This document shows, in pieces, positions 1 through 48,649 of a stretch of DNA of 48,649 nucleotides. Source of the stretch: an uncultured Mycoplasmatota bacterium (GTDB lineage Bacteria > Bacillota_I > Bacilli_A > RF39 > UBA660); the NCBI GenBank assembly GCA_946498975.1, contig CAMMQC010000009.1, positions 1-48,649 on the forward strand. The letters are read 5' to 3'. The notes beneath the pieces are model-generated. The model was not told the origin of the DNA. It was given only the letters and a program-made list of their open reading frames with translations, and searched no databases. Position numbers and translations under genes: made by a program. Position 1 is the first letter of the stretch. Each line of letters starts with the position of its first letter.

Positions 1-15
1 ATGGTTTTTTTATAT

Positions 16-61
16 AAAAAAGCCATAAAACCTTTATATATCAAAGATTCTACGGCTTTTT
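16..61 (-). terminator. Terminator of the 270-aa hypothetical gene
   Basis: Read on the minus strand, AAAAAGCC just after the stop pairs with GGCTTTTT about 29 nt later, followed by a T/A-rich stretch. The loop is long, so this is a moderate call for the end of the leftward gene. Confidence 0.45.
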
Positions 62-872
62 AACTTTTTTTCATTATTTTATCCTGATTATTTTTCTTTT
101 TAGTGAATTGATATATTTTAGTATCATCTATAGCAGCCTTTTCATAAGGTTTTGTTGTGCTTGTTTTTCTTTTTATTTCGTATAGTTTTACATTGTCATC
201 AGCTTTTTCATTAATACACGTACTTAAGAATGGAATTCTCTTTGCTATAAAAGATGTTATGCTTATATATGAACTTTCTAGTATTACAAATTCTTGTTTG
301 CAAGCATCTTGATATTCTTTACTGTAATCAAGTAATGCTGGTTTATTATCTTTACCTTTAAAGTAAAAGAATTCTTCAATTATCTTATCGTTTTTATTAG
401 ATTGTTTTTCTATAAATTTATTATCTTTATTGTTTTTATTATATTCAAATTCTTTAGGTGGTAATGTTTCTTTTGTTATATGGATACAGTCATCTTTGAT
501 GTGATATATGTGTTTTATGTTTTTATTATCAACTAGTTTTACTATAAATTCATTATTGTTATTTTCATCGATATTATGTCTCATTATAAAAGTGTATTCA
601 TTTTTTTCAACATCACCAATTAATAGGTGGTCTAAGTAAAGTTTATCATTATTATCTCTATTAAGGGAAAAAGCCCAGTTTTTACCTTTGAAACGAATAC
701 GTTTTTCATTATTAATATCTTTAAAGACTCCCATTCTTTCAATTGTGTTGTTTTTAATATTTAATAGTCTAAACCATCCATTTTCTGCTAATGGTCTATA
801 ACCTTTTATTTCAAAAAAACTTATTAGTTCTTCACTTTCTAAAAATTCTTTAATATTTTCCATTAAATCCAT
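60..872 (-). CDS. Hypothetical protein, 270 aa
   Basis: I do not recognise a family. The protein has no signal peptide or membrane segment and looks cytosolic. Residues 1-130 are a mixed, strand-rich stretch with many aromatic residues; the middle is rich in Asn/Lys/Asp, and the last ~80 residues are basic and end in a Lys-rich tail. An AGGAGG ribosome binding site at about 882-887 precedes the ATG; a second in-frame ATG three codons on is possible. A promoter TTGACA-16-TATAAT lies upstream on the same strand, so the gene is probably expressed alone. It runs away from gpsB. Confidence 0.7.
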   Translation of the reverse strand: MDLMENIKEFLESEELISFFEIKGYRPLAENGWFRLLNIKNNTIERMGVFKDINNEKRIRFKGKNWAFSLNRDNNDKLYLDHLLIGDVEKNEYTFIMRHNIDENNNNEFIVKLVDNKNIKHIYHIKDDCIHITKETLPPKEFEYNKNNKDNKFIEKQSNKNDKIIEEFFYFKGKDNKPALLDYSKEYQDACKQEFVILESSYISITSFIAKRIPFLSTCINEKADDNVKLYEIKRKTSTTKPYEKAAIDDTKIYQFTKKKNNQDKIMKKS

Positions 873-900
873 AATGTGTTCCTCCTCAAAATTAGATATT

Positions 901-928
901 ATTATACTACAATATATTATAATGTCAA
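901..928 (-). promoter_or_regulatory. Promoter of the 270-aa hypothetical gene
   Basis: On the minus strand: -35 TTGACA (923-928), 16-bp spacer, -10 TATAAT (901-906). It lies about 30 bp ahead of the ATG at 872. Confidence 0.65.
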
Positions 929-1004
929 AGAAAAACTTGTTTTGTCGAATTTGTTGTTATTTTTTCTTTTTTTAATTACTATGTAAATAAGGATGGTGAT
1001 TCTT

Positions 1005-1115
1005 ATGAATAATAATGATGTAATACTTATATTATCTGGTCTTAGTAATAAAATAAGGGAGGCTTTAATGATAAGAGATGCAGAAGTTCTTCTAGAAAAG
1101 ATTGACAAAAAGTGA
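1005..1115 (+). CDS. Small ORF of 36 aa upstream of gpsB
   Basis: ATG at 1005, TGA at 1113-1115, preceded by AAGGATGGTGA, a plausible ribosome binding site. The predicted peptide begins MNNNDVILILSGL and continues as an amphipathic, charged helix with no Cys. The leader resembles that of gpsB 42 nt downstream, which suggests a shared transcript. No family is recognised. It could be a real small protein, a degenerate gene or chance; only the ribosome binding site and position support it. Confidence 0.4.
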   Translation: MNNNDVILILSGLSNKIREALMIRDAEVLLEKIDKK

Positions 1116-1157
1116 TATATTTTCTAAAATAAGAGTGTAAAGGGATTGGTGATTTAG

Positions 1158-1490
1158 ATGTATCAGAATAAAATAACATTAACACCACAGGAAATTTTAG
1201 AAAAAGATTTTAAGATTGATACGAGAGGATATCGTCTTAAAGAAGTTGATCAGTTTCTTGATGTTATCATTGGTGATTATGAGCAGTTTTTTGCAATTAT
1301 TGATAGTTTAGAAAAAGAAAAAGCTGAATTATTAAGAGAAATTATGGCTTTAAAACAAGACTTAAGAAATGCTAAGATGAATGTAGAAATTGCTAGAAAG
1401 AATACTGATACAACTGAAGTTAGTAATCTTGATATTCTAAGAAGACTTAGTCAACTTGAAAAAGAAGTTTACGGTAGAGATGATAATTAG
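1158..1490 (+). CDS. gpsB: Cell-division regulator GpsB
   Basis: A 110-aa DivIVA-domain protein that in Bacillota links peptidoglycan synthases to the division site and cycles between septum and lateral wall. The N-terminal lipid-binding domain motif RGYRLKEVDQFLD lies at about 23-35. A coiled coil follows (about 45-80), and the C-terminal trimerising segment LDILRRLSQLEKEVYG is characteristic of GpsB rather than DivIVA. The length is normal for the family. It lies directly before rnpB, the same order as in Bacillus subtilis. The stop codon overlaps the predicted 5' strand of RNase P RNA helix P1. Confidence 0.93.
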   Translation: MYQNKITLTPQEILEKDFKIDTRGYRLKEVDQFLDVIIGDYEQFFAIIDSLEKEKAELLREIMALKQDLRNAKMNVEIARKNTDTTEVSNLDILRRLSQLEKEVYGRDDN

Positions 1491-1840
1491 TATTTTAGAC
1501 AAGTGCTGGGATTAATTCCTAGAGGAAAGTCCATGCTCACACAGTCTGAGATGATTGTAGTGTTCGTGCTTAAGGAAAAAATAACTTAAGGTAGTGTTTA
1601 ACACTAACGGCTTAGTCTTTACCTAAGGTTTTTCTATGGTAAAGGCTTATAAAGTGCCACAGAGACGAGCATCTAGGAAACTAGATTATGTGAAACGCGG
1701 TAAACCCCACGAGTGAGAAACCCAAATTATGGTAGGGGAGCTTTAAGAAAAGAAATGAATTTTCTTAAGGACTAGAAATAGTAGATAAATACTTGTCACC
1801 TAGAAATAGGTACAGAACATGGCTTATTAAATATTAATTA
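1485..1840 (+). ncRNA. rnpB: RNase P RNA, bacterial class B
   Basis: This is the catalytic RNA that matures tRNA 5' ends. Landmarks are GAGGAAAGTCCATGCTC near 1531, AGTGCCACAGAGACGA near 1655, ACGCGGTAAACCCCACGAGT near 1695, GAGAAACCCAAAT near 1716, and AACATGGCTTA near the 3' end. TAATTAGTATTTTA at the start pairs imperfectly with TAAATATTAATTA at 1828-1840, forming P1. GACAAGT (1498-1504) pairs with ACTTGTC (about 1791-1797). The ends are inferred from the P1 pairing. The 5' end would lie inside the last codons of gpsB, and the 3' end reaches the next gene's leader. Confidence 0.95.
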
Positions 1841-1862
1841 TATGTTAGGAGATAGACAGTCT

Positions 1863-2360
1863 ATGAAAGAGTTAGGATATTATCTAGAGGATACAAGAAG
1901 AAGTAATGGTGTTAGTTTAGAAGAAGCAGCGAGTGATTTAAATGTTGATGTTTCTTATCTTGAAAATATAGAGAGTGCTAATGTAAGGGCATTTAAAGAT
2001 GTTTATTATATGAGAGAACTGGTTAAGGAATATGCCAAATATTTAGGACTTAGTGAGGAAAAGATTCAAGATGAGTTTAATGACTTTTTATTTGAACATA
2101 CCTCTAAGATTTCTTTAGATGATATTATGGAAGCAAAGAAGAAAAAAGAAGAGGAAGAAAGATTAGAAAATACAAAGAAGATTCAGTCCCCTTATACAAA
2201 AGAGTATAAAAGAAAAGTAAAAAAATTACCGTTTGTACTAGCTGGTGTTATTTTTTTACTAGCAATTATTATTTCAATAGTTGTTATTAAGACTATAAAT
2301 AGAGAACCTGCTGTTACAAGTGAATTGAAAGGAATAGAAGTTTATGAATACACCTACTAA
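1863..2360 (+). CDS. RodZ-like membrane-anchored HTH protein
   Basis: A 165-aa protein with an N-terminal Cro/C1-type helix-turn-helix (about 1-65, LEDTRRSNGVSLEEAASDLN) of the RodZ/YmfM class. A charged linker (85-120) and one transmembrane segment (about 123-143) follow. RodZ joins the elongation machinery (MreB) to the membrane. The usual extracellular beta domain is missing; only ~20 residues follow the membrane helix, so this is a short RodZ. The start at 1863 is preferred over the in-frame ATG at 1842. It has AGGAG 11 nt upstream, begins at the family's conserved N-terminus, and avoids the rnpB 3' end. It overlaps pgsA by 17 nt, matching the Bacillus order ymfM-pgsA. Confidence 0.8.
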   Translation: MKELGYYLEDTRRSNGVSLEEAASDLNVDVSYLENIESANVRAFKDVYYMRELVKEYAKYLGLSEEKIQDEFNDFLFEHTSKISLDDIMEAKKKKEEEERLENTKKIQSPYTKEYKRKVKKLPFVLAGVIFLLAIIISIVVIKTINREPAVTSELKGIEVYEYTY

Positions 2361-2943
2361 ATTAACTGTTTTAAGAATTATTTTATCTATTGTAATGATT
2401 ATTATTTTAATATTTCCATTTTATCTTGTAGGATTTAGTTTTCCACAGATTGAAGTTAGTGGTATCTATATAAAAACAGAATATATAATTGCAGGAATTA
2501 TCTTTATAATAGCAAGTTTAACTGATTTCTTGGATGGGCATTTGGCTAGAAAAAATAATCAAGTTACCGACCTTGGAAAAATGTTAGATGCTATAGCTGA
2601 TAAAGTATTAGTAAATAGTGCTTTAATAATACTTTCTTATAAAGGATTTATTCCAGTTGCTATTCCTGTTATTATTATATTTAGAGATACTGTTGTAGAT
2701 GCTATTAAAATGCAAGCTTCTAGTAAAGGTAAAGTAGTGGCAGCGATTAAATCTGGTAAGATTAAAACTGCTTCAATGATGGTGGGATTAGTTTTAGTAT
2801 TTTTTTATAATTTACCATTTGAACTTTGGAATATTAGAGTTGCAGATTTTCTAGTTTATTTTGCAACTATTATGTCTATAATTTCTATGATAGAGTACTT
2901 TAATCTTAATAAAAAACTTATTTTAGAACCAAAAAATGATTAA
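2344..2943 (+). CDS. pgsA: CDP-diacylglycerol-glycerol-3-phosphate phosphatidyltransferase
   Basis: A 199-aa integral membrane enzyme making phosphatidylglycerol phosphate from CDP-diacylglycerol and glycerol-3-phosphate, the first step to phosphatidylglycerol. The complete CDP-alcohol phosphatidyltransferase motif is visible: D61, D64-G65, A68-R69, G78, D82 and D86. Several hydrophobic helices surround it. Its start lies inside the end of the rodZ-like gene, so translation is probably coupled. A terminator follows. In Bacillus, cinA usually sits between pgsA and recA; it is absent here. Confidence 0.92.
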   Translation: MNTPTKLTVLRIILSIVMIIILIFPFYLVGFSFPQIEVSGIYIKTEYIIAGIIFIIASLTDFLDGHLARKNNQVTDLGKMLDAIADKVLVNSALIILSYKGFIPVAIPVIIIFRDTVVDAIKMQASSKGKVVAAIKSGKIKTASMMVGLVLVFFYNLPFELWNIRVADFLVYFATIMSIISMIEYFNLNKKLILEPKND

Positions 2944-2958
2944 TTTGGTTCTTTTTTT
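2927..2958 (+). terminator. Terminator after pgsA
   Basis: AACCAAA pairs with TTTGGTT across a short loop and is followed by a run of seven T. The 5' arm lies inside the last pgsA codons. Confidence 0.75.
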
Positions 2959-3007
2959 ATGTGAATTTTGAAAATTTGGTCTAAAAATCAACTGAATTTT
3001 TAAAATT

Positions 3008-3019
3008 GAACTTTTGTTC
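3008..3019 (+). promoter_or_regulatory. LexA (SOS) box of recA
   Basis: GAACTTTTGTTC is a perfect match to the Gram-positive LexA core GAACNNNNGTTC. It lies 9 bp upstream of the recA -35 element. Damage-inducible control of recA is inferred; lexA itself is not in this window. Confidence 0.8.
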
Positions 3020-3028
3020 GAAAAATGC

Positions 3029-3057
3029 TTGACAATTTAAATTTTACTTTATACAAT
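3029..3057 (+). promoter_or_regulatory. recA promoter
   Basis: -35 TTGACA (3029-3034), 17-bp spacer, -10 TACAAT (3052-3057): near-consensus sigma-A. A GAGGAGG ribosome binding site precedes the ATG at 3089. Confidence 0.85.
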
Positions 3058-3088
3058 GGTATTGTAATTATTTTTTGAGGAGGACATT

Positions 3089-4114
3089 ATGAGTAAAATG
3101 ACTAGTAAAGTTAATAAAGATAAAAATTTGGAGGCTGTTTTAGCTGATATAGAGAAGCAGTTTGGTAAGGGTGCTGTTATGAGACTTGGGGATAATCCTC
3201 ATATGAAGTTAGATGTTGTATCTAGTGGTTGTTTAAGTCTTGATATTGCTTTAGGAATAGGTGGATATCCTAAGGGACGTATTATTGAAATATATGGACC
3301 TGAATCTAGTGGTAAGACTACTTTTGCTCTTCAAGCGATTGCTGAAGTACAAAAGACTGGAGGAAGGGCAGCATTTATTGATGCAGAACATGCTCTTGAT
3401 CCTGTTTATGCGAAAAGATTAGGTGTTAATACTAATGAACTTATCTTATCTCAACCTGATACTGGAGAACAAGCTTTAGAAATATGTGAAGCTTTGGTTA
3501 GAAGTGAAGCGGTTAGTATAATTGTAATAGATTCAGTAGCAGCACTTGTTCCTCAAGCAGAGATTGATGGTGAGATGGGAGACTCTCATGTTGGATTACA
3601 GGCTAGACTTATGTCACAAGCTTTGCGTAAGTTAAGTGGTACTATTAATAAGACTAATACAATTGCAATCTTTATTAACCAATTAAGAGAAAAAGTAGGG
3701 GTTATGTTTGGTAATCCTGAGACTACTCCTGGTGGTAGAGCTTTAAAGTTCTATTCTACTATTAGACTTGATATTAGACGTAATGAACAGTTAAAAATTG
3801 GGGATAAAGTTATGGGTAATAAAACGACAGTTAAAGTTGTTAAAAATAAAGTAGCACCTCCATTTAAAACTGCTGTTGTTGATATTATGTATGGAGAAGG
3901 TATTTCAAAAGAAGGAGAACTTATTGATTTAGGGAGTGAAGCGGGGATTTTAGATAAGACAGGTTCTTGGTACTCTTATAATGGAGAGAAACTTGGACAA
4001 GGTAAAGAGAATGTTAAGTTATTACTTAAAGATAGACCAGAATTAAGAGATGAAATAGAAGAAAAAGTTAGAGAGTATTATGGTATCAGTTTAGATAATA
4101 ATAGTAAAGAATAA
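3089..4114 (+). CDS. recA: Recombinase RecA
   Basis: A 341-aa DNA-dependent ATPase for strand exchange and for triggering LexA cleavage. Walker A GPESSGKT is near residue 70, Walker [11 protein letters not shown] near 140, and the loop motif [12 protein letters not shown] follows. The C-terminal domain is normal in length. The gene has its own SOS-box promoter and is followed by a terminator hairpin. Its place after pgsA and before rny is the usual Bacilli order; here an IS element has entered the stretch leading to rny. Confidence 0.98.
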
Positions 4115-4138
4115 AAGAAGCCGTTTGACTTCTTTTAA
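4113..4138. terminator. Bidirectional terminator between recA and the XRE gene
   Basis: AAAAGAAG pairs with CTTCTTTT around an 8-nt loop (CCGTTTGA). The A/T arms allow it to end transcripts from both convergent genes. Confidence 0.65.
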
Positions 4139-4142
4139 ATTG

Positions 4143-4355
4143 TTATTTTTCTTCTTCATTAATTAGAGTAAGTAAGTCCCCTGGAGTACAGTTTAATAAT
4201 ATACATATTTCTTCTATATATTTAAAACTTATAGAAGTTGTTTCACCTCGGATAATCCTATTTAAATTTCTTGAAGTTATGTTCATTCTTTGACATAACC
4301 AGTATTTACTTCTCTTATTTTCTTTTAATAGTTCTTCAATATTTACCTTAATCAT
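4143..4355 (-). CDS. Small XRE/Cro-type transcriptional regulator
   Basis: A 70-aa protein that is almost entirely one helix-turn-helix (LCQRMNITSRNLNRIIRGE at about 20-38, with the typical tail ISFKYIEEICILLNCTPGDLL). This resembles the single-domain Cro/C1 regulators of the YozG type. GGGAG lies 12 nt before the ATG. The ISL3 element begins only 31 bp upstream of the start. It leaves the ribosome binding site but has probably separated the gene from its promoter; expression may now depend on transcription out of the co-directional transposase gene. Confidence 0.8.
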   Translation of the reverse strand: MIKVNIEELLKENKRSKYWLCQRMNITSRNLNRIIRGETTSISFKYIEEICILLNCTPGDLLTLINEEEK

Positions 4356-4377
4356 ATATCTTTGTCTCCCATTAATA

Positions 4378-4385
4378 AAATTTTA
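4378..4385. repeat. Left 8-bp target-site duplication
   Basis: AAATTTTA directly flanks the left inverted repeat and is repeated exactly at 5998-6005. An 8-bp duplication is the ISL3-family norm. Confidence 0.85.
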
Positions 4386-5997
4386 GGTTCTTGCATAAAA
4401 GTTGTGGGATAACTATTTAGTTCTAGATATATCAAATAGCTTTAAGAAGAAGTATTCATCATCAGGATAACCATAAGCTTGTCTTCTTAAAGTTTTTATT
4501 TTGTTATTAATTCCTTCTATCTTACCAGTTGATATATTGTATTTAGCATGAGATGTTATGCCATACATATGACTTTTTAATAGTTTAGTAAACCATAGAA
4601 GATGTTTATTGCCATTAGTTTCGCACATATCTATAATCTCTTCTATTTCTAGTTTCATTTCATTTTCATTAGTTAAAGTATAGGCATGTTGAATTTTCTC
4701 TTTAATTAATTCTGCTGTAAATAACAATTCATTTTCTTCTAATATTTTATTATATTTGTCAACCTTACTACCAGTTCTTTTTACTGGTGCTTTTTTAAAA
4801 AGATCACTACCTTTATCAATTACTTTACCATTCTCTGCTTCTTTATCTTTTTTGATTAAAGTAGATAGTGATGAAGTTAAAATATATTTACTTCTTTTTA
4901 AAGTTTTAGCTTCCTCAGTTTTTCCTTCATTTTTTAATCTATTTTGTTCATCTTTCCTTATTGCACTTATTACTTTTTCATTATAGTTTTTAATTATATG
5001 AAAATAATCAAAAACTATAGTGATGTTAGGACACTTTTCTCTAAAGGCCTCTTCAAAATCAGAATTCATATCACAAGCCACTGCTTTAACTTTACTCATC
5101 CATTCACCACCTACATGATTAATAAAATCATAAACGACTTGCTTCTTCTTGCCTTCTTGTATCCACAATATATGACCAGTTTCCAAGTCAATTATATGAG
5201 TTGCATATTTATAACCATTATGTAATTTAAACTCATCTATACCCAAATAAATAGCCTGTCTTTCTGGTTTTATAAGCTTGCCATTAATAGTATATTTTTC
5301 TTCTAATCTCTTTTTATCTATATCTTTCACAATATTTCTGTTTAGACCTGTTATTTCTGCCACTTCTTTATTAGTATAATGTCCTGTGGCTAATAAATCT
5401 CTTACATAGTTATATAGTTCAGTTGTTATACGGTGATTATCAGCTTTAAAACTTATATTTTGCATATTAGTATTATGACAATTTTCACAATAAAATTGAG
5501 TATGATCAAAACATACCCTTGTAAAGTTTCCTCCAAAACATAAATGTTTAAGGGTTATTTGATGAGAGTTATTTATATGCATTTTATGACCACACTTAGG
5601 ACATATATAATCACTATCATTAATAGTTAAAACCCCATTAAATCGATATAGACTTCTATTTTTATCAATCTTTTCACTAGTTGTATTAGTATTAGTAAAA
5701 TCTTGTAATGATGATGGTATAAAAAGAAAATCATCAGATATACTTTTCAAGCTTGATGTAGAAGAATAATCTTCAATTGTTTTATTTTCTATTAAAGATT
5801 TTGGGGTATTTTTACTAATTTTAACTAATAAAATTAATTTTTTTACAACTTTCTTAATATTTTCTAAACATTTAATTAATTTTTCTGATATAATCATAGT
5901 AACAACTTCCTTTTTTATTCTATTAAAACCATTATAGGAAGTTGTTTTTATTTTGTCTATAATTTATTTAGATTCCCACAACTTTTATGCAAGAACC
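4386..5997 (-). mobile_element. Intact ISL3-family insertion sequence (1612 bp)
   Basis: The ends are perfect 24-bp inverted repeats (4386-4409, starting GGTTCTTGCATAAAAG, and 5974-5997) flanked by the 8-bp duplication AAATTTTA. It carries one full-length transposase gene. Perfect ends, an exact duplication and an unbroken reading frame point to a recent, possibly active insertion. It sits between the XRE gene and rny, upstream of both; the rny promoter at 6059-6087 is intact. Confidence 0.95.
4413..5897 (-). CDS. ISL3-family transposase
   Basis: A 494-aa DDE transposase. An N-terminal extension rich in Ser/Thr/Lys (1-85) precedes a zinc finger (CPKC at 99-102 and CENC at 137-140). A helix-turn-helix stretch (about 170-195) and the catalytic core follow. 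Likely catalytic residues are D221 (GIDEFKL), D276 (CDMNSDF) and E461 (GKIEGINNKIKTLRRQAYGY, the ISL3 hallmark). Length and motifs are normal, with no internal stop. GGAAG lies ahead of the ATG. It is the only gene of the element. Confidence 0.95.
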   Translation of the reverse strand: MIISEKLIKCLENIKKVVKKLILLVKISKNTPKSLIENKTIEDYSSTSSLKSISDDFLFIPSSLQDFTNTNTTSEKIDKNRSLYRFNGVLTINDSDYICPKCGHKMHINNSHQITLKHLCFGGNFTRVCFDHTQFYCENCHNTNMQNISFKADNHRITTELYNYVRDLLATGHYTNKEVAEITGLNRNIVKDIDKKRLEEKYTINGKLIKPERQAIYLGIDEFKLHNGYKYATHIIDLETGHILWIQEGKKKQVVYDFINHVGGEWMSKVKAVACDMNSDFEEAFREKCPNITIVFDYFHIIKNYNEKVISAIRKDEQNRLKNEGKTEEAKTLKRSKYILTSSLSTLIKKDKEAENGKVIDKGSDLFKKAPVKRTGSKVDKYNKILEENELLFTAELIKEKIQHAYTLTNENEMKLEIEEIIDMCETNGNKHLLWFTKLLKSHMYGITSHAKYNISTGKIEGINNKIKTLRRQAYGYPDDEYFFLKLFDISRTK

Positions 5998-6005
5998 AAA
6001 TTTTA
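5998..6005. repeat. Right 8-bp target-site duplication
   Basis: AAATTTTA, an exact copy of 4378-4385, immediately outside the right inverted repeat. Confidence 0.85.
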
Positions 6006-6058
6006 TATAAAAAGATAAATATAAATAAGATACTTGTATCACCCTTAATTTTCTTACC

Positions 6059-6087
6059 TTGACAATCCTTAAATTAAAACTTACAAT
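6059..6087 (+). promoter_or_regulatory. rny promoter
   Basis: -35 TTGACA (6059-6064), 17-bp spacer, -10 TACAAT (6082-6087). The same hexamers and spacing occur at recA. It lies outside the IS element, so rny expression should have survived the insertion. Confidence 0.8.
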
Positions 6088-6143
6088 ATAATTAGATTAT
6101 AGTTTAGATTTTTATTTAAAGTATATTCTAATGGAGGTATAAT

Positions 6144-7697
6144 ATGAATGAAATGTTACTCTCCATTTTACTTATAATTTTTGGATTAATTTGTGGTTTT
6201 GGATTAACTTTTTTAGTTGCCTTTTTAAGAGAAGGGACAACTTCTAAAAAAATAGATAAAATGTTAAGTGATGCAGAGAAAAATGCTGATAAGATAAAAC
6301 GTGATGCTGTTATGGAAGCGAAAGAGAAGAGTTATCAGTTAAAACTTGAAGTAGATAAAGATATTAAAGAGAAAAAATCAGAACTTAAAGATAGTGAGAA
6401 TAAGCTTTTACAAAGAGAAGCTAGTCTAGATAAAAGAGATGAACTTTGTCAAAGACGTGAATCTACTTTAGATGAGAGAGAAGAAAAGTTAATTCAAAGA
6501 CAGAAAGATATTCAAGAAAAAGAAGCAAAAGTGGAGGAAATTAAGAAAGAACAAATTAGTTTACTAGAAGAGATTTCTGGTTATAGTAAAGAGAAAGCTC
6601 ATGACTTGATTATGAAAAATGTTAAAGAGTCTATGAAAAGAGAAATTGCTATTTATATTAGTGAACAAGAAAATGATGCTAAAATGACTGCTGATAAGAA
6701 AGCACAGGAAATGATTGTTAGTTCTATGCAGAAATATGCAGCAGATATTGCTAGTGATCAAACAGTTACTGTTGTTAGTTTACCTAATGATGAGATGAAA
6801 GGTAGATTAATTGGTAGAGAAGGTAGAAATATTAGAACTATAGAGGCAGTTACAGGTGTTGATCTTATTATTGATGATACACCTGAAGCGGTTGTATTAT
6901 CTAGTTTTGATCCTTTAAGAAGAGAGATGGCTAGATTAACTCTTGAAACTTTAATAAAAGATGGAAGAGTTCATCCTACAAGAATTGAAGAAGTTTATGA
7001 TAAAGTATGTAAGGAGACTAAAGAGAAAATCTTAGAGTATGGAAATAGTGCTTTGTTTGAACTTGGTATTACTAAGATGGCTCCTGAATTAATAGAAATA
7101 GTAGGTAGACTTCATTTTAGAACTAGTTATGGACAAAATGCTTTGCAACATTCAATTGAAGTTGCTAATTTAGCAGGTCTTATGGCAGGAGAGATTGGTG
7201 AAGATGTATCTCTTGCTAAAAGAGCTGGACTTTTACATGATATTGGTAAAGCAGTTGATCATGAGATTGAAGGTAGTCATGTTAGTATAGGTGTTGAGCT
7301 TGCTAAAAAATATGGAGAAAATGATGTTGTAATTAATGCTATTGCATCTCATCATGGAGATACTGAACCAACTTCTGTAATAGCTTCTTTAGTTGCTGTT
7401 GCTGATGCACTTTCTGCTAGTAGACCTGGTGCTAGAAATGATTCATTAGAGAATTATGTTAAGAGATTAACTCAACTTGAAGAAGTTGCTAATGATATAG
7501 AGGGTGTTTCTAAAGCATATGCTATGCAAGCAGGAAGAGAGTTAAGGGTTATAGTAGAACCTGATGAGATTGATGACTTAGAAGCTCATAGAGTAGCTCG
7601 TGATATTAAAGAAAAAATAGAATCAACATTAAACTATCCTGGTACTATTAAAATTACAGTAGTAAGAGAGACTAGGGCTGTTGAAGAAGCAAAATAA
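6144..7697 (+). CDS. rny: Ribonuclease Y
   Basis: A 517-aa membrane-anchored endoribonuclease that starts mRNA decay in Bacillota. The layout is typical: an N-terminal membrane helix (about 5-27), a long charged coiled coil (30-200), and a KH RNA-binding domain with GREG at 224-227. An HD domain follows, with metal-binding H336 and H365-D366 (LLHDIGKA). It has a GGAGG ribosome binding site, its own promoter and a terminator. It lies convergent to RNase J, its partner in the degradosome-like network of Bacillus. Confidence 0.97.
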
Positions 7698-7728
7698 AAA
7701 TAGAGTTTTGATTGAACTCTATTTTTTT
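7696..7728. terminator. Bidirectional terminator between rny and rnjA
   Basis: AAAAATAGAGTT pairs with AACTCTATTTTT around a 7-nt loop and ends in seven T. The A-run/T-run symmetry suits both convergent genes. Confidence 0.85.
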
Positions 7729-9392
7729 ATGTCTAGAATTATTGGTAATATTAATGGTCTTCTTCCAGTTAGATTCATAATAAATGGTATTAAATCTAAA
7801 CTTAGTTGATTTTTAATATCAGTAAATGTAGCTTTTTTATCTTTTAATTTTTCATTAATAACATTAGTAGCTTCTTTTTCAATCCTTTTTATTAATTCTT
7901 CATTTTCATTTACTAAAACAAATCCTCTTGTTGTAATATTAGGTTTAGTTAGGAGTGTTCTTTCTTTAGAATTAAGATTGGCAATTACTACTAAAATACC
8001 ATCACTAGCCATTATTTTTCTATCTCTTATAACGGCACTACCAACTTCACCAATTCTAGAACCATCTACATAAATATCATTATTAGGATAACTTTCACCT
8101 TTAGTTATTTTATGATTCTTTAAAATTAGACTATCACCATTTTTCAATATGAAAGTATTTTCTTTAGGAATACCACAGTCAATTCCAAGATTAGCATGTT
8201 GTTTTAACATTCTATAATCTCCATGGAATGGCATTAAGTATTTAGGTTTTAATAATCTAATCATTAGTTTTAATTCTTCTTGATTAGCATGACCTGATGT
8301 ATGTAAGTTATTCATAGTCATGTTTGTAAAGACTTTAACACCTTTTAAATATAACTTATTAATAGTTTTATGAATACTTAAAGCATTACCAGGAATGGCA
8401 CTTGATGAAAATATAACAATATCATCTGGTCTTAATTTAATTTGTTTATGAGTTCCATCTGCTATTCTTGATAGAGCGGCAAGTGGTTCTCCTTGGGAAC
8501 CAGTACAAAGGATTGTTACTTCTCCAGGTTTTAAGGTATTGGCAACTTCTGGTGTTACTAATAGTTCTTTATGGTCAATATATCCACCTTTAATAGAGAT
8601 ATCAATATTATTTTCCATACTTCGACCAAAGACACATATTTTTCTACCATGTTGATAACAAGATTCAAATATATGCTTTATTCTATAAATATTAGAGGCA
8701 AAAGTTGCAATTATAATACGATTATATTTGTATTTATCAAAGATATCAATAATAGCATCATCAACACGTGATTCACTAATTGACATTCCTTCGTTTAGAG
8801 CATTAGTACTATCACTTATTAGTAAATCTACTCCTTCTTCACCCATTTTAGCCATTTTATATAAATCTGCCATTGGTCCAATAGGGGTTAGGTCAAATTT
8901 AAAATCTCCTGTTGTTACGATTCTTCCATTTGGAGTATTTATAGCGATACCATGGGAGTCTGGAATAGAGTGAGTTGTTCTAATAAACTCTACTTCCATA
9001 TGTTTAAATTTTAATTTTGTATTTTCATCGTATGCAAATAAATTATCAAATCTAATATTTTTGTCTTCTAATTTTAATTTAATTAATTCTTTAGCTTGAT
9101 TAGGTGCATAGATAGCAGGAATATTAACACTTCTTAATAAAAAGGGAATAGCCCCTATGTGGTCTTCATGACCATGAGTAATAAGTAGTGCTTTAATTTT
9201 ATCTTCGTTTTCTTGTAAAAATGAGTAATCTGGAAGGACATAATCTATACCTAAAAGTTCTCCTTCTGCAAAAGATACTCCCGCGTCTATAACAATAATT
9301 TCATCTTCATGCATTACACAATACATGTTTTTTCCTACTTCTCCTAAGCCACCTAAAACAATTATTTTTGTTTCATCTGACTTTTTATTCAT
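7719..9392 (-). CDS. rnjA: Ribonuclease J (J1-like)
   Basis: A 557-aa metallo-beta-lactamase/beta-CASP ribonuclease acting as a 5'-3' exonuclease and endonuclease in mRNA decay and rRNA maturation. The zinc site HGHEDH is at 73-78, with the second-site HSIPDSHG and TGDFKFD further on; beta-CASP and C-terminal domains follow. Keeping both His residues and the Asp in HxHxDH points to catalytically active J1 rather than J2. GGAGAAAC lies before the ATG. The stop lies within the shared terminator with rny. Confidence 0.93.
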   Translation of the reverse strand: MNKKSDETKIIVLGGLGEVGKNMYCVMHEDEIIVIDAGVSFAEGELLGIDYVLPDYSFLQENEDKIKALLITHGHEDHIGAIPFLLRSVNIPAIYAPNQAKELIKLKLEDKNIRFDNLFAYDENTKLKFKHMEVEFIRTTHSIPDSHGIAINTPNGRIVTTGDFKFDLTPIGPMADLYKMAKMGEEGVDLLISDSTNALNEGMSISESRVDDAIIDIFDKYKYNRIIIATFASNIYRIKHIFESCYQHGRKICVFGRSMENNIDISIKGGYIDHKELLVTPEVANTLKPGEVTILCTGSQGEPLAALSRIADGTHKQIKLRPDDIVIFSSSAIPGNALSIHKTINKLYLKGVKVFTNMTMNNLHTSGHANQEELKLMIRLLKPKYLMPFHGDYRMLKQHANLGIDCGIPKENTFILKNGDSLILKNHKITKGESYPNNDIYVDGSRIGEVGSAVIRDRKIMASDGILVVIANLNSKERTLLTKPNITTRGFVLVNENEELIKRIEKEATNVINEKLKDKKATFTDIKNQLSLDLIPFIMNLTGRRPLILPIILDIKK

Positions 9393-9440
9393 TGTTTCTC
9401 CTTTCTTTTATTTAAAACCTCGAAGAACTAACCGATATAG

Positions 9441-9469
9441 ATTATACACTATTTTTTTAGTTTTGTCTA
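9441..9469 (-). promoter_or_regulatory. RNase J promoter
   Basis: On the minus strand: -35 TAGACA (9464-9469), 17-bp spacer, -10 TATAAT (9441-9446). Its -35 abuts the promoter of the divergent gene at 9523. Confidence 0.7.
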
Positions 9470-9498
9470 TTGCTAATAATTTAGCATTATTCTATAAT
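9470..9498 (+). promoter_or_regulatory. Promoter of the 329-aa hypothetical gene
   Basis: -35 TTGCTA (9470-9475), 17-bp spacer, -10 TATAAT (9493-9498), back to back with the RNase J promoter. Confidence 0.65.
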
Positions 9499-9522
9499 AT
9501 AGATAAAAAATGAGGTGTGGTT

Positions 9523-10512
9523 ATGGGGTTTTATGATAGATTTGATAGTGTTAGAAAAGAATATGAAAAATTTAAATTAGAAAAGAAAAGATATTCTGCA
9601 TATTCTAGCACAGAGTTTTTGCAAAGTATAAAAGGATTATTAGAAGCTTATGAGGGTGAAGAATATACTGTAAATAATGATATGATTAATTGTTTAAAAT
9701 TTTCTATTTCTCCTTTAGATTCTTCTTCATTGTCGTTAAAGCTAGAAATAGAAAAACAGTATGATGATTTTTTTATGAGAGAAGAAGATTATTTTATATT
9801 ATTACCTAGTAGGATATCAAAAGGAATTAAATTAAGCAAATTTCAACAAAATATGGAGGTTACATACATTAATAACTTTTTTAGACAACTTGTTGAATAT
9901 AGATATGCTAATAAACTTACTAAATTAGATACTGATAGTTTTGCAGATTTTTTTAATAAATATTTAGATGAAAATAAAGATGATATTGAAATATATCAGA
10001 AAACTAAAAATAGGTATTTAGAGTTATATTTAGAACATTTAAAAGAGGAAAATATAAAGGCTGGATTCAATGTTGATAAATATTATTTAATTAATAATAT
10101 TAAAAACTTTATTAATGAAAGTTATGATGCTCATCTTGATATTTTTTGTGATGTTAATGAAGCAGTTGAAGGGTGGTATTCTGATAAAGACCATGCTTAT
10201 CTTGATTATTATAGAACTATAGGTTTAAAAGATAATGACAATATAGTTTTTGAAATAAAAGAATTTTCATATAAAGCAGAAGATGAAATAGATGCTTATC
10301 GGTTTAATTTTTATTATGATGGTAGTAAATGTGTAGATAGAGATATCAATGTATATAAATTAAAAAGTAAAATGAAAGATTTAATTCAAAAATATCCTAA
10401 ATTGAATAAATACTTTTTTGTTCTTGATGAAAAGTATAGAGAGTTGCTAAAAGATAATTTTGGTATTGTTGATAGTGAGAAAATAAAAAAATTAGTTGGT
10501 AAATCCTTCTAA
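9523..10512 (+). CDS. Hypothetical protein, 329 aa
   Basis: No family is recognised. The protein is acidic and lysine-rich with no signal peptide or membrane helix. It is helical in the first half, with LEAYEGEEYTVNNDM and long Asp/Glu/Tyr-rich stretches in the middle. The start at 9523 is chosen because GAGGTG (9512-9517) lies 5 nt upstream; an in-frame GTG at 9517 is part of that site. It has its own promoter, and its end overlaps the convergent glycosyltransferase gene by 4 bp. Confidence 0.7.
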   Translation: MGFYDRFDSVRKEYEKFKLEKKRYSAYSSTEFLQSIKGLLEAYEGEEYTVNNDMINCLKFSISPLDSSSLSLKLEIEKQYDDFFMREEDYFILLPSRISKGIKLSKFQQNMEVTYINNFFRQLVEYRYANKLTKLDTDSFADFFNKYLDENKDDIEIYQKTKNRYLELYLEHLKEENIKAGFNVDKYYLINNIKNFINESYDAHLDIFCDVNEAVEGWYSDKDHAYLDYYRTIGLKDNDNIVFEIKEFSYKAEDEIDAYRFNFYYDGSKCVDRDINVYKLKSKMKDLIQKYPKLNKYFFVLDEKYRELLKDNFGIVDSEKIKKLVGKSF

Positions 10513-11830
10513 TTTTTTACATAGATTTTAAATTTGTGGAACTGACCTATAGAACCATAATTTTCAGTTATATAATCATATATTTTTTTACTTGATTGAT
10601 TTTTTGATCCATCTTCTGTTTTTTCAAAATAGGCATTATTAACGACAATAATACTGCCATCTTTTATTTTTTTAATTTTATTTATTAATTCTTCTTCGCC
10701 GTTATATCCTAGATTTCCTTTTAATGGTAAATCAAATTCGTTAATAGGTATATCTAAAGATAGTTTATATAGGTAAGAGTTCATTAAAATGAAATATACA
10801 TTGTCATAATCATCATCGAAGTAATCTTTTAATGCTTCTATATCTGACATATACTCATCTTGTAAGTAACGATATTTAAATAAATTATTATCATATTTTG
10901 GTTCGCAAGTTATATAATTTACGATTAAAGCCATAATTGGAATAAGAATAAAGATAGGAGCAGTTTTATTGATGAGATTATTTACTTTAGGATATTTTTT
11001 TAGTAAGTAATAAACTAGAGGAATAATTGCAGTTAGAAAATGACTTGGATTAAATAAAGGATATGCCATTATCATAAATGCTAAAATATATAAAAGTTCA
11101 AAGCCTTTTGTTTTTATATATTCTCTTATTATATATATTACTATCAAGACTGTAATAATTGTTAATATGTTGTAATTACCATTTCCGTTTCTAAAGTCTA
11201 ATAATCCTAGAAATGCAAAGTTTATATAGTCATATAAGGCATTATTGAAATAGAAATAACATATTACTATTAGATTAGTTATTATGAATGGTACTATTCT
11301 TTTAATTATCTTTTTAGGCTTTTTTATGTAATATAGAGTAGGTAAAGCTAGAAATATTCCAATACTTGATTTAGTTAAGAAGGCTAGACTTATTACTAGT
11401 CCAATTAAATAGTCACTTTTATTATTTTTTTCTAGATATATTAATAGAAATACATAAAATACAGATAGAGTATTATAACTTGGGGCAGTGTCAAAAAGAA
11501 AATAAATAAAAAATGGAAAAATAATTTTTTTGTCTAATTTGTATACTACTATTAAAGTTAATAGGGCATAGAAAGTGTTTATAATATAGAAAGCAATTAT
11601 ATTTGTACTTAATATTTTCATAAGAAGGCCAGTTATGGCTGGATAAAATGGTGTTATTACCATATTAAAATCTTTATACATAATTAGCCCATCACTAACA
11701 TTTTTACTAAAGCCATAGTTCCACATTAAATCCATGTCTATTGGTCTAAAAAGTTAAAAATAAAAATTCCAATAGTGAAGAATGTAAATAAAATGAGTGT
11801 TCTTTTATTATTTTTAATAAATTTTATCAT
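10509..11830 (-). pseudogene. Frameshifted GT-C-type membrane glycosyltransferase
   Basis: The main open frame (10509-11735, 408 aa) has about ten membrane helices and a C-terminal soluble part, like polyprenol-phosphate-sugar glycosyltransferases (GT39/83/ArnT type). It lacks the first helix. That helix is in another frame just upstream: ATG at 11830 with AAGGAG encodes a 30-aa start (MIKFIKNNKRTLILF...FNFLDQ, stop 11738-11740). One extra T in the CTTTTTAGACC run near 11747 would restore the sequence FFRPIDMDLMW, placing the acidic first-loop motif typical of GT-C enzymes. It is either a recent frameshift, phase variation at a short T run, or a sequence error. No partner genes are nearby to indicate the acceptor. 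Confidence 0.65.
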
Positions 11831-11882
11831 AATTATATACTCCTTTTTTATTATTATCAATAAATATTTTTAAAGAAAATAA

Positions 11883-11911
11883 TTGACTTTATGGTAGAAC
11901 ACTGCTATAAT
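11883..11911 (+). promoter_or_regulatory. rplM-rpsI promoter
   Basis: -35 TTGACT (11883-11888), 17-bp spacer, -10 TATAAT (11906-11911), giving a 5' leader of about 70 nt. Confidence 0.8.
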
Positions 11912-11919
11912 TTTAATCG

Positions 11920-11985
11920 GTACATTTTATATCCCCACTAAAACTTGAACTTTGGGAAGGTTTGAGTAGTTTAGTAAAGGAGAAA
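11920..11985 (+). promoter_or_regulatory. Possible ribosomal protein L13 leader
   Basis: The leader can fold: ACTAAAACT pairs with AGTTTAGT (one bulge) around an inner AAC/GTT stem with a GGGA-containing loop, just ahead of the AAGGAG ribosome binding site. Bacillota rplM leaders often carry an autoregulatory structure bound by L13. The match to that family is inferred from position and folding only. Confidence 0.4.
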
Positions 11986-11989
11986 AATT

Positions 11990-12418
11990 ATGAAAAGTTA
12001 TATGCAAAAGAAAGAAACAGTAGAGAGAAAATGGTACGTTATCGATGCTGAAGGTAAACCTTTAGGTCGTGTGGCTAGTAAGGCTGCTCATATCTTACGT
12101 GGTAAGCATAAAGCTACTTATACACCTCATATTGATTGTGGTGATTATGTAATTATTATTAATGCTTCTAAAGTTTTACTTACTGGTAATAAGTTAGAAG
12201 ATAAGAAATATTATAGTCATTCTCAGTATCCAGGTGGATTAAGAACTAGAACTGCAAAAGAAATGATCGAGAAGTATCCTGAAGAAATGGTAGAGAAAGC
12301 TGTTAAAGGAATGTTACCAAAGAATCGTTTAGGTAGAGCGATGTATAAGAAACTATTTGTTTATGCAGGTAGTGAACATAAACATATGGCTCAAAAACCT
12401 AGCGAGATGGATGTATAG
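11990..12418 (+). CDS. rplM: 50S ribosomal protein L13
   Basis: A 142-aa large-subunit protein. Signature stretches include [16 protein letters not shown] near the start, [17 protein letters not shown], and [18 protein letters not shown] at about 106-123. Length and motifs are canonical. It is cotranscribed with rpsI, 12 nt downstream. Confidence 0.97.
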
Positions 12419-12430
12419 GGAGGTTAAATT

Positions 12431-12853
12431 ATGGCAGATAAGAAAAAAGTATATACTGGAACTGGTAGAAGAAAAACTAGTGTTGCAAGAGTAAGACTTA
12501 CAGCAGGAACTGGTAAAATTACTATCAATGGTCGTGATGTTAATGAATATTTCCCATATCCAACTTTAGTTATGGATTTAACTCAACCACTTGATGTTAC
12601 TAATACTCGTGATATGTTTGATGTTGATGCAGATGTAACTGGTGGTGGATTTTCTGGTCAAACTGGTGCAGTTAGATTAGGAATTACTAGAGCATTATTA
12701 CAATATGATGCATCTACTCCAGCAGATTCAGAGAATAGTTTCCGTAAAGTATTAAAAGCTGAAGGATTTATTACTCGTGATGCACGTAAGAAAGAACGTA
12801 AGAAACCAGGTCTTAAGAAAGCTAGACGTGCTCCACAATTTAGTAAACGTTAA
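12431..12853 (+). CDS. rpsI: 30S ribosomal protein S9
   Basis: A 140-aa small-subunit protein with [14 protein letters not shown] at the N-terminus, [19 protein letters not shown] in the middle, and the basic tail ending in APQFSKR that reaches the P-site tRNA. GGGAGG precedes the start. A terminator ends the operon. Confidence 0.97.
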
Positions 12854-12865
12854 TCTATTGTTTCT

Positions 12866-12897
12866 AAAGTGCTGTTTAATCAGTACTTTTTCTTTTT
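12866..12897 (+). terminator. Terminator of rplM-rpsI
   Basis: AAAGTGCTG pairs with CAGTACTTT (one G-T wobble) around TTTAAT, followed by a T-rich run. Confidence 0.85.
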
Positions 12898-12906
12898 GTA
12901 TAGATT

Positions 12907-12934
12907 TTGATATTTGTTTGTGTTATTATATATA
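12907..12934 (+). promoter_or_regulatory. Candidate promoter of a small RNA
   Basis: -35 TTGATA (12907-12912), 16-bp spacer, -10 TATATA (12929-12934), placing the start at about 12941, right at the stem described next. Confidence 0.45.
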
Positions 12935-12939
12935 CAAGA

Positions 12940-13001
12940 CTTGAGGTAGGTAGTTAAATGCTAAGCGTATGTTAAGTACGTTGCCCCTCAAGCATTTTTT
13001 T
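12940..13001 (+). ncRNA. Putative 61-nt structured small RNA
   Basis: CTTGAGG (12940-12946) pairs exactly with CCTCAAG (12986-12992), followed by CA and seven T, so the RNA would end in its own terminator. Inside, GGTAG can pair with TTGCC, and CGTA with TACG around a 7-nt loop, making a bulged long hairpin. It follows a separate terminator for rpsI and a candidate promoter, so an independent transcript is plausible. It matches no riboswitch or RNA family I know. It could instead be a second terminator. Confidence 0.4.
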
Positions 13002-13009
13002 GTTATACT
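12981..13009 (+). promoter_or_regulatory. Candidate promoter for a leaderless traX-like mRNA
   Basis: -35 TTGCCC (12981-12986), 17-bp spacer, -10 TATACT (13004-13009). Six bases then separate the -10 from the ATG at 13016, so +1 would be the A of the start codon. No ribosome binding site is present. Confidence 0.5.
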
Positions 13010-13015
13010 TTATTT

Positions 13016-13714
13016 ATGAAAAAGTGTTTGAGTAATTTTGATTTAAAATTTATTGCAATCATTACAATGACAATAGATCATATTGGCGTTGTTTTTGGTA
13101 CACCTTTTTATAATTTGTTGAGAGCAGTAGGGAGACTTTCTTTTCCTATCTTTGCTTTTTTATTGACAGAAGGGTATGTTCATACTAAGAGTTTTAGTAA
13201 ATATTTCTTTAGACTTTTAGTTCTTGCTTTATTTTCAGAAGTTATTTATGATTATGTTTTCTTTGATAGTTTTATTTATATAGATGCTAATAATATTTTT
13301 TTTACTCTTGCTTTAGGCCTTTTAACTTTGTTTTTATTAGATAAAAGTAAAGGTTTAATTAAGAGATATTTTAAAGATAAGGTGGACTTAGTTATTATAT
13401 TACCTATAACATATCTATTAATTATTGTAATTATGGGATTAATGGGGGAGTTTTTAAATTTTAGTTATGGGATGTTAGGCATTCTTGTTATTAGTTTTTT
13501 CTACTTATTTAAAGATAGTTTTCCTCTTGTTGTTATATCAGTTACGTTATCAACATTAATACTTGGAGAAGGAATGCAATACTTTTCGTTATTCTCTTTA
13601 ATATTAATTTATTTTTATAATAAGAAACTTGGTAAAAAATGTAAGTTATTTTTCTATTTGTATTATCCATTACATATATTAGTTTTAGGATTTATAAAAA
13701 TGCTTATGGGCTAA
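13016..13714 (+). CDS. TraX-family membrane protein
   Basis: A 232-aa protein with about seven hydrophobic helices. The N-terminus (LKFIAIITMTIDHIGVVF, then RAVGRLSFPIFAFLLTEGY) is the signature of TraX/PF05857, related to membrane acyltransferases; TraX itself acetylates F pilin. No pilus genes are nearby, so here it is more likely an acyltransferase of unknown acceptor. The start at 13016 matches the family N-terminus yet has no Shine-Dalgarno sequence; the nearby -10 element suggests leaderless initiation. Confidence 0.8.
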   Translation: MKKCLSNFDLKFIAIITMTIDHIGVVFGTPFYNLLRAVGRLSFPIFAFLLTEGYVHTKSFSKYFFRLLVLALFSEVIYDYVFFDSFIYIDANNIFFTLALGLLTLFLLDKSKGLIKRYFKDKVDLVIILPITYLLIIVIMGLMGEFLNFSYGMLGILVISFFYLFKDSFPLVVISVTLSTLILGEGMQYFSLFSLILIYFYNKKLGKKCKLFFYLYYPLHILVLGFIKMLMG

Positions 13715-13765
13715 CAATGGTTCTTTTCCTTTTATTTCTCATAGACTATTTTAGAGGTGAAGGAA

Positions 13766-14107
13766 ATGTTAAATTTATCACTATTACAACAAATGATAGT
13801 TGTTGCAATCGCTCTTAGTGTTATAACTTGTGCTTTTATTCAGAAGACAAAGAAATATTTTCCATGTTCTAACTGTTTAGTTATTTATAATTTAGTAGTT
13901 AATTTTGTAGTAGGAACTTTATTTTGCATTACTTTTACAAGTGTAGATTTTCCTAATAGTCTATGGGTATCTTTCTTTAGTTTTATAGGTGCTGATACAA
14001 TTTATAAGTCTTTAGAAGGGAAACTTAAAGATTATTCATCTTTAGTTAATACTGATTATATTACAGTAAAGAAGTCTAATATTATAAGTACGGAGAGTGA
14101 TAAGTAA
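13766..14107 (+). CDS. Holin-like small membrane protein
   Basis: A 113-aa protein with three hydrophobic stretches (about 9-25, 40-60 and 67-85) and a charged C-terminal tail. The start at 13766 is set by GAGGTGA (13754-13760); an in-frame GTG at 13757 lies inside that site. Size, topology and the 1-nt stop/start overlap with the downstream peptidase gene resemble phage holin/endolysin pairs. A specific holin family is not recognised, so the name rests on context. No other phage structural genes are nearby. Confidence 0.55.
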   Translation: MLNLSLLQQMIVVAIALSVITCAFIQKTKKYFPCSNCLVIYNLVVNFVVGTLFCITFTSVDFPNSLWVSFFSFIGADTIYKSLEGKLKDYSSLVNTDYITVKKSNIISTESDK

Positions 14108-14838
14108 TGGAAAAGCCAATATATCCTAGTCCTTATATGAGAATAACACAAGGCTATATGACTGGTACTCATGCTGATAGTTATGCGATTGATGATGCAG
14201 GTAGTGATAGTGGGATTGATTTTATTGTCGCTCCTTATACGGGTATTATTAAAAAAATTTATACTGGAGATGCTAATGAAGTGTGGTTAGAGAGTAGTGA
14301 ACCAGTAATTTATCCTGATGGAACAGTTGATTATATGACGATGATGTTCGCTCATGATAATGATGTTTCTAATCTTTTTGTTGGTAAGGTAATAAATCGT
14401 GGAGAAAGATTTTATGAAGAGGGAACTAAGGGCAATGCTAGTGGTAATCATGTTCATATGGAATGTGGTAGAGGTAAGTTTACTGGTAGTGGGTGGCATC
14501 AAAATAGTGCAGGATACTTTTCTATTAATAATGGAAAGAATCCTACAGAGTGTTTATGGATAGATGATAGTATTACAATATTAAATAGTAATGGTTATAC
14601 TTTTAAGAGAATAGAACCTGAAGTTGTTGTTCCTGATACTCCTGTTACAGAAAAACCTATAGTTGAAGAACCAGTAGAAGATAATAATTCTTCTGATAAT
14701 ACGACTGATACTGATACAACTGTTGATGATAATAATAGTAGTGCTGAAGTAGTTAAACCTAAACTTATATTTACTTGTAAGAGTGATGATATTTATGCAA
14801 TAGAGTTAAAGGCTGGTCAGAAACTTTATTTAGAGTAA
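14107..14838 (+). CDS. M23-like peptidase / endolysin-like protein
   Basis: A 243-aa protein with an N-terminal lysostaphin-type metallopeptidase fold (about 1-150): SYAIDDAGSDSGIDFIVAPY matches the first zinc-ligand region and NASGNHVHMECGRG the HxH motif. An acidic Pro/Thr/Glu/Asp linker (about 178-220) and a short C-terminal module follow. No signal peptide is visible, as for endolysins that need a holin. Its start overlaps the holin-like gene's stop by one base. It probably cleaves peptidoglycan cross-bridges. The first ligand region is His-poor compared with typical M23, so activity is uncertain. Confidence 0.65.
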   Translation: MEKPIYPSPYMRITQGYMTGTHADSYAIDDAGSDSGIDFIVAPYTGIIKKIYTGDANEVWLESSEPVIYPDGTVDYMTMMFAHDNDVSNLFVGKVINRGERFYEEGTKGNASGNHVHMECGRGKFTGSGWHQNSAGYFSINNGKNPTECLWIDDSITILNSNGYTFKRIEPEVVVPDTPVTEKPIVEEPVEDNNSSDNTTDTDTTVDDNNSSAEVVKPKLIFTCKSDDIYAIELKAGQKLYLE

Positions 14839-14861
14839 AAAAAGAGTCAAGCGACTCTTAA
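14838..14861. terminator. Terminator between the lysis pair and the ZIP transporter
   Basis: AAGAGTC pairs with GACTCTT around AAGC, with an A-run on one side and T/A on the other; it is shared by convergent genes. Confidence 0.65.
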
Positions 14862-15658
14862 CCTAGGGCAACATCTAATATCATCATTACCATAAATCCT
14901 AGAATTGTAAATAAGGCCATTAGGTCTTTTTTCTTATTGGTTTGACTTTCTGGGATTAGTTCTTCTACAACTACATAAATCATGGCTCCTGCTGCGAAAG
15001 CTAATAAAAATGGGAGTATTAATTGTATTTTTAAGACTAGTAAGGCTCCTATAACGGCTGCAATTGGTTCTACTATTCCTGATAGTTGTCCATAAAAGAA
15101 AGCTTTACCTCTTGTGTAACCTTCCCTTCTTAATGGTAGAGATACAGCACTACCTTCTGGGAAGTTTTGTAATCCTATACCAAGGGCAAGAGTTAAGGCA
15201 CTTGCTAGTGTTGAACCAGTTAGAGAGTAGGCAAGAGAACCAAATGCTACTCCTACTGCCATTCCTTCTGGGATATTATGTAGGGTAATAGATGATATTA
15301 ACATAAAGCATCTTTTAGCTTTAGAACTGTTTTCATCCTTTCTTAATTTACTCAAATAATCATATACTTTATCACCAATAAATAGTAAAACTCCTCCTGA
15401 TAGGAAGCCTAATGATATAACTAACCAACTAGTCATCTTTAATTCTTTAGCCATTTCAAGAGCAGGGGAGATTAAACTAAAGAAACTAGCTGCTATCATT
15501 ACACCTGCTGCAAAACCTAATAGAGCATCCATTAGAGTTTTATTTACTTTCTTAAAAAAGAAAACTATACTTGCACCTAAAGCTGTTATACTCCAAGTAA
15601 AGAGACAGGCAATAAAGGCTTGTAAAACTCTAGGTAAATCATTAAATGAATCTAACAT
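14858..15658 (-). CDS. ZIP-family metal transporter (ZupT-like)
   Basis: A 266-aa inner-membrane carrier with eight predicted helices, most likely importing zinc or other divalent cations. Both signature metal-binding helices are present: HNIPEGMAVGVAFGS and QNFPEGSAVSLPLRREG, with a short charged loop (SKLRKDENSSKAKR) after helix three. Length is normal. No metal-responsive operator was recognised upstream. It stands alone between the lysis-like pair and the KilA-N gene. Confidence 0.92.
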   Translation of the reverse strand: MLDSFNDLPRVLQAFIACLFTWSITALGASIVFFFKKVNKTLMDALLGFAAGVMIAASFFSLISPALEMAKELKMTSWLVISLGFLSGGVLLFIGDKVYDYLSKLRKDENSSKAKRCFMLISSITLHNIPEGMAVGVAFGSLAYSLTGSTLASALTLALGIGLQNFPEGSAVSLPLRREGYTRGKAFFYGQLSGIVEPIAAVIGALLVLKIQLILPFLLAFAAGAMIYVVVEELIPESQTNKKKDLMALFTILGFMVMMILDVALG

Positions 15659-15783
15659 TATAACACCTCTAGTTGTAAGTTATGCAAAGTGTGTTAATAG
15701 TAGTGGGCTCAAAATATAAAAGTAAAATTTTATTTGCTGTATATAATATAATGAACACTAATTTAATATATAAGGAGGTCGTT

Positions 15784-16635
15784 ATGAAGAAAGATATCAT
15801 TGAAACAGAAATAGTTGTTCAAGAGAATAAGATAAGGGTTATGGGTGTGGGGAATACTGATTATATTTCTTTAACAGATCTAGCTAGATATGCTAATTCA
15901 AGTGAACCTAAAATTCCTATTTATGCTTGGATGAGAAATAAAGATGTTTTAGCTTATTTAGGCTTGTGGGAAAAATTAAATAATAAAAATTTCAAAGGTC
16001 ACGAATTCGAGACCTTTATGAATGAAGCTGGTAAAAATAGTTTTTATATGTCACCACAGAAATGGATTAAAGAAACTAATGCAGTTGGAATCATTTCAAA
16101 GTCTGGTAATAATGGAGGAACTTATGCTTGTAGTGATATTGCTTTAGAATTTGCTAGTTGGTTAAGTCCAGAATTTAAACTTTATGTTATTCAGGAATTT
16201 CAACATTTAAAAAGAGATGTTGCTTATCAGGAAAAAGTGGAATGGCATGTTAATAGAATACTTTCAAAAGTTAATTATTTAGTTCATACTAATGCTGTTA
16301 AGAACTATATTGTACCTAATTTAACTGATAAACAAAAAAGATTTGCTTATGCAAATGAAGCGGATGTTTTAAATGTAGCATTGTTCGGAATGACTGCTAA
16401 AGAGTGGAGAGATAAAAATCCTTCACTTGCTCTTGAAGGCAATATTCGAGATTATACTGATTTGTTACATTTAGTTATTTTAAGCAATTTAGAAAGTATT
16501 AATGCAGAATTTATCGCTAATAATATTCCTCAAAGTGAAAGATTAGTAAAACTAAATGAAATTGCTAGAAAACAAATGAACATTTTAGTTAATAATAAAG
16601 GAATTAAAGATTTAGAATTATTAGAAGAAAAATGA
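15784..16635 (+). CDS. KilA-N domain protein
   Basis: A 283-aa protein with an N-terminal KilA-N DNA-binding domain (about 15-120: YISLTDLARYAN..., then KWIKETNAVGIISKSGNNGGTYACSDIALEFASWLSPEFKLYVIQEF). A helical C-terminal part follows (LNVALFGMTAKEWRDKNPSL). The domain is common in phage and mobile-element regulators and antirepressors, and also occurs in chromosomal copies of gut Bacillota. The start at 15784 has a strong AAGGAGG 7 nt upstream; an upstream extension of the frame has no ribosome binding site. Target and trigger are unknown. Confidence 0.85.
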   Translation: MKKDIIETEIVVQENKIRVMGVGNTDYISLTDLARYANSSEPKIPIYAWMRNKDVLAYLGLWEKLNNKNFKGHEFETFMNEAGKNSFYMSPQKWIKETNAVGIISKSGNNGGTYACSDIALEFASWLSPEFKLYVIQEFQHLKRDVAYQEKVEWHVNRILSKVNYLVHTNAVKNYIVPNLTDKQKRFAYANEADVLNVALFGMTAKEWRDKNPSLALEGNIRDYTDLLHLVILSNLESINAEFIANNIPQSERLVKLNEIARKQMNILVNNKGIKDLELLEEK

Positions 16636-16742
16636 TATAGATAATATTTTATACTAGAGGTTTCATAACACAATTCTAATGAAAAGTTAGTAGTTTAATT
16701 TTAATAATTTTTACTATGATGCAAAATAGTATCACAATTTAG

Positions 16743-16792
16743 ACGACAAAATTTATACTTTTATATATTTTGTCGTTTTCAAACGACAAAAT
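16743..16792. repeat. Three ACGACAAAAT motifs before an ATPase gene
   Basis: ACGACAAAAT occurs at 16743-16752, inverted at 16767-16776, and again direct at 16783-16792, where it overlaps the first base of the -35 element. The first two form a hairpin followed by TTTT (possible terminator of the KilA-N gene). The set could equally be a repressor operator array. Confidence 0.5.
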
Positions 16793-16820
16793 TGACAAAA
16801 CAAATTTTTCTTGATACAAT
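16792..16820 (+). promoter_or_regulatory. Promoter of the first DUF4143 ATPase
   Basis: -35 TTGACA (16792-16797), 17-bp spacer, -10 TACAAT (16815-16820). Confidence 0.8.
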
Positions 16821-16844
16821 TAAAACAGAAAGGGATGAATGTTT

Positions 16845-18038
16845 ATGATGGTAAAAAGAGAAAAATATTTACAGGATATAAGGCCTTTTTATGATGAAGA
16901 TCTTATAAAAGTAATTACTGGTATTAGAAGATGTGGAAAGTCTGTTTTGTTAGAACAAATTATTGAGGAAATAAAAGATAAAACTGATGAGGAACATATA
17001 ATTTATATAAATTTTGAAAATGTTGAGTATGAAGTTATTGGAAATTATAAAGATTTGAATAAGTATGTTAAAGATAGAATTAGTGATAATAAAAAATATT
17101 ATTTGTTTTTTGATGAAATACAAAATGTAGATAAATGGGAGAAAGTAATTAATTCATTTAAAGCAACATTGAATGTGTCAATATTTATAACTGGATCAAA
17201 TAGTGATTTATTATCAGGAGAATTAGCAACTTATTTATCAGGAAGATATGTAAGTTTTAAGATGCTTCCATTTACTTTTAAAGAAGTATGTCATTTAAAA
17301 AATGCTAAAGAAAGTGAATATGATTCTTTATTTAGAAATTATTTAATTTGGGGAGGTATGCCTCAAAGATTTAGATTTGATGATGAGAGGCAAATAAGAA
17401 CATATTTATCAGATTTATATGATTCAATAGTTATGAAAGATATTATTAGAAGATTTAAAATAAATGATATTGATTTATTAAATAGAATAGCGGAATATAT
17501 AATGACAACACCATCACAGACTATTTCAGTAGAAAACTTAGTAAAATACTTTAAAGAAAATGATAGGAATGTTGCCAAGGATACTATTTATAATTATTTG
17601 GAATATATGTGTAAAGCTTATTTAATAAATAAAGTTGATAGATATGATGTTAGAGGTAAAAGAATATTAAATGGAAAATATAAATATTATTTAACAGATT
17701 TAGGTATAGGACAAGTAAAAAATATAAGTAAAAAAGAACAGTTATGTGCTTATTTAGAAAATATTGTATATAATGAATTAGTTTATAGAGGATATGATGT
17801 AAAAGTAGGAACATTTGATAAGGGTGAGATTGATTTTATTTGTTTGAAAGATGGAAAAAAGGTATATGTCCAAGTAGCTTATATATTAGCAGATGAGAAT
17901 GTTGTAGCAAGAGAATTTAGTGTTTTTAATAATATTCAGGATAATTATCCTAAATATGTAATAACAATGGATAAATTTGATTTTTCACAGAATGGAATTA
18001 TTCATAAAAATATTATTGATTTCTTATTAGAAGAGTGA
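16845..18038 (+). CDS. AAA ATPase with DUF4143 domain (copy 1)
   Basis: A 397-aa protein of the AAA_14/DUF4143 family. Walker A GIRRCGKS is at about 28-35 and Walker B YYLFFDEIQNVDKW near 88-101, followed by the sensor TGSNSDLL. The C-terminal DUF4143 part ends in a restriction-endonuclease-like fold (GEIDFICLKDGKKVYVQVAY). The function of these proteins is unsettled; they are abundant in anaerobic and host-associated bacteria and archaea. AAAGGGA lies upstream; ATG 16845 or 16848 fits better than 16839. The promoter carries a repeat-rich region. Two more members lie in this window but are only distantly similar. Confidence 0.88.
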   Translation: MMVKREKYLQDIRPFYDEDLIKVITGIRRCGKSVLLEQIIEEIKDKTDEEHIIYINFENVEYEVIGNYKDLNKYVKDRISDNKKYYLFFDEIQNVDKWEKVINSFKATLNVSIFITGSNSDLLSGELATYLSGRYVSFKMLPFTFKEVCHLKNAKESEYDSLFRNYLIWGGMPQRFRFDDERQIRTYLSDLYDSIVMKDIIRRFKINDIDLLNRIAEYIMTTPSQTISVENLVKYFKENDRNVAKDTIYNYLEYMCKAYLINKVDRYDVRGKRILNGKYKYYLTDLGIGQVKNISKKEQLCAYLENIVYNELVYRGYDVKVGTFDKGEIDFICLKDGKKVYVQVAYILADENVVAREFSVFNNIQDNYPKYVITMDKFDFSQNGIIHKNIIDFLLEE

Positions 18039-18115
18039 AATGTAGATGTAATTTTGAGATGCTTATTATAAGTATCTTCTTTTTTTTAAAACATATACTT
18101 TAATAGGTGTTTATA

Positions 18116-18790
18116 ATGATAAGAAAATATAAAGTTCTTTTTTTAATTATGTTTATAGTTTTACTTATGTCATTACAGTTTGTTGATGCTAGAGTTAAAC
18201 CTAAGAAAACTTTGATTGGTAAAGTGATAACGCTTGATGCTGGCCATGGGGGAAGGGATTCTGGTACTACTTATGGTAATATTTATGAAAAAGATATTAA
18301 TTTAGAAATATCTAAAGTGTTAAAGAAAGTGTTGAAAAGTAAAGGTGCAACTGTTTATATGATAAGGGAAGATGATAGTGATTTATCAAGTCGTTGGGAT
18401 AGTGCTAAAAAAAGGGGAGATTTATATAGAAGAATATTAAAGATTCAAGAGAATAAAAGTGATTTGTATTTATCTATTCATATAAATTATCATTATTATA
18501 GTAGTGTTAGTGGAGCGGAAGTCTTATATCATCCAATTAATCCAAATAACTTAGTATTAGCAGAATCTATTATGAATGAATTTAAAAATGATTTAAATAC
18601 TGATAGAGAAGTTATTAAGACTAATTTATATCTTTATTCTAATACAAGAGTTCCTGGGGTTTTAATAGAATGTGGCTTTATATCTAATCCTAATGAAAGA
18701 TATTTGTTACAGAAGGAAAGTTATCAGGTTAAGCTTGCTAATTCTATTTCTAAGGGAGTTGAAGATTACTTTAAAGAGATAAAATCATAA
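18116..18790 (+). CDS. cwlD: N-acetylmuramoyl-L-alanine amidase, CwlD-like
   Basis: A 224-aa Amidase_3 enzyme that cleaves the amide between muramic acid and the stem peptide. An N-terminal signal/anchor helix (about 6-22) exports it. Zinc ligands are H44 (DAGHGG), E58 and H122 (SIHIN); the catalytic glutamate is E185 (LIECGF). The size, with a single catalytic domain and no binding repeats, resembles CwlD, which acts on spore cortex in spore formers; a general wall role is equally possible. TAGGTG sits 6 nt before ATG 18116, preferred to the GTG inside that site. Confidence 0.88.
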   Translation: MIRKYKVLFLIMFIVLLMSLQFVDARVKPKKTLIGKVITLDAGHGGRDSGTTYGNIYEKDINLEISKVLKKVLKSKGATVYMIREDDSDLSSRWDSAKKRGDLYRRILKIQENKSDLYLSIHINYHYYSSVSGAEVLYHPINPNNLVLAESIMNEFKNDLNTDREVIKTNLYLYSNTRVPGVLIECGFISNPNERYLLQKESYQVKLANSISKGVEDYFKEIKS

Positions 18791-18799
18791 TTTTGTATT

Positions 18800-18825
18800 T
18801 TTTGGAGTTGTACTCCAAATTTGTC
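18800..18825 (+). terminator. Terminator after the amidase gene
   Basis: TTTGGAG pairs with CTCCAAA around TTGTA; the T-rich tail is short, so strength is uncertain. Confidence 0.5.
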
Positions 18826-18885
18826 AAAAACATCTATCTTATTTATTAAAACTGTGCTATACTGGATTTAGGTGGTGCATCAGTC

Positions 18886-20148
18886 ATGAAATATATTAAT
18901 AGAACTTTAGAAAAGACTCTTTCAAATTATATTGGTAAATATCCTGTTATTATGATTACAGGTCCTAGACAGGTTGGTAAAACTACCTTATTAAATTATT
19001 TAGCTAGTATATCAAAACAGAAAATTAATTTTATAAGTTTAGATGATATGATAGTAAGAGCACAAGCTAATGAAGATCCAGAACTATTTTTAAGAACTCA
19101 TGAGACTCCTTTGGTTATTGATGAATTTCAATATGCTCCTAATTTATTATCTTATATTAAAATGAATGTTGATGAAGCTAGAAAAAATGCAATGTTTAAT
19201 AATGGTAAAGAAGTAGGGACACTTTATTATTTAACGGGAAGTCAAATATTTCAGACTATGAAAAATGTGTCAGAATCATTGTCTGGTAGAGTTGGTGTAT
19301 TTGATTTGTTTGCTTTTTCTAATAGAGAAATAAATGGATTTAAAGAAGAACAATTTATTCCTGATATTAATTTATTAAAGAAAAAAGAACGTTTAAAAAG
19401 ATTAACTATAAATAAAATTTTTGAAAATATACTACGAGGTAGTTATCCAGATGTAAGACTTGATAAAGAAATGATAGTAGAACACTATTATAGTAGTTAT
19501 ATACGTACATATATTGAAAGAGATGTTAGAGAATTAATCAAAGTTAAAGATGAAAATAAGTTTGTTAAATTTATTACAACTTTAGCAGCTAGAACAGGTG
19601 GAGAATTTAATGCTAATGAAATAAGTAGTGATGTAGGTATAGATAATAAAACAGTAGAAGAATGGTTATCAATTTTAAAAAATACTGGAATTATTTATTT
19701 ATTGCAATCTTATACTAATAATAATGTTTCAAGAGCGATTAGAAGACCTAAAATATATTTTATGGATACAGGACTTGCTTGTTATTTAACGGGATATACT
19801 AATGCAGAAATATTAGAGAAAAGTTCTTATAGTGGTGCTATTTTTGAAACATTTATAGTTAGTGAAATTATAAAGTCCTATACAAATAATGGAATTGATC
19901 CTAGAAGACATTTATATTTTTATAGAGATAGTAGTGGTAAAGAAATAGATTTACTGGTTACTATTAATAATTATGTTTATCCTGTAGAGATTAAAAAGAG
20001 TAGTAATCCAGGTAATAAATCTATTAAGAATTTTGATGTTGTTAATAAGTTTGGAATGATTGTTGGTAATGGTATTGTTTTATGTTTATGTAAAGAGATA
20101 CTAGCGATAGATGATAATAATTATTATGTTCCAATAGAATATGTATAA
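18886..20148 (+). CDS. AAA ATPase with DUF4143 domain (copy 2)
   Basis: A 420-aa protein of the AAA_14/DUF4143 family. Walker A GPRQVGKTT is near residues 26-34, Walker B TPLVIDEFQYAPNL near 80, and the sensor YYLTGSQIF near 115. The DUF4143 part carries YIRTYIERDVRELIKVKD and MDTGLACYLTGYT. A C-terminal nuclease-like motif follows (GKEIDLLVTINNYVYPVEIKKS), in which the D...ExK residues are intact. A TAGGTGG ribosome binding site precedes the ATG. The role is unknown. Sequence differences from copies 1 and 3 mean this is not a recent duplication. Confidence 0.88.
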   Translation: MKYINRTLEKTLSNYIGKYPVIMITGPRQVGKTTLLNYLASISKQKINFISLDDMIVRAQANEDPELFLRTHETPLVIDEFQYAPNLLSYIKMNVDEARKNAMFNNGKEVGTLYYLTGSQIFQTMKNVSESLSGRVGVFDLFAFSNREINGFKEEQFIPDINLLKKKERLKRLTINKIFENILRGSYPDVRLDKEMIVEHYYSSYIRTYIERDVRELIKVKDENKFVKFITTLAARTGGEFNANEISSDVGIDNKTVEEWLSILKNTGIIYLLQSYTNNNVSRAIRRPKIYFMDTGLACYLTGYTNAEILEKSSYSGAIFETFIVSEIIKSYTNNGIDPRRHLYFYRDSSGKEIDLLVTINNYVYPVEIKKSSNPGNKSIKNFDVVNKFGMIVGNGIVLCLCKEILAIDDNNYYVPIEYV

Positions 20149-20174
20149 ATCTAAGTTATTGGTAGAGGTAGATT

Positions 20175-21347
20175 ATGAAGAAGATAAGAATAGTATTATT
20201 AATAATTTTATGTTTATTAGTAGTAGGATGTGCTAATCCTTTTGTAGAAAGTAATGATATGCCAAGTGTTTCTACTTTTAGTGGTGATACTTTAAGAGTT
20301 AATTATATTGATGTAGGACAAGGAGATTCTATTTTTATACAACTTCCTAATAAGGAAACTATGTTAATTGATGCAGGTGAAGCATATGAAGTGGACAATG
20401 TTATTAACTATCTTAATAATCTAGGTATTACAAAGATAGATTATGCAGTTGGAACTCATCCTCATACTGACCATATTGGAGGATTAGAGGAAGTTATTAA
20501 TACTTTTGATATAGGTTCTATTTATGTGCCTAGAGCTAATTCTACTAGTAAGACTTATGAAGATTTACTTACTACTATTAGTAATAAAGGACTTAAAATA
20601 AAGACTGCTAAGAGTGGAGTAGTTGTTCTTGATGATGATAATCTAAAATTAGAGTTTATCGCTCCTAATAGTGATAGTTATAGTGAATTAAATAATTATT
20701 CTGCTGTTTTAAAACTTACTTATTTAGATAATACTTTTCTATTTATGGGTGATGCTGAGACTTTAAGTGAAGATGAAATAACTTACGATGTTGATGCAGA
20801 CGTTATTAAAGTAGGTCATCATGGAAGTGACTCTTCATCTTCTCTAGAATTTGTTAAGAAGGTAAGTCCAGAGTATGCTATTATTATGGTTGGAGAGGGT
20901 AACTCTTATAATCATCCTTATCAGTCTATTATAGATAGATATGAAAATGTTGGTGCGAAGGTACTTAGAACTGATTTAGATGGTAACATTGTTTGTGATA
21001 GTGATGGTGTGGATGTTACTTGTAAAGGCGATAAAGATTCTAGTAGTAATAGTAGTTCTAGTGCTGCTGCTAGTAATATAAATCTTGTTAGTTTAACATC
21101 TCCTATTAGTAGAGGAAGTGATGTTACTGTTAGTATTAAAGGGCTTCCTAATACTACTTATGATATAGATGTAATCTATTCTAGCGGAGAGAGTAAAGCA
21201 AGTGGCCTTGAAGATAAAACTAGTGATAGTGAAGGTAATGTTAGTTGGACTTTTAAGGTTAGTAGTAATGTTAAGCCTGGTACTTATGAAGTTAAAATTA
21301 CTGATGGAGAAGATAGTGCTAGTTATAGTTTAGAGGTGACTAATTAA
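20175..21347 (+). CDS. ComEC/Rec2-like secreted metallo-beta-lactamase lipoprotein
   Basis: A 390-aa protein with a lipoprotein signal peptide (lipobox VVGC, C19), so it acts outside the membrane. The metallo-beta-lactamase domain (about 38-275) resembles the hydrolase domain of ComEC: NYIDVGQGDS, HPHTDH with H95/H97/D99/H100, MGDAE, and VGHHGS. A Ser-rich linker and a C-terminal Ig-like domain (about 300-390, ending SYSLEVTN) follow. This free-standing form usually sits next to a DUF3006 gene, as here (1-nt overlap). Nuclease activity on DNA is the likely but unproven role. Confidence 0.87.
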   Translation: MKKIRIVLLIILCLLVVGCANPFVESNDMPSVSTFSGDTLRVNYIDVGQGDSIFIQLPNKETMLIDAGEAYEVDNVINYLNNLGITKIDYAVGTHPHTDHIGGLEEVINTFDIGSIYVPRANSTSKTYEDLLTTISNKGLKIKTAKSGVVVLDDDNLKLEFIAPNSDSYSELNNYSAVLKLTYLDNTFLFMGDAETLSEDEITYDVDADVIKVGHHGSDSSSSLEFVKKVSPEYAIIMVGEGNSYNHPYQSIIDRYENVGAKVLRTDLDGNIVCDSDGVDVTCKGDKDSSSNSSSSAAASNINLVSLTSPISRGSDVTVSIKGLPNTTYDIDVIYSSGESKASGLEDKTSDSEGNVSWTFKVSSNVKPGTYEVKITDGEDSASYSLEVTN

Positions 21348-21541
21348 TGGATGTAATTGTGGATAGAATTGAAGGAGATTATGCAGTTGTGGAAATAGAT
21401 AAAGGTAAGATGTGTAATTTACCAATAGAGGTAGTTCCTAATGTTAAAGAAGGGGACATTGTTACTATAACTATTAATAAAGATAAAACTAAAGAGAGAA
21501 AAAAGACTATAGAAGAACTTATGAATAGTGTTTTTGAATAG
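21347..21541 (+). CDS. DUF3006 protein
   Basis: A 64-aa small protein with the family pattern VDRIEGDYAVVEI...LPIEVVPNVKEGDIVTI. It is predicted to be a small beta barrel with a basic C-terminal helix. Its ATG overlaps the stop of the metallo-beta-lactamase gene, an arrangement common for the pair. Function is unknown. Confidence 0.85.
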   Translation: MDVIVDRIEGDYAVVEIDKGKMCNLPIEVVPNVKEGDIVTITINKDKTKERKKTIEELMNSVFE

Positions 21542-21550
21542 AGAAAAAGA

Positions 21551-21572
21551 TTACGAAAATTCGTAACTTTTT
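21551..21572 (+). terminator. Palindrome plus T-run after DUF3006, also first TA-locus palindrome
   Basis: TTACGAAAATTCGTAA is a perfect 16-bp palindrome followed by C and T7, which fits a terminator. The same palindrome recurs at 22778-22793 and, with one change, at 23215-23230, each 20-21 bp before a toxin -35 element, but there without the T-run. Confidence 0.6.
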
Positions 21573-21586
21573 TTATACATTTTTTC

Positions 21587-21615
21587 TTGATGTATAGAAA
21601 TTAATATGATACTCT
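21587..21615 (+). promoter_or_regulatory. Toxin 1 promoter
   Basis: -35 TTGATG (21587-21592), 17-bp spacer ending in TGA (extended -10), -10 TACTCT (21610-21615). The AATATGATACT context is shared by all three toxin promoters. Confidence 0.65.
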
Positions 21616-21674
21616 ATATGTAGGAACATTTATGTGGGTGTCACCTCCATTCTTAAGAAAAGGAGGGCTTATAA

Positions 21675-21767
21675 GTGAAGATAAAAACTTTTATTTTAAA
21701 GCTTTTAAAATCTGTCGCTTTGGTTGTTATAAGTCTTGCCTTATTGGTAGTGGCTATAAAAATATAA
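21675..21767 (+). CDS. Type I toxin-like membrane peptide 1 (30 aa)
   Basis: Peptide MKIKTFILKLLKSVALVV followed by ISLALLVVAIKI: a short basic N-terminus and one long hydrophobic helix, the usual build of type I toxins (Fst, TxpA and BsrG-like). Start is GTG with a strong GGAGGG 7 nt upstream. CCTCC at 21644-21648 can pair with that site and hide it. An antisense RNA gene covers the 3' untranslated region, and the 5' end of the mRNA is complementary to its own 3' end. No match to a named toxin family is claimed. Confidence 0.75.
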   Translation: MKIKTFILKLLKSVALVVISLALLVVAIKI

Positions 21768-21872
21768 AATAAGACACTCAGCATAGGAGTGTCAACCATA
21801 AAACAATTATGAGGTGACATTTACGTGCAAAAATAAATGTTCCTCTTTTTAATTTTATGTAATTTCTTTTAT
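21758..21872 (-). ncRNA. Antitoxin RNA 1 (antisense, about 115 nt)
   Basis: Minus-strand promoter: -35 TTGCAT (21902-21907), 17-bp spacer with TGA extended -10, -10 TATAGT (21879-21884). Transcription would run through the toxin 3' untranslated region and stop at a hairpin (GACACTC/GAGTGTC, 21773-21793) followed by a U-rich stretch at the toxin stop codon. The 3'-overlap arrangement resembles RatA/TxpA and SR4/BsrG. Confidence 0.65.
21818..21850 (+). terminator. Toxin 1 mRNA terminator
   Basis: ACATTTA pairs with TAAATGT around a 10-nt loop, then CCTCTTTTT. Its 3' arm is also complementary to the first 12 nt of the toxin mRNA. Confidence 0.6.
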
Positions 21873-21949
21873 GTATATACTATATCATAATTATTACATT
21901 TATGCAAATTTATTTTTACTTACATGATATTATTTAAATAAATATAATG

Positions 21950-22654
21950 TTATGATAGACTTCTATTTGTAATATCTGCTCTTTCTCTTTGATTTAGGCC
22001 ATAACAATTAACTGGTGTTAATTTATTATCTTTATCTTTTACAAAAACATCAGTAAATCTATAAAAGTTATCACTTGTATTATCGTAGAATACAAAATTA
22101 ATATCTCCTCTACTGGTAACTAAACATGCTGTAAGTTCTGCCTGTTTAGTTTTAAAAACTTGATTATCTTGATTCATTTGAATATAGCTAGTGAAATCGC
22201 CTAGAGAAAAGTTTTCGCTAAAATTTCCTCTTGGATGAGAATGGCCGTGACAAACAACAAAACCATTATATCGGTTATTATTAAGTTTATTTATTAAATC
22301 TTTTTCCATTTTTTCGTTATAATTGGCTTCTGTCGATTGCCTGTTTTCTCTTGAGCTTGATGTAATAAAACCATCAAATTCGATTACATTGTTTTCAATT
22401 TCTTTTCCATATAAGAAAAAAGGTACTTCTTTTTTTTCTATATTAGTGACATCTTGTATTCCTAACAAAGATCCATATACTTCTTCACTTAATATTATTT
22501 TTGAATTTGGCATATTATTTATAATATCAGAATTAATTGGTGTCATTTCTCCATATGCACTGTATGTATTGAAGTTTTGTTGATGGTAAGCTCCATAAGG
22601 ATTTTTATGTATCATAATGTCTTTTGCTTTTTGTAAATATTGTTCTCTAGTCAT
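21950..22654 (-). CDS. JAMM/MPN-motif protein (JAB-domain metallopeptidase-like)
   Basis: A 234-aa protein with a JAB1/MPN zinc site: E76, then H138-S-H140-P and S150-x-x-D153 (CHGHSHPRGNFSENFSLGDF). All expected catalytic positions are visible. JAMM domains remove ubiquitin-like tags or cleave small metabolites; in bacteria they occur in tail-assembly proteins, cysteine biosynthesis and ubiquitin-like defence systems. No E1, E2 or ubiquitin-like gene lies nearby, so the substrate is unknown. The ATG at 22654 has AAAGGA upstream; a TTG further up lacks support. It lies between toxin-antitoxin loci 1 and 2 on the opposite strand. Confidence 0.75.
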   Translation of the reverse strand: MTREQYLQKAKDIMIHKNPYGAYHQQNFNTYSAYGEMTPINSDIINNMPNSKIILSEEVYGSLLGIQDVTNIEKKEVPFFLYGKEIENNVIEFDGFITSSSRENRQSTEANYNEKMEKDLINKLNNNRYNGFVVCHGHSHPRGNFSENFSLGDFTSYIQMNQDNQVFKTKQAELTACLVTSRGDINFVFYDNTSDNFYRFTDVFVKDKDNKLTPVNCYGLNQRERADITNRSLS

Positions 22655-22777
22655 AATGATTTTTCCTTTCAATGTTTTATTAATAGTTATATTTTCAATA
22701 ATTTTTATCTAATAATTATTTTAGCATAATTTTTTCATTTTTTGTATTATACATTTTATAATAATATACTAGTATAT

Positions 22778-22793
22778 TTACGAAAATTCGTAA
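22778..22793. promoter_or_regulatory. Conserved palindrome of toxin locus 2
   Basis: TTACGAAAATTCGTAA, identical to the copy at 21551. It ends 20 bp before the toxin -35, centred about 63 bp before the predicted start of transcription; possible operator. Confidence 0.45.
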
Positions 22794-22813
22794 CTAATTT
22801 ATTACATTTTTTC

Positions 22814-22842
22814 TTGTGCTAGAAAAAATAATATGATACTAT
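22814..22842 (+). promoter_or_regulatory. Toxin 2 promoter
   Basis: -35 TTGTGC (22814-22819), 17-bp spacer ending TGA, -10 TACTAT (22837-22842). Confidence 0.65.
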
Positions 22843-22905
22843 ATTTATAGGGAAAACTTAACTATTGGGTACTTGCCTACTCTAAATAAGGAGGGGCTTG
22901 ATATT

Positions 22906-22983
22906 ATGAGAAAAATAGACTTTTTAGTTACTGCTTTAATCATAATCATCTTCTTATTAATTGCCTTGCTTTTTGTAAAGTAA
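22906..22983 (+). CDS. Type I toxin-like membrane peptide 2 (25 aa)
   Basis: Peptide MRKIDFLVTALIIII then FLLIALLFVK: basic start, one hydrophobic helix, terminal Lys. AAGGAGGGG lies 9 nt before the ATG, and a CCTACTC stretch upstream can partly mask it. GTACTTGCC near the mRNA 5' end (22869-22877) is an exact complement of GGCAAGTAC near the 3' end (23042-23050). It shares layout but little sequence with peptides 1 and 3. Confidence 0.75.
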   Translation: MRKIDFLVTALIIIIFLLIALLFVK

Positions 22984-22989
22984 CACCAC

Positions 22990-23104
22990 ATAAGAAAAGT
23001 ACTCAATCGCAAGATTAAGTACTGAACCAAAAATAAATTGGGGCAAGTACTCAACTCGGGTAAGTTAAGTATTTCCCTTTTCATATTGTATGAATTTTTC
23101 TTAC
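22990..23104 (-). ncRNA. Antitoxin RNA 2 (antisense, about 115 nt)
   Basis: Minus-strand promoter -35 TTGCAT (23134-23139), 17-bp spacer, -10 TATAGT (23111-23116). It ends at a hairpin (22998-23023) then TTTCTTATG. The hairpin has a G-U pair only in the antisense transcript (a C-A mismatch in the sense strand), which supports it being the antisense terminator. Confidence 0.65.
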
Positions 23105-23214
23105 AAATATACTATATCATAATTATTACATTTATGCAAATTTATTTTTTGCTGTATTTTAGTATAATTCTTTCATTTTGGTATTATACATTTTATAATA
23201 ATATACTAATATAT

Positions 23215-23230
23215 TTACGAAAACTCGTAA
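23215..23230. promoter_or_regulatory. Conserved palindrome of toxin locus 3
   Basis: TTACGAAAACTCGTAA, one base different from the other two copies, 21 bp before the toxin 3 -35 element. Confidence 0.4.
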
Positions 23231-23251
23231 CTAATTTATTACATTTTTTTC

Positions 23252-23280
23252 TTGCTATCTAGAAATTAATATGATACTTT
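23252..23280 (+). promoter_or_regulatory. Toxin 3 promoter
   Basis: -35 TTGCTA (23252-23257), 17-bp spacer ending TGA, -10 TACTTT (23275-23280). Confidence 0.65.
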
Positions 23281-23333
23281 ATATGTAGGAACATTTAATA
23301 GTTGGGTGGGACCTCAGAAAGGAGGTCTAGCTA

Positions 23334-23426
23334 ATGAACAAGAAAGATTATTTGATTTTTTCTTTAGTAGTTATGTTGTTTCTTCAAGATATCTTGTTGC
23401 TATTTGCCATACTTGCTTTAAAATGA
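23334..23426 (+). CDS. Type I toxin-like membrane peptide 3 (30 aa)
   Basis: Peptide MNKKDYLIFSLVVM then LFLQDILLLFAILALK: basic start and a hydrophobic helix interrupted by Gln-Asp. GGAGGTC before the ATG pairs perfectly with GACCTC around AGAAAG, hiding the ribosome binding site. The mRNA 5' end AGGAACATTTAA is partly complementary to its 3' end TTAAGTGTTCCT. Confidence 0.75.
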   Translation: MNKKDYLIFSLVVMLFLQDILLLFAILALK

Positions 23427-23542
23427 AAGAAACCGCCTAACTTACAACTGTTGGATTAGGTGGCTCTCGAAAAAATAATTAGGGGTCCACTCAACATGGG
23501 AATATTAAGTGTTCCTTTTAATATTGTATGAATTTTTCTTAC
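23427..23542 (-). ncRNA. Antitoxin RNA 3 (antisense, about 115 nt)
   Basis: Minus-strand promoter -35 TTGCAT (23572-23577), 17-bp spacer, -10 TATAGT (23549-23554), identical to loci 1 and 2. Transcription would end at the hairpin 23433-23463 (TTAGG arms) followed by TTTCTTTCATTTT. Its promoter starts directly behind the stop of the leftward SpoIID-like gene. Confidence 0.6.
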
Positions 23543-23579
23543 AAATATACTATATCATAATTATTACATTTATGCAAAT

Positions 23580-24575
23580 TTATTTTTGTATAACTAGTGA
23601 TACATCTTTAAAGTAATAATTTAATATCTGTTTATAGTTATAACCTAACTCTGCTAGATTATCGGCCCCTATAATACTTAGACCTAGTCCACTACCTATT
23701 CCTCTTGTTATAAAGGTAAGATAATTTTTCTTAATAATTATAGTAATATCTGTTGAAGGTAAATCTAAATATACGGCTAGACTTCTGGCATCTATTTTTC
23801 TTTCTCCTAAGTCTAACTCTTTTATTCTATTAGAGTTACTGATACTAGTAATTTTTATATTAAAATTATCACTTTTTAGATTTAATTTTTCTTTAAAATC
23901 TTTGATACTGTAATCTTTTCTTTGTAAATAATTAGGGTATACTAAATCCCAGAGACTTTCTTTTTTTACAGTGTAAGGAATACTTTTATCTTCTTCGGTG
24001 TACCCATTACTAACTAAGTGGGTAAAACATTTAATGGGTTTATTATTATTAATTAAATACTCTCCATTAGTTTCATCTATTACTTTATTAAAAATAGTAA
24101 ATTTAGATTTATAAGTTTCAGGATAAGTAACTTTATAATAATTATAGTTATGATATGATAAAGATAATTTATTTAAGTCTAAATAATTATTCTTTAGATT
24201 ATAGATTATTTCTCCTCTGTATAAAACTGTTAAAGCTTTTAGAGTTTCTTCTCTTAAAGAGATATTTATATTACTGAATAATAAACTTAATAGTAGTTCT
24301 TTTATAGTTAGGTTCTCTTTAGTATTAAGAGTAATTAAATAATCATTTAAGTAAGTTTTATTATTTTCGATAGTAATCATTTTAGTACTAATACCATTTA
24401 CAATAAAAACTATCTTATTACCATTAAATTTAATATCATGAGTAACTAAATAACTTCTAGCTTTCTTTTCTAAGTCATCTTCCTCTAAATCTTCACCAAA
24501 TTCATAATCAACATTTAAATATAAGTATAATACTTCTTCATTGTTACTTCTTGCAATTTTATAACTTTCTAACAT
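23580..24575 (-). CDS. SpoIID/LytB-domain protein
   Basis: A 331-aa protein whose C-terminal third matches the SpoIID/LytB pattern: ARSLAVYLDLPSTDITI, GIGSGLGLSIIGADNLAELGYNYKQILNYYF. In SpoIID this is the peptidoglycan lytic transglycosylase domain used in engulfment; LytB relatives modify amidases. The N-terminal 200 residues are divergent and no signal peptide is evident, which is unusual for a wall-acting protein. It may be specialised or degenerate. Start ATG 24575 is preceded by a weak GGTGATAAT. Confidence 0.65.
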   Translation of the reverse strand: MLESYKIARSNNEEVLYLYLNVDYEFGEDLEEDDLEKKARSYLVTHDIKFNGNKIVFIVNGISTKMITIENNKTYLNDYLITLNTKENLTIKELLLSLLFSNINISLREETLKALTVLYRGEIIYNLKNNYLDLNKLSLSYHNYNYYKVTYPETYKSKFTIFNKVIDETNGEYLINNNKPIKCFTHLVSNGYTEEDKSIPYTVKKESLWDLVYPNYLQRKDYSIKDFKEKLNLKSDNFNIKITSISNSNRIKELDLGERKIDARSLAVYLDLPSTDITIIIKKNYLTFITRGIGSGLGLSIIGADNLAELGYNYKQILNYYFKDVSLVIQK

Positions 24576-24614
24576 ATTATCACCTATTTATATAGTGATA
24601 TGTTAGATTTAATT

Positions 24615-25589
24615 TTATTCAAAATATTTTAATTTATTTTTATTATTACAGTTTTTTCCTGTTAGGTATGAGTAATTTTTAAAGACATTCTTTAAATTAA
24701 TCTTTTTAGTGTCTTTTAAATAACTATTAACATCAGTTATCATTTTTTTAGTATCTTTTAGAGCGATAGAATATAATTCTATGAAAGATTCATTATGTTT
24801 TTCACGTTTTAGACTAGGGTGAGTCCAAGTACTATGATTTGAATTTAAATAATTATATTCATCTTTTAATGGGGTATGATAAGATATGGCTTGTAACTTA
24901 AAAGTCTTATCACTAGTAAATTTATCTACTGTCTTATAACAAAACATTTTTATTCCATATTTATCATATCTTAAATACTTTAAGGCTTTGTACATATCTT
25001 TTAATGATTTGTAATAATATTTAGAAAAGTCATTAAAATTAAAAGTCTCTTTAAAAGTATAATCTATTACTTCTATTAACTCTTTTGAGAATGGTTTTAA
25101 GTCAAAAGTAAAATCATAGAATTTAAAACTATATGGTGTTATGAATTCTTTTTGTTTAATCATGTAATTATCTAGAAAGTTTTCCATATATTCATGTTTA
25201 TTTCTATATTTGTAAGTATTAGGATTACTTTCGTCTACTATACCTGTTTTATAAATTATATATGGATGAAGCTTAGAGTCTAGACAGTAGTGAGCGATAA
25301 AGCCATAGAGAAAAGCCATTACTTCACTATTTTGATAATAATTATTATACTTTATATAATTAACTAAATTAATAAAAAAATCTCTTGATTTATTGGTATG
25401 GAAATAATTTTGAAAGTCTCTTATATGTTTATCTTTCTTCTTAAGTAGATTATAAAAAATAAAAGAATCTGTACTTTGGGAGAACATTCTTAATCTCTTT
25501 TTTTCATCCATTAATAACTTTTTTAGACCAATAGGAAGTATGTCATAAAGGTCATTTGCAAAGTAAGCATGAGTAACAGTTGCAGGCAT
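24615..25589 (-). CDS. Zinc-dependent phospholipase C-like protein
   Basis: A 324-aa protein of the zinc-dependent phospholipase C (PF00882-type) fold. Recognisable stretches are MPATVTHAYFANDLYDIL at the start (metal-binding His after the initiator region), SQSTDSFIFYN, and FLYGFIAHYCLDSKLHPYIIYK at about 91-112, with clustered His/Asp ligands. These proteins in gut Bacillota lack a signal peptide and are often called hypothetical. A ribosome binding site AAAGGATTG precedes the ATG. It is co-directional with the SpoIID-like gene 39 nt further on, probably one operon. Confidence 0.75.
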   Translation of the reverse strand: MPATVTHAYFANDLYDILPIGLKKLLMDEKKRLRMFSQSTDSFIFYNLLKKKDKHIRDFQNYFHTNKSRDFFINLVNYIKYNNYYQNSEVMAFLYGFIAHYCLDSKLHPYIIYKTGIVDESNPNTYKYRNKHEYMENFLDNYMIKQKEFITPYSFKFYDFTFDLKPFSKELIEVIDYTFKETFNFNDFSKYYYKSLKDMYKALKYLRYDKYGIKMFCYKTVDKFTSDKTFKLQAISYHTPLKDEYNYLNSNHSTWTHPSLKREKHNESFIELYSIALKDTKKMITDVNSYLKDTKKINLKNVFKNYSYLTGKNCNNKNKLKYFE

Positions 25590-25699
25590 AGTCTAAAATC
25601 AATCCTTTCTACTTTTTAAAGTATAACATAATTTTTCATTAAATTATCATATTTTTTACATAATTTTTGTGATATAATCTATTCTAGGTGAGGAAGAAG

Positions 25700-26665
25700 A
25701 TGATAGATAAGCAGTTTAAGAATCTTGAAGAACAAATAGAAATACTTAAATATAAGGGTATGACTATTACAGATGAAGAATATACTAAGAGAATATTGTT
25801 AAGAGAAAATTACTTCTTTATATCTGGTTATAGGTATCCTTTTATGAGAAGTATGACTGATAAACATTTCTTAGATGGGGTTACTTTTGAAGAGATGTAT
25901 AGTTTGTTTCTATTTGATAGAGCGATTAGAAATGTGTTCTTTAAGTATTTACTTGTTATTGAAAATAACTTAAAATCTATATTTTCATATCAGTTATCTA
26001 AGAAATATGGATATAAAGAGAAATATTATTTACGTAATAAGAACTTTACTAGTGATAAGAGTAAACAAAAACAAGTAAATGATTTGATTAAAAAGATGAA
26101 AAGACAAATTAGGATTAATGGAAGTCAACATACAGCGACTGCACATTATATGTCTAATTATGGTTATGTTCCACTTTGGATTTTAGTTAAAGTTTTATCT
26201 TTTGGAATAGTTGGAGAATTATTTTCAATAATGAAATATGATGATCAAGTAAATATTTGTAAGATTTATAATATACCAGTAGATGAGTTTAGTAATTATT
26301 TACCAATACTTTCTAATTATCGTAATTTGTGTGCTCATGAAGATATTTTATATGAAAATAGAACACAGAAGAAAATTAAAGGAACAAAGTTTCATGAATT
26401 ACTTGGTTTAGAAAAAAATAGTGAAGGGTACTATACTAAAGGAACTAATGATTTGTTTGCCCTTCTTATTATAATGAAGAGAATGTTAAGTTATGATGAA
26501 TTTAAAGATATGTGTTTAGAGCTTGATAAAAGAATAGATAATCTTGAATATAATTTGCATAGTATTAAAATAGATAAAATATTAGAAAAAATGGGATTTC
26601 CTAAAAATTATATGGAACTTGCTAATATTGAAAGGAGAGATGTAGATGAGTTCAGAGAGAATTAA
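25700..26665 (+). CDS. Abi_2 (AbiD/AbiF-like) family protein
   Basis: A 321-aa protein of the Abi_2 family, known from phage abortive-infection genes AbiD and AbiF. Family stretches include LLRENYFFISGYRYPF, LFLFDRAIRNVFFKYLLVIENNLKSIFSYQL and the HEPN-type RNase motif RNLCAHEDILY. Members probably cleave RNA upon phage infection. The ATG at 25700 is preferred; AGGTGAGGA (25686-25694) is its ribosome binding site and contains an alternative GTG. The last 20 nt overlap htrA, so the two are coupled. No adjacent small RNA was visible in the ~100-bp upstream gap. Confidence 0.85.
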   Translation: MIDKQFKNLEEQIEILKYKGMTITDEEYTKRILLRENYFFISGYRYPFMRSMTDKHFLDGVTFEEMYSLFLFDRAIRNVFFKYLLVIENNLKSIFSYQLSKKYGYKEKYYLRNKNFTSDKSKQKQVNDLIKKMKRQIRINGSQHTATAHYMSNYGYVPLWILVKVLSFGIVGELFSIMKYDDQVNICKIYNIPVDEFSNYLPILSNYRNLCAHEDILYENRTQKKIKGTKFHELLGLEKNSEGYYTKGTNDLFALLIIMKRMLSYDEFKDMCLELDKRIDNLEYNLHSIKIDKILEKMGFPKNYMELANIERRDVDEFREN

Positions 26666-27773
26666 AGAAGCGGTACTTATAATTGTATCTTTTGTAATAG
26701 GAGGTGTTTTAACCTTTGTAATTATAGGGGGAGATGATTTAATTAGTAATAATAGTAGCTCTAGTACAAATAGTGGACTAACTTGTAGTTCTGCTGACTG
26801 TACTAAAGTAGTTGTAGATGAGTCTGGTATTAGTGAAGCGGTTCAAAAAGTTTATGATGGAGTATTGATGGTTCGTAATTATCAAAAAGATGAAGTAGCT
26901 TCTACAGGTACTGGGTTTGTTTATAAAATAGATGGAGATAATGCTTATGTTATGACTAATCAACATGTTGTAGAAGGTGCTGATAGGGTAACTTTAATTA
27001 CTTCTAATGATGAAGAGGTTGAAGGAGAAGTATTAGGAGGAGACTCTTATGTTGATATAGCAGTTATTAAGATTAAAAAATATGATGGTATAGTGGCTTT
27101 ACAACTTGGTAATAGTGAAAATGCTAAGTTAGGTGATTTAGTATTTACTATTGGTAGTCCATTGGGTTATGAATATAGGGGTAGTGTTTCTACTGGACAT
27201 TTAGCAGGTAAAGATAGATTAGTTAGTGTTAGTACTGATAGTACTACTAGTGGTAGTGACTGGGTTATGAAAGTATTACAAACTGATGCTGCGATTAATC
27301 CAGGGAACAGTGGTGGACCTTTAATGAATACTAATGGTGAAGTTATTGGGGTTATTTCTATGAAGTTTGTTCAAACAGAAGTAGAAGGTATGGGATTTGC
27401 TATTCCTATAGAATATGTTAATAGTAAGATTGAGACTCTAGAAAAAGGAGAAAAGATTGAATGGCCATTACTTGGTGTTTCTATGATTAATGTTAGTGAT
27501 GCTAAGAATAGTTATAGATATAATTATAATATACCTAATGATGTAAACAGTGGTGTTGTAGTTGCTGGTATTCAATCTGGAAGTGGAGCGGCTGATTCTG
27601 ACTTAAAAGAAGGAGATATTATTACTAAACTTAATGGAGAAAAGGTACAAGATTCTGCATATTTAAGATATGAGCTTTACAAATATTCTGTAGGTGATAC
27701 AATAGAGATAACTTATATGCGTGGTGGAAAAGAGCATACAACTAAAGTTACTTTAAGTAGTAGCGATGATTAG
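26646..27773 (+). CDS. htrA: HtrA/DegP-family serine protease
   Basis: A 375-aa envelope quality-control protease. An N-terminal membrane anchor (about 8-28) and a Ser-rich linker precede the trypsin-like domain, with catalytic H107 (TNQHVVEG), D137 (VDIAVIKI) and S222 (NPGNSGGP). One PDZ domain (about 285-370) follows. It is therefore a membrane-tethered extracellular protease/chaperone. AAAGGAGAG lies upstream of the ATG, and the start overlaps the Abi_2 gene. Confidence 0.95.
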   Translation: MSSERIKEAVLIIVSFVIGGVLTFVIIGGDDLISNNSSSSTNSGLTCSSADCTKVVVDESGISEAVQKVYDGVLMVRNYQKDEVASTGTGFVYKIDGDNAYVMTNQHVVEGADRVTLITSNDEEVEGEVLGGDSYVDIAVIKIKKYDGIVALQLGNSENAKLGDLVFTIGSPLGYEYRGSVSTGHLAGKDRLVSVSTDSTTSGSDWVMKVLQTDAAINPGNSGGPLMNTNGEVIGVISMKFVQTEVEGMGFAIPIEYVNSKIETLEKGEKIEWPLLGVSMINVSDAKNSYRYNYNIPNDVNSGVVVAGIQSGSGAADSDLKEGDIITKLNGEKVQDSAYLRYELYKYSVGDTIEITYMRGGKEHTTKVTLSSSDD

Positions 27774-27796
27774 TAATTAGAAAAGGACGTGTAGTT

Positions 27797-28516
27797 ATGG
27801 CAAAATTATTACCTAATATGGTTATTTTAGATAAAGAAGAGAGGGCTTCTATGTCCTCTTTTTGTGGTTTTATTAATGAGAATAAAGATAGTTTAAGTGA
27901 TTATCAAAAAGATGTAGTATCAGAGTATATTATTAGTAATGTATGTGGGGTTAGTAAAGATAAGATTAATGAAGGAATATATAACTTTTTAAAAAGTTAT
28001 ATATATTCTAATATAGGAGATATTAGTTTTAGTCTTTATGGTAATTCTATTAGAGAGATAAGTTTAGGTGAAATAAAATCAGGACCTTTATTTAGTAGTA
28101 ATTTTACTAATCAAGAGTTAAGTGATAGATATTTAAATGGTAAGAATAGCTGTGGAGTTTTACCTAGTAAAAGTAATATGAAAAAACTATTTATTGGTTA
28201 TGGTGATAAGAATTTATTTAGTGATGATATAGGACATGGTGATAATGATTATAAGAATGCACATATAGGTGAGTATTATTTTAATGTAGATAATATTTTA
28301 AAAGAAGAGAGTACTCCTTATATATTTAGATTTTCTAGTCTTTATAAAGATGAATTACAAATAGAGGTATTATCTTTTGATAAAGAAGGAAATTTTATAG
28401 ATAGTGATATCTATGTTGATTATTTAGAAAGTTCTGATGGTATTAATTATAAAGTAGTTAGACAAATACATAATGAGTTAGAAGATATTAATAATTTACA
28501 TAGAAGAGGTAAATAG
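27797..28516 (+). CDS. Hypothetical protein, 239 aa
   Basis: No family is recognised. Soluble and acidic, with no signal sequence. Residues 20-75 are helical (FINENKDSLSDYQKDVVSEYI), followed by a more strand-rich part with GKNSCGVLPSKSN and DDIGHGDNDYKNAHIGEYYF. AAAGGACG precedes the ATG. It follows htrA by 23 nt, probably in the same operon. Confidence 0.7.
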   Translation: MAKLLPNMVILDKEERASMSSFCGFINENKDSLSDYQKDVVSEYIISNVCGVSKDKINEGIYNFLKSYIYSNIGDISFSLYGNSIREISLGEIKSGPLFSSNFTNQELSDRYLNGKNSCGVLPSKSNMKKLFIGYGDKNLFSDDIGHGDNDYKNAHIGEYYFNVDNILKEESTPYIFRFSSLYKDELQIEVLSFDKEGNFIDSDIYVDYLESSDGINYKVVRQIHNELEDINNLHRRGK

Positions 28517-28519
28517 TTA

Positions 28520-28549
28520 TTGCACAATTTATTTAGTTTGTGATAATAT
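28520..28549 (+). promoter_or_regulatory. Promoter ahead of the DGR region
   Basis: -35 TTGCAC (28520-28525), 18-bp spacer with TGA before the -10, -10 TAATAT (28544-28549). It would transcribe the 57-aa small gene and possibly the DGR target. Confidence 0.6.
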
Positions 28550-28577
28550 TAAGTTAACAAAGATAAGAGAGGGAGTA

Positions 28578-28751
28578 ATGAATATGGCTTATTTAGTTTA
28601 TCAAGGTAAAATAAATCGTCAATTCCAGGGTAAAATAAATCGTCATTTTTCTAAAGTCACATGTTTACAAAATGTTACCTGGGGGGGGGCATTTAACCCT
28701 AATATAAGTAATAAAATTACTTTCTTTCATTATGATATAAGAGCAGGATAG
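28578..28751 (+). CDS. Small ORF (57 aa) with G9 tract upstream of the DGR target
   Basis: ATG at 28578 with GAGGGAG 3 nt upstream, stop TAG at 28749-28751. The peptide has two copies of QGKINRxF, encoded by a 24-bp tandem repeat (17-bp core at 28605-28621 and 28629-28645). Nine G at 28681-28689 then encode W-G-G-A. A G9 run is striking in this AT-rich sequence and would shift frame with any slippage. No family is recognised and no signal peptide is seen. A terminator-like hairpin overlaps the gene's end. It may be a real small protein, a leader peptide or a remnant. Confidence 0.45.
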   Translation: MNMAYLVYQGKINRQFQGKINRHFSKVTCLQNVTWGGAFNPNISNKITFFHYDIRAG

Positions 28752-28775
28752 TATTATTCTGTTCTTTTTGATGGT
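28740..28775 (+). terminator. Terminator or attenuator between small ORF and DGR target
   Basis: AGAGCAG pairs with CTGTTCT (one G-U) followed by T-rich sequence. It ends about 33 nt before the target gene, so it could attenuate target expression. Confidence 0.5.
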
Positions 28776-28807
28776 GTGAGAAAAATAATAAAGGAGAGAA
28801 GTGAAAG

Positions 28808-30487
28808 ATGAAGAAAAAAGAAAATATTATAATAATAGTAGTGTTAGTAGTAATGATACTAGCGATAGTAGGAGTAAGTTATGCTGCCTTTAGTTATAGT
28901 AAAACAGGTGGTAAAGTAAACTCTATAACGACAGGTTCTATTACAATGACATATACTGAAACAGATAATACAATAAGTTTAAGTGGAGCCTTACCAACTA
29001 CTGATAAGACAGGAATGGTTAGACTAAATCCAGGAGAGTACTTTGATTTTAGTGTAAGTAGTGAAATAACAGGAGATGTAAATATTAACTATGAGATATC
29101 TGCTAAAAAAGAAGATGGTAATACTATAGATGGTAGATATATAAAGTTATATCTAACTAGATTAACAGATGATGGAGAAGAAGAAGCTTTAATGGTACCT
29201 GAAACATATAATGAGGAGAGTAGTGCTAATGATTATACAGGAAGACCAGTAAATGAGATGAGTTTATATACAAGTAGTATGAACTCTAGTGAATCTAATA
29301 ATTATAGATTAAGAATGTATGTAGATGAGAGTTATAATCCCCAGGGAGATGGAGGAGGATTAACATTTAGTGTAAGAATAAATGTGTATGGAAAAGCAGG
29401 AGATAAGTATGTTCCATTAACTACACAAGAGATACTTGAAGATAATGAGTTACAAGAAGAGAAAACGCAGATGTTTAACTATGCTAGCAATGGTGGCTAT
29501 TTTGATATGAGTGGTGGTAGTCAATCTACTAATCCAGAATATGTAACAAATGGCTTATATAGTACTGAGGATGAAGATGGGACTAGTTATTACTACAGAG
29601 GGAATGTAACAAACAACAATGTACAATTTGGAGAATATCAAAGTGATTATTATGTATATGAGTATAGTAGTAGATATTTCCAAAGTTTAGAGTCTTGTCA
29701 AGAATACAATAGTAGTTGTAGTGAAAGTAATAAAGTAAAACTCGCAAGTGCAGGAGATAAAATGTACTGGAAGATAGTAAGAGTAAATGGAGATGGAAGT
29801 TTAAGACTAATATATAATGGAACAAGTGCAAGTCCAGATAATAGTGATTTAGCACATTCATTTGCAGTAGGAGTAAGTCCATATAATTTAGAGTATAATG
29901 ATCCAAAATACACAGGATATACCTATGATAATGGAACAGATTCATTTATAAAGAAAGAAGTAGATACATGGTATAAAAATACATTAGGAAGTAGTAGTTA
30001 TGATAGTAAAGTAACAGGAGGAAGATTTTGTAGTGATAGTAGTGGATATAAAAAAGACACTGACTATGGTTTTCCTTCTATGAATTATAATGTTTTTGCA
30101 AGTTATGATAGATTAGGACAATCAGCAACAGGATATACAAAAGAAAATAGTCCAACTTTGAAGTGTCCTGTTACAAGTGAAAGTTATGGGGGAAGTTATA
30201 GATTAAAAGCAGGACTAATAACGGCAGATGAATTAGTTTTAGGAGGAGAAAATCTTGGAGTAACAACAGATAGTTATTTAAATCCTGGGGATTCTGAAAT
30301 GTATTATTGGAGTATGACGCCGGCCGCTTTCGATTTTGGTCTTGCTGTTGTATGGTGTGAGTTTGATGTCCTCAACCGCGACTATGTGGATTGCAACTAT
30401 GCCGTCCGTCCAGTTATCAATGTGACCACTGAAAACGGGTTTACGTCTGGAGATGGGACTGCTAGTAGTCCATATACAATTTTTTAG
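28808..30487 (+). CDS. DGR target: secreted protein with C-terminal hypervariable domain
   Basis: A 559-aa protein. An N-terminal signal/anchor (MKKKENIIIIVVLVVMILAI) followed by SYAAFSYSKTGG resembles SipW/TasA-type surface proteins; an Ig/TasA-like beta domain extends to about 195. A linker with Ser/Tyr/Asn-rich sequence precedes a C-terminal domain (about 280-555) with the C-type-lectin-like pattern MYWKIVRVNGDGSLRLIY, then YYWSMTPA and VRPVINVTT. Residues about 504-535 are encoded by the variable repeat. Exposed Cys, Phe, Tyr, Asp and Arg residues there replace template Asn codons. AAGGAGAG precedes the ATG. It is probably a cell-surface binding protein whose ligand specificity is diversified. 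Confidence 0.9.
   Translation: MKKKENIIIIVVLVVMILAIVGVSYAAFSYSKTGGKVNSITTGSITMTYTETDNTISLSGALPTTDKTGMVRLNPGEYFDFSVSSEITGDVNINYEISAKKEDGNTIDGRYIKLYLTRLTDDGEEEALMVPETYNEESSANDYTGRPVNEMSLYTSSMNSSESNNYRLRMYVDESYNPQGDGGGLTFSVRINVYGKAGDKYVPLTTQEILEDNELQEEKTQMFNYASNGGYFDMSGGSQSTNPEYVTNGLYSTEDEDGTSYYYRGNVTNNNVQFGEYQSDYYVYEYSSRYFQSLESCQEYNSSCSESNKVKLASAGDKMYWKIVRVNGDGSLRLIYNGTSASPDNSDLAHSFAVGVSPYNLEYNDPKYTGYTYDNGTDSFIKKEVDTWYKNTLGSSSYDSKVTGGRFCSDSSGYKKDTDYGFPSMNYNVFASYDRLGQSATGYTKENSPTLKCPVTSESYGGSYRLKAGLITADELVLGGENLGVTTDSYLNPGDSEMYYWSMTPAAFDFGLAVVWCEFDVLNRDYVDCNYAVRPVINVTTENGFTSGDGTASSPYTIF
30318..30413 (+). repeat. DGR variable region (VR)
   Basis: This 96-bp segment aligns without gaps to the template repeat 281 bp downstream. 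All 22 differences fall on adenines of the template; no other base differs. Template Asn codons become D, F, L, V, C, F, V, N, R, D, Y, C, N and Y in order, one template Asp becomes Ala, and a Val codon changes silently. The unmutated 3' end (GCCGTCCGTCCAG) is GC-rich, as expected of the initiation-of-mutagenic-homing site. Confidence 0.97.
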
Positions 30488-30495
30488 GTAGAATT

Positions 30496-30519
30496 AGGCA
30501 AATGACTCCTCATTTGCCT
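30496..30519 (+). promoter_or_regulatory. Hairpin downstream of VR
   Basis: AGGCAAATGA pairs perfectly with TCATTTGCCT across the 4-nt loop CTCC, 82 bp after VR and just past the target stop. Short-loop hairpins or cruciforms at this place aid target recognition in characterised DGRs; it may also act as a weak terminator, although no T-run follows. Confidence 0.75.
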
Positions 30520-30598
30520 CGGGGATTAAACTGTAAGTGACGTGCTCTTTCTTTGGTGTTACCCTTTCTTTTGTGGCTACTTTTTCGTCTTTTTGGTT

Positions 30599-30694
30599 CG
30601 CCGGCCGATTTCAATAATGGTAATGCTAATGTATGGAATGAGAATGATAACCTCAACAACAACAATGTAGATAACAACAATGCCGTCCGTCCAG
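30599..30694 (+). repeat. DGR template repeat (TR)
   Basis: A non-coding 96-bp template for adenine-directed mutagenesis. Read in the VR frame it has 14 Asn codons (AAT/AAC), the codon that gives the widest amino-acid range without stops when A is randomised. It begins CGCCGGCCGATTTC and ends CCGTCCGTCCAG. It lies between target and accessory genes, in the same orientation as the reverse transcriptase. Confidence 0.97.
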
Positions 30695-30878
30695 ATTCCT
30701 ACTAAGGCTAGAAATTAATCTAGTGTCACCGAGTTTTGTTGGTTAAGGCTTGCAAACAGAGGAAGTTTGAATGGAAACAAGTTTAATTCCCAGGGCTTGC
30801 CCTAAATATATAATATAGATGTCTTTGAACTTAGAATAAAGTTCAAAGACTATCCCTATATTGATAAATTAATTATTG
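30695..30878 (+). ncRNA. DGR template-RNA 3' spacer with hairpin
   Basis: No gene fits here. A perfect 12-bp stem (GTCTTTGAACTT at 30821-30832 with 30839-30850) is extended by an outer ATATAG/CTATAT helix across an internal loop. GGCTTGC elements flank it upstream. By analogy with phage DGRs, where a spacer downstream of TR is needed for cDNA priming, this is probably the structured 3' part of the template RNA. The ends are not determined. Confidence 0.5.
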
Positions 30879-30915
30879 AGAAGTAGTATGTTTTTTCGTA
30901 TTACTTCTTTTTTTA
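30879..30915 (+). terminator. Terminator between template RNA and accessory genes
   Basis: AGAAGTAGTA pairs with TATTACTTCT (one mismatch) around a T-rich loop, followed by seven T. It would end the template RNA and limit read-through into the accessory genes. Confidence 0.75.
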
Positions 30916-30924
30916 GGAGTTATT

Positions 30925-31260
30925 ATGAAGAAAAGAACACCTTTAAATAAATATAGATATTATAAAAAAGATTATGCTAAATATTTATTACTTATTAAAA
31001 ATAAAGATAAACTTATAACTTTTGGTATTGATGCTAAGATAGTGGCATATCTTTTTAAAATAAAATATTGTGATGAAATTATACTTGATAAATCTCTATT
31101 AGATGATTTGTTAGTACTTAAAGAAAAGTATCACTTTAATATAGCAGTAGTTGGTCCTAAGATAAGAGAATATTACTGTAGTAAATGTAGTGATTACTTA
31201 AAATTAAAAAATAAAAGTAAGAAATATATTAAGGAGTGTTGCAGTTATGGAGAAGAATGA
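30925..31260 (+). CDS. DGR accessory protein with MutS domain-I-like fold (Msl-like)
   Basis: A 111-aa protein. LLLIKNKDKLITFGIDAKIVAYLFKI lines up with the mismatch-recognition domain I of MutS (pattern LLFRVGDFYETFGEDAKIAA), but the Phe-x-Glu mismatch-reading motif is not kept (KLITFG). Small MutS-like proteins are known DGR accessories. The rest of MutS is absent. A C-terminal Cys-rich, basic tail (YYCSKCSDYL...KECCSYGEE) could bind metal or nucleic acid. AGGAG precedes the ATG, and it overlaps avd by 14 nt. A role in tolerating or choosing mismatched cDNA is inference. Confidence 0.6.
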   Translation: MKKRTPLNKYRYYKKDYAKYLLLIKNKDKLITFGIDAKIVAYLFKIKYCDEIILDKSLLDDLLVLKEKYHFNIAVVGPKIREYYCSKCSDYLKLKNKSKKYIKECCSYGEE

Positions 31261-31606
31261 TTCATTTAAAATAATGAAAAATACTAAAGAATTAGTTAGT
31301 GATGTAGTAGAGTTTTCAAGAAATTTTCCTAAAAGTGAAAGTGTTTTGAAAAAGAATTTGCAAGATGAGTTATTTAATTTAGTTAGATTATTAAATTCAT
31401 ATATTGTTAATAGAGATAGTAGTAGAATAAGAGAGAAACATATAAAAGATTTTATAGTTAGCCTTTCGATGGTAGATTTTTATTTTGAATATTTATACTT
31501 AAATAAAATAATTAGTTTTAAGAAATATAAAGATTTAGTTGGTTATGTAGTTACTATTAGAAAGCTTGCTTATGGAGTATTAAAAAATGAAAAAGAGTTA
31601 TGTTAG
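31247..31606 (+). CDS. avd: DGR accessory variability determinant (Avd)
   Basis: A 119-aa four-helix-bundle protein of the Avd/S23 type. Basic, positively charged helices and the C-terminal signature VVTIRKLAYGVLKNEK match bAvd proteins, which form a pentameric barrel that binds the reverse transcriptase and template RNA. It overlaps both neighbouring genes, so msl-like, avd and rt are translationally coupled. Confidence 0.87.
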   Translation: MEKNDSFKIMKNTKELVSDVVEFSRNFPKSESVLKKNLQDELFNLVRLLNSYIVNRDSSRIREKHIKDFIVSLSMVDFYFEYLYLNKIISFKKYKDLVGYVVTIRKLAYGVLKNEKELC

Positions 31607-32690
31607 TTATGATACGTTAGTTGATTATAATAAAATACTTGATAGTTATAGACTTGTAGTTAAGAATACAGAACATAAAGAGAAATTATTTAAGTATAAC
31701 TTGTTTTTATCTAGTAATTTAGTTAGTATTTATAATTCTTTAAAAGACTTTAAATATCATCATGGTAAATATAATATCTTTTTAATAAAAGATCCTAAAT
31801 ATAGGGTTATTATGAGTGAGAATTTAACTGATAAAATAGTTAATCAAATGGTTAGTGAATATATATTAAAGCCCATCTTAGAACCTAAGCTTATAGATAG
31901 TAATGTTGCAACTAGAGTTGGTATGGGTAGTAGTTATGCTTTTAATCTTTGTAAGAAGTATATTAATAACTTAAAAAGAAAAGGGAAAGAAGTATATGTC
32001 CTTAAGTTTGATATAAAGAAATACTTTTATAATATAGATCATGATATATTAATAGAAAGGTTAGATAAAATATATGAAGATAAGAGAATAGTTTCTTTAC
32101 TTAAAGATATTATTTATAGTTCTAATATGGGGTATGTTAATAGGGAAATAGATAATATTATAAATAGAGAACTAAGAAAAGATTTATCTATTAAGCATGA
32201 GAGTGAACTTAAGAAGGTTCCTAGATATAATTATCATAAAGGACTTGCTATTGGTAATGTTACTAGTCAGATTTTGGCAATATTTTATTTAAATAGAATA
32301 GATCATTTAATAAAAGAGAAACTTGGATGTAAATATTATATAAGATATATGGATGATGGAGTTATCTTTGATTATGATAAAGAGAGATTAAAATATATTA
32401 AGAGTGTTATTGAAAAAGAGCTTGTTAAAGAAAAGTTAGAGCTTAATAAGAAAACTAATATATATAATTTAAGTAGTGGTTTTACTTTTATAGGATATAG
32501 ATTTATTTTAAGAAATAATAAGCTTATTATTAGAATAAATAATAAAGTAAAGGCAAGGATTAAAAGAAAGATAAAATACTTAAGTATTTATGATAAAGAT
32601 AAGTTAGTGAGAGTTAAAGCTAGTTATTATGGTTATATGAAGAGAGCTTCTACTAATTATTTACAATATAAATTTAAGATAAAATCTTAA
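31587..32690 (+). CDS. DGR reverse transcriptase
   Basis: A 367-aa reverse transcriptase. Catalytic Asp in FDIKKYFYNIDHDIL (about 141-154) and YMDD at 254-257 are present. The DGR-specific motif 4 variant AIGNVTSQ (about 221-228) replaces the QG motif of group II intron and retroviral enzymes; this is linked to low fidelity opposite template adenine. Motifs VLKFDIKKYFYNIDH and GFTFIGYRF are in order. No maturase or endonuclease domain follows, as usual for DGRs. The last 17 bp overlap the convergent Crp/Fnr gene. Confidence 0.97.
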   Translation: MKKSYVSYDTLVDYNKILDSYRLVVKNTEHKEKLFKYNLFLSSNLVSIYNSLKDFKYHHGKYNIFLIKDPKYRVIMSENLTDKIVNQMVSEYILKPILEPKLIDSNVATRVGMGSSYAFNLCKKYINNLKRKGKEVYVLKFDIKKYFYNIDHDILIERLDKIYEDKRIVSLLKDIIYSSNMGYVNREIDNIINRELRKDLSIKHESELKKVPRYNYHKGLAIGNVTSQILAIFYLNRIDHLIKEKLGCKYYIRYMDDGVIFDYDKERLKYIKSVIEKELVKEKLELNKKTNIYNLSSGFTFIGYRFILRNNKLIIRINNKVKARIKRKIKYLSIYDKDKLVRVKASYYGYMKRASTNYLQYKFKIKS

Positions 32691-33297
32691 TTGTTTTTTC
32701 ATATCTTTCAATTAAGCCTTTTTCTTCTATTTTTTTTAATTCTCTCATTAAGTTTGCTCTATCTACAAAGAGATATTCTGCAATTGCTTTATAAGAAGTA
32801 GTAACTTTGAATATATTATTTTTATTCATTCTTTGTTTTAGGAAAAATAATATCTTTTCTTCAACAGTACGTTTTGATAGTAGTTCAATCTTCTCATTTT
32901 GTTGTTTGTTATCTTCTATTAATAAATCAAATAATGTTAAAACTATGCTGTTATGAAAAGGACAGTTCTGATTACAGTTTTTTATGATATTATAATAATC
33001 TATAAAGATAACTTTTGTTTCGCCGTTACTAATTATATATATTTCATCTTCTGTGTTTTGAAAGAAAAGATTAGAGAAAATGTCATTTTCTTTTAAATCT
33101 CTCATTATAGTAGTGTTACCTTCTTTATCAGTCTTTACTATGTTCGCTTTTCCTTTAGTAATAAAGCCTATTTTCTTTTTAATAGGAGAATAACTAATTA
33201 TTAGTTCTTTGTTGTAAAATACTTTACTCTTAACATTGACACAGCTTGACAAATTTTTTTTAAATTGTAAAAGTCTTGTTTCATCTAAAGTTTTCAT
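32674..33297 (-). CDS. Crp/Fnr-family transcriptional regulator
   Basis: A 207-aa protein with an N-terminal cyclic-nucleotide-binding-like beta roll (about 20-115) and a C-terminal winged helix (about 145-207: TTSYKAIAEYLFVDRANLMRELKKIEEKGLIER). A Cys cluster (NCNQNCPFH) sits at the start of the long linking helix, as in several anaerobe Crp/Fnr regulators, and could sense redox state. The ATG at 33297 has AGAGGTG 9 nt upstream. It is divergent from an anaerobic ribonucleotide reductase operon, which it probably controls through the palindrome between them. Confidence 0.87.
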   Translation of the reverse strand: MKTLDETRLLQFKKNLSSCVNVKSKVFYNKELIISYSPIKKKIGFITKGKANIVKTDKEGNTTIMRDLKENDIFSNLFFQNTEDEIYIISNGETKVIFIDYYNIIKNCNQNCPFHNSIVLTLFDLLIEDNKQQNEKIELLSKRTVEEKILFFLKQRMNKNNIFKVTTSYKAIAEYLFVDRANLMRELKKIEEKGLIERYEKTIKILS

Positions 33298-33343
33298 GGA
33301 AAATAACACCTCTTTAATTTTTATTTTAACAAAATTTTATTAT

Positions 33344-33359
33344 TGTTGCAAATGCAACA
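33344..33359. promoter_or_regulatory. Candidate Crp/Fnr operator
   Basis: TGTTGCAAATGCAACA is an inverted repeat with 7-bp arms, matching the TG-N-type half-site spacing (5-6-5) of Crp/Fnr regulators. A -10-like TAGAAT lies at 33382-33387 without a good -35, so the site is centred near -42 of the nrdD start, the position for class II activation. Confidence 0.6.
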
Positions 33360-33414
33360 GTAATATTTTTAGCTTGTGAGTTAGAATATTTTTTGTAAGA
33401 TAGAGAGGTAGTTG

Positions 33415-35550
33415 ATGTACATGAAGGATATTATGATTGTAAAAAGAAATGGTAACTTAGAAAAATTTGATCCTGAACGAGTTAGGAAAGCAGTTAGAAG
33501 TAGTGCTGAGAGAGTTATGGTTGATTTGACTGATGAAGCGATGGAGAAGATTGTTAATAAAGTAGTTGAACTTTTAGAAACACAGACAAGTAATCCTACT
33601 GTTGAACAAGTACATAGTTGTTGTGAAGTAGCACTTGAAACTATTAACCCTTTGGTTGCAAAGAGTTATAGAGAGTATAGAGATTATAAGAAAGATATTA
33701 TTCATATATTAGATGAAGTCTATAAAAAGAGCCAAGTTATTACTTATATTGGTGATAAAGATTGTGCTAATATGGATAGTGCTTTAGTTACTACACAAAG
33801 ATGTTTAATATATAATAGTCTTAATAAAGAGTTATATAAGAAATTCTTTTTAACTAGTGCTGAAATAGAGGCTTGTAAAGATGGTTATATCTATATTCAT
33901 GATATGAGTGCAAGACGAGATACCATGAATTGTTGTTTGTTTGATATCGCTAATGTCTTAAAAGATGGGTTTGAGATGAGTAATATTTGGTATACAGAAC
34001 CTAAAACATTACAGACTGCTTTTAATGTTATAGGGGATGTTACTATTAATACTACGGCTATGCAGTATGGTGGTTTTACTCTTCCGGAGATAGATAGTGT
34101 ATTAAAGAAATATGCTAAGAAAAGTTATGATATGTATTATAAAGAGTATTTAGATATTAAAGGAAAAGAATATGTTAGTGAGGCAGAAGATTATGCTTGG
34201 AAGAAGACAGTTAGAGAGTGTGAACAGGGGTATCAAGGACTTGAATATAAATTAAATACTGTTAGTTCCAGTAGAGGGGATTATCCTTTTGTTACTCTTA
34301 CTTTTGGTGTAGATAAAGATAAGTTTGCAGTTATGATTACTAAGACTATATTAGATGTACATAGAGAAGGTCAAGGTAAGAAAGGGTTCAAAAGACCTAC
34401 TGTATTTCCTAAACTTGTGTTTTTATACGATAAGAAAGTACATGGTGAAGGGGGAGTACTTCGTGATAGTTTCTTAACAGCGATTAAATGTAGTGAAAAG
34501 ACTATGTACCCTGATTATTTATCGTTATCTGGAGTTGGTTATGTTCCAGAGATGTATAAGAAATATAAGAGAATTGTTAGTCCTATGGGGTGTCGGGCAT
34601 TTCTTTCTCCTTGGTATGAACGTGGAGGAATGGATGCAGCTGATGAAAAAGATAAACCTGTCTTTATTGGTAGATTTAATATAGGGGCAATATCATTACA
34701 TTTACCTATGATACTTGCTAAAGCTCGTGAAGAACAGAAAGATTTTTATGAAGTGCTTGATTATTACTTAGAGATGATACGTAGGATTCATATTCGTACT
34801 TATCGATATCTATCTAAACGTAAAGCTTCTACTAATCCTCTAGCTTACTGTCAAGGTGGTTTTTATGGAGGTAATTTGAAACCTGAAGAGCCTATTGAAC
34901 CTATTTTGAAAAGCTCTACAGCATCTTTTGGTATTACGGCTTTAAATGAACTACAAGTTTTATATAATGGCAAGAGTATTGTTGAAGATGGATCTTTTGC
35001 TCTTGAAGTTATGAAATATATTAATAAGAAGACTACTGAGTTTAAAAAAGAAGATAATATTCTTTATGCAATATATGGAACACCAGCTGAGAGTTTGTGT
35101 GGTCTTCAAATAAAACAATTTCGTAAAAAATATGGTATTATTCCTGGAGTTAGTTCCCGTGAATACGTTTCTAACAGCTTCCATTGTGGTGTTTGGGAAG
35201 ATATTAGTGGTATAGAAAAACAAGATTTGGAAGATAGATTTTGGGAACTATTTAAAGGGGGTAGAATACAATATGTTCGTTATAATTTAAGTTATAATAC
35301 TAAGGCAATGCTTACTTATGTAGAAAGAGCGATGGATAAAGGCTTTTATGAAGGTGTTAATCTTTCACTTGCTTACTGTAATAATTGTGGCCATGAAGAA
35401 TTAGATATGGATGTTTGTCCTAAGTGTGGAAGTAGTGATTTAACAAAGATAGATAGAATGAATGGATACCTTTCTTACTCAAGAGTTCATGGTGATACAA
35501 TGCTTGGTAATGCAAAGATGGTAGAAATTTCAGAAAGGAAGTCTATGTAA
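33415..35550 (+). CDS. nrdD: Anaerobic ribonucleoside-triphosphate reductase, complete
   Basis: A 711-aa class III reductase making dNTPs from NTPs without oxygen. An N-terminal ATP-cone (VKRNGNLEKFDPERVRKAV) is followed by the ten-stranded barrel and a zinc site near the C-terminus (CNNC...CPKC). The glycyl-radical site is RMNGYLSYSR, radical Gly at about 684. Everything is in one chain, unlike the second nrdD in this window. GAGAGGT precedes ATG 33415; an upstream TTG is less likely. It starts an operon with a MazG-like gene, nrdG, two unknowns and dut. Confidence 0.95.
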   Translation: MYMKDIMIVKRNGNLEKFDPERVRKAVRSSAERVMVDLTDEAMEKIVNKVVELLETQTSNPTVEQVHSCCEVALETINPLVAKSYREYRDYKKDIIHILDEVYKKSQVITYIGDKDCANMDSALVTTQRCLIYNSLNKELYKKFFLTSAEIEACKDGYIYIHDMSARRDTMNCCLFDIANVLKDGFEMSNIWYTEPKTLQTAFNVIGDVTINTTAMQYGGFTLPEIDSVLKKYAKKSYDMYYKEYLDIKGKEYVSEAEDYAWKKTVRECEQGYQGLEYKLNTVSSSRGDYPFVTLTFGVDKDKFAVMITKTILDVHREGQGKKGFKRPTVFPKLVFLYDKKVHGEGGVLRDSFLTAIKCSEKTMYPDYLSLSGVGYVPEMYKKYKRIVSPMGCRAFLSPWYERGGMDAADEKDKPVFIGRFNIGAISLHLPMILAKAREEQKDFYEVLDYYLEMIRRIHIRTYRYLSKRKASTNPLAYCQGGFYGGNLKPEEPIEPILKSSTASFGITALNELQVLYNGKSIVEDGSFALEVMKYINKKTTEFKKEDNILYAIYGTPAESLCGLQIKQFRKKYGIIPGVSSREYVSNSFHCGVWEDISGIEKQDLEDRFWELFKGGRIQYVRYNLSYNTKAMLTYVERAMDKGFYEGVNLSLAYCNNCGHEELDMDVCPKCGSSDLTKIDRMNGYLSYSRVHGDTMLGNAKMVEISERKSM

Positions 35551-35551
35551 T

Positions 35552-35800
35552 ATGTATAACTATGAAAAAGCTAAGGAAATTTTAGGCGATAAGGTCATAG
35601 TTATCGCTATCGAAGAGATGGCAGAACTTAGTCAACAACTTACAAAAGGATTACGTGGCAAGATGAATAGAGAAGATTTGTTGGAAGAGTATGCTGACTG
35701 TTTAATCGTAATGGAATGGGTTAAGAAATATTATGATTTAAGTGATGAAGAGATAAAGAGATGGCTTGATAAGAATAATGAGCGTAATAGAAAAAAATAG
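35552..35800 (+). CDS. MazG-like nucleotide pyrophosphohydrolase domain protein
   Basis: An 82-aa all-alpha protein. IAIEEMAELSQQLTKGLRG followed by DLLEEYADCLIVMEWV gives the EExxE...ExxxD metal-binding pattern of the MazG/dUTPase-like all-alpha NTP pyrophosphatases. It probably hydrolyses a (d)NTP, cleaning the nucleotide pool. Its start lies 1 nt after the nrdD stop (AAGGAAG upstream) and nrdG follows 16 nt later, so it is part of the reductase operon. Confidence 0.75.
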   Translation: MYNYEKAKEILGDKVIVIAIEEMAELSQQLTKGLRGKMNREDLLEEYADCLIVMEWVKKYYDLSDEEIKRWLDKNNERNRKK

Positions 35801-35816
35801 AAGAGGGGGTGTTTAG

Positions 35817-36359
35817 GTGAGATATCATAATATAACAAAAGCAGATATGCTTAATGGTGAGGGACTTAGAGTTGTTTTATGGGTTTCTGGGTGTTCTCAT
35901 CATTGCCATGCTTGTCAAAATGCTATGACATGGGATCCTAATGATGGTTTAGTCTTTGATGAAGATGCTAAAAAAGAGATATTTGATGAATTAGAAAAAG
36001 ACTGGTGTAGTGGTATAACTTTATCAGGAGGAGATCCTTTATTTTTAGGAAATAGAGAAGAAATATCTAAATTAGTTAAAGAGATTAGAGAAAAGTTTAA
36101 AGATAAAACTATTTGGCTTTATACGGGTTATACATGGGAAGAGTTATTAGAACAGAAGAAGACTGATAAAGACTTAGATACTATTTTAAATAATATCGAT
36201 GTATTACTTGATGGGAGATTTGTGTTAAGACTTGCAAGTGAAAAGATTCATTATGTTGGTAGTAGTAATCAATGTATTATTGATGTTCCTAAGAGTCTAA
36301 AAAAGAATAAGAAGGTTTTATACATAGATAATAGTAAAATATTAGAAGGAGTAGAGTAA
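35817..36359 (+). CDS. nrdG: Anaerobic RNR-activating radical-SAM enzyme (first copy)
   Basis: A 180-aa enzyme that uses S-adenosylmethionine and a 4Fe-4S cluster to create the glycyl radical on NrdD. The cluster motif CxxxCxxC is C26/C30/C33 (GCSHHCHACQ), and the SAM motif GGDPL follows. Start is GTG with AGAGGGGG upstream. It overlaps the next gene by 1 nt and is paired with the complete NrdD upstream. Confidence 0.93.
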   Translation: MRYHNITKADMLNGEGLRVVLWVSGCSHHCHACQNAMTWDPNDGLVFDEDAKKEIFDELEKDWCSGITLSGGDPLFLGNREEISKLVKEIREKFKDKTIWLYTGYTWEELLEQKKTDKDLDTILNNIDVLLDGRFVLRLASEKIHYVGSSNQCIIDVPKSLKKNKKVLYIDNSKILEGVE

Positions 36360-36784
36360 TGGAAGAAAGATTAAAAGCTGGTTTTACTTTGACTTTGGGT
36401 TTAACTAGAGATGAGAGAATAAGAGGGGGATATTTAAAATCTACAGATAGAGGAATTGTTCCTTGTGGATTATGTGGAGAAGAAATATTATTTATTTCTA
36501 ATTATCCTAATATTTTAGAAGAGATAACTGGTGATAATATTTTGCAAGTATATAAGTTACCTGATGGTTATGTTTCTATGGTGGGACTTCCTAAAACTGA
36601 AGGTCCTTACTGTGAAAATAACTATCTTGATGTGCTTTCTTATTCTATTAATAAAAATCTTATTGGTGGATTAGAAAGCCTTGATAGAAAATTATCTCTT
36701 AAAGAAGAGATTCCTCATCAAAAAGTATATAAACTTTATGGCGAGGATAAATATAATTTGAAGGGAGTTCATAATGAAAAATAA
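36359..36784 (+). CDS. Hypothetical protein, 141 aa
   Basis: No family is recognised. It is soluble, with a CGLCGEE motif (about 37-43) that might bind metal and a repeated Gly/Pro-rich core. The start overlaps nrdG by one base and its end overlaps the next gene by 11 nt, so it belongs to the reductase-dut operon. Confidence 0.7.
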   Translation: MEERLKAGFTLTLGLTRDERIRGGYLKSTDRGIVPCGLCGEEILFISNYPNILEEITGDNILQVYKLPDGYVSMVGLPKTEGPYCENNYLDVLSYSINKNLIGGLESLDRKLSLKEEIPHQKVYKLYGEDKYNLKGVHNEK

Positions 36785-37745
36785 TTATCCAATAAAGTAT
36801 GCAGTTATGCCTATTATAGAACAAACTGGATGGTACCCTGGTCTTCATGAGTTAGAAAGAGAATATGGGATAGTTTGTTATATAGTATCTAAATGTTATG
36901 TAGTAGGTAGGGAAGAAAAATATAATAGATATGGTAATACTATTTGTGAATATAAAGTTGTTTTTTCTTATGGAAAAGATAATCAATATGGAGACTTATC
37001 TAGAGTAGAACCAGAGTTTTGTTTAATGAATGGGAGATGCAATAATTCTACCAATGTAGATAAAGTCTTTGATAGTTTCGAGGAAGCGAAAGAGGAAACT
37101 GAAAAGAAAAATAAAGAAATATTATCTAAGGAACTCTCTTATATAAGAGTAGATGATAATTTTCACCAAAATGTTTCTTTAGCTAGAGAAAAACGAGAAG
37201 AAGTAGTTAATTATTATCAAAAAATAGAAAATATGATAGAAGAAAATTCTACTGATTTAGTAGTTAATGATAAAGCAAAAGAACAATCTGTTATTTTTGA
37301 ACGTAATAATAGTTGGAAGGGAAAAAAGTATTCGTTATACGATATTATAAGACTATATTCTGATGAAGATTTTATCGCTTATAATGTGTCTTTAGATGAT
37401 TTTAAAAAAATAGAAGAACAACTTAAAAATGGTCAAGAGGTAGATACTGATAGTATTAAGAAAAATTGTTTATTAATAAGTAGTAGTAATGATAAGAAAG
37501 TTAAAGTTATTAATTATGATTCAAAAGATAAAAGAAGTTGTTTCTATATAGAGAATGGTTCTTTATATTATGATGATAAGTTAGATGTCTCTTTAGATAC
37601 TATTAGTGGTGATGCGCTTGTTATTTATACAATAGAGACTTATGATGATGTGATTAGTTCTTACATCATTGATTCTGTTATAAGTAGTATGCCAAAAAAT
37701 AAAGATACAGAAAAAGTATTTAGAAAAGAAATTAAGTTAAGATAG
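36774..37745 (+). CDS. Hypothetical protein, 323 aa
   Basis: No family is recognised. Two parts can be seen. A Cys- and aromatic-rich N-terminal domain (about 1-115, with CYIVSKCYVVGREEKYNRYG and MNGRCNN) is followed by a helical linker with EEAKEETEKKNKEILSK. A C-terminal beta-rich domain covers about 170-323. No signal or membrane segment is present. It lies inside the nucleotide operon between an unknown and dut. Confidence 0.7.
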   Translation: MKNNYPIKYAVMPIIEQTGWYPGLHELEREYGIVCYIVSKCYVVGREEKYNRYGNTICEYKVVFSYGKDNQYGDLSRVEPEFCLMNGRCNNSTNVDKVFDSFEEAKEETEKKNKEILSKELSYIRVDDNFHQNVSLAREKREEVVNYYQKIENMIEENSTDLVVNDKAKEQSVIFERNNSWKGKKYSLYDIIRLYSDEDFIAYNVSLDDFKKIEEQLKNGQEVDTDSIKKNCLLISSSNDKKVKVINYDSKDKRSCFYIENGSLYYDDKLDVSLDTISGDALVIYTIETYDDVISSYIIDSVISSMPKNKDTEKVFRKEIKLR

Positions 37746-37762
37746 AGAGAAGGAGATTAGTT

Positions 37763-38218
37763 ATGAGAAAAAGAGGATTTGAAGTAGTAAAAGGGTATGA
37801 AGATAAGGGGATTAATTTACCAGTTAGAAAGACAAAGTATGCAGCGGCATATGATGTAGAAGCAGCAGAGGATATAGTTATTCCTAAATATTATCCAGGG
37901 ATTAAACCAACATTAATTCCTACAGGATTAAAAGCATATTGTATGGAAGATGAATGCTATCTTTTGCTTAATAGAAGTAGTGGTCCTAAGAAAGGTTTTA
38001 TACTTGCTAATAGTGTAGGATTGATTGATCATGATTATTATGGAAATGAATCTAATGATGGGCATTTTTACTTTGCATATTTTAATTGCAGTGATCATGA
38101 TATTGAAGTTAAAAAAGGTGATGTTATTGGTCAAGTAATGTTTCAAAAATATTTAACAGTTGATAATGATGAAGCAGAAGGAATAAGAACTGGAGGATTT
38201 GGCTCTACTGATAAATAA
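37763..38218 (+). CDS. dut: dUTP diphosphatase
   Basis: A 151-aa trimeric dUTPase that hydrolyses dUTP to dUMP and keeps uracil out of DNA. The five motifs can be followed: AAYDVEA, NRSSGPKKGF, NSVGLIDHDYYG, KKGDVIGQVMFQKY and the C-terminal arm RTGGFGSTDK. Length is typical. AGAAGGAGA precedes the ATG. It is the last gene of the nrdD operon, linking dNTP production and sanitation. Confidence 0.95.
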   Translation: MRKRGFEVVKGYEDKGINLPVRKTKYAAAYDVEAAEDIVIPKYYPGIKPTLIPTGLKAYCMEDECYLLLNRSSGPKKGFILANSVGLIDHDYYGNESNDGHFYFAYFNCSDHDIEVKKGDVIGQVMFQKYLTVDNDEAEGIRTGGFGSTDK

Positions 38219-38241
38219 TTTGAATAAATATTTCCTCAAAA

Positions 38242-38266
38242 TGCAAAATAAAATTTGCTTTTTTTG
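38242..38266 (+). terminator. Terminator after dut
   Basis: GCAAA pairs with TTTGC around a short A/T loop, followed by seven T. The next gene's -35 (TTGCTT) overlaps its 3' arm. Confidence 0.65.
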
Positions 38267-38283
38267 TAAAATAATGATATACT
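38255..38283 (+). promoter_or_regulatory. Promoter of the third DUF4143 ATPase
   Basis: -35 TTGCTT (38255-38260), 17-bp spacer, -10 TATACT (38278-38283). Confidence 0.65.
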
Positions 38284-38308
38284 TTTTTTGTAAAAAAAGG
38301 AGGATGCT

Positions 38309-39568
38309 ATGAAATATTTACCAAGGATTGTGGATAAAGAAATAGATGAGCTTATGGAGATTATGGGTGCTATATTAATTGAAGGTTGTAAATGGTGTGG
38401 TAAGTCTACAACTGGTTTATATCATGCTAAGAGTGTTATTGAATTTCAAAATCCAGATAGAAAGCAAGAGTATGATAATATAAGAAATACTAAACCATCA
38501 CTATTTTTAAATGGCGAAAAACCAAGGATGTTTGATGAATGGCAAATGTATCCTGTTGTTTGGGATTCTGTTCGTACTGATGTTGATCATACAGGATTAA
38601 AAGGACAATACATACTTACAGGGTCAGCTAAACCTAGTGAAGGAGAAACAATGCATACTGGAACTGGTAGAATTTCAAGAGTATTAATGCGTCCTATGAG
38701 TTTATTTGAATCAAAAGAATCGACTGGAGAGGTTTCTTTTAGTGATATACTTGCAGGTAAAGATATATCTGGAGTATCAAAATTATCACTTGAAGATATA
38801 GCAAGTATTATTGTAAGAGGTGGTTGGCCTGCTTCTATTTCCATTAAAAGTGATGCTAAATATAGAATTGCTAAAGAATATGTTAAATCATTAATACATG
38901 AAGAGGTAAGAAGTGTAGATGGTGTAGAAAGAAATACAGAAAAAATGCAGAATGTTTTAAGAAGTCTTGCTAGAAATATATCAACACAAGTTTCTAATTC
39001 AACTATAGAAGCTGATATTAGAAAAACTAGTGATGATGATATATCTAGGCCTACGTTAACAGATTATTTAAACACTTTAGAGAAATTATTTGTTATTGAA
39101 GATGTTAAGGCTACTAATTTAAATCTTAGAAGTAAGTATGCATTAAGAACAAAACCTAAAAAATTTTTTGTAGATCCTTCTATTGCAACTGCTATTCTTG
39201 ATTTGAAACCTATGGATTTAATTAATGACTTAAACACATTTGGTTTTATGTTTGAATCACTTTGCATTAGAGATTTAAAAATATATACAGAAAGTTTAGG
39301 TGGAGATGTAACATTTTATCGTGATGAAAGAGGATTTGAAGTGGATGCTATTCTTAGAATGCCTAGTGGTAAGTGGGGAGCAATAGAGATAAAACTTGGA
39401 GCAGGTTATATTGATGAGGCTGCTAATAATCTTTTAAAATTTAGGGAACATGTTGATATTAAAAAGTGTGGGGAGCCATCTTTCTTGTTAGTATTAACAG
39501 GTACTAATTACTCTTATAAACGTGATGATGGTGTTTATGTAGTGTCTATTGGGACTTTAAAAAACTAG
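38309..39568 (+). CDS. AAA ATPase with DUF4143 domain (copy 3)
   Basis: A 419-aa protein of the AAA_14/DUF4143 family. Walker A EGCKWCGKSTT is near 28-38, Walker B KPRMFDEWQMYP near 70, the sensor YILTGSAKPSEGE near 103, and HTGTGRISRVLMRPMSL is typical of this subgroup. The C-terminal nuclease-like motif is FEVDAILRMPSGKWGAIEIKLG, with D and ExK kept. AAAGGAGG precedes the ATG. It stands between the two ribonucleotide reductase loci with its own promoter and terminator; its role is unknown. Confidence 0.88.
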   Translation: MKYLPRIVDKEIDELMEIMGAILIEGCKWCGKSTTGLYHAKSVIEFQNPDRKQEYDNIRNTKPSLFLNGEKPRMFDEWQMYPVVWDSVRTDVDHTGLKGQYILTGSAKPSEGETMHTGTGRISRVLMRPMSLFESKESTGEVSFSDILAGKDISGVSKLSLEDIASIIVRGGWPASISIKSDAKYRIAKEYVKSLIHEEVRSVDGVERNTEKMQNVLRSLARNISTQVSNSTIEADIRKTSDDDISRPTLTDYLNTLEKLFVIEDVKATNLNLRSKYALRTKPKKFFVDPSIATAILDLKPMDLINDLNTFGFMFESLCIRDLKIYTESLGGDVTFYRDERGFEVDAILRMPSGKWGAIEIKLGAGYIDEAANNLLKFREHVDIKKCGEPSFLLVLTGTNYSYKRDDGVYVVSIGTLKN

Positions 39569-39587
39569 TTAATTTTTTTTGATATTT

Positions 39588-39635
39588 TAAATAATCATTT
39601 TTTAAAAAAATATAAAAAATGATTATTTTTTTGTG
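39588..39635 (+). terminator. Strong terminator after the third ATPase
   Basis: AATAATCATTTTTT pairs with AAAAAATGATTATT around a 10-nt A/T loop, followed by T7. Confidence 0.8.
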
Positions 39636-39884
39636 CGTAGTTATTGAAAAATAAGGAAATTGATGTTGTCAAAATTTATATTTTTTCAAAAAAATCAAAA
39701 ATAATTTTTAGAAAAAATATAAAAATGTATATAAATGTAAATTGTCGTAAATCGAACAAATTAATTTTTTTTTGGAAAACTATATATATCAATGCTTTTA
39801 TAAAAAACGTTTTTTTTTTCTTAAAATTACCTATTGATTTTTGAAATTGCAGCTCTTACAATTGACTTAAATAGGAGGTAAAAT
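39636..39884. other. Very AT-rich gap before the second nrdD
   Basis: Between the terminator and the second nrdD there are about 250 bp with long A and T runs. No good -35/-10 pair or NrdR-type box was found. An AAATAGGAGG ribosome binding site ends it. One spurious AT-rich reading frame is present and is not reported as a gene. Confidence 0.5.
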
Positions 39885-42215
39885 ATGACAGGAGTAAATG
39901 AATTAAACGACCAATTAGAAGGTGTTACAGTAATTAAAAGAAATGGTAAAAAAGTAGATTTTGATGGTGCAAAAATTGCTTTAGCCATAAAAAAAGGTTT
40001 TGATAGTGTTGAAGTAGATGATGATGAGAGTGAAAAAGAAAAGAAATATAACTCTTCTGATATTCAAAAAGTATATAGTGCAGTTTTAAAGAAAATAAAG
40101 AAAGATGCAGAAGAAAAAAATAATCGCTTTAAAATAGAAGAGATTCAAGACTATATAGAAACAGAATTATCTAGTAAGGGTTATGATGATGTATATAAAT
40201 CATTTTCTGAATATAGAGAAAGAAGAAATCAATCTAGAGAATCTTTCTTCGGAGATAATAAAACTCATAAGTTCTTAAAATCATTAGAGAATCTTGGGCT
40301 TAAGTCTGCTAATGAAGAAGATGCAAAACGTGAAAATGCTAATATTGATGGAGATAGTCCAATGGGTACGATGTTACAATATGGAGCGACAGTATCTAAA
40401 GAGTTTGCAAAAGCATACTTAATGAGAAAAGAATATGCTGAAGCTCATGATAATGGAACAATTCATATTCATGATATGGACTTCTTAGCAATGGGTACTA
40501 CTACATGTTGTCAGATAGATTTAGCAAGATTATTTAAAAATGGTTTTGATACAGGTCATGGATTTGTTAGACCACCTCAAGATATTTCAACTTATGCATC
40601 ACTTGCTTGTATCGTTATTCAAGCTAATCAAAATGATCAACATGGTGGACAAGCAATACCTGCTTTAGACTATTATCTTGCACCAGGTGTACTTAAAACA
40701 TTTAAAAAACAATTTAAACAAACAATTTATGATTTCCTTGATTTAGAAGGATTTATTCCAGGTATTAATATAGATAGAATTGTTAGAGAAATAGATAAAC
40801 AAGAATCAATAGAGTTTGATGTATCTATATTTAGTGACTACCAAAAAGGTTCTAGTAGAGTTCATGAAATATTTGAAAAGAGTTATCTTAAAGCAATGCA
40901 AAAAACTGATAGAGCGACTGGGCAAGCGATGGAAGCATTTATTCATAATTTAAATACAATGCATTCTAGAGCAGGAGCACAAGTTCCATTTTCATCAGTT
41001 AACTTTGGAACAGATATAACTCCAGAAGGTAGAATGGTAGTTAAGAATTTCTTACTTTCTTTAGATAGAGGTCTTGGAAAAGGAGAAACACCAATATTTC
41101 CAGTATCAATATTTAAAGTAAAAGAGGGAGTTAATTATAATAAGGAAGATCCTAACTATGATTTATTTAAACTTGCTTGTAAGGTATCTGCTAAAAGACT
41201 TTTCCCTAACTTTGCTTTTGTAGATGCTCCATTTAATAAGCAATATTATAAAGAAGGTGACTTTAATACAGAGATTGCTTATATGGGATGTAGAACAAGA
41301 GTAATAGGGGACGTTACTAGTCCAGATAATGAGATAGTAACAGGTCGTGGTAATTTATCTTTTACAACTATTAACTTACCAAGATTGGGCATTAAATATG
41401 GTATCGCTTTAAAAGAAAGAGATAAGGCAGATATGGATGGGTTCTATAAAGAACTTAGCGATATTATGGATATGGTTAAAGATCAATTACTTGAAAGATT
41501 TGAAGTACAATGCAGTAAACATAGTTATAACTTTCCATTCTTACTTGGACAAGGTATTTGGACTAATGGTGAGAAGTTAAAACCAACTGATAGACTTAGA
41601 AAAGTATGGAAACATGGTACTTTATCTACAGGATTTATTGGACTTGCAGAATGTTTAAAAGCTTTAACTGGTAAACATCATGGTGAAAGTGAAGAGAGTG
41701 AAAAGTTAGGTTTAGAAATTATTACATTTATGAGAAAACGTTGTGATGAGTATTCTCGTAAATATAACTTAAACTTTACTTGTCTTGCTACTCCTGCAGA
41801 AGGGTTAAGTGGTAGATTTACTGGTATTGATAGAGCGATATATGGAAAGATTAAAGGTGTTACTGATAGAGAGTATTATACAAATTCATTCCATGTACCA
41901 GTTTATTATAATATAAGCATTACTAATAAAATTGAAAAAGAGGCACCTTTCCATGAACTTACTAATGGAGGACATATTTCTTATATTGAATTAGATGGTG
42001 ATGCTGCTTCTAATGTTGAGGCATTTGAGAAAGTAATTCGCGTTATGAAAGAAGCAGGTATTGGCTATGGTGCGATTAACCATCCAGTTGATAGAGATCC
42101 TGTTTGTGGATATGTTGGTGTAATTAATGATGTTTGTCCTAAATGTGGACGTCATGAATTTGAAGGGGTTCCAATGGAAGTAATAACTTCATTAGATAAT
42201 AATTGTTGTGAATAA
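39885..42215 (+). CDS. nrdD: Anaerobic ribonucleotide reductase catalytic chain lacking its glycyl-radical C-terminus
   Basis: A 776-aa class III reductase of the long type. An ATP-cone (about 15-120: VIKRNGKKVDFDGAKIALAI) precedes the barrel. The zinc-site region is near the end (DPVCGYVG...VCPKCGRHE). In single-chain relatives this is followed by the radical motif RRITGYLVG. Here the chain stops after NNCCE with no GYL motif. The missing piece is encoded 26 nt downstream as a separate gene. The body shows no other damage. A TAGGAGG ribosome binding site precedes the start. Confidence 0.92.
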   Translation: MTGVNELNDQLEGVTVIKRNGKKVDFDGAKIALAIKKGFDSVEVDDDESEKEKKYNSSDIQKVYSAVLKKIKKDAEEKNNRFKIEEIQDYIETELSSKGYDDVYKSFSEYRERRNQSRESFFGDNKTHKFLKSLENLGLKSANEEDAKRENANIDGDSPMGTMLQYGATVSKEFAKAYLMRKEYAEAHDNGTIHIHDMDFLAMGTTTCCQIDLARLFKNGFDTGHGFVRPPQDISTYASLACIVIQANQNDQHGGQAIPALDYYLAPGVLKTFKKQFKQTIYDFLDLEGFIPGINIDRIVREIDKQESIEFDVSIFSDYQKGSSRVHEIFEKSYLKAMQKTDRATGQAMEAFIHNLNTMHSRAGAQVPFSSVNFGTDITPEGRMVVKNFLLSLDRGLGKGETPIFPVSIFKVKEGVNYNKEDPNYDLFKLACKVSAKRLFPNFAFVDAPFNKQYYKEGDFNTEIAYMGCRTRVIGDVTSPDNEIVTGRGNLSFTTINLPRLGIKYGIALKERDKADMDGFYKELSDIMDMVKDQLLERFEVQCSKHSYNFPFLLGQGIWTNGEKLKPTDRLRKVWKHGTLSTGFIGLAECLKALTGKHHGESEESEKLGLEIITFMRKRCDEYSRKYNLNFTCLATPAEGLSGRFTGIDRAIYGKIKGVTDREYYTNSFHVPVYYNISITNKIEKEAPFHELTNGGHISYIELDGDAASNVEAFEKVIRVMKEAGIGYGAINHPVDRDPVCGYVGVINDVCPKCGRHEFEGVPMEVITSLDNNCCE

Positions 42216-42241
42216 TAAAAAATAAGAAGGAGGAATTATAT

Positions 42242-42412
42242 ATGAAAAAAATAGTTGGAGAAGGACAAAAATTTGAAAGGATTAGACGTATTACAGGTTA
42301 TTTAGTAGGTGATGTTGATAGATTTAATAATGGTAAACGTGCTGAAGAGGCTGACCGTGTTAAACATAGTGGTTTAAATGATGTTGTAAAAAATAAAAAA
42401 GAAGGTAAGTAG
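42242..42412 (+). CDS. Free-standing glycyl-radical subunit of the second anaerobic RNR
   Basis: A 56-aa peptide (MKKIVGEGQKFERIRRITGY, then LVGDVDRFNNGKRAEEADRVKHSG). The core is the C-terminal glycyl-radical loop of class III reductases; G19 in RITGYLVG is the expected radical site. It has its own strong AGAAGGAGG ribosome binding site and ATG, 26 nt after the catalytic chain and 1 nt before nrdG. A simple frameshift would not create this, so it looks like an evolved split. The free domain recalls E. coli GrcA (YfiD), the spare radical domain of pyruvate formate-lyase. Confidence 0.88.
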   Translation: MKKIVGEGQKFERIRRITGYLVGDVDRFNNGKRAEEADRVKHSGLNDVVKNKKEGK

Positions 42413-42413
42413 G

Positions 42414-42965
42414 ATGAAAATAAGACTAGCGGCATCTTTACAACCTGATTCTATTGTAGATGGAGAAGGGGTAAGAACTGTTATTTGGACACAAGGGTGT
42501 CCTCATGCATGTCCAGGATGTCAAAATCCGGGGACTCATGACTTTGATGGTGGTGCTTTGTTTGATGTTAGTGAAGTAATAGATGAGTTAAAGACTATTA
42601 GAAATCAAGATGGTATTACTTTATCCGGAGGAGATCCTGTATGTCAGGCGGAAGCATGTTATGAGATTAGTAAAGCATCACATGAGATGGGACTTAATGT
42701 ATGGTGTTATACAGGGTATACTTATGAAGCGATGCTTAAAAATCCTAAGATGAAGAAGCTACTTAGTGAAGTTGATGTCTTAGTAGATGGTAAATTTATC
42801 TTAGAAGAGAGAAGCTTAGACATTTATTTTAGAGGTTCAAGAAATCAAAGAGTTATAGATGTTCCTAAGAGTCTAAAACAAGAAAGAGTAGTTCTTATAG
42901 ACAGATATATGAAAGATAAAAGTTATGAGGAACCTTATAAAAAGCCAGATTATATGTTTATATAA
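42414..42965 (+). CDS. nrdG: Anaerobic RNR-activating radical-SAM enzyme (second copy)
   Basis: A 183-aa activase. The cluster motif C29/C33/C36 (GCPHACPGCQ) and GGDPV SAM motif are intact. It begins 1 nt after the glycyl-radical peptide gene, so the three genes form one unit. It is clearly diverged from the first NrdG, implying each activase serves its own reductase. The 3' end contains the 5' arm of a strong terminator. Confidence 0.93.
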   Translation: MKIRLAASLQPDSIVDGEGVRTVIWTQGCPHACPGCQNPGTHDFDGGALFDVSEVIDELKTIRNQDGITLSGGDPVCQAEACYEISKASHEMGLNVWCYTGYTYEAMLKNPKMKKLLSEVDVLVDGKFILEERSLDIYFRGSRNQRVIDVPKSLKQERVVLIDRYMKDKSYEEPYKKPDYMFI

Positions 42966-42977
42966 TCTGGCTTTTTC
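42939..42977 (+). terminator. Terminator of the split nrdD operon
   Basis: A perfect 17-bp stem (42939-42955 with 42960-42976) around GTTT. It ends in five T and overlaps the last nrdG codons. Confidence 0.9.
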
Positions 42978-43026
42978 ATTTTATTTATGATAATATATTT
43001 ATATAAGATAAAAGGAGGTTAAAATT

Positions 43027-43269
43027 ATGGATGATACAAAATTTAAGATTGAAGTAGATGGTGAAGTTAAGGAAGCAGAAATGTTAAAGACTGTTAGTCT
43101 TGATGGGAATAACTATGCTATTTATGCTATTGATAAGGGTGATGAGACTAGTGATATCTTAGCTTCTCGTATAATTAAAGATAATGAAGGAAAAGATACT
43201 TTAGTAGATTTAGAAACAGATGAAGAGAAAAATAAATTAAAAGATATAGTAAATGCAATGTTTTCATAA
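43027..43269 (+). CDS. DUF1292 protein (YrzB-like)
   Basis: An 80-aa acidic protein with the DUF1292 pattern: short beta core (FKIEVDGEVKEAEML...NNYAIYAI), then DILASRIIKDNEGKDTLVDLETDEEKNKLKDIVNAMF. Function is unknown; homologues are widespread in Bacillota. AAAGGAGG precedes the ATG. A 388-aa coiled-coil protein follows 15 nt later, probably in the same operon. Confidence 0.85.
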   Translation: MDDTKFKIEVDGEVKEAEMLKTVSLDGNNYAIYAIDKGDETSDILASRIIKDNEGKDTLVDLETDEEKNKLKDIVNAMFS

Positions 43270-43284
43270 GGGGATGCGATATTT

Positions 43285-44451
43285 ATGACTTTAGAAGAAT
43301 TAGATAGAGAGCTTTTGTCTGATGAAGAGAGACTAGTTTCTAGTTTAGAGGAATATAAGAATGCAAAGGCAATGCTTAGAAAGGCTAGAATTACTTCTAT
43401 TTCTAATAAACTACTTGCTCCGTTTAGACGTTTTAAGATAGAACAGGCAATTGCTAAATATGATGCAATGATAGAAAAAATTGAAAAGAAACGGGAGAAA
43501 GAGATTAGAAGAGCAGAGAAGTTACAGGAGAAAGAAGAAAAACTAGAGAGAAAACAAGCAAAAGCAGACTTTAAGGCTGCTATTAGAGATAAAAGAAAAG
43601 AAGATATAGTAAACTTTATTGATGAAAAAAAAGATAGTGTTATTAATTTCGGTAGGGAAATCGGTAGTGAAGTTAGTGATTCTTTTTCATATATAAGAGA
43701 TATGGGAGCTAGTAGGGTTAGTAGTGTAGCATCATTTGCTATTAATGTTAAGAATTCTGCTATTAAAAAAGTGAAAGAGAACACTACTATAGATTTAACT
43801 ATTAAGAATGCTATAGAAGAAGTTAGGTTAAAGTATGCTACTAATAAACTTAATAGAGCAGTAGAGCAAAAGAAAAAAGAAGAAGAGAAGGCTAGAGAAC
43901 AAGAATTAAGCGATGCTATAAAATTTGATGAAGAGATTAAAGCAGACTATAAAGAAAGAGATATTCCTTTTGCTAATATACAAGAGAAAATAGATAAAGC
44001 ACGTAAGGATAAATCTTATATGGGAAAAGCTACTAATAGAGCGATAGATTATTTTAGAAAAAAGAAAGATAGTCTAGATGATAAAGTTTTTAATGCTAGA
44101 GCTAATATGACATATGCTAGTTTTGTAGTTGGTGGTAAAGTTTCTAGGGCTAAAAGTAAAGTTGTAACAATGTTTAATATTCAATTAGATCATTTTAAAG
44201 ATAAATATGATACTATTATGCAAGAAAGGAATATTAAAAGATCTGAAAAAATACAGCTAGCTTCTGATAAAGAACGTCTTAAACAAAGAAAAAAAGATAT
44301 GATAGCAGCATTAAGAGAACAAGAAGAAAAAAATATTTCTATTAAAAGAGCTCAATTAGATAGTATGAGAGAAGCAATTGGGGCTGTTAATAGTACTGGA
44401 GATATTTTTGCAAATGCTCCTGGTCTTGATGTCGGTAGAGCTATGAAGTAA
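43285..44451 (+). CDS. Coiled-coil hypothetical protein, 388 aa
   Basis: No family is recognised. It is almost wholly helical, very rich in Lys/Glu/Arg. Coiled coils are predicted at about 50-115 (EKIEKKREKEIRRAEKLQEK), 190-260 and 320-365. Weakly hydrophobic, Ser/Gly-containing segments lie between them (about 122-150 and 268-290). No signal peptide or true membrane helix is seen. A structural or scaffolding role is possible but unproven. Start ATG 43285 has AAGGGGATG upstream. Confidence 0.7.
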   Translation: MTLEELDRELLSDEERLVSSLEEYKNAKAMLRKARITSISNKLLAPFRRFKIEQAIAKYDAMIEKIEKKREKEIRRAEKLQEKEEKLERKQAKADFKAAIRDKRKEDIVNFIDEKKDSVINFGREIGSEVSDSFSYIRDMGASRVSSVASFAINVKNSAIKKVKENTTIDLTIKNAIEEVRLKYATNKLNRAVEQKKKEEEKAREQELSDAIKFDEEIKADYKERDIPFANIQEKIDKARKDKSYMGKATNRAIDYFRKKKDSLDDKVFNARANMTYASFVVGGKVSRAKSKVVTMFNIQLDHFKDKYDTIMQERNIKRSEKIQLASDKERLKQRKKDMIAALREQEEKNISIKRAQLDSMREAIGAVNSTGDIFANAPGLDVGRAMK

Positions 44452-44462
44452 GAATTTTGTTC

Positions 44463-44491
44463 TTGCTCTTTTCTTTCCATTGGTATATAAT
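44463..44491 (+). promoter_or_regulatory. Promoter of the 190-aa hypothetical gene
   Basis: -35 TTGCTC (44463-44468), 17-bp spacer, -10 TATAAT (44486-44491), about 25 bp before the start. Confidence 0.7.
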
Positions 44492-44516
44492 AAGTCTTAC
44501 TCGAAGGGGGTATATT

Positions 44517-45089
44517 ATGATTGCTAGAATAACTAGTTTTGCAAAGAAAGAAAATCAAATTGTTGATTGGCTTAATATTGTAGGAGTGTATGATATTGGT
44601 TATTTAGAAAATTTAAAAGGACTAATATCAGATGTTGGTAGAGAAGAGTTAGATAGACTTTTAAGACAATTAGAAATATTGTTAAGGAAATATCCTGAGG
44701 CTTTAAATGAAGAGAATATTTTGAAAAGGTCTAGAGCTTTGATAGAATATGTTAAGGATAGAAATCTTACTTTAAATAATTGTTATTCTTATATTAATGG
44801 ACAAAAAGGTGAAATATATGAGGATACAAAAATAGGTGAAGTTAATCGAAGTATTTATGGCATTAGAGTTTTTCATAATCTTACTTTGGGTGGCGATGAT
44901 ATTGTTATTACTGGATATGATAGTACAACTTCAGGAAATATATGGCAAAAAAATCAATTGAATTTACGACTTGTTAAAGATAAGTTAGTTTATGTTAACA
45001 TGCTACATGCTAATATCTATAGAACGGTTTTTTATTCTGCTGATTGTTTAGAACATATAAGGCCTAATATTTTAACAAAACATTTATAA
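44517..45089 (+). CDS. Hypothetical protein, 190 aa
   Basis: No family is recognised. The N-terminal half is helical (LENLKGLISDVGREELDRLLRQLEILLRKYPEAL). The C-terminal half is strand-rich with GVNRSIYGIRVFHNLTL-like pattern and VITGYDSTTSGNIW. No signal peptide is seen. AAGGGGG lies 8 nt before ATG 44517, and the gene's own promoter lies within the upstream extension of the frame, so the longer reading is rejected. Confidence 0.7.
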   Translation: MIARITSFAKKENQIVDWLNIVGVYDIGYLENLKGLISDVGREELDRLLRQLEILLRKYPEALNEENILKRSRALIEYVKDRNLTLNNCYSYINGQKGEIYEDTKIGEVNRSIYGIRVFHNLTLGGDDIVITGYDSTTSGNIWQKNQLNLRLVKDKLVYVNMLHANIYRTVFYSADCLEHIRPNILTKHL

Positions 45090-45095
45090 AAATAG

Positions 45096-45125
45096 TTGCA
45101 TAAACTACATAAACTGTGATATAGT
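45096..45125 (+). promoter_or_regulatory. ileS promoter
   Basis: -35 TTGCAT (45096-45101), 18-bp spacer with TGA before the -10, -10 TATAGT (45120-45125), ahead of the T-box leader. Confidence 0.7.
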
Positions 45126-45139
45126 TTGTTTAGTTTTAT

Positions 45140-45360
45140 TTAAAACAAGTGCGAAAGACGGGAATAAGGAAATTTTATAGAGAGTTAATGGTAGGTGGAA
45201 ATTAACAAAGGAACTTATTTCGGATCACTTTCAAGTTGTGCTTTAAGGATAAGTTAAAGCCGGGTAATACCGTTATATTAATAAGATAGATAAAATCTAT
45301 GAACCAAGGTGGTACAGTGTTAGATTCTTTAACGCCCTTGTGATTCATAGATTTTTTTGT
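45140..45360 (+). promoter_or_regulatory. T-box riboswitch, isoleucine-specific
   Basis: A tRNA-sensing leader. Stem I contains the candidate specifier ATC (Ile) at 45224-45226, in CGGATCAC. The T-box sequence AAGGTGGTACAGTG at about 45306-45319 can pair with uncharged tRNA 3' end and form the antiterminator. The alternative terminator (AAATCTATGAA with TTCATAGATTT plus T-run) ends near 45358. Uncharged tRNA-Ile should allow read-through into ileS. Confidence 0.88.
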
Positions 45361-45376
45361 TTAGGAGGAGATAATT

Positions 45377-48300
45377 ATGGCATTTAGGGAACTTGAAAAA
45401 GGTAAGACTCATGAAGTTGAGATGAATATTTTAAAGACTTGGGAGAAGATGGATATCTTAAAACAATGTATTGATAATAGAGAAGGAAAAGAAAACTTTG
45501 TTTTTTATGATGGACCTGCAACTGCTAATGGTAAACCAGGACTTCATCATATGATGGCTAAGTTTTTGAAAGATACTTTCTGTAAATATAAGACTATGCA
45601 AGGATATAGAGTTCTTCGTAAAGTAGGTTGGGATACTCATGGACTTCCTGTAGAATTACAAGTAGAAAAGGAACTTGGTTTTAGTAATAAGAAAGATATT
45701 GAAGAGTATGGTATAAAAGAGTTTAATCAGAAGTGTCGTGAGAGTGTTTGGGAAAATGAGAAGGCTTTTTCTGATTTAACTAAAGAAATGGGACAGTTTA
45801 TTGATTTAGAGCATCCTTATGTTACTTATGATAATAACTATATAGAAACAGAATGGTGGATTCTAAAGAAATTCTTTGATGAAGGATTATTTTATGAAGG
45901 ACATAAGATACTTCCATACTGTACTAGATGTGGTACTGGACTTGCTTCTCATGAAGTTGCCCAGGGGTATAAAGAAGTAACTGCAAATACTGTTATTGTT
46001 CCTATGAAGAAAAAGGATGAAGATGTTTACTTTCTTGTTTGGACTACTACTCCTTGGACTTTGATTAGTAATGTAGCACTTTGTGTTAATCCAAGAGAAG
46101 AGTATGTGCTTGTTGAGTCACAAGGTAATAAGTTTATTGTAGGTAAAAAACTAGCCTCTAAAGTATTAGGAGATGATTATACAGTATTAGAAGAGTATAG
46201 TGGTAAGAACTTAGAGTATATGGAATATGAACAGTTAATACCTAGTCTAAAAGTAGATAAGAAAGCTTTCTTTGTTACAGTAGATGATTATGTAACTATG
46301 GAAGATGGTACTGGTATTGTTCATATTGCACCTGCTTTTGGACAAGATGATTATAATGTAGGTAAAAAATATAATTTACCAGTAATAAACCCTGTAGGTG
46401 AAGATGGTAAATATACTGAAGGATTATGGAAAGGTATGTTCGTTTTCGATGCTGATATAGAAGTTATTAAATACTTAAAAGAGAATGGTAAATTATTTAA
46501 GAAAATAAAAATGGCACATAACTATCCTCATTGTTGGAGATGTGATACACCGCTTTTATATTATGCTAAACCATCATATTATTTAGAAGTAACTAAGATA
46601 AAAGATCAGGTTGTTAAAAATAATAATGGTGTTAATTGGTATCCATCTTTTGTTGGAGAGAAAAGATTTGGTAACTGGTTATTAAATATGAATGACTGGG
46701 CAATATCTCGTAATAGATATTGGGGAACACCATTACCTTTATGGAAATGTAGTTGTGGGCATCAAGAGATGATAGGAACACGAGCTGAACTTGTGGAAAA
46801 AGCGATAGAAGATATAGATGAAACTATAGAGTTACATCGTCCATATGTTGATGACATTCATATTAAATGTCCAGTGTGTGGTAAAACTATGAGTCGTGTT
46901 AGTGAAGTAATTGACTGTTGGTTTGATTCTGGTTCTATGCCTTTTGCACAATACCATTATCCATTTGAAAATAAAGAGTTATTTGAAGACCAATTCCCTG
47001 CAGACTTTATTAGTGAAGGAATTGATCAGACTAGAGGATGGTTCTATACTTTAATGTTAATTTCTACTTTTGTTACTGGTAAGAGTCCTTATAAAAACGT
47101 ATTAGTTAATGATTTATTACTTGATAAATATGGTAAGAAGATGAGTAAAAGTAAAGGTAATATCGTTAAACCATTTGATTTGATGAATGAGTTTGGAAGT
47201 GACGTTATTAGATTCTATTTACCTTATGTATCTCCTGTATGGACTCCTATTAAGTTTGATAATGATGGTTTAAAAGAAGTTAATTCTAAATACTTATCAA
47301 CACTTAAAAATGCTTATTCATTCTTTGAAATGTATGCTAATGCTGATAAAATAGATCCTAGAGTTTATAATGTTCCAGTTAAAGATAGAGAATTAGTTGA
47401 TAAGTGGTTACTATCTCGTTTAAATAATACTTTAGATTTAGTTACTAGAGCATATGATGAATATGATTTAAATAAAGTAGTTCATTATATTGTAGATTTC
47501 TTAAATGATGACTTTTCTAATTGGTATATTAGAAGTAATAGAAAGAGATTCTGGGATAGTGAACTTACTCTTAGTAAAAAGGCAGTATATCAGACTACTT
47601 ATGAAGTTTTACTTGCACTTTGTGAGATGGCAGCACCTATTACACCATTTGTTACTGAAGAGATTTATCGTAATTTGACTGATGGTAAGAGTGTTCATTT
47701 GAGAGATTTCCCTAAAGTGGATGAGACTTTAATATCTAGTGAACTTGAAAATAGAATGAGTTTAGTTCGTGATATTTGTAGTTTAGGACGTAATGCTAGA
47801 GAAGATGTATCTATTAAAGTTAGACAACCTCTTAACTTTATAATTGTTCCTAAAGTGTTTGAAAAAGTAGTAGGAGAACTTGAATCTATAATCTTAGAAG
47901 AGTTAAATGTTAAAGAAGTAGTTTATGAAGATGATATGAGTCTTTATATGGATTATATTGTTAAGCCTAACTTTAGAGTTGTTGGTAAGATGTTTGGTTC
48001 TAATATTAAGGATTTCCAAGAGTTAGTTAGTAAATTTGATATTAATGATGTTAATCAGATTAAATCAGGTTATTATACTAAAGATTTTCTAGGTAATGAG
48101 TTAAAAATAACAGAAGATATGATTGTTACAACACTTAAGAATAAAGAAGGATATTGTGCATCTAGTAATGGTAATATTAGTGTTGTGTTAGATACTACTT
48201 TAACAGATGATTTAATACTTGAAGGACTTGCTCGTGAAGTAGTTAGAAAAGTACAAAGTCTTAGAAAAGAAGCTGATTTTGTTATTACTGATAGAATTAA

Positions 48301-48469
48301 TCTTTACTATAATGGAGATGACATTATTGATGTAATGCTTGAAAAGTATATGAATTATGTTAAAGAAGAGACTTTATCACTTGAAGTTATTAAAGATGAG
48401 AGCCTTGATAAAAATATTCCAGTTAATGATTTAATGATGGGATTAAAAGTAGAAAGAAGAAAAAAATAA
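45377..48469 (+). CDS. ileS: Isoleucine-tRNA ligase
   Basis: A 1030-aa class I synthetase charging tRNA-Ile. The HIGH-like motif is in DGPATANGKPGLHHMM (about 46-61), the editing domain (CP1) has TTTPWTLISN and EDGTGIVHIAPAFGQDD, and KKMSKSKGN is near 592-600. The C-terminal anticodon-binding domain follows. ANGKPGLHH and YCTRCGTGLASHEVAQGYKEV are typical of the eukaryote-like type 2 IleS, which is often less sensitive to mupirocin. AGGAGGAG precedes the ATG. The T-box leader controls it. Confidence 0.96.
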   Translation: MAFRELEKGKTHEVEMNILKTWEKMDILKQCIDNREGKENFVFYDGPATANGKPGLHHMMAKFLKDTFCKYKTMQGYRVLRKVGWDTHGLPVELQVEKELGFSNKKDIEEYGIKEFNQKCRESVWENEKAFSDLTKEMGQFIDLEHPYVTYDNNYIETEWWILKKFFDEGLFYEGHKILPYCTRCGTGLASHEVAQGYKEVTANTVIVPMKKKDEDVYFLVWTTTPWTLISNVALCVNPREEYVLVESQGNKFIVGKKLASKVLGDDYTVLEEYSGKNLEYMEYEQLIPSLKVDKKAFFVTVDDYVTMEDGTGIVHIAPAFGQDDYNVGKKYNLPVINPVGEDGKYTEGLWKGMFVFDADIEVIKYLKENGKLFKKIKMAHNYPHCWRCDTPLLYYAKPSYYLEVTKIKDQVVKNNNGVNWYPSFVGEKRFGNWLLNMNDWAISRNRYWGTPLPLWKCSCGHQEMIGTRAELVEKAIEDIDETIELHRPYVDDIHIKCPVCGKTMSRVSEVIDCWFDSGSMPFAQYHYPFENKELFEDQFPADFISEGIDQTRGWFYTLMLISTFVTGKSPYKNVLVNDLLLDKYGKKMSKSKGNIVKPFDLMNEFGSDVIRFYLPYVSPVWTPIKFDNDGLKEVNSKYLSTLKNAYSFFEMYANADKIDPRVYNVPVKDRELVDKWLLSRLNNTLDLVTRAYDEYDLNKVVHYIVDFLNDDFSNWYIRSNRKRFWDSELTLSKKAVYQTTYEVLLALCEMAAPITPFVTEEIYRNLTDGKSVHLRDFPKVDETLISSELENRMSLVRDICSLGRNAREDVSIKVRQPLNFIIVPKVFEKVVGELESIILEELNVKEVVYEDDMSLYMDYIVKPNFRVVGKMFGSNIKDFQELVSKFDINDVNQIKSGYYTKDFLGNELKITEDMIVTTLKNKEGYCASSNGNISVVLDTTLTDDLILEGLAREVVRKVQSLRKEADFVITDRINLYYNGDDIIDVMLEKYMNYVKEETLSLEVIKDESLDKNIPVNDLMMGLKVERRKK

Positions 48470-48521
48470 AATTTATATGAATTTTTAAAATTCAAGTCAA
48501 TTTATCAGTGAATATTGTAGA

Positions 48522-48562
48522 AAACAGGTGTTTTGAAGTAATTTTGCACCTGTTTTTCTTTT
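48522..48562 (+). terminator. Terminator of ileS
   Basis: AAAACAGGTG pairs with CACCTGTTTT around a 16-nt loop, followed by T5CTTTT. Confidence 0.85.
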
Positions 48563-48617
48563 AAATTTGCAATTTTCTCTTTTTGATTTAATTATCTTGT
48601 TATGTTAGAGTTAAATC

Positions 48618-48631
48618 ACTTTTCGAAAAGT
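48618..48631. promoter_or_regulatory. Palindrome before the gene beyond the right edge
   Basis: ACTTTTCGAAAAGT is a perfect 14-bp palindrome, extended imperfectly by flanking TTAAAT/ATTTAA. It lies about 15 bp before an AGGAAAGGAG ribosome binding site at the window end, so it is probably an operator in the leader or promoter of the next gene. Confidence 0.45.
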
Positions 48632-48649
48632 ATTTAATTAGGAAAGGAG

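Follow-up and report, generated by a model that had tools for sequence, protein, structure and literature searches.

The catalytic YMDD codons of the reverse transcriptase (RT) of a diversity-generating retroelement (DGR) appear to be the homing site (YMD^D) of a specialised clade of group II introns. The DGR in which we discuss this site is located in an uncultured Mycoplasmatota bacterium (GCA_946498975.1); it is intact and chromosomal, and it serves three variable repeats (VRs), each followed by a hairpin. We consider this combined reading very likely. Among natural systems for targeted hypermutation, DGRs are the best known. In the model that we propose, the RT together with Avd would reverse-transcribe the RNA of one template repeat (TR) and misread its adenines, and the cDNA would take the place of the VR in three exported proteins that are paralogues of one another, acting in cis on one and in trans on the other two, i.e., by RT-dependent mutagenic retrohoming. 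The hairpin downstream of each VR probably marks it as the target. The intron clade would recognise TGGATG at YMD^D through EBS1–IBS1 pairing, spread between unrelated DGRs and splice out, thereby restoring YMDD. DGRs as such, multiple VRs and the target hairpin are already known (PMC3521204, PMC3240598). Unless labelled otherwise, coordinates refer to the window, the 48,649-nt contig CAMMQC010000009.1. The two VRs in trans, the link between the hairpin and all VRs, and the group II intron become visible only beyond it.

The order on the + strand is target gene with the VR near its end, hairpin, TR, small gene, avd and RT. The VR (30318–30413) and the TR (30599–30694) align without gaps over 96 nt, as an earlier note on this DNA had claimed, and the homology stops abruptly on both sides; the pair is also the top-ranked family in a repeat finder. 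The further claims of the note concerning the repeats were borne out as well. All 22 differences are positioned at TR adenines, of which there are 35 (hypergeometric p = 5.5e-13), and the changes are broad: A>T 11, A>G 8 and A>C 3. Read in the frame of the target, the TR gives PADFNNGNANVWNENDNLNNNNVDNNNAVRP, with 14 Asn codons, and 21 of the 22 changes in the VR affect the first or second position of a codon. The GC-rich 3′ end is unchanged, i.e., VR and TR agree in all of their final 14 nt, TGCCGTCCGTCCAG (VR positions 30400–30413), and this invariant stretch is IMH-like. Between the TR and the next gene, at 30821–30909, two strong inverted repeats were both called terminator-like, one on each strand; possibly they contribute to the structure at the 3′ end of the TR RNA.

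The RT gene (31587–32690, + strand, 367 aa) matches RVT_1 and the PHROG RT family (E 7e-75). It carries YMDD and IGNVTSQ, the latter conforming to the (I/V/L)GxxxSQ motif used as a criterion for DGR RTs (PMC3521204). By sequence, its closest solved relative is the BPP-1 DGR RT (PDB 8ub7), which ranks ahead of group II intron RTs, although the E value of 5e-24 places the two RTs at a considerable distance. The upstream avd gene (accessory variability determinant; 31247–31606, + strand, 119 aa) is recognised by the PHROG Avd family (E 7.5e-10), while the Pfam bAvd match (E 3.3e-7) is below the cut-off. Upstream of avd, a small gene (30925–31260, + strand, 111 aa) very weakly resembles MutS domain I (Pfam MutS_I, E 0.022). 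The same resemblance is seen in several of these DGRs, with E 0.0017 and 0.0006 for the position-equivalent genes at L097:208-576 and L186:1745-2323, and all matches are below the cut-off. Possibly this small gene is an accessory gene of the DGR.

The neighbouring genes that were examined are cellular (a trypsin-like protease with a PDZ domain and an anaerobic ribonucleotide reductase), and the best match of the window RT among phage records is 32% identical. Judging from the window, the DGR is therefore chromosomal. A gene that matches the Abi_2 abortive-infection family (E 1.5e-41) is located at 25688–26665, upstream of the DGR by a few genes.

The target gene (28808–30487, + strand), identified by its open reading frame and translation, encodes 559 aa with the VR near the C-terminus. 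The earlier note had ascribed to it a SipW/TasA-like export signal and a lectin-like C-terminus. Export is plausible, judging from the hydrophobic N-terminus, which ends in GVSYAAF, and from three matches above cut-off to SipW-family signal peptidases in the genome; the SipW/TasA part of the claim was not confirmed, as the NCBIfam SipW and TasA models gave no match to the target even at E 10. Nor could a lectin-like C-terminus be confirmed: a Pfam search of the target returned no domain, lectin fold included, and the AlphaFold2 model is of low confidence (mean pLDDT 38). The protein may be exposed at the surface and involved in binding.

The earlier note had suggested using the TR to find further VRs, and a search of the genome with an adenine-masked pattern yielded two more, on other contigs. 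The VR at C19:30780-30875 differs from the TR by 16 adenine changes and 1 other (16/17 at adenines), and that at C15:34149-34244 by 16 and 2 others (16/18). The reversed pattern returned no VRs in the same genome. To avoid circularity, the scaffold of the target was also used as a query with the VR left out; across the whole genome this search gave exactly three genes, the same three that carry a VR. Thus, three paralogous target genes, each on a different contig, carry one VR each, and all three VRs draw on the same TR; alignment of the target proteins reveals the VR as a hypervariable island within a highly conserved scaffold. Up to three additional VRs per DGR have been reported in the DiGReF set (PMC3521204). 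As in the DGRs with multiple or remote VRs in that set, several target genes here share one template; unlike there, all targets in the genome have been enumerated by a VR-free search and the same marker hairpin is present at each. The same genome harbours a second, divergent DGR on contig C33 (L013:148-4188), with an RT about 43% identical. Its target has two VR-like 125-nt repeats and a DUF6273 match, the TR copy is at 1998-2122 of L013, and the contig breaks off within another group II intron, of which it retains the 5′ end (GTGCGACTGGGTAGG).

The hairpin of the target gene in the window, AGGCAAATGA-CTCC-TCATTTGCCT (30496–30519, + strand), is positioned 3′ of the VR. Its core, AAATGA-CTCY-TCATTT, is perfect, with an invariant inner stem and a near-invariant loop. 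The 1.5-Mb genome contains exactly three copies of the core, one beside each VR (86, 86 and 149 nt past the repeat) and none at the TR. Among 12 distinct homologues the outer stem covaries, with 7 pairs changed on both sides; the covariation score of 0.382 compares with a shuffled mean of 0.093 and was reached in 0 of 500 shuffles. The 55 matches to the core in IMG/VR correspond approximately to a rough chance expectation for a 16-base pattern. Homing of BPP-1 requires a hairpin or cruciform with a 7–10 bp stem and a GRNA loop at 4–34 bp from the VR (PMC3240598). The BPP-1 DGR (bRT, Avd, mtd) shares with ours the RT, Avd, the adenine-specific TR/VR changes, the GC-rich VR 3′ end and a hairpin with a 4-nt loop downstream of the VR. 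However, the loop in our case is CTCY, the distance is larger, and one TR of a chromosomal DGR serves three VRs on different contigs.

These features suggest that the downstream hairpin probably marks each VR as a DGR target. Alternatively, the hairpin could serve the target gene itself, as a transcription terminator or in some other capacity, without marking a target for the DGR. Its position directly after the target stop codon would fit such a role. However, a terminator is rejected, as the hairpin is not followed by a T-run and the terminator scan makes no call. The genomic distribution of the core also speaks against an unrelated element, as does the retention of inner stem and loop, with a covarying outer stem, in divergent DGRs (L054, L096). 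We regard this alternative as unlikely.

The YMDD codons of the window RT, TATATGGATGAT, span 32346–32357, and between 32355 and 32356 they contain a group II intron site (TATATGGATG^AT) that is unoccupied here. The same position is filled in ten loci of related uncultured Bacilli, found by scanning 84,980 species genomes together with searches of the genus and the family; all introns interrupt the RT at YMD^D. Six loci carry complete introns (L093, L094, L095, L097, L098 and L099), and the others are partial: the intron at L096 is cut in D5 by the contig end, L186 retains a 5′ end, and C11 and G013 retain 3′ ends. The loci are spread over at least three genera. The junction pattern had 3 matches, in 3 genera, among 291 genomes of the family, and none in an even sample of 395 genomes of the class or in IMG/VR. 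C11 belongs to the same genome as the window. Here (L014:1-505), an RT fragment that is 98% identical in DNA to the window RT starts inside YMDD and is preceded by domain V of a group II intron, i.e., its 3′ end; the 5′ half is missing. Downstream of the 3′ half of the RT, this contig carries a T-box leader and a gene resembling that of valyl-tRNA synthetase. All of the intron-bearing genomes are MAGs. We rejected the possibility that the introns are assembly artefacts, as the six complete copies are located inside contigs of different MAGs.

The complete introns have the junctions TATATGGATG | GTGCGACTGTGTAGG...TTTCTACTCGAT | ATGG and are about 1.9 kb long. Their ends, GTGCGAC...CTCGAT, agree with the 5′ GTGYG and 3′ AY that, together with domains D1–D6, characterise group II introns, and Rfam models match D1–D4 and D5. 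The introns encode an RT/maturase of 439 aa (TIGR04416, 333.6 bits; curated cut-off 300). Joining the exons yields an uninterrupted RT with YMDD restored in 5 of the 6 complete copies, and on the basis of these restored reading frames we expect that the introns splice in vivo. In the sixth, L095, a TA repeat in exon 2 shifts the frame, and the maturase of L097 has an internal stop within the matched stretch; hence, not every copy is functional. At L037:2455-2773 (G012), exon 2 of the intron-split RT contains a TA repeat whose expansion shifts the frame; this could reflect decay, a tract subject to phase variation or an error in the sequence. That the interrupted genes are DGR RTs follows from what is beside them, i.e., TR/VR pairs with adenine-type differences at L093, L094, L095, L096, L099 and L186, and Avd-like genes at L097 and L098. 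Contig C8 of the genome that contains the window (L017:6461-9024) carries a further group II intron, which belongs to a different class (Rfam D1D4-5) and has an RT of 475 aa.

To understand how the site is recognised, the first 480 bases of the introns were scanned blindly against exon segments, with permutation testing. The best co-varying complement pairs intron nt 187–192 with exon positions -6 to -1 (43/48), and 0 of 120 permutations reached its score. This EBS1 reads CGTCCA or CATCCA in all seven YMDD introns and pairs 6/6 with TGGATG. Sister introns, with IEPs 59–64% identical, pair with their own, different sites, e.g., in a nadD-like gene or in intergenic sequence. The YADD codons of the intron itself pair with EBS1 at just 4/6 positions, so the intron can distinguish the YMDD of a DGR from its own. 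The YMDD-site introns form one clade, with support of 100/100 without distant rows and 92/90 with them. With strong confidence, we suggest that this intron lineage is a specialist for the codons of the catalytic aspartate in DGR RTs.

That the YMDD introns form one clade, and that the second exon of L095 is frameshifted, would also be expected if they were ordinary insertions that inactivate the host DGR RTs and whose common site was inherited from a single ancient event. The degree of identity argues otherwise. The introns at L094 and L095 are 99.1% identical in RTs that are 34% identical, and those at L098 and L099 are 99.7% identical in RTs that are 89% identical. Near-identical introns in such different RTs (L094/L095) mean that the intron moves between DGR lineages, and both comparisons indicate that it has moved recently; descent alone was rejected on these grounds. 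Moreover, EBS1 fits the insertion site, the joined exons are open in most complete copies, and the adjoining TR/VR pairs are intact. Old, inactivating insertions are thus quite improbable, and specialised homing to YMD^D is the reading that we retain.

Group II introns can be nested within one another, as in the known twintrons of Thermosynechococcus elongatus and Methanosarcina acetivorans (PMC2882425, PMC4424553). Like twintrons, the introns discussed here home into the genes or sequences of other retroelements; the host, however, is not a group II intron but the RT gene of a DGR, which is interrupted at its catalytic YMDD codons in several unrelated lineages. Group II introns also interrupt conserved genes, e.g., in phages (PMC12350094). 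Both cases involve a mobile intron that lands in a coding sequence under strong conservation, while the host gene here is the RT of a hypermutation system. A search of the open-access literature gave no account of a group II intron within the RT gene of a DGR.

Is the DGR in use? Within the genus, the TR/VR family is present in 19 of 35 genomes, with zero matches for the reversed-pattern control, and a 36-nt core of the TR is letter-identical across several species, while the VRs all differ. A constant TR core combined with differing VRs, and a variable island in a conserved scaffold, suggest that the element is probably in use at present. The description of the DGR as active-looking in the earlier note thus holds in the sense that it looks functional, with all of the expected parts and a hypervariable VR. 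Although broken RT copies occur in related MAGs (G018, L095), it is very improbable that the DGR is a relic, whose VRs record past diversification by an element that no longer works in the species, given that RT, Avd, TR and hairpin are intact in the window, the TR core is constant across species while the VRs differ, and compensatory changes maintain the hairpin.

With three targets, one template and one hairpin per target, the rule by which targets in trans are chosen becomes directly testable in this system. Annotation pipelines will miss or truncate DGR RTs that are split by an intron. In the YMDD introns, one retroelement has made its home in the codons for the active site of another, and it passes from one unrelated lineage of its host element to the next. 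As a tentative and rather unlikely extension, in which the gating is the speculative step, the spread of YMDD-specialised introns among unrelated DGRs of gut Bacilli might make targeted hypermutation conditional on splicing. In this context, the filled and empty sites in related species offer naturally occurring alleles with which one can ask if hypermutation is limited by splicing.
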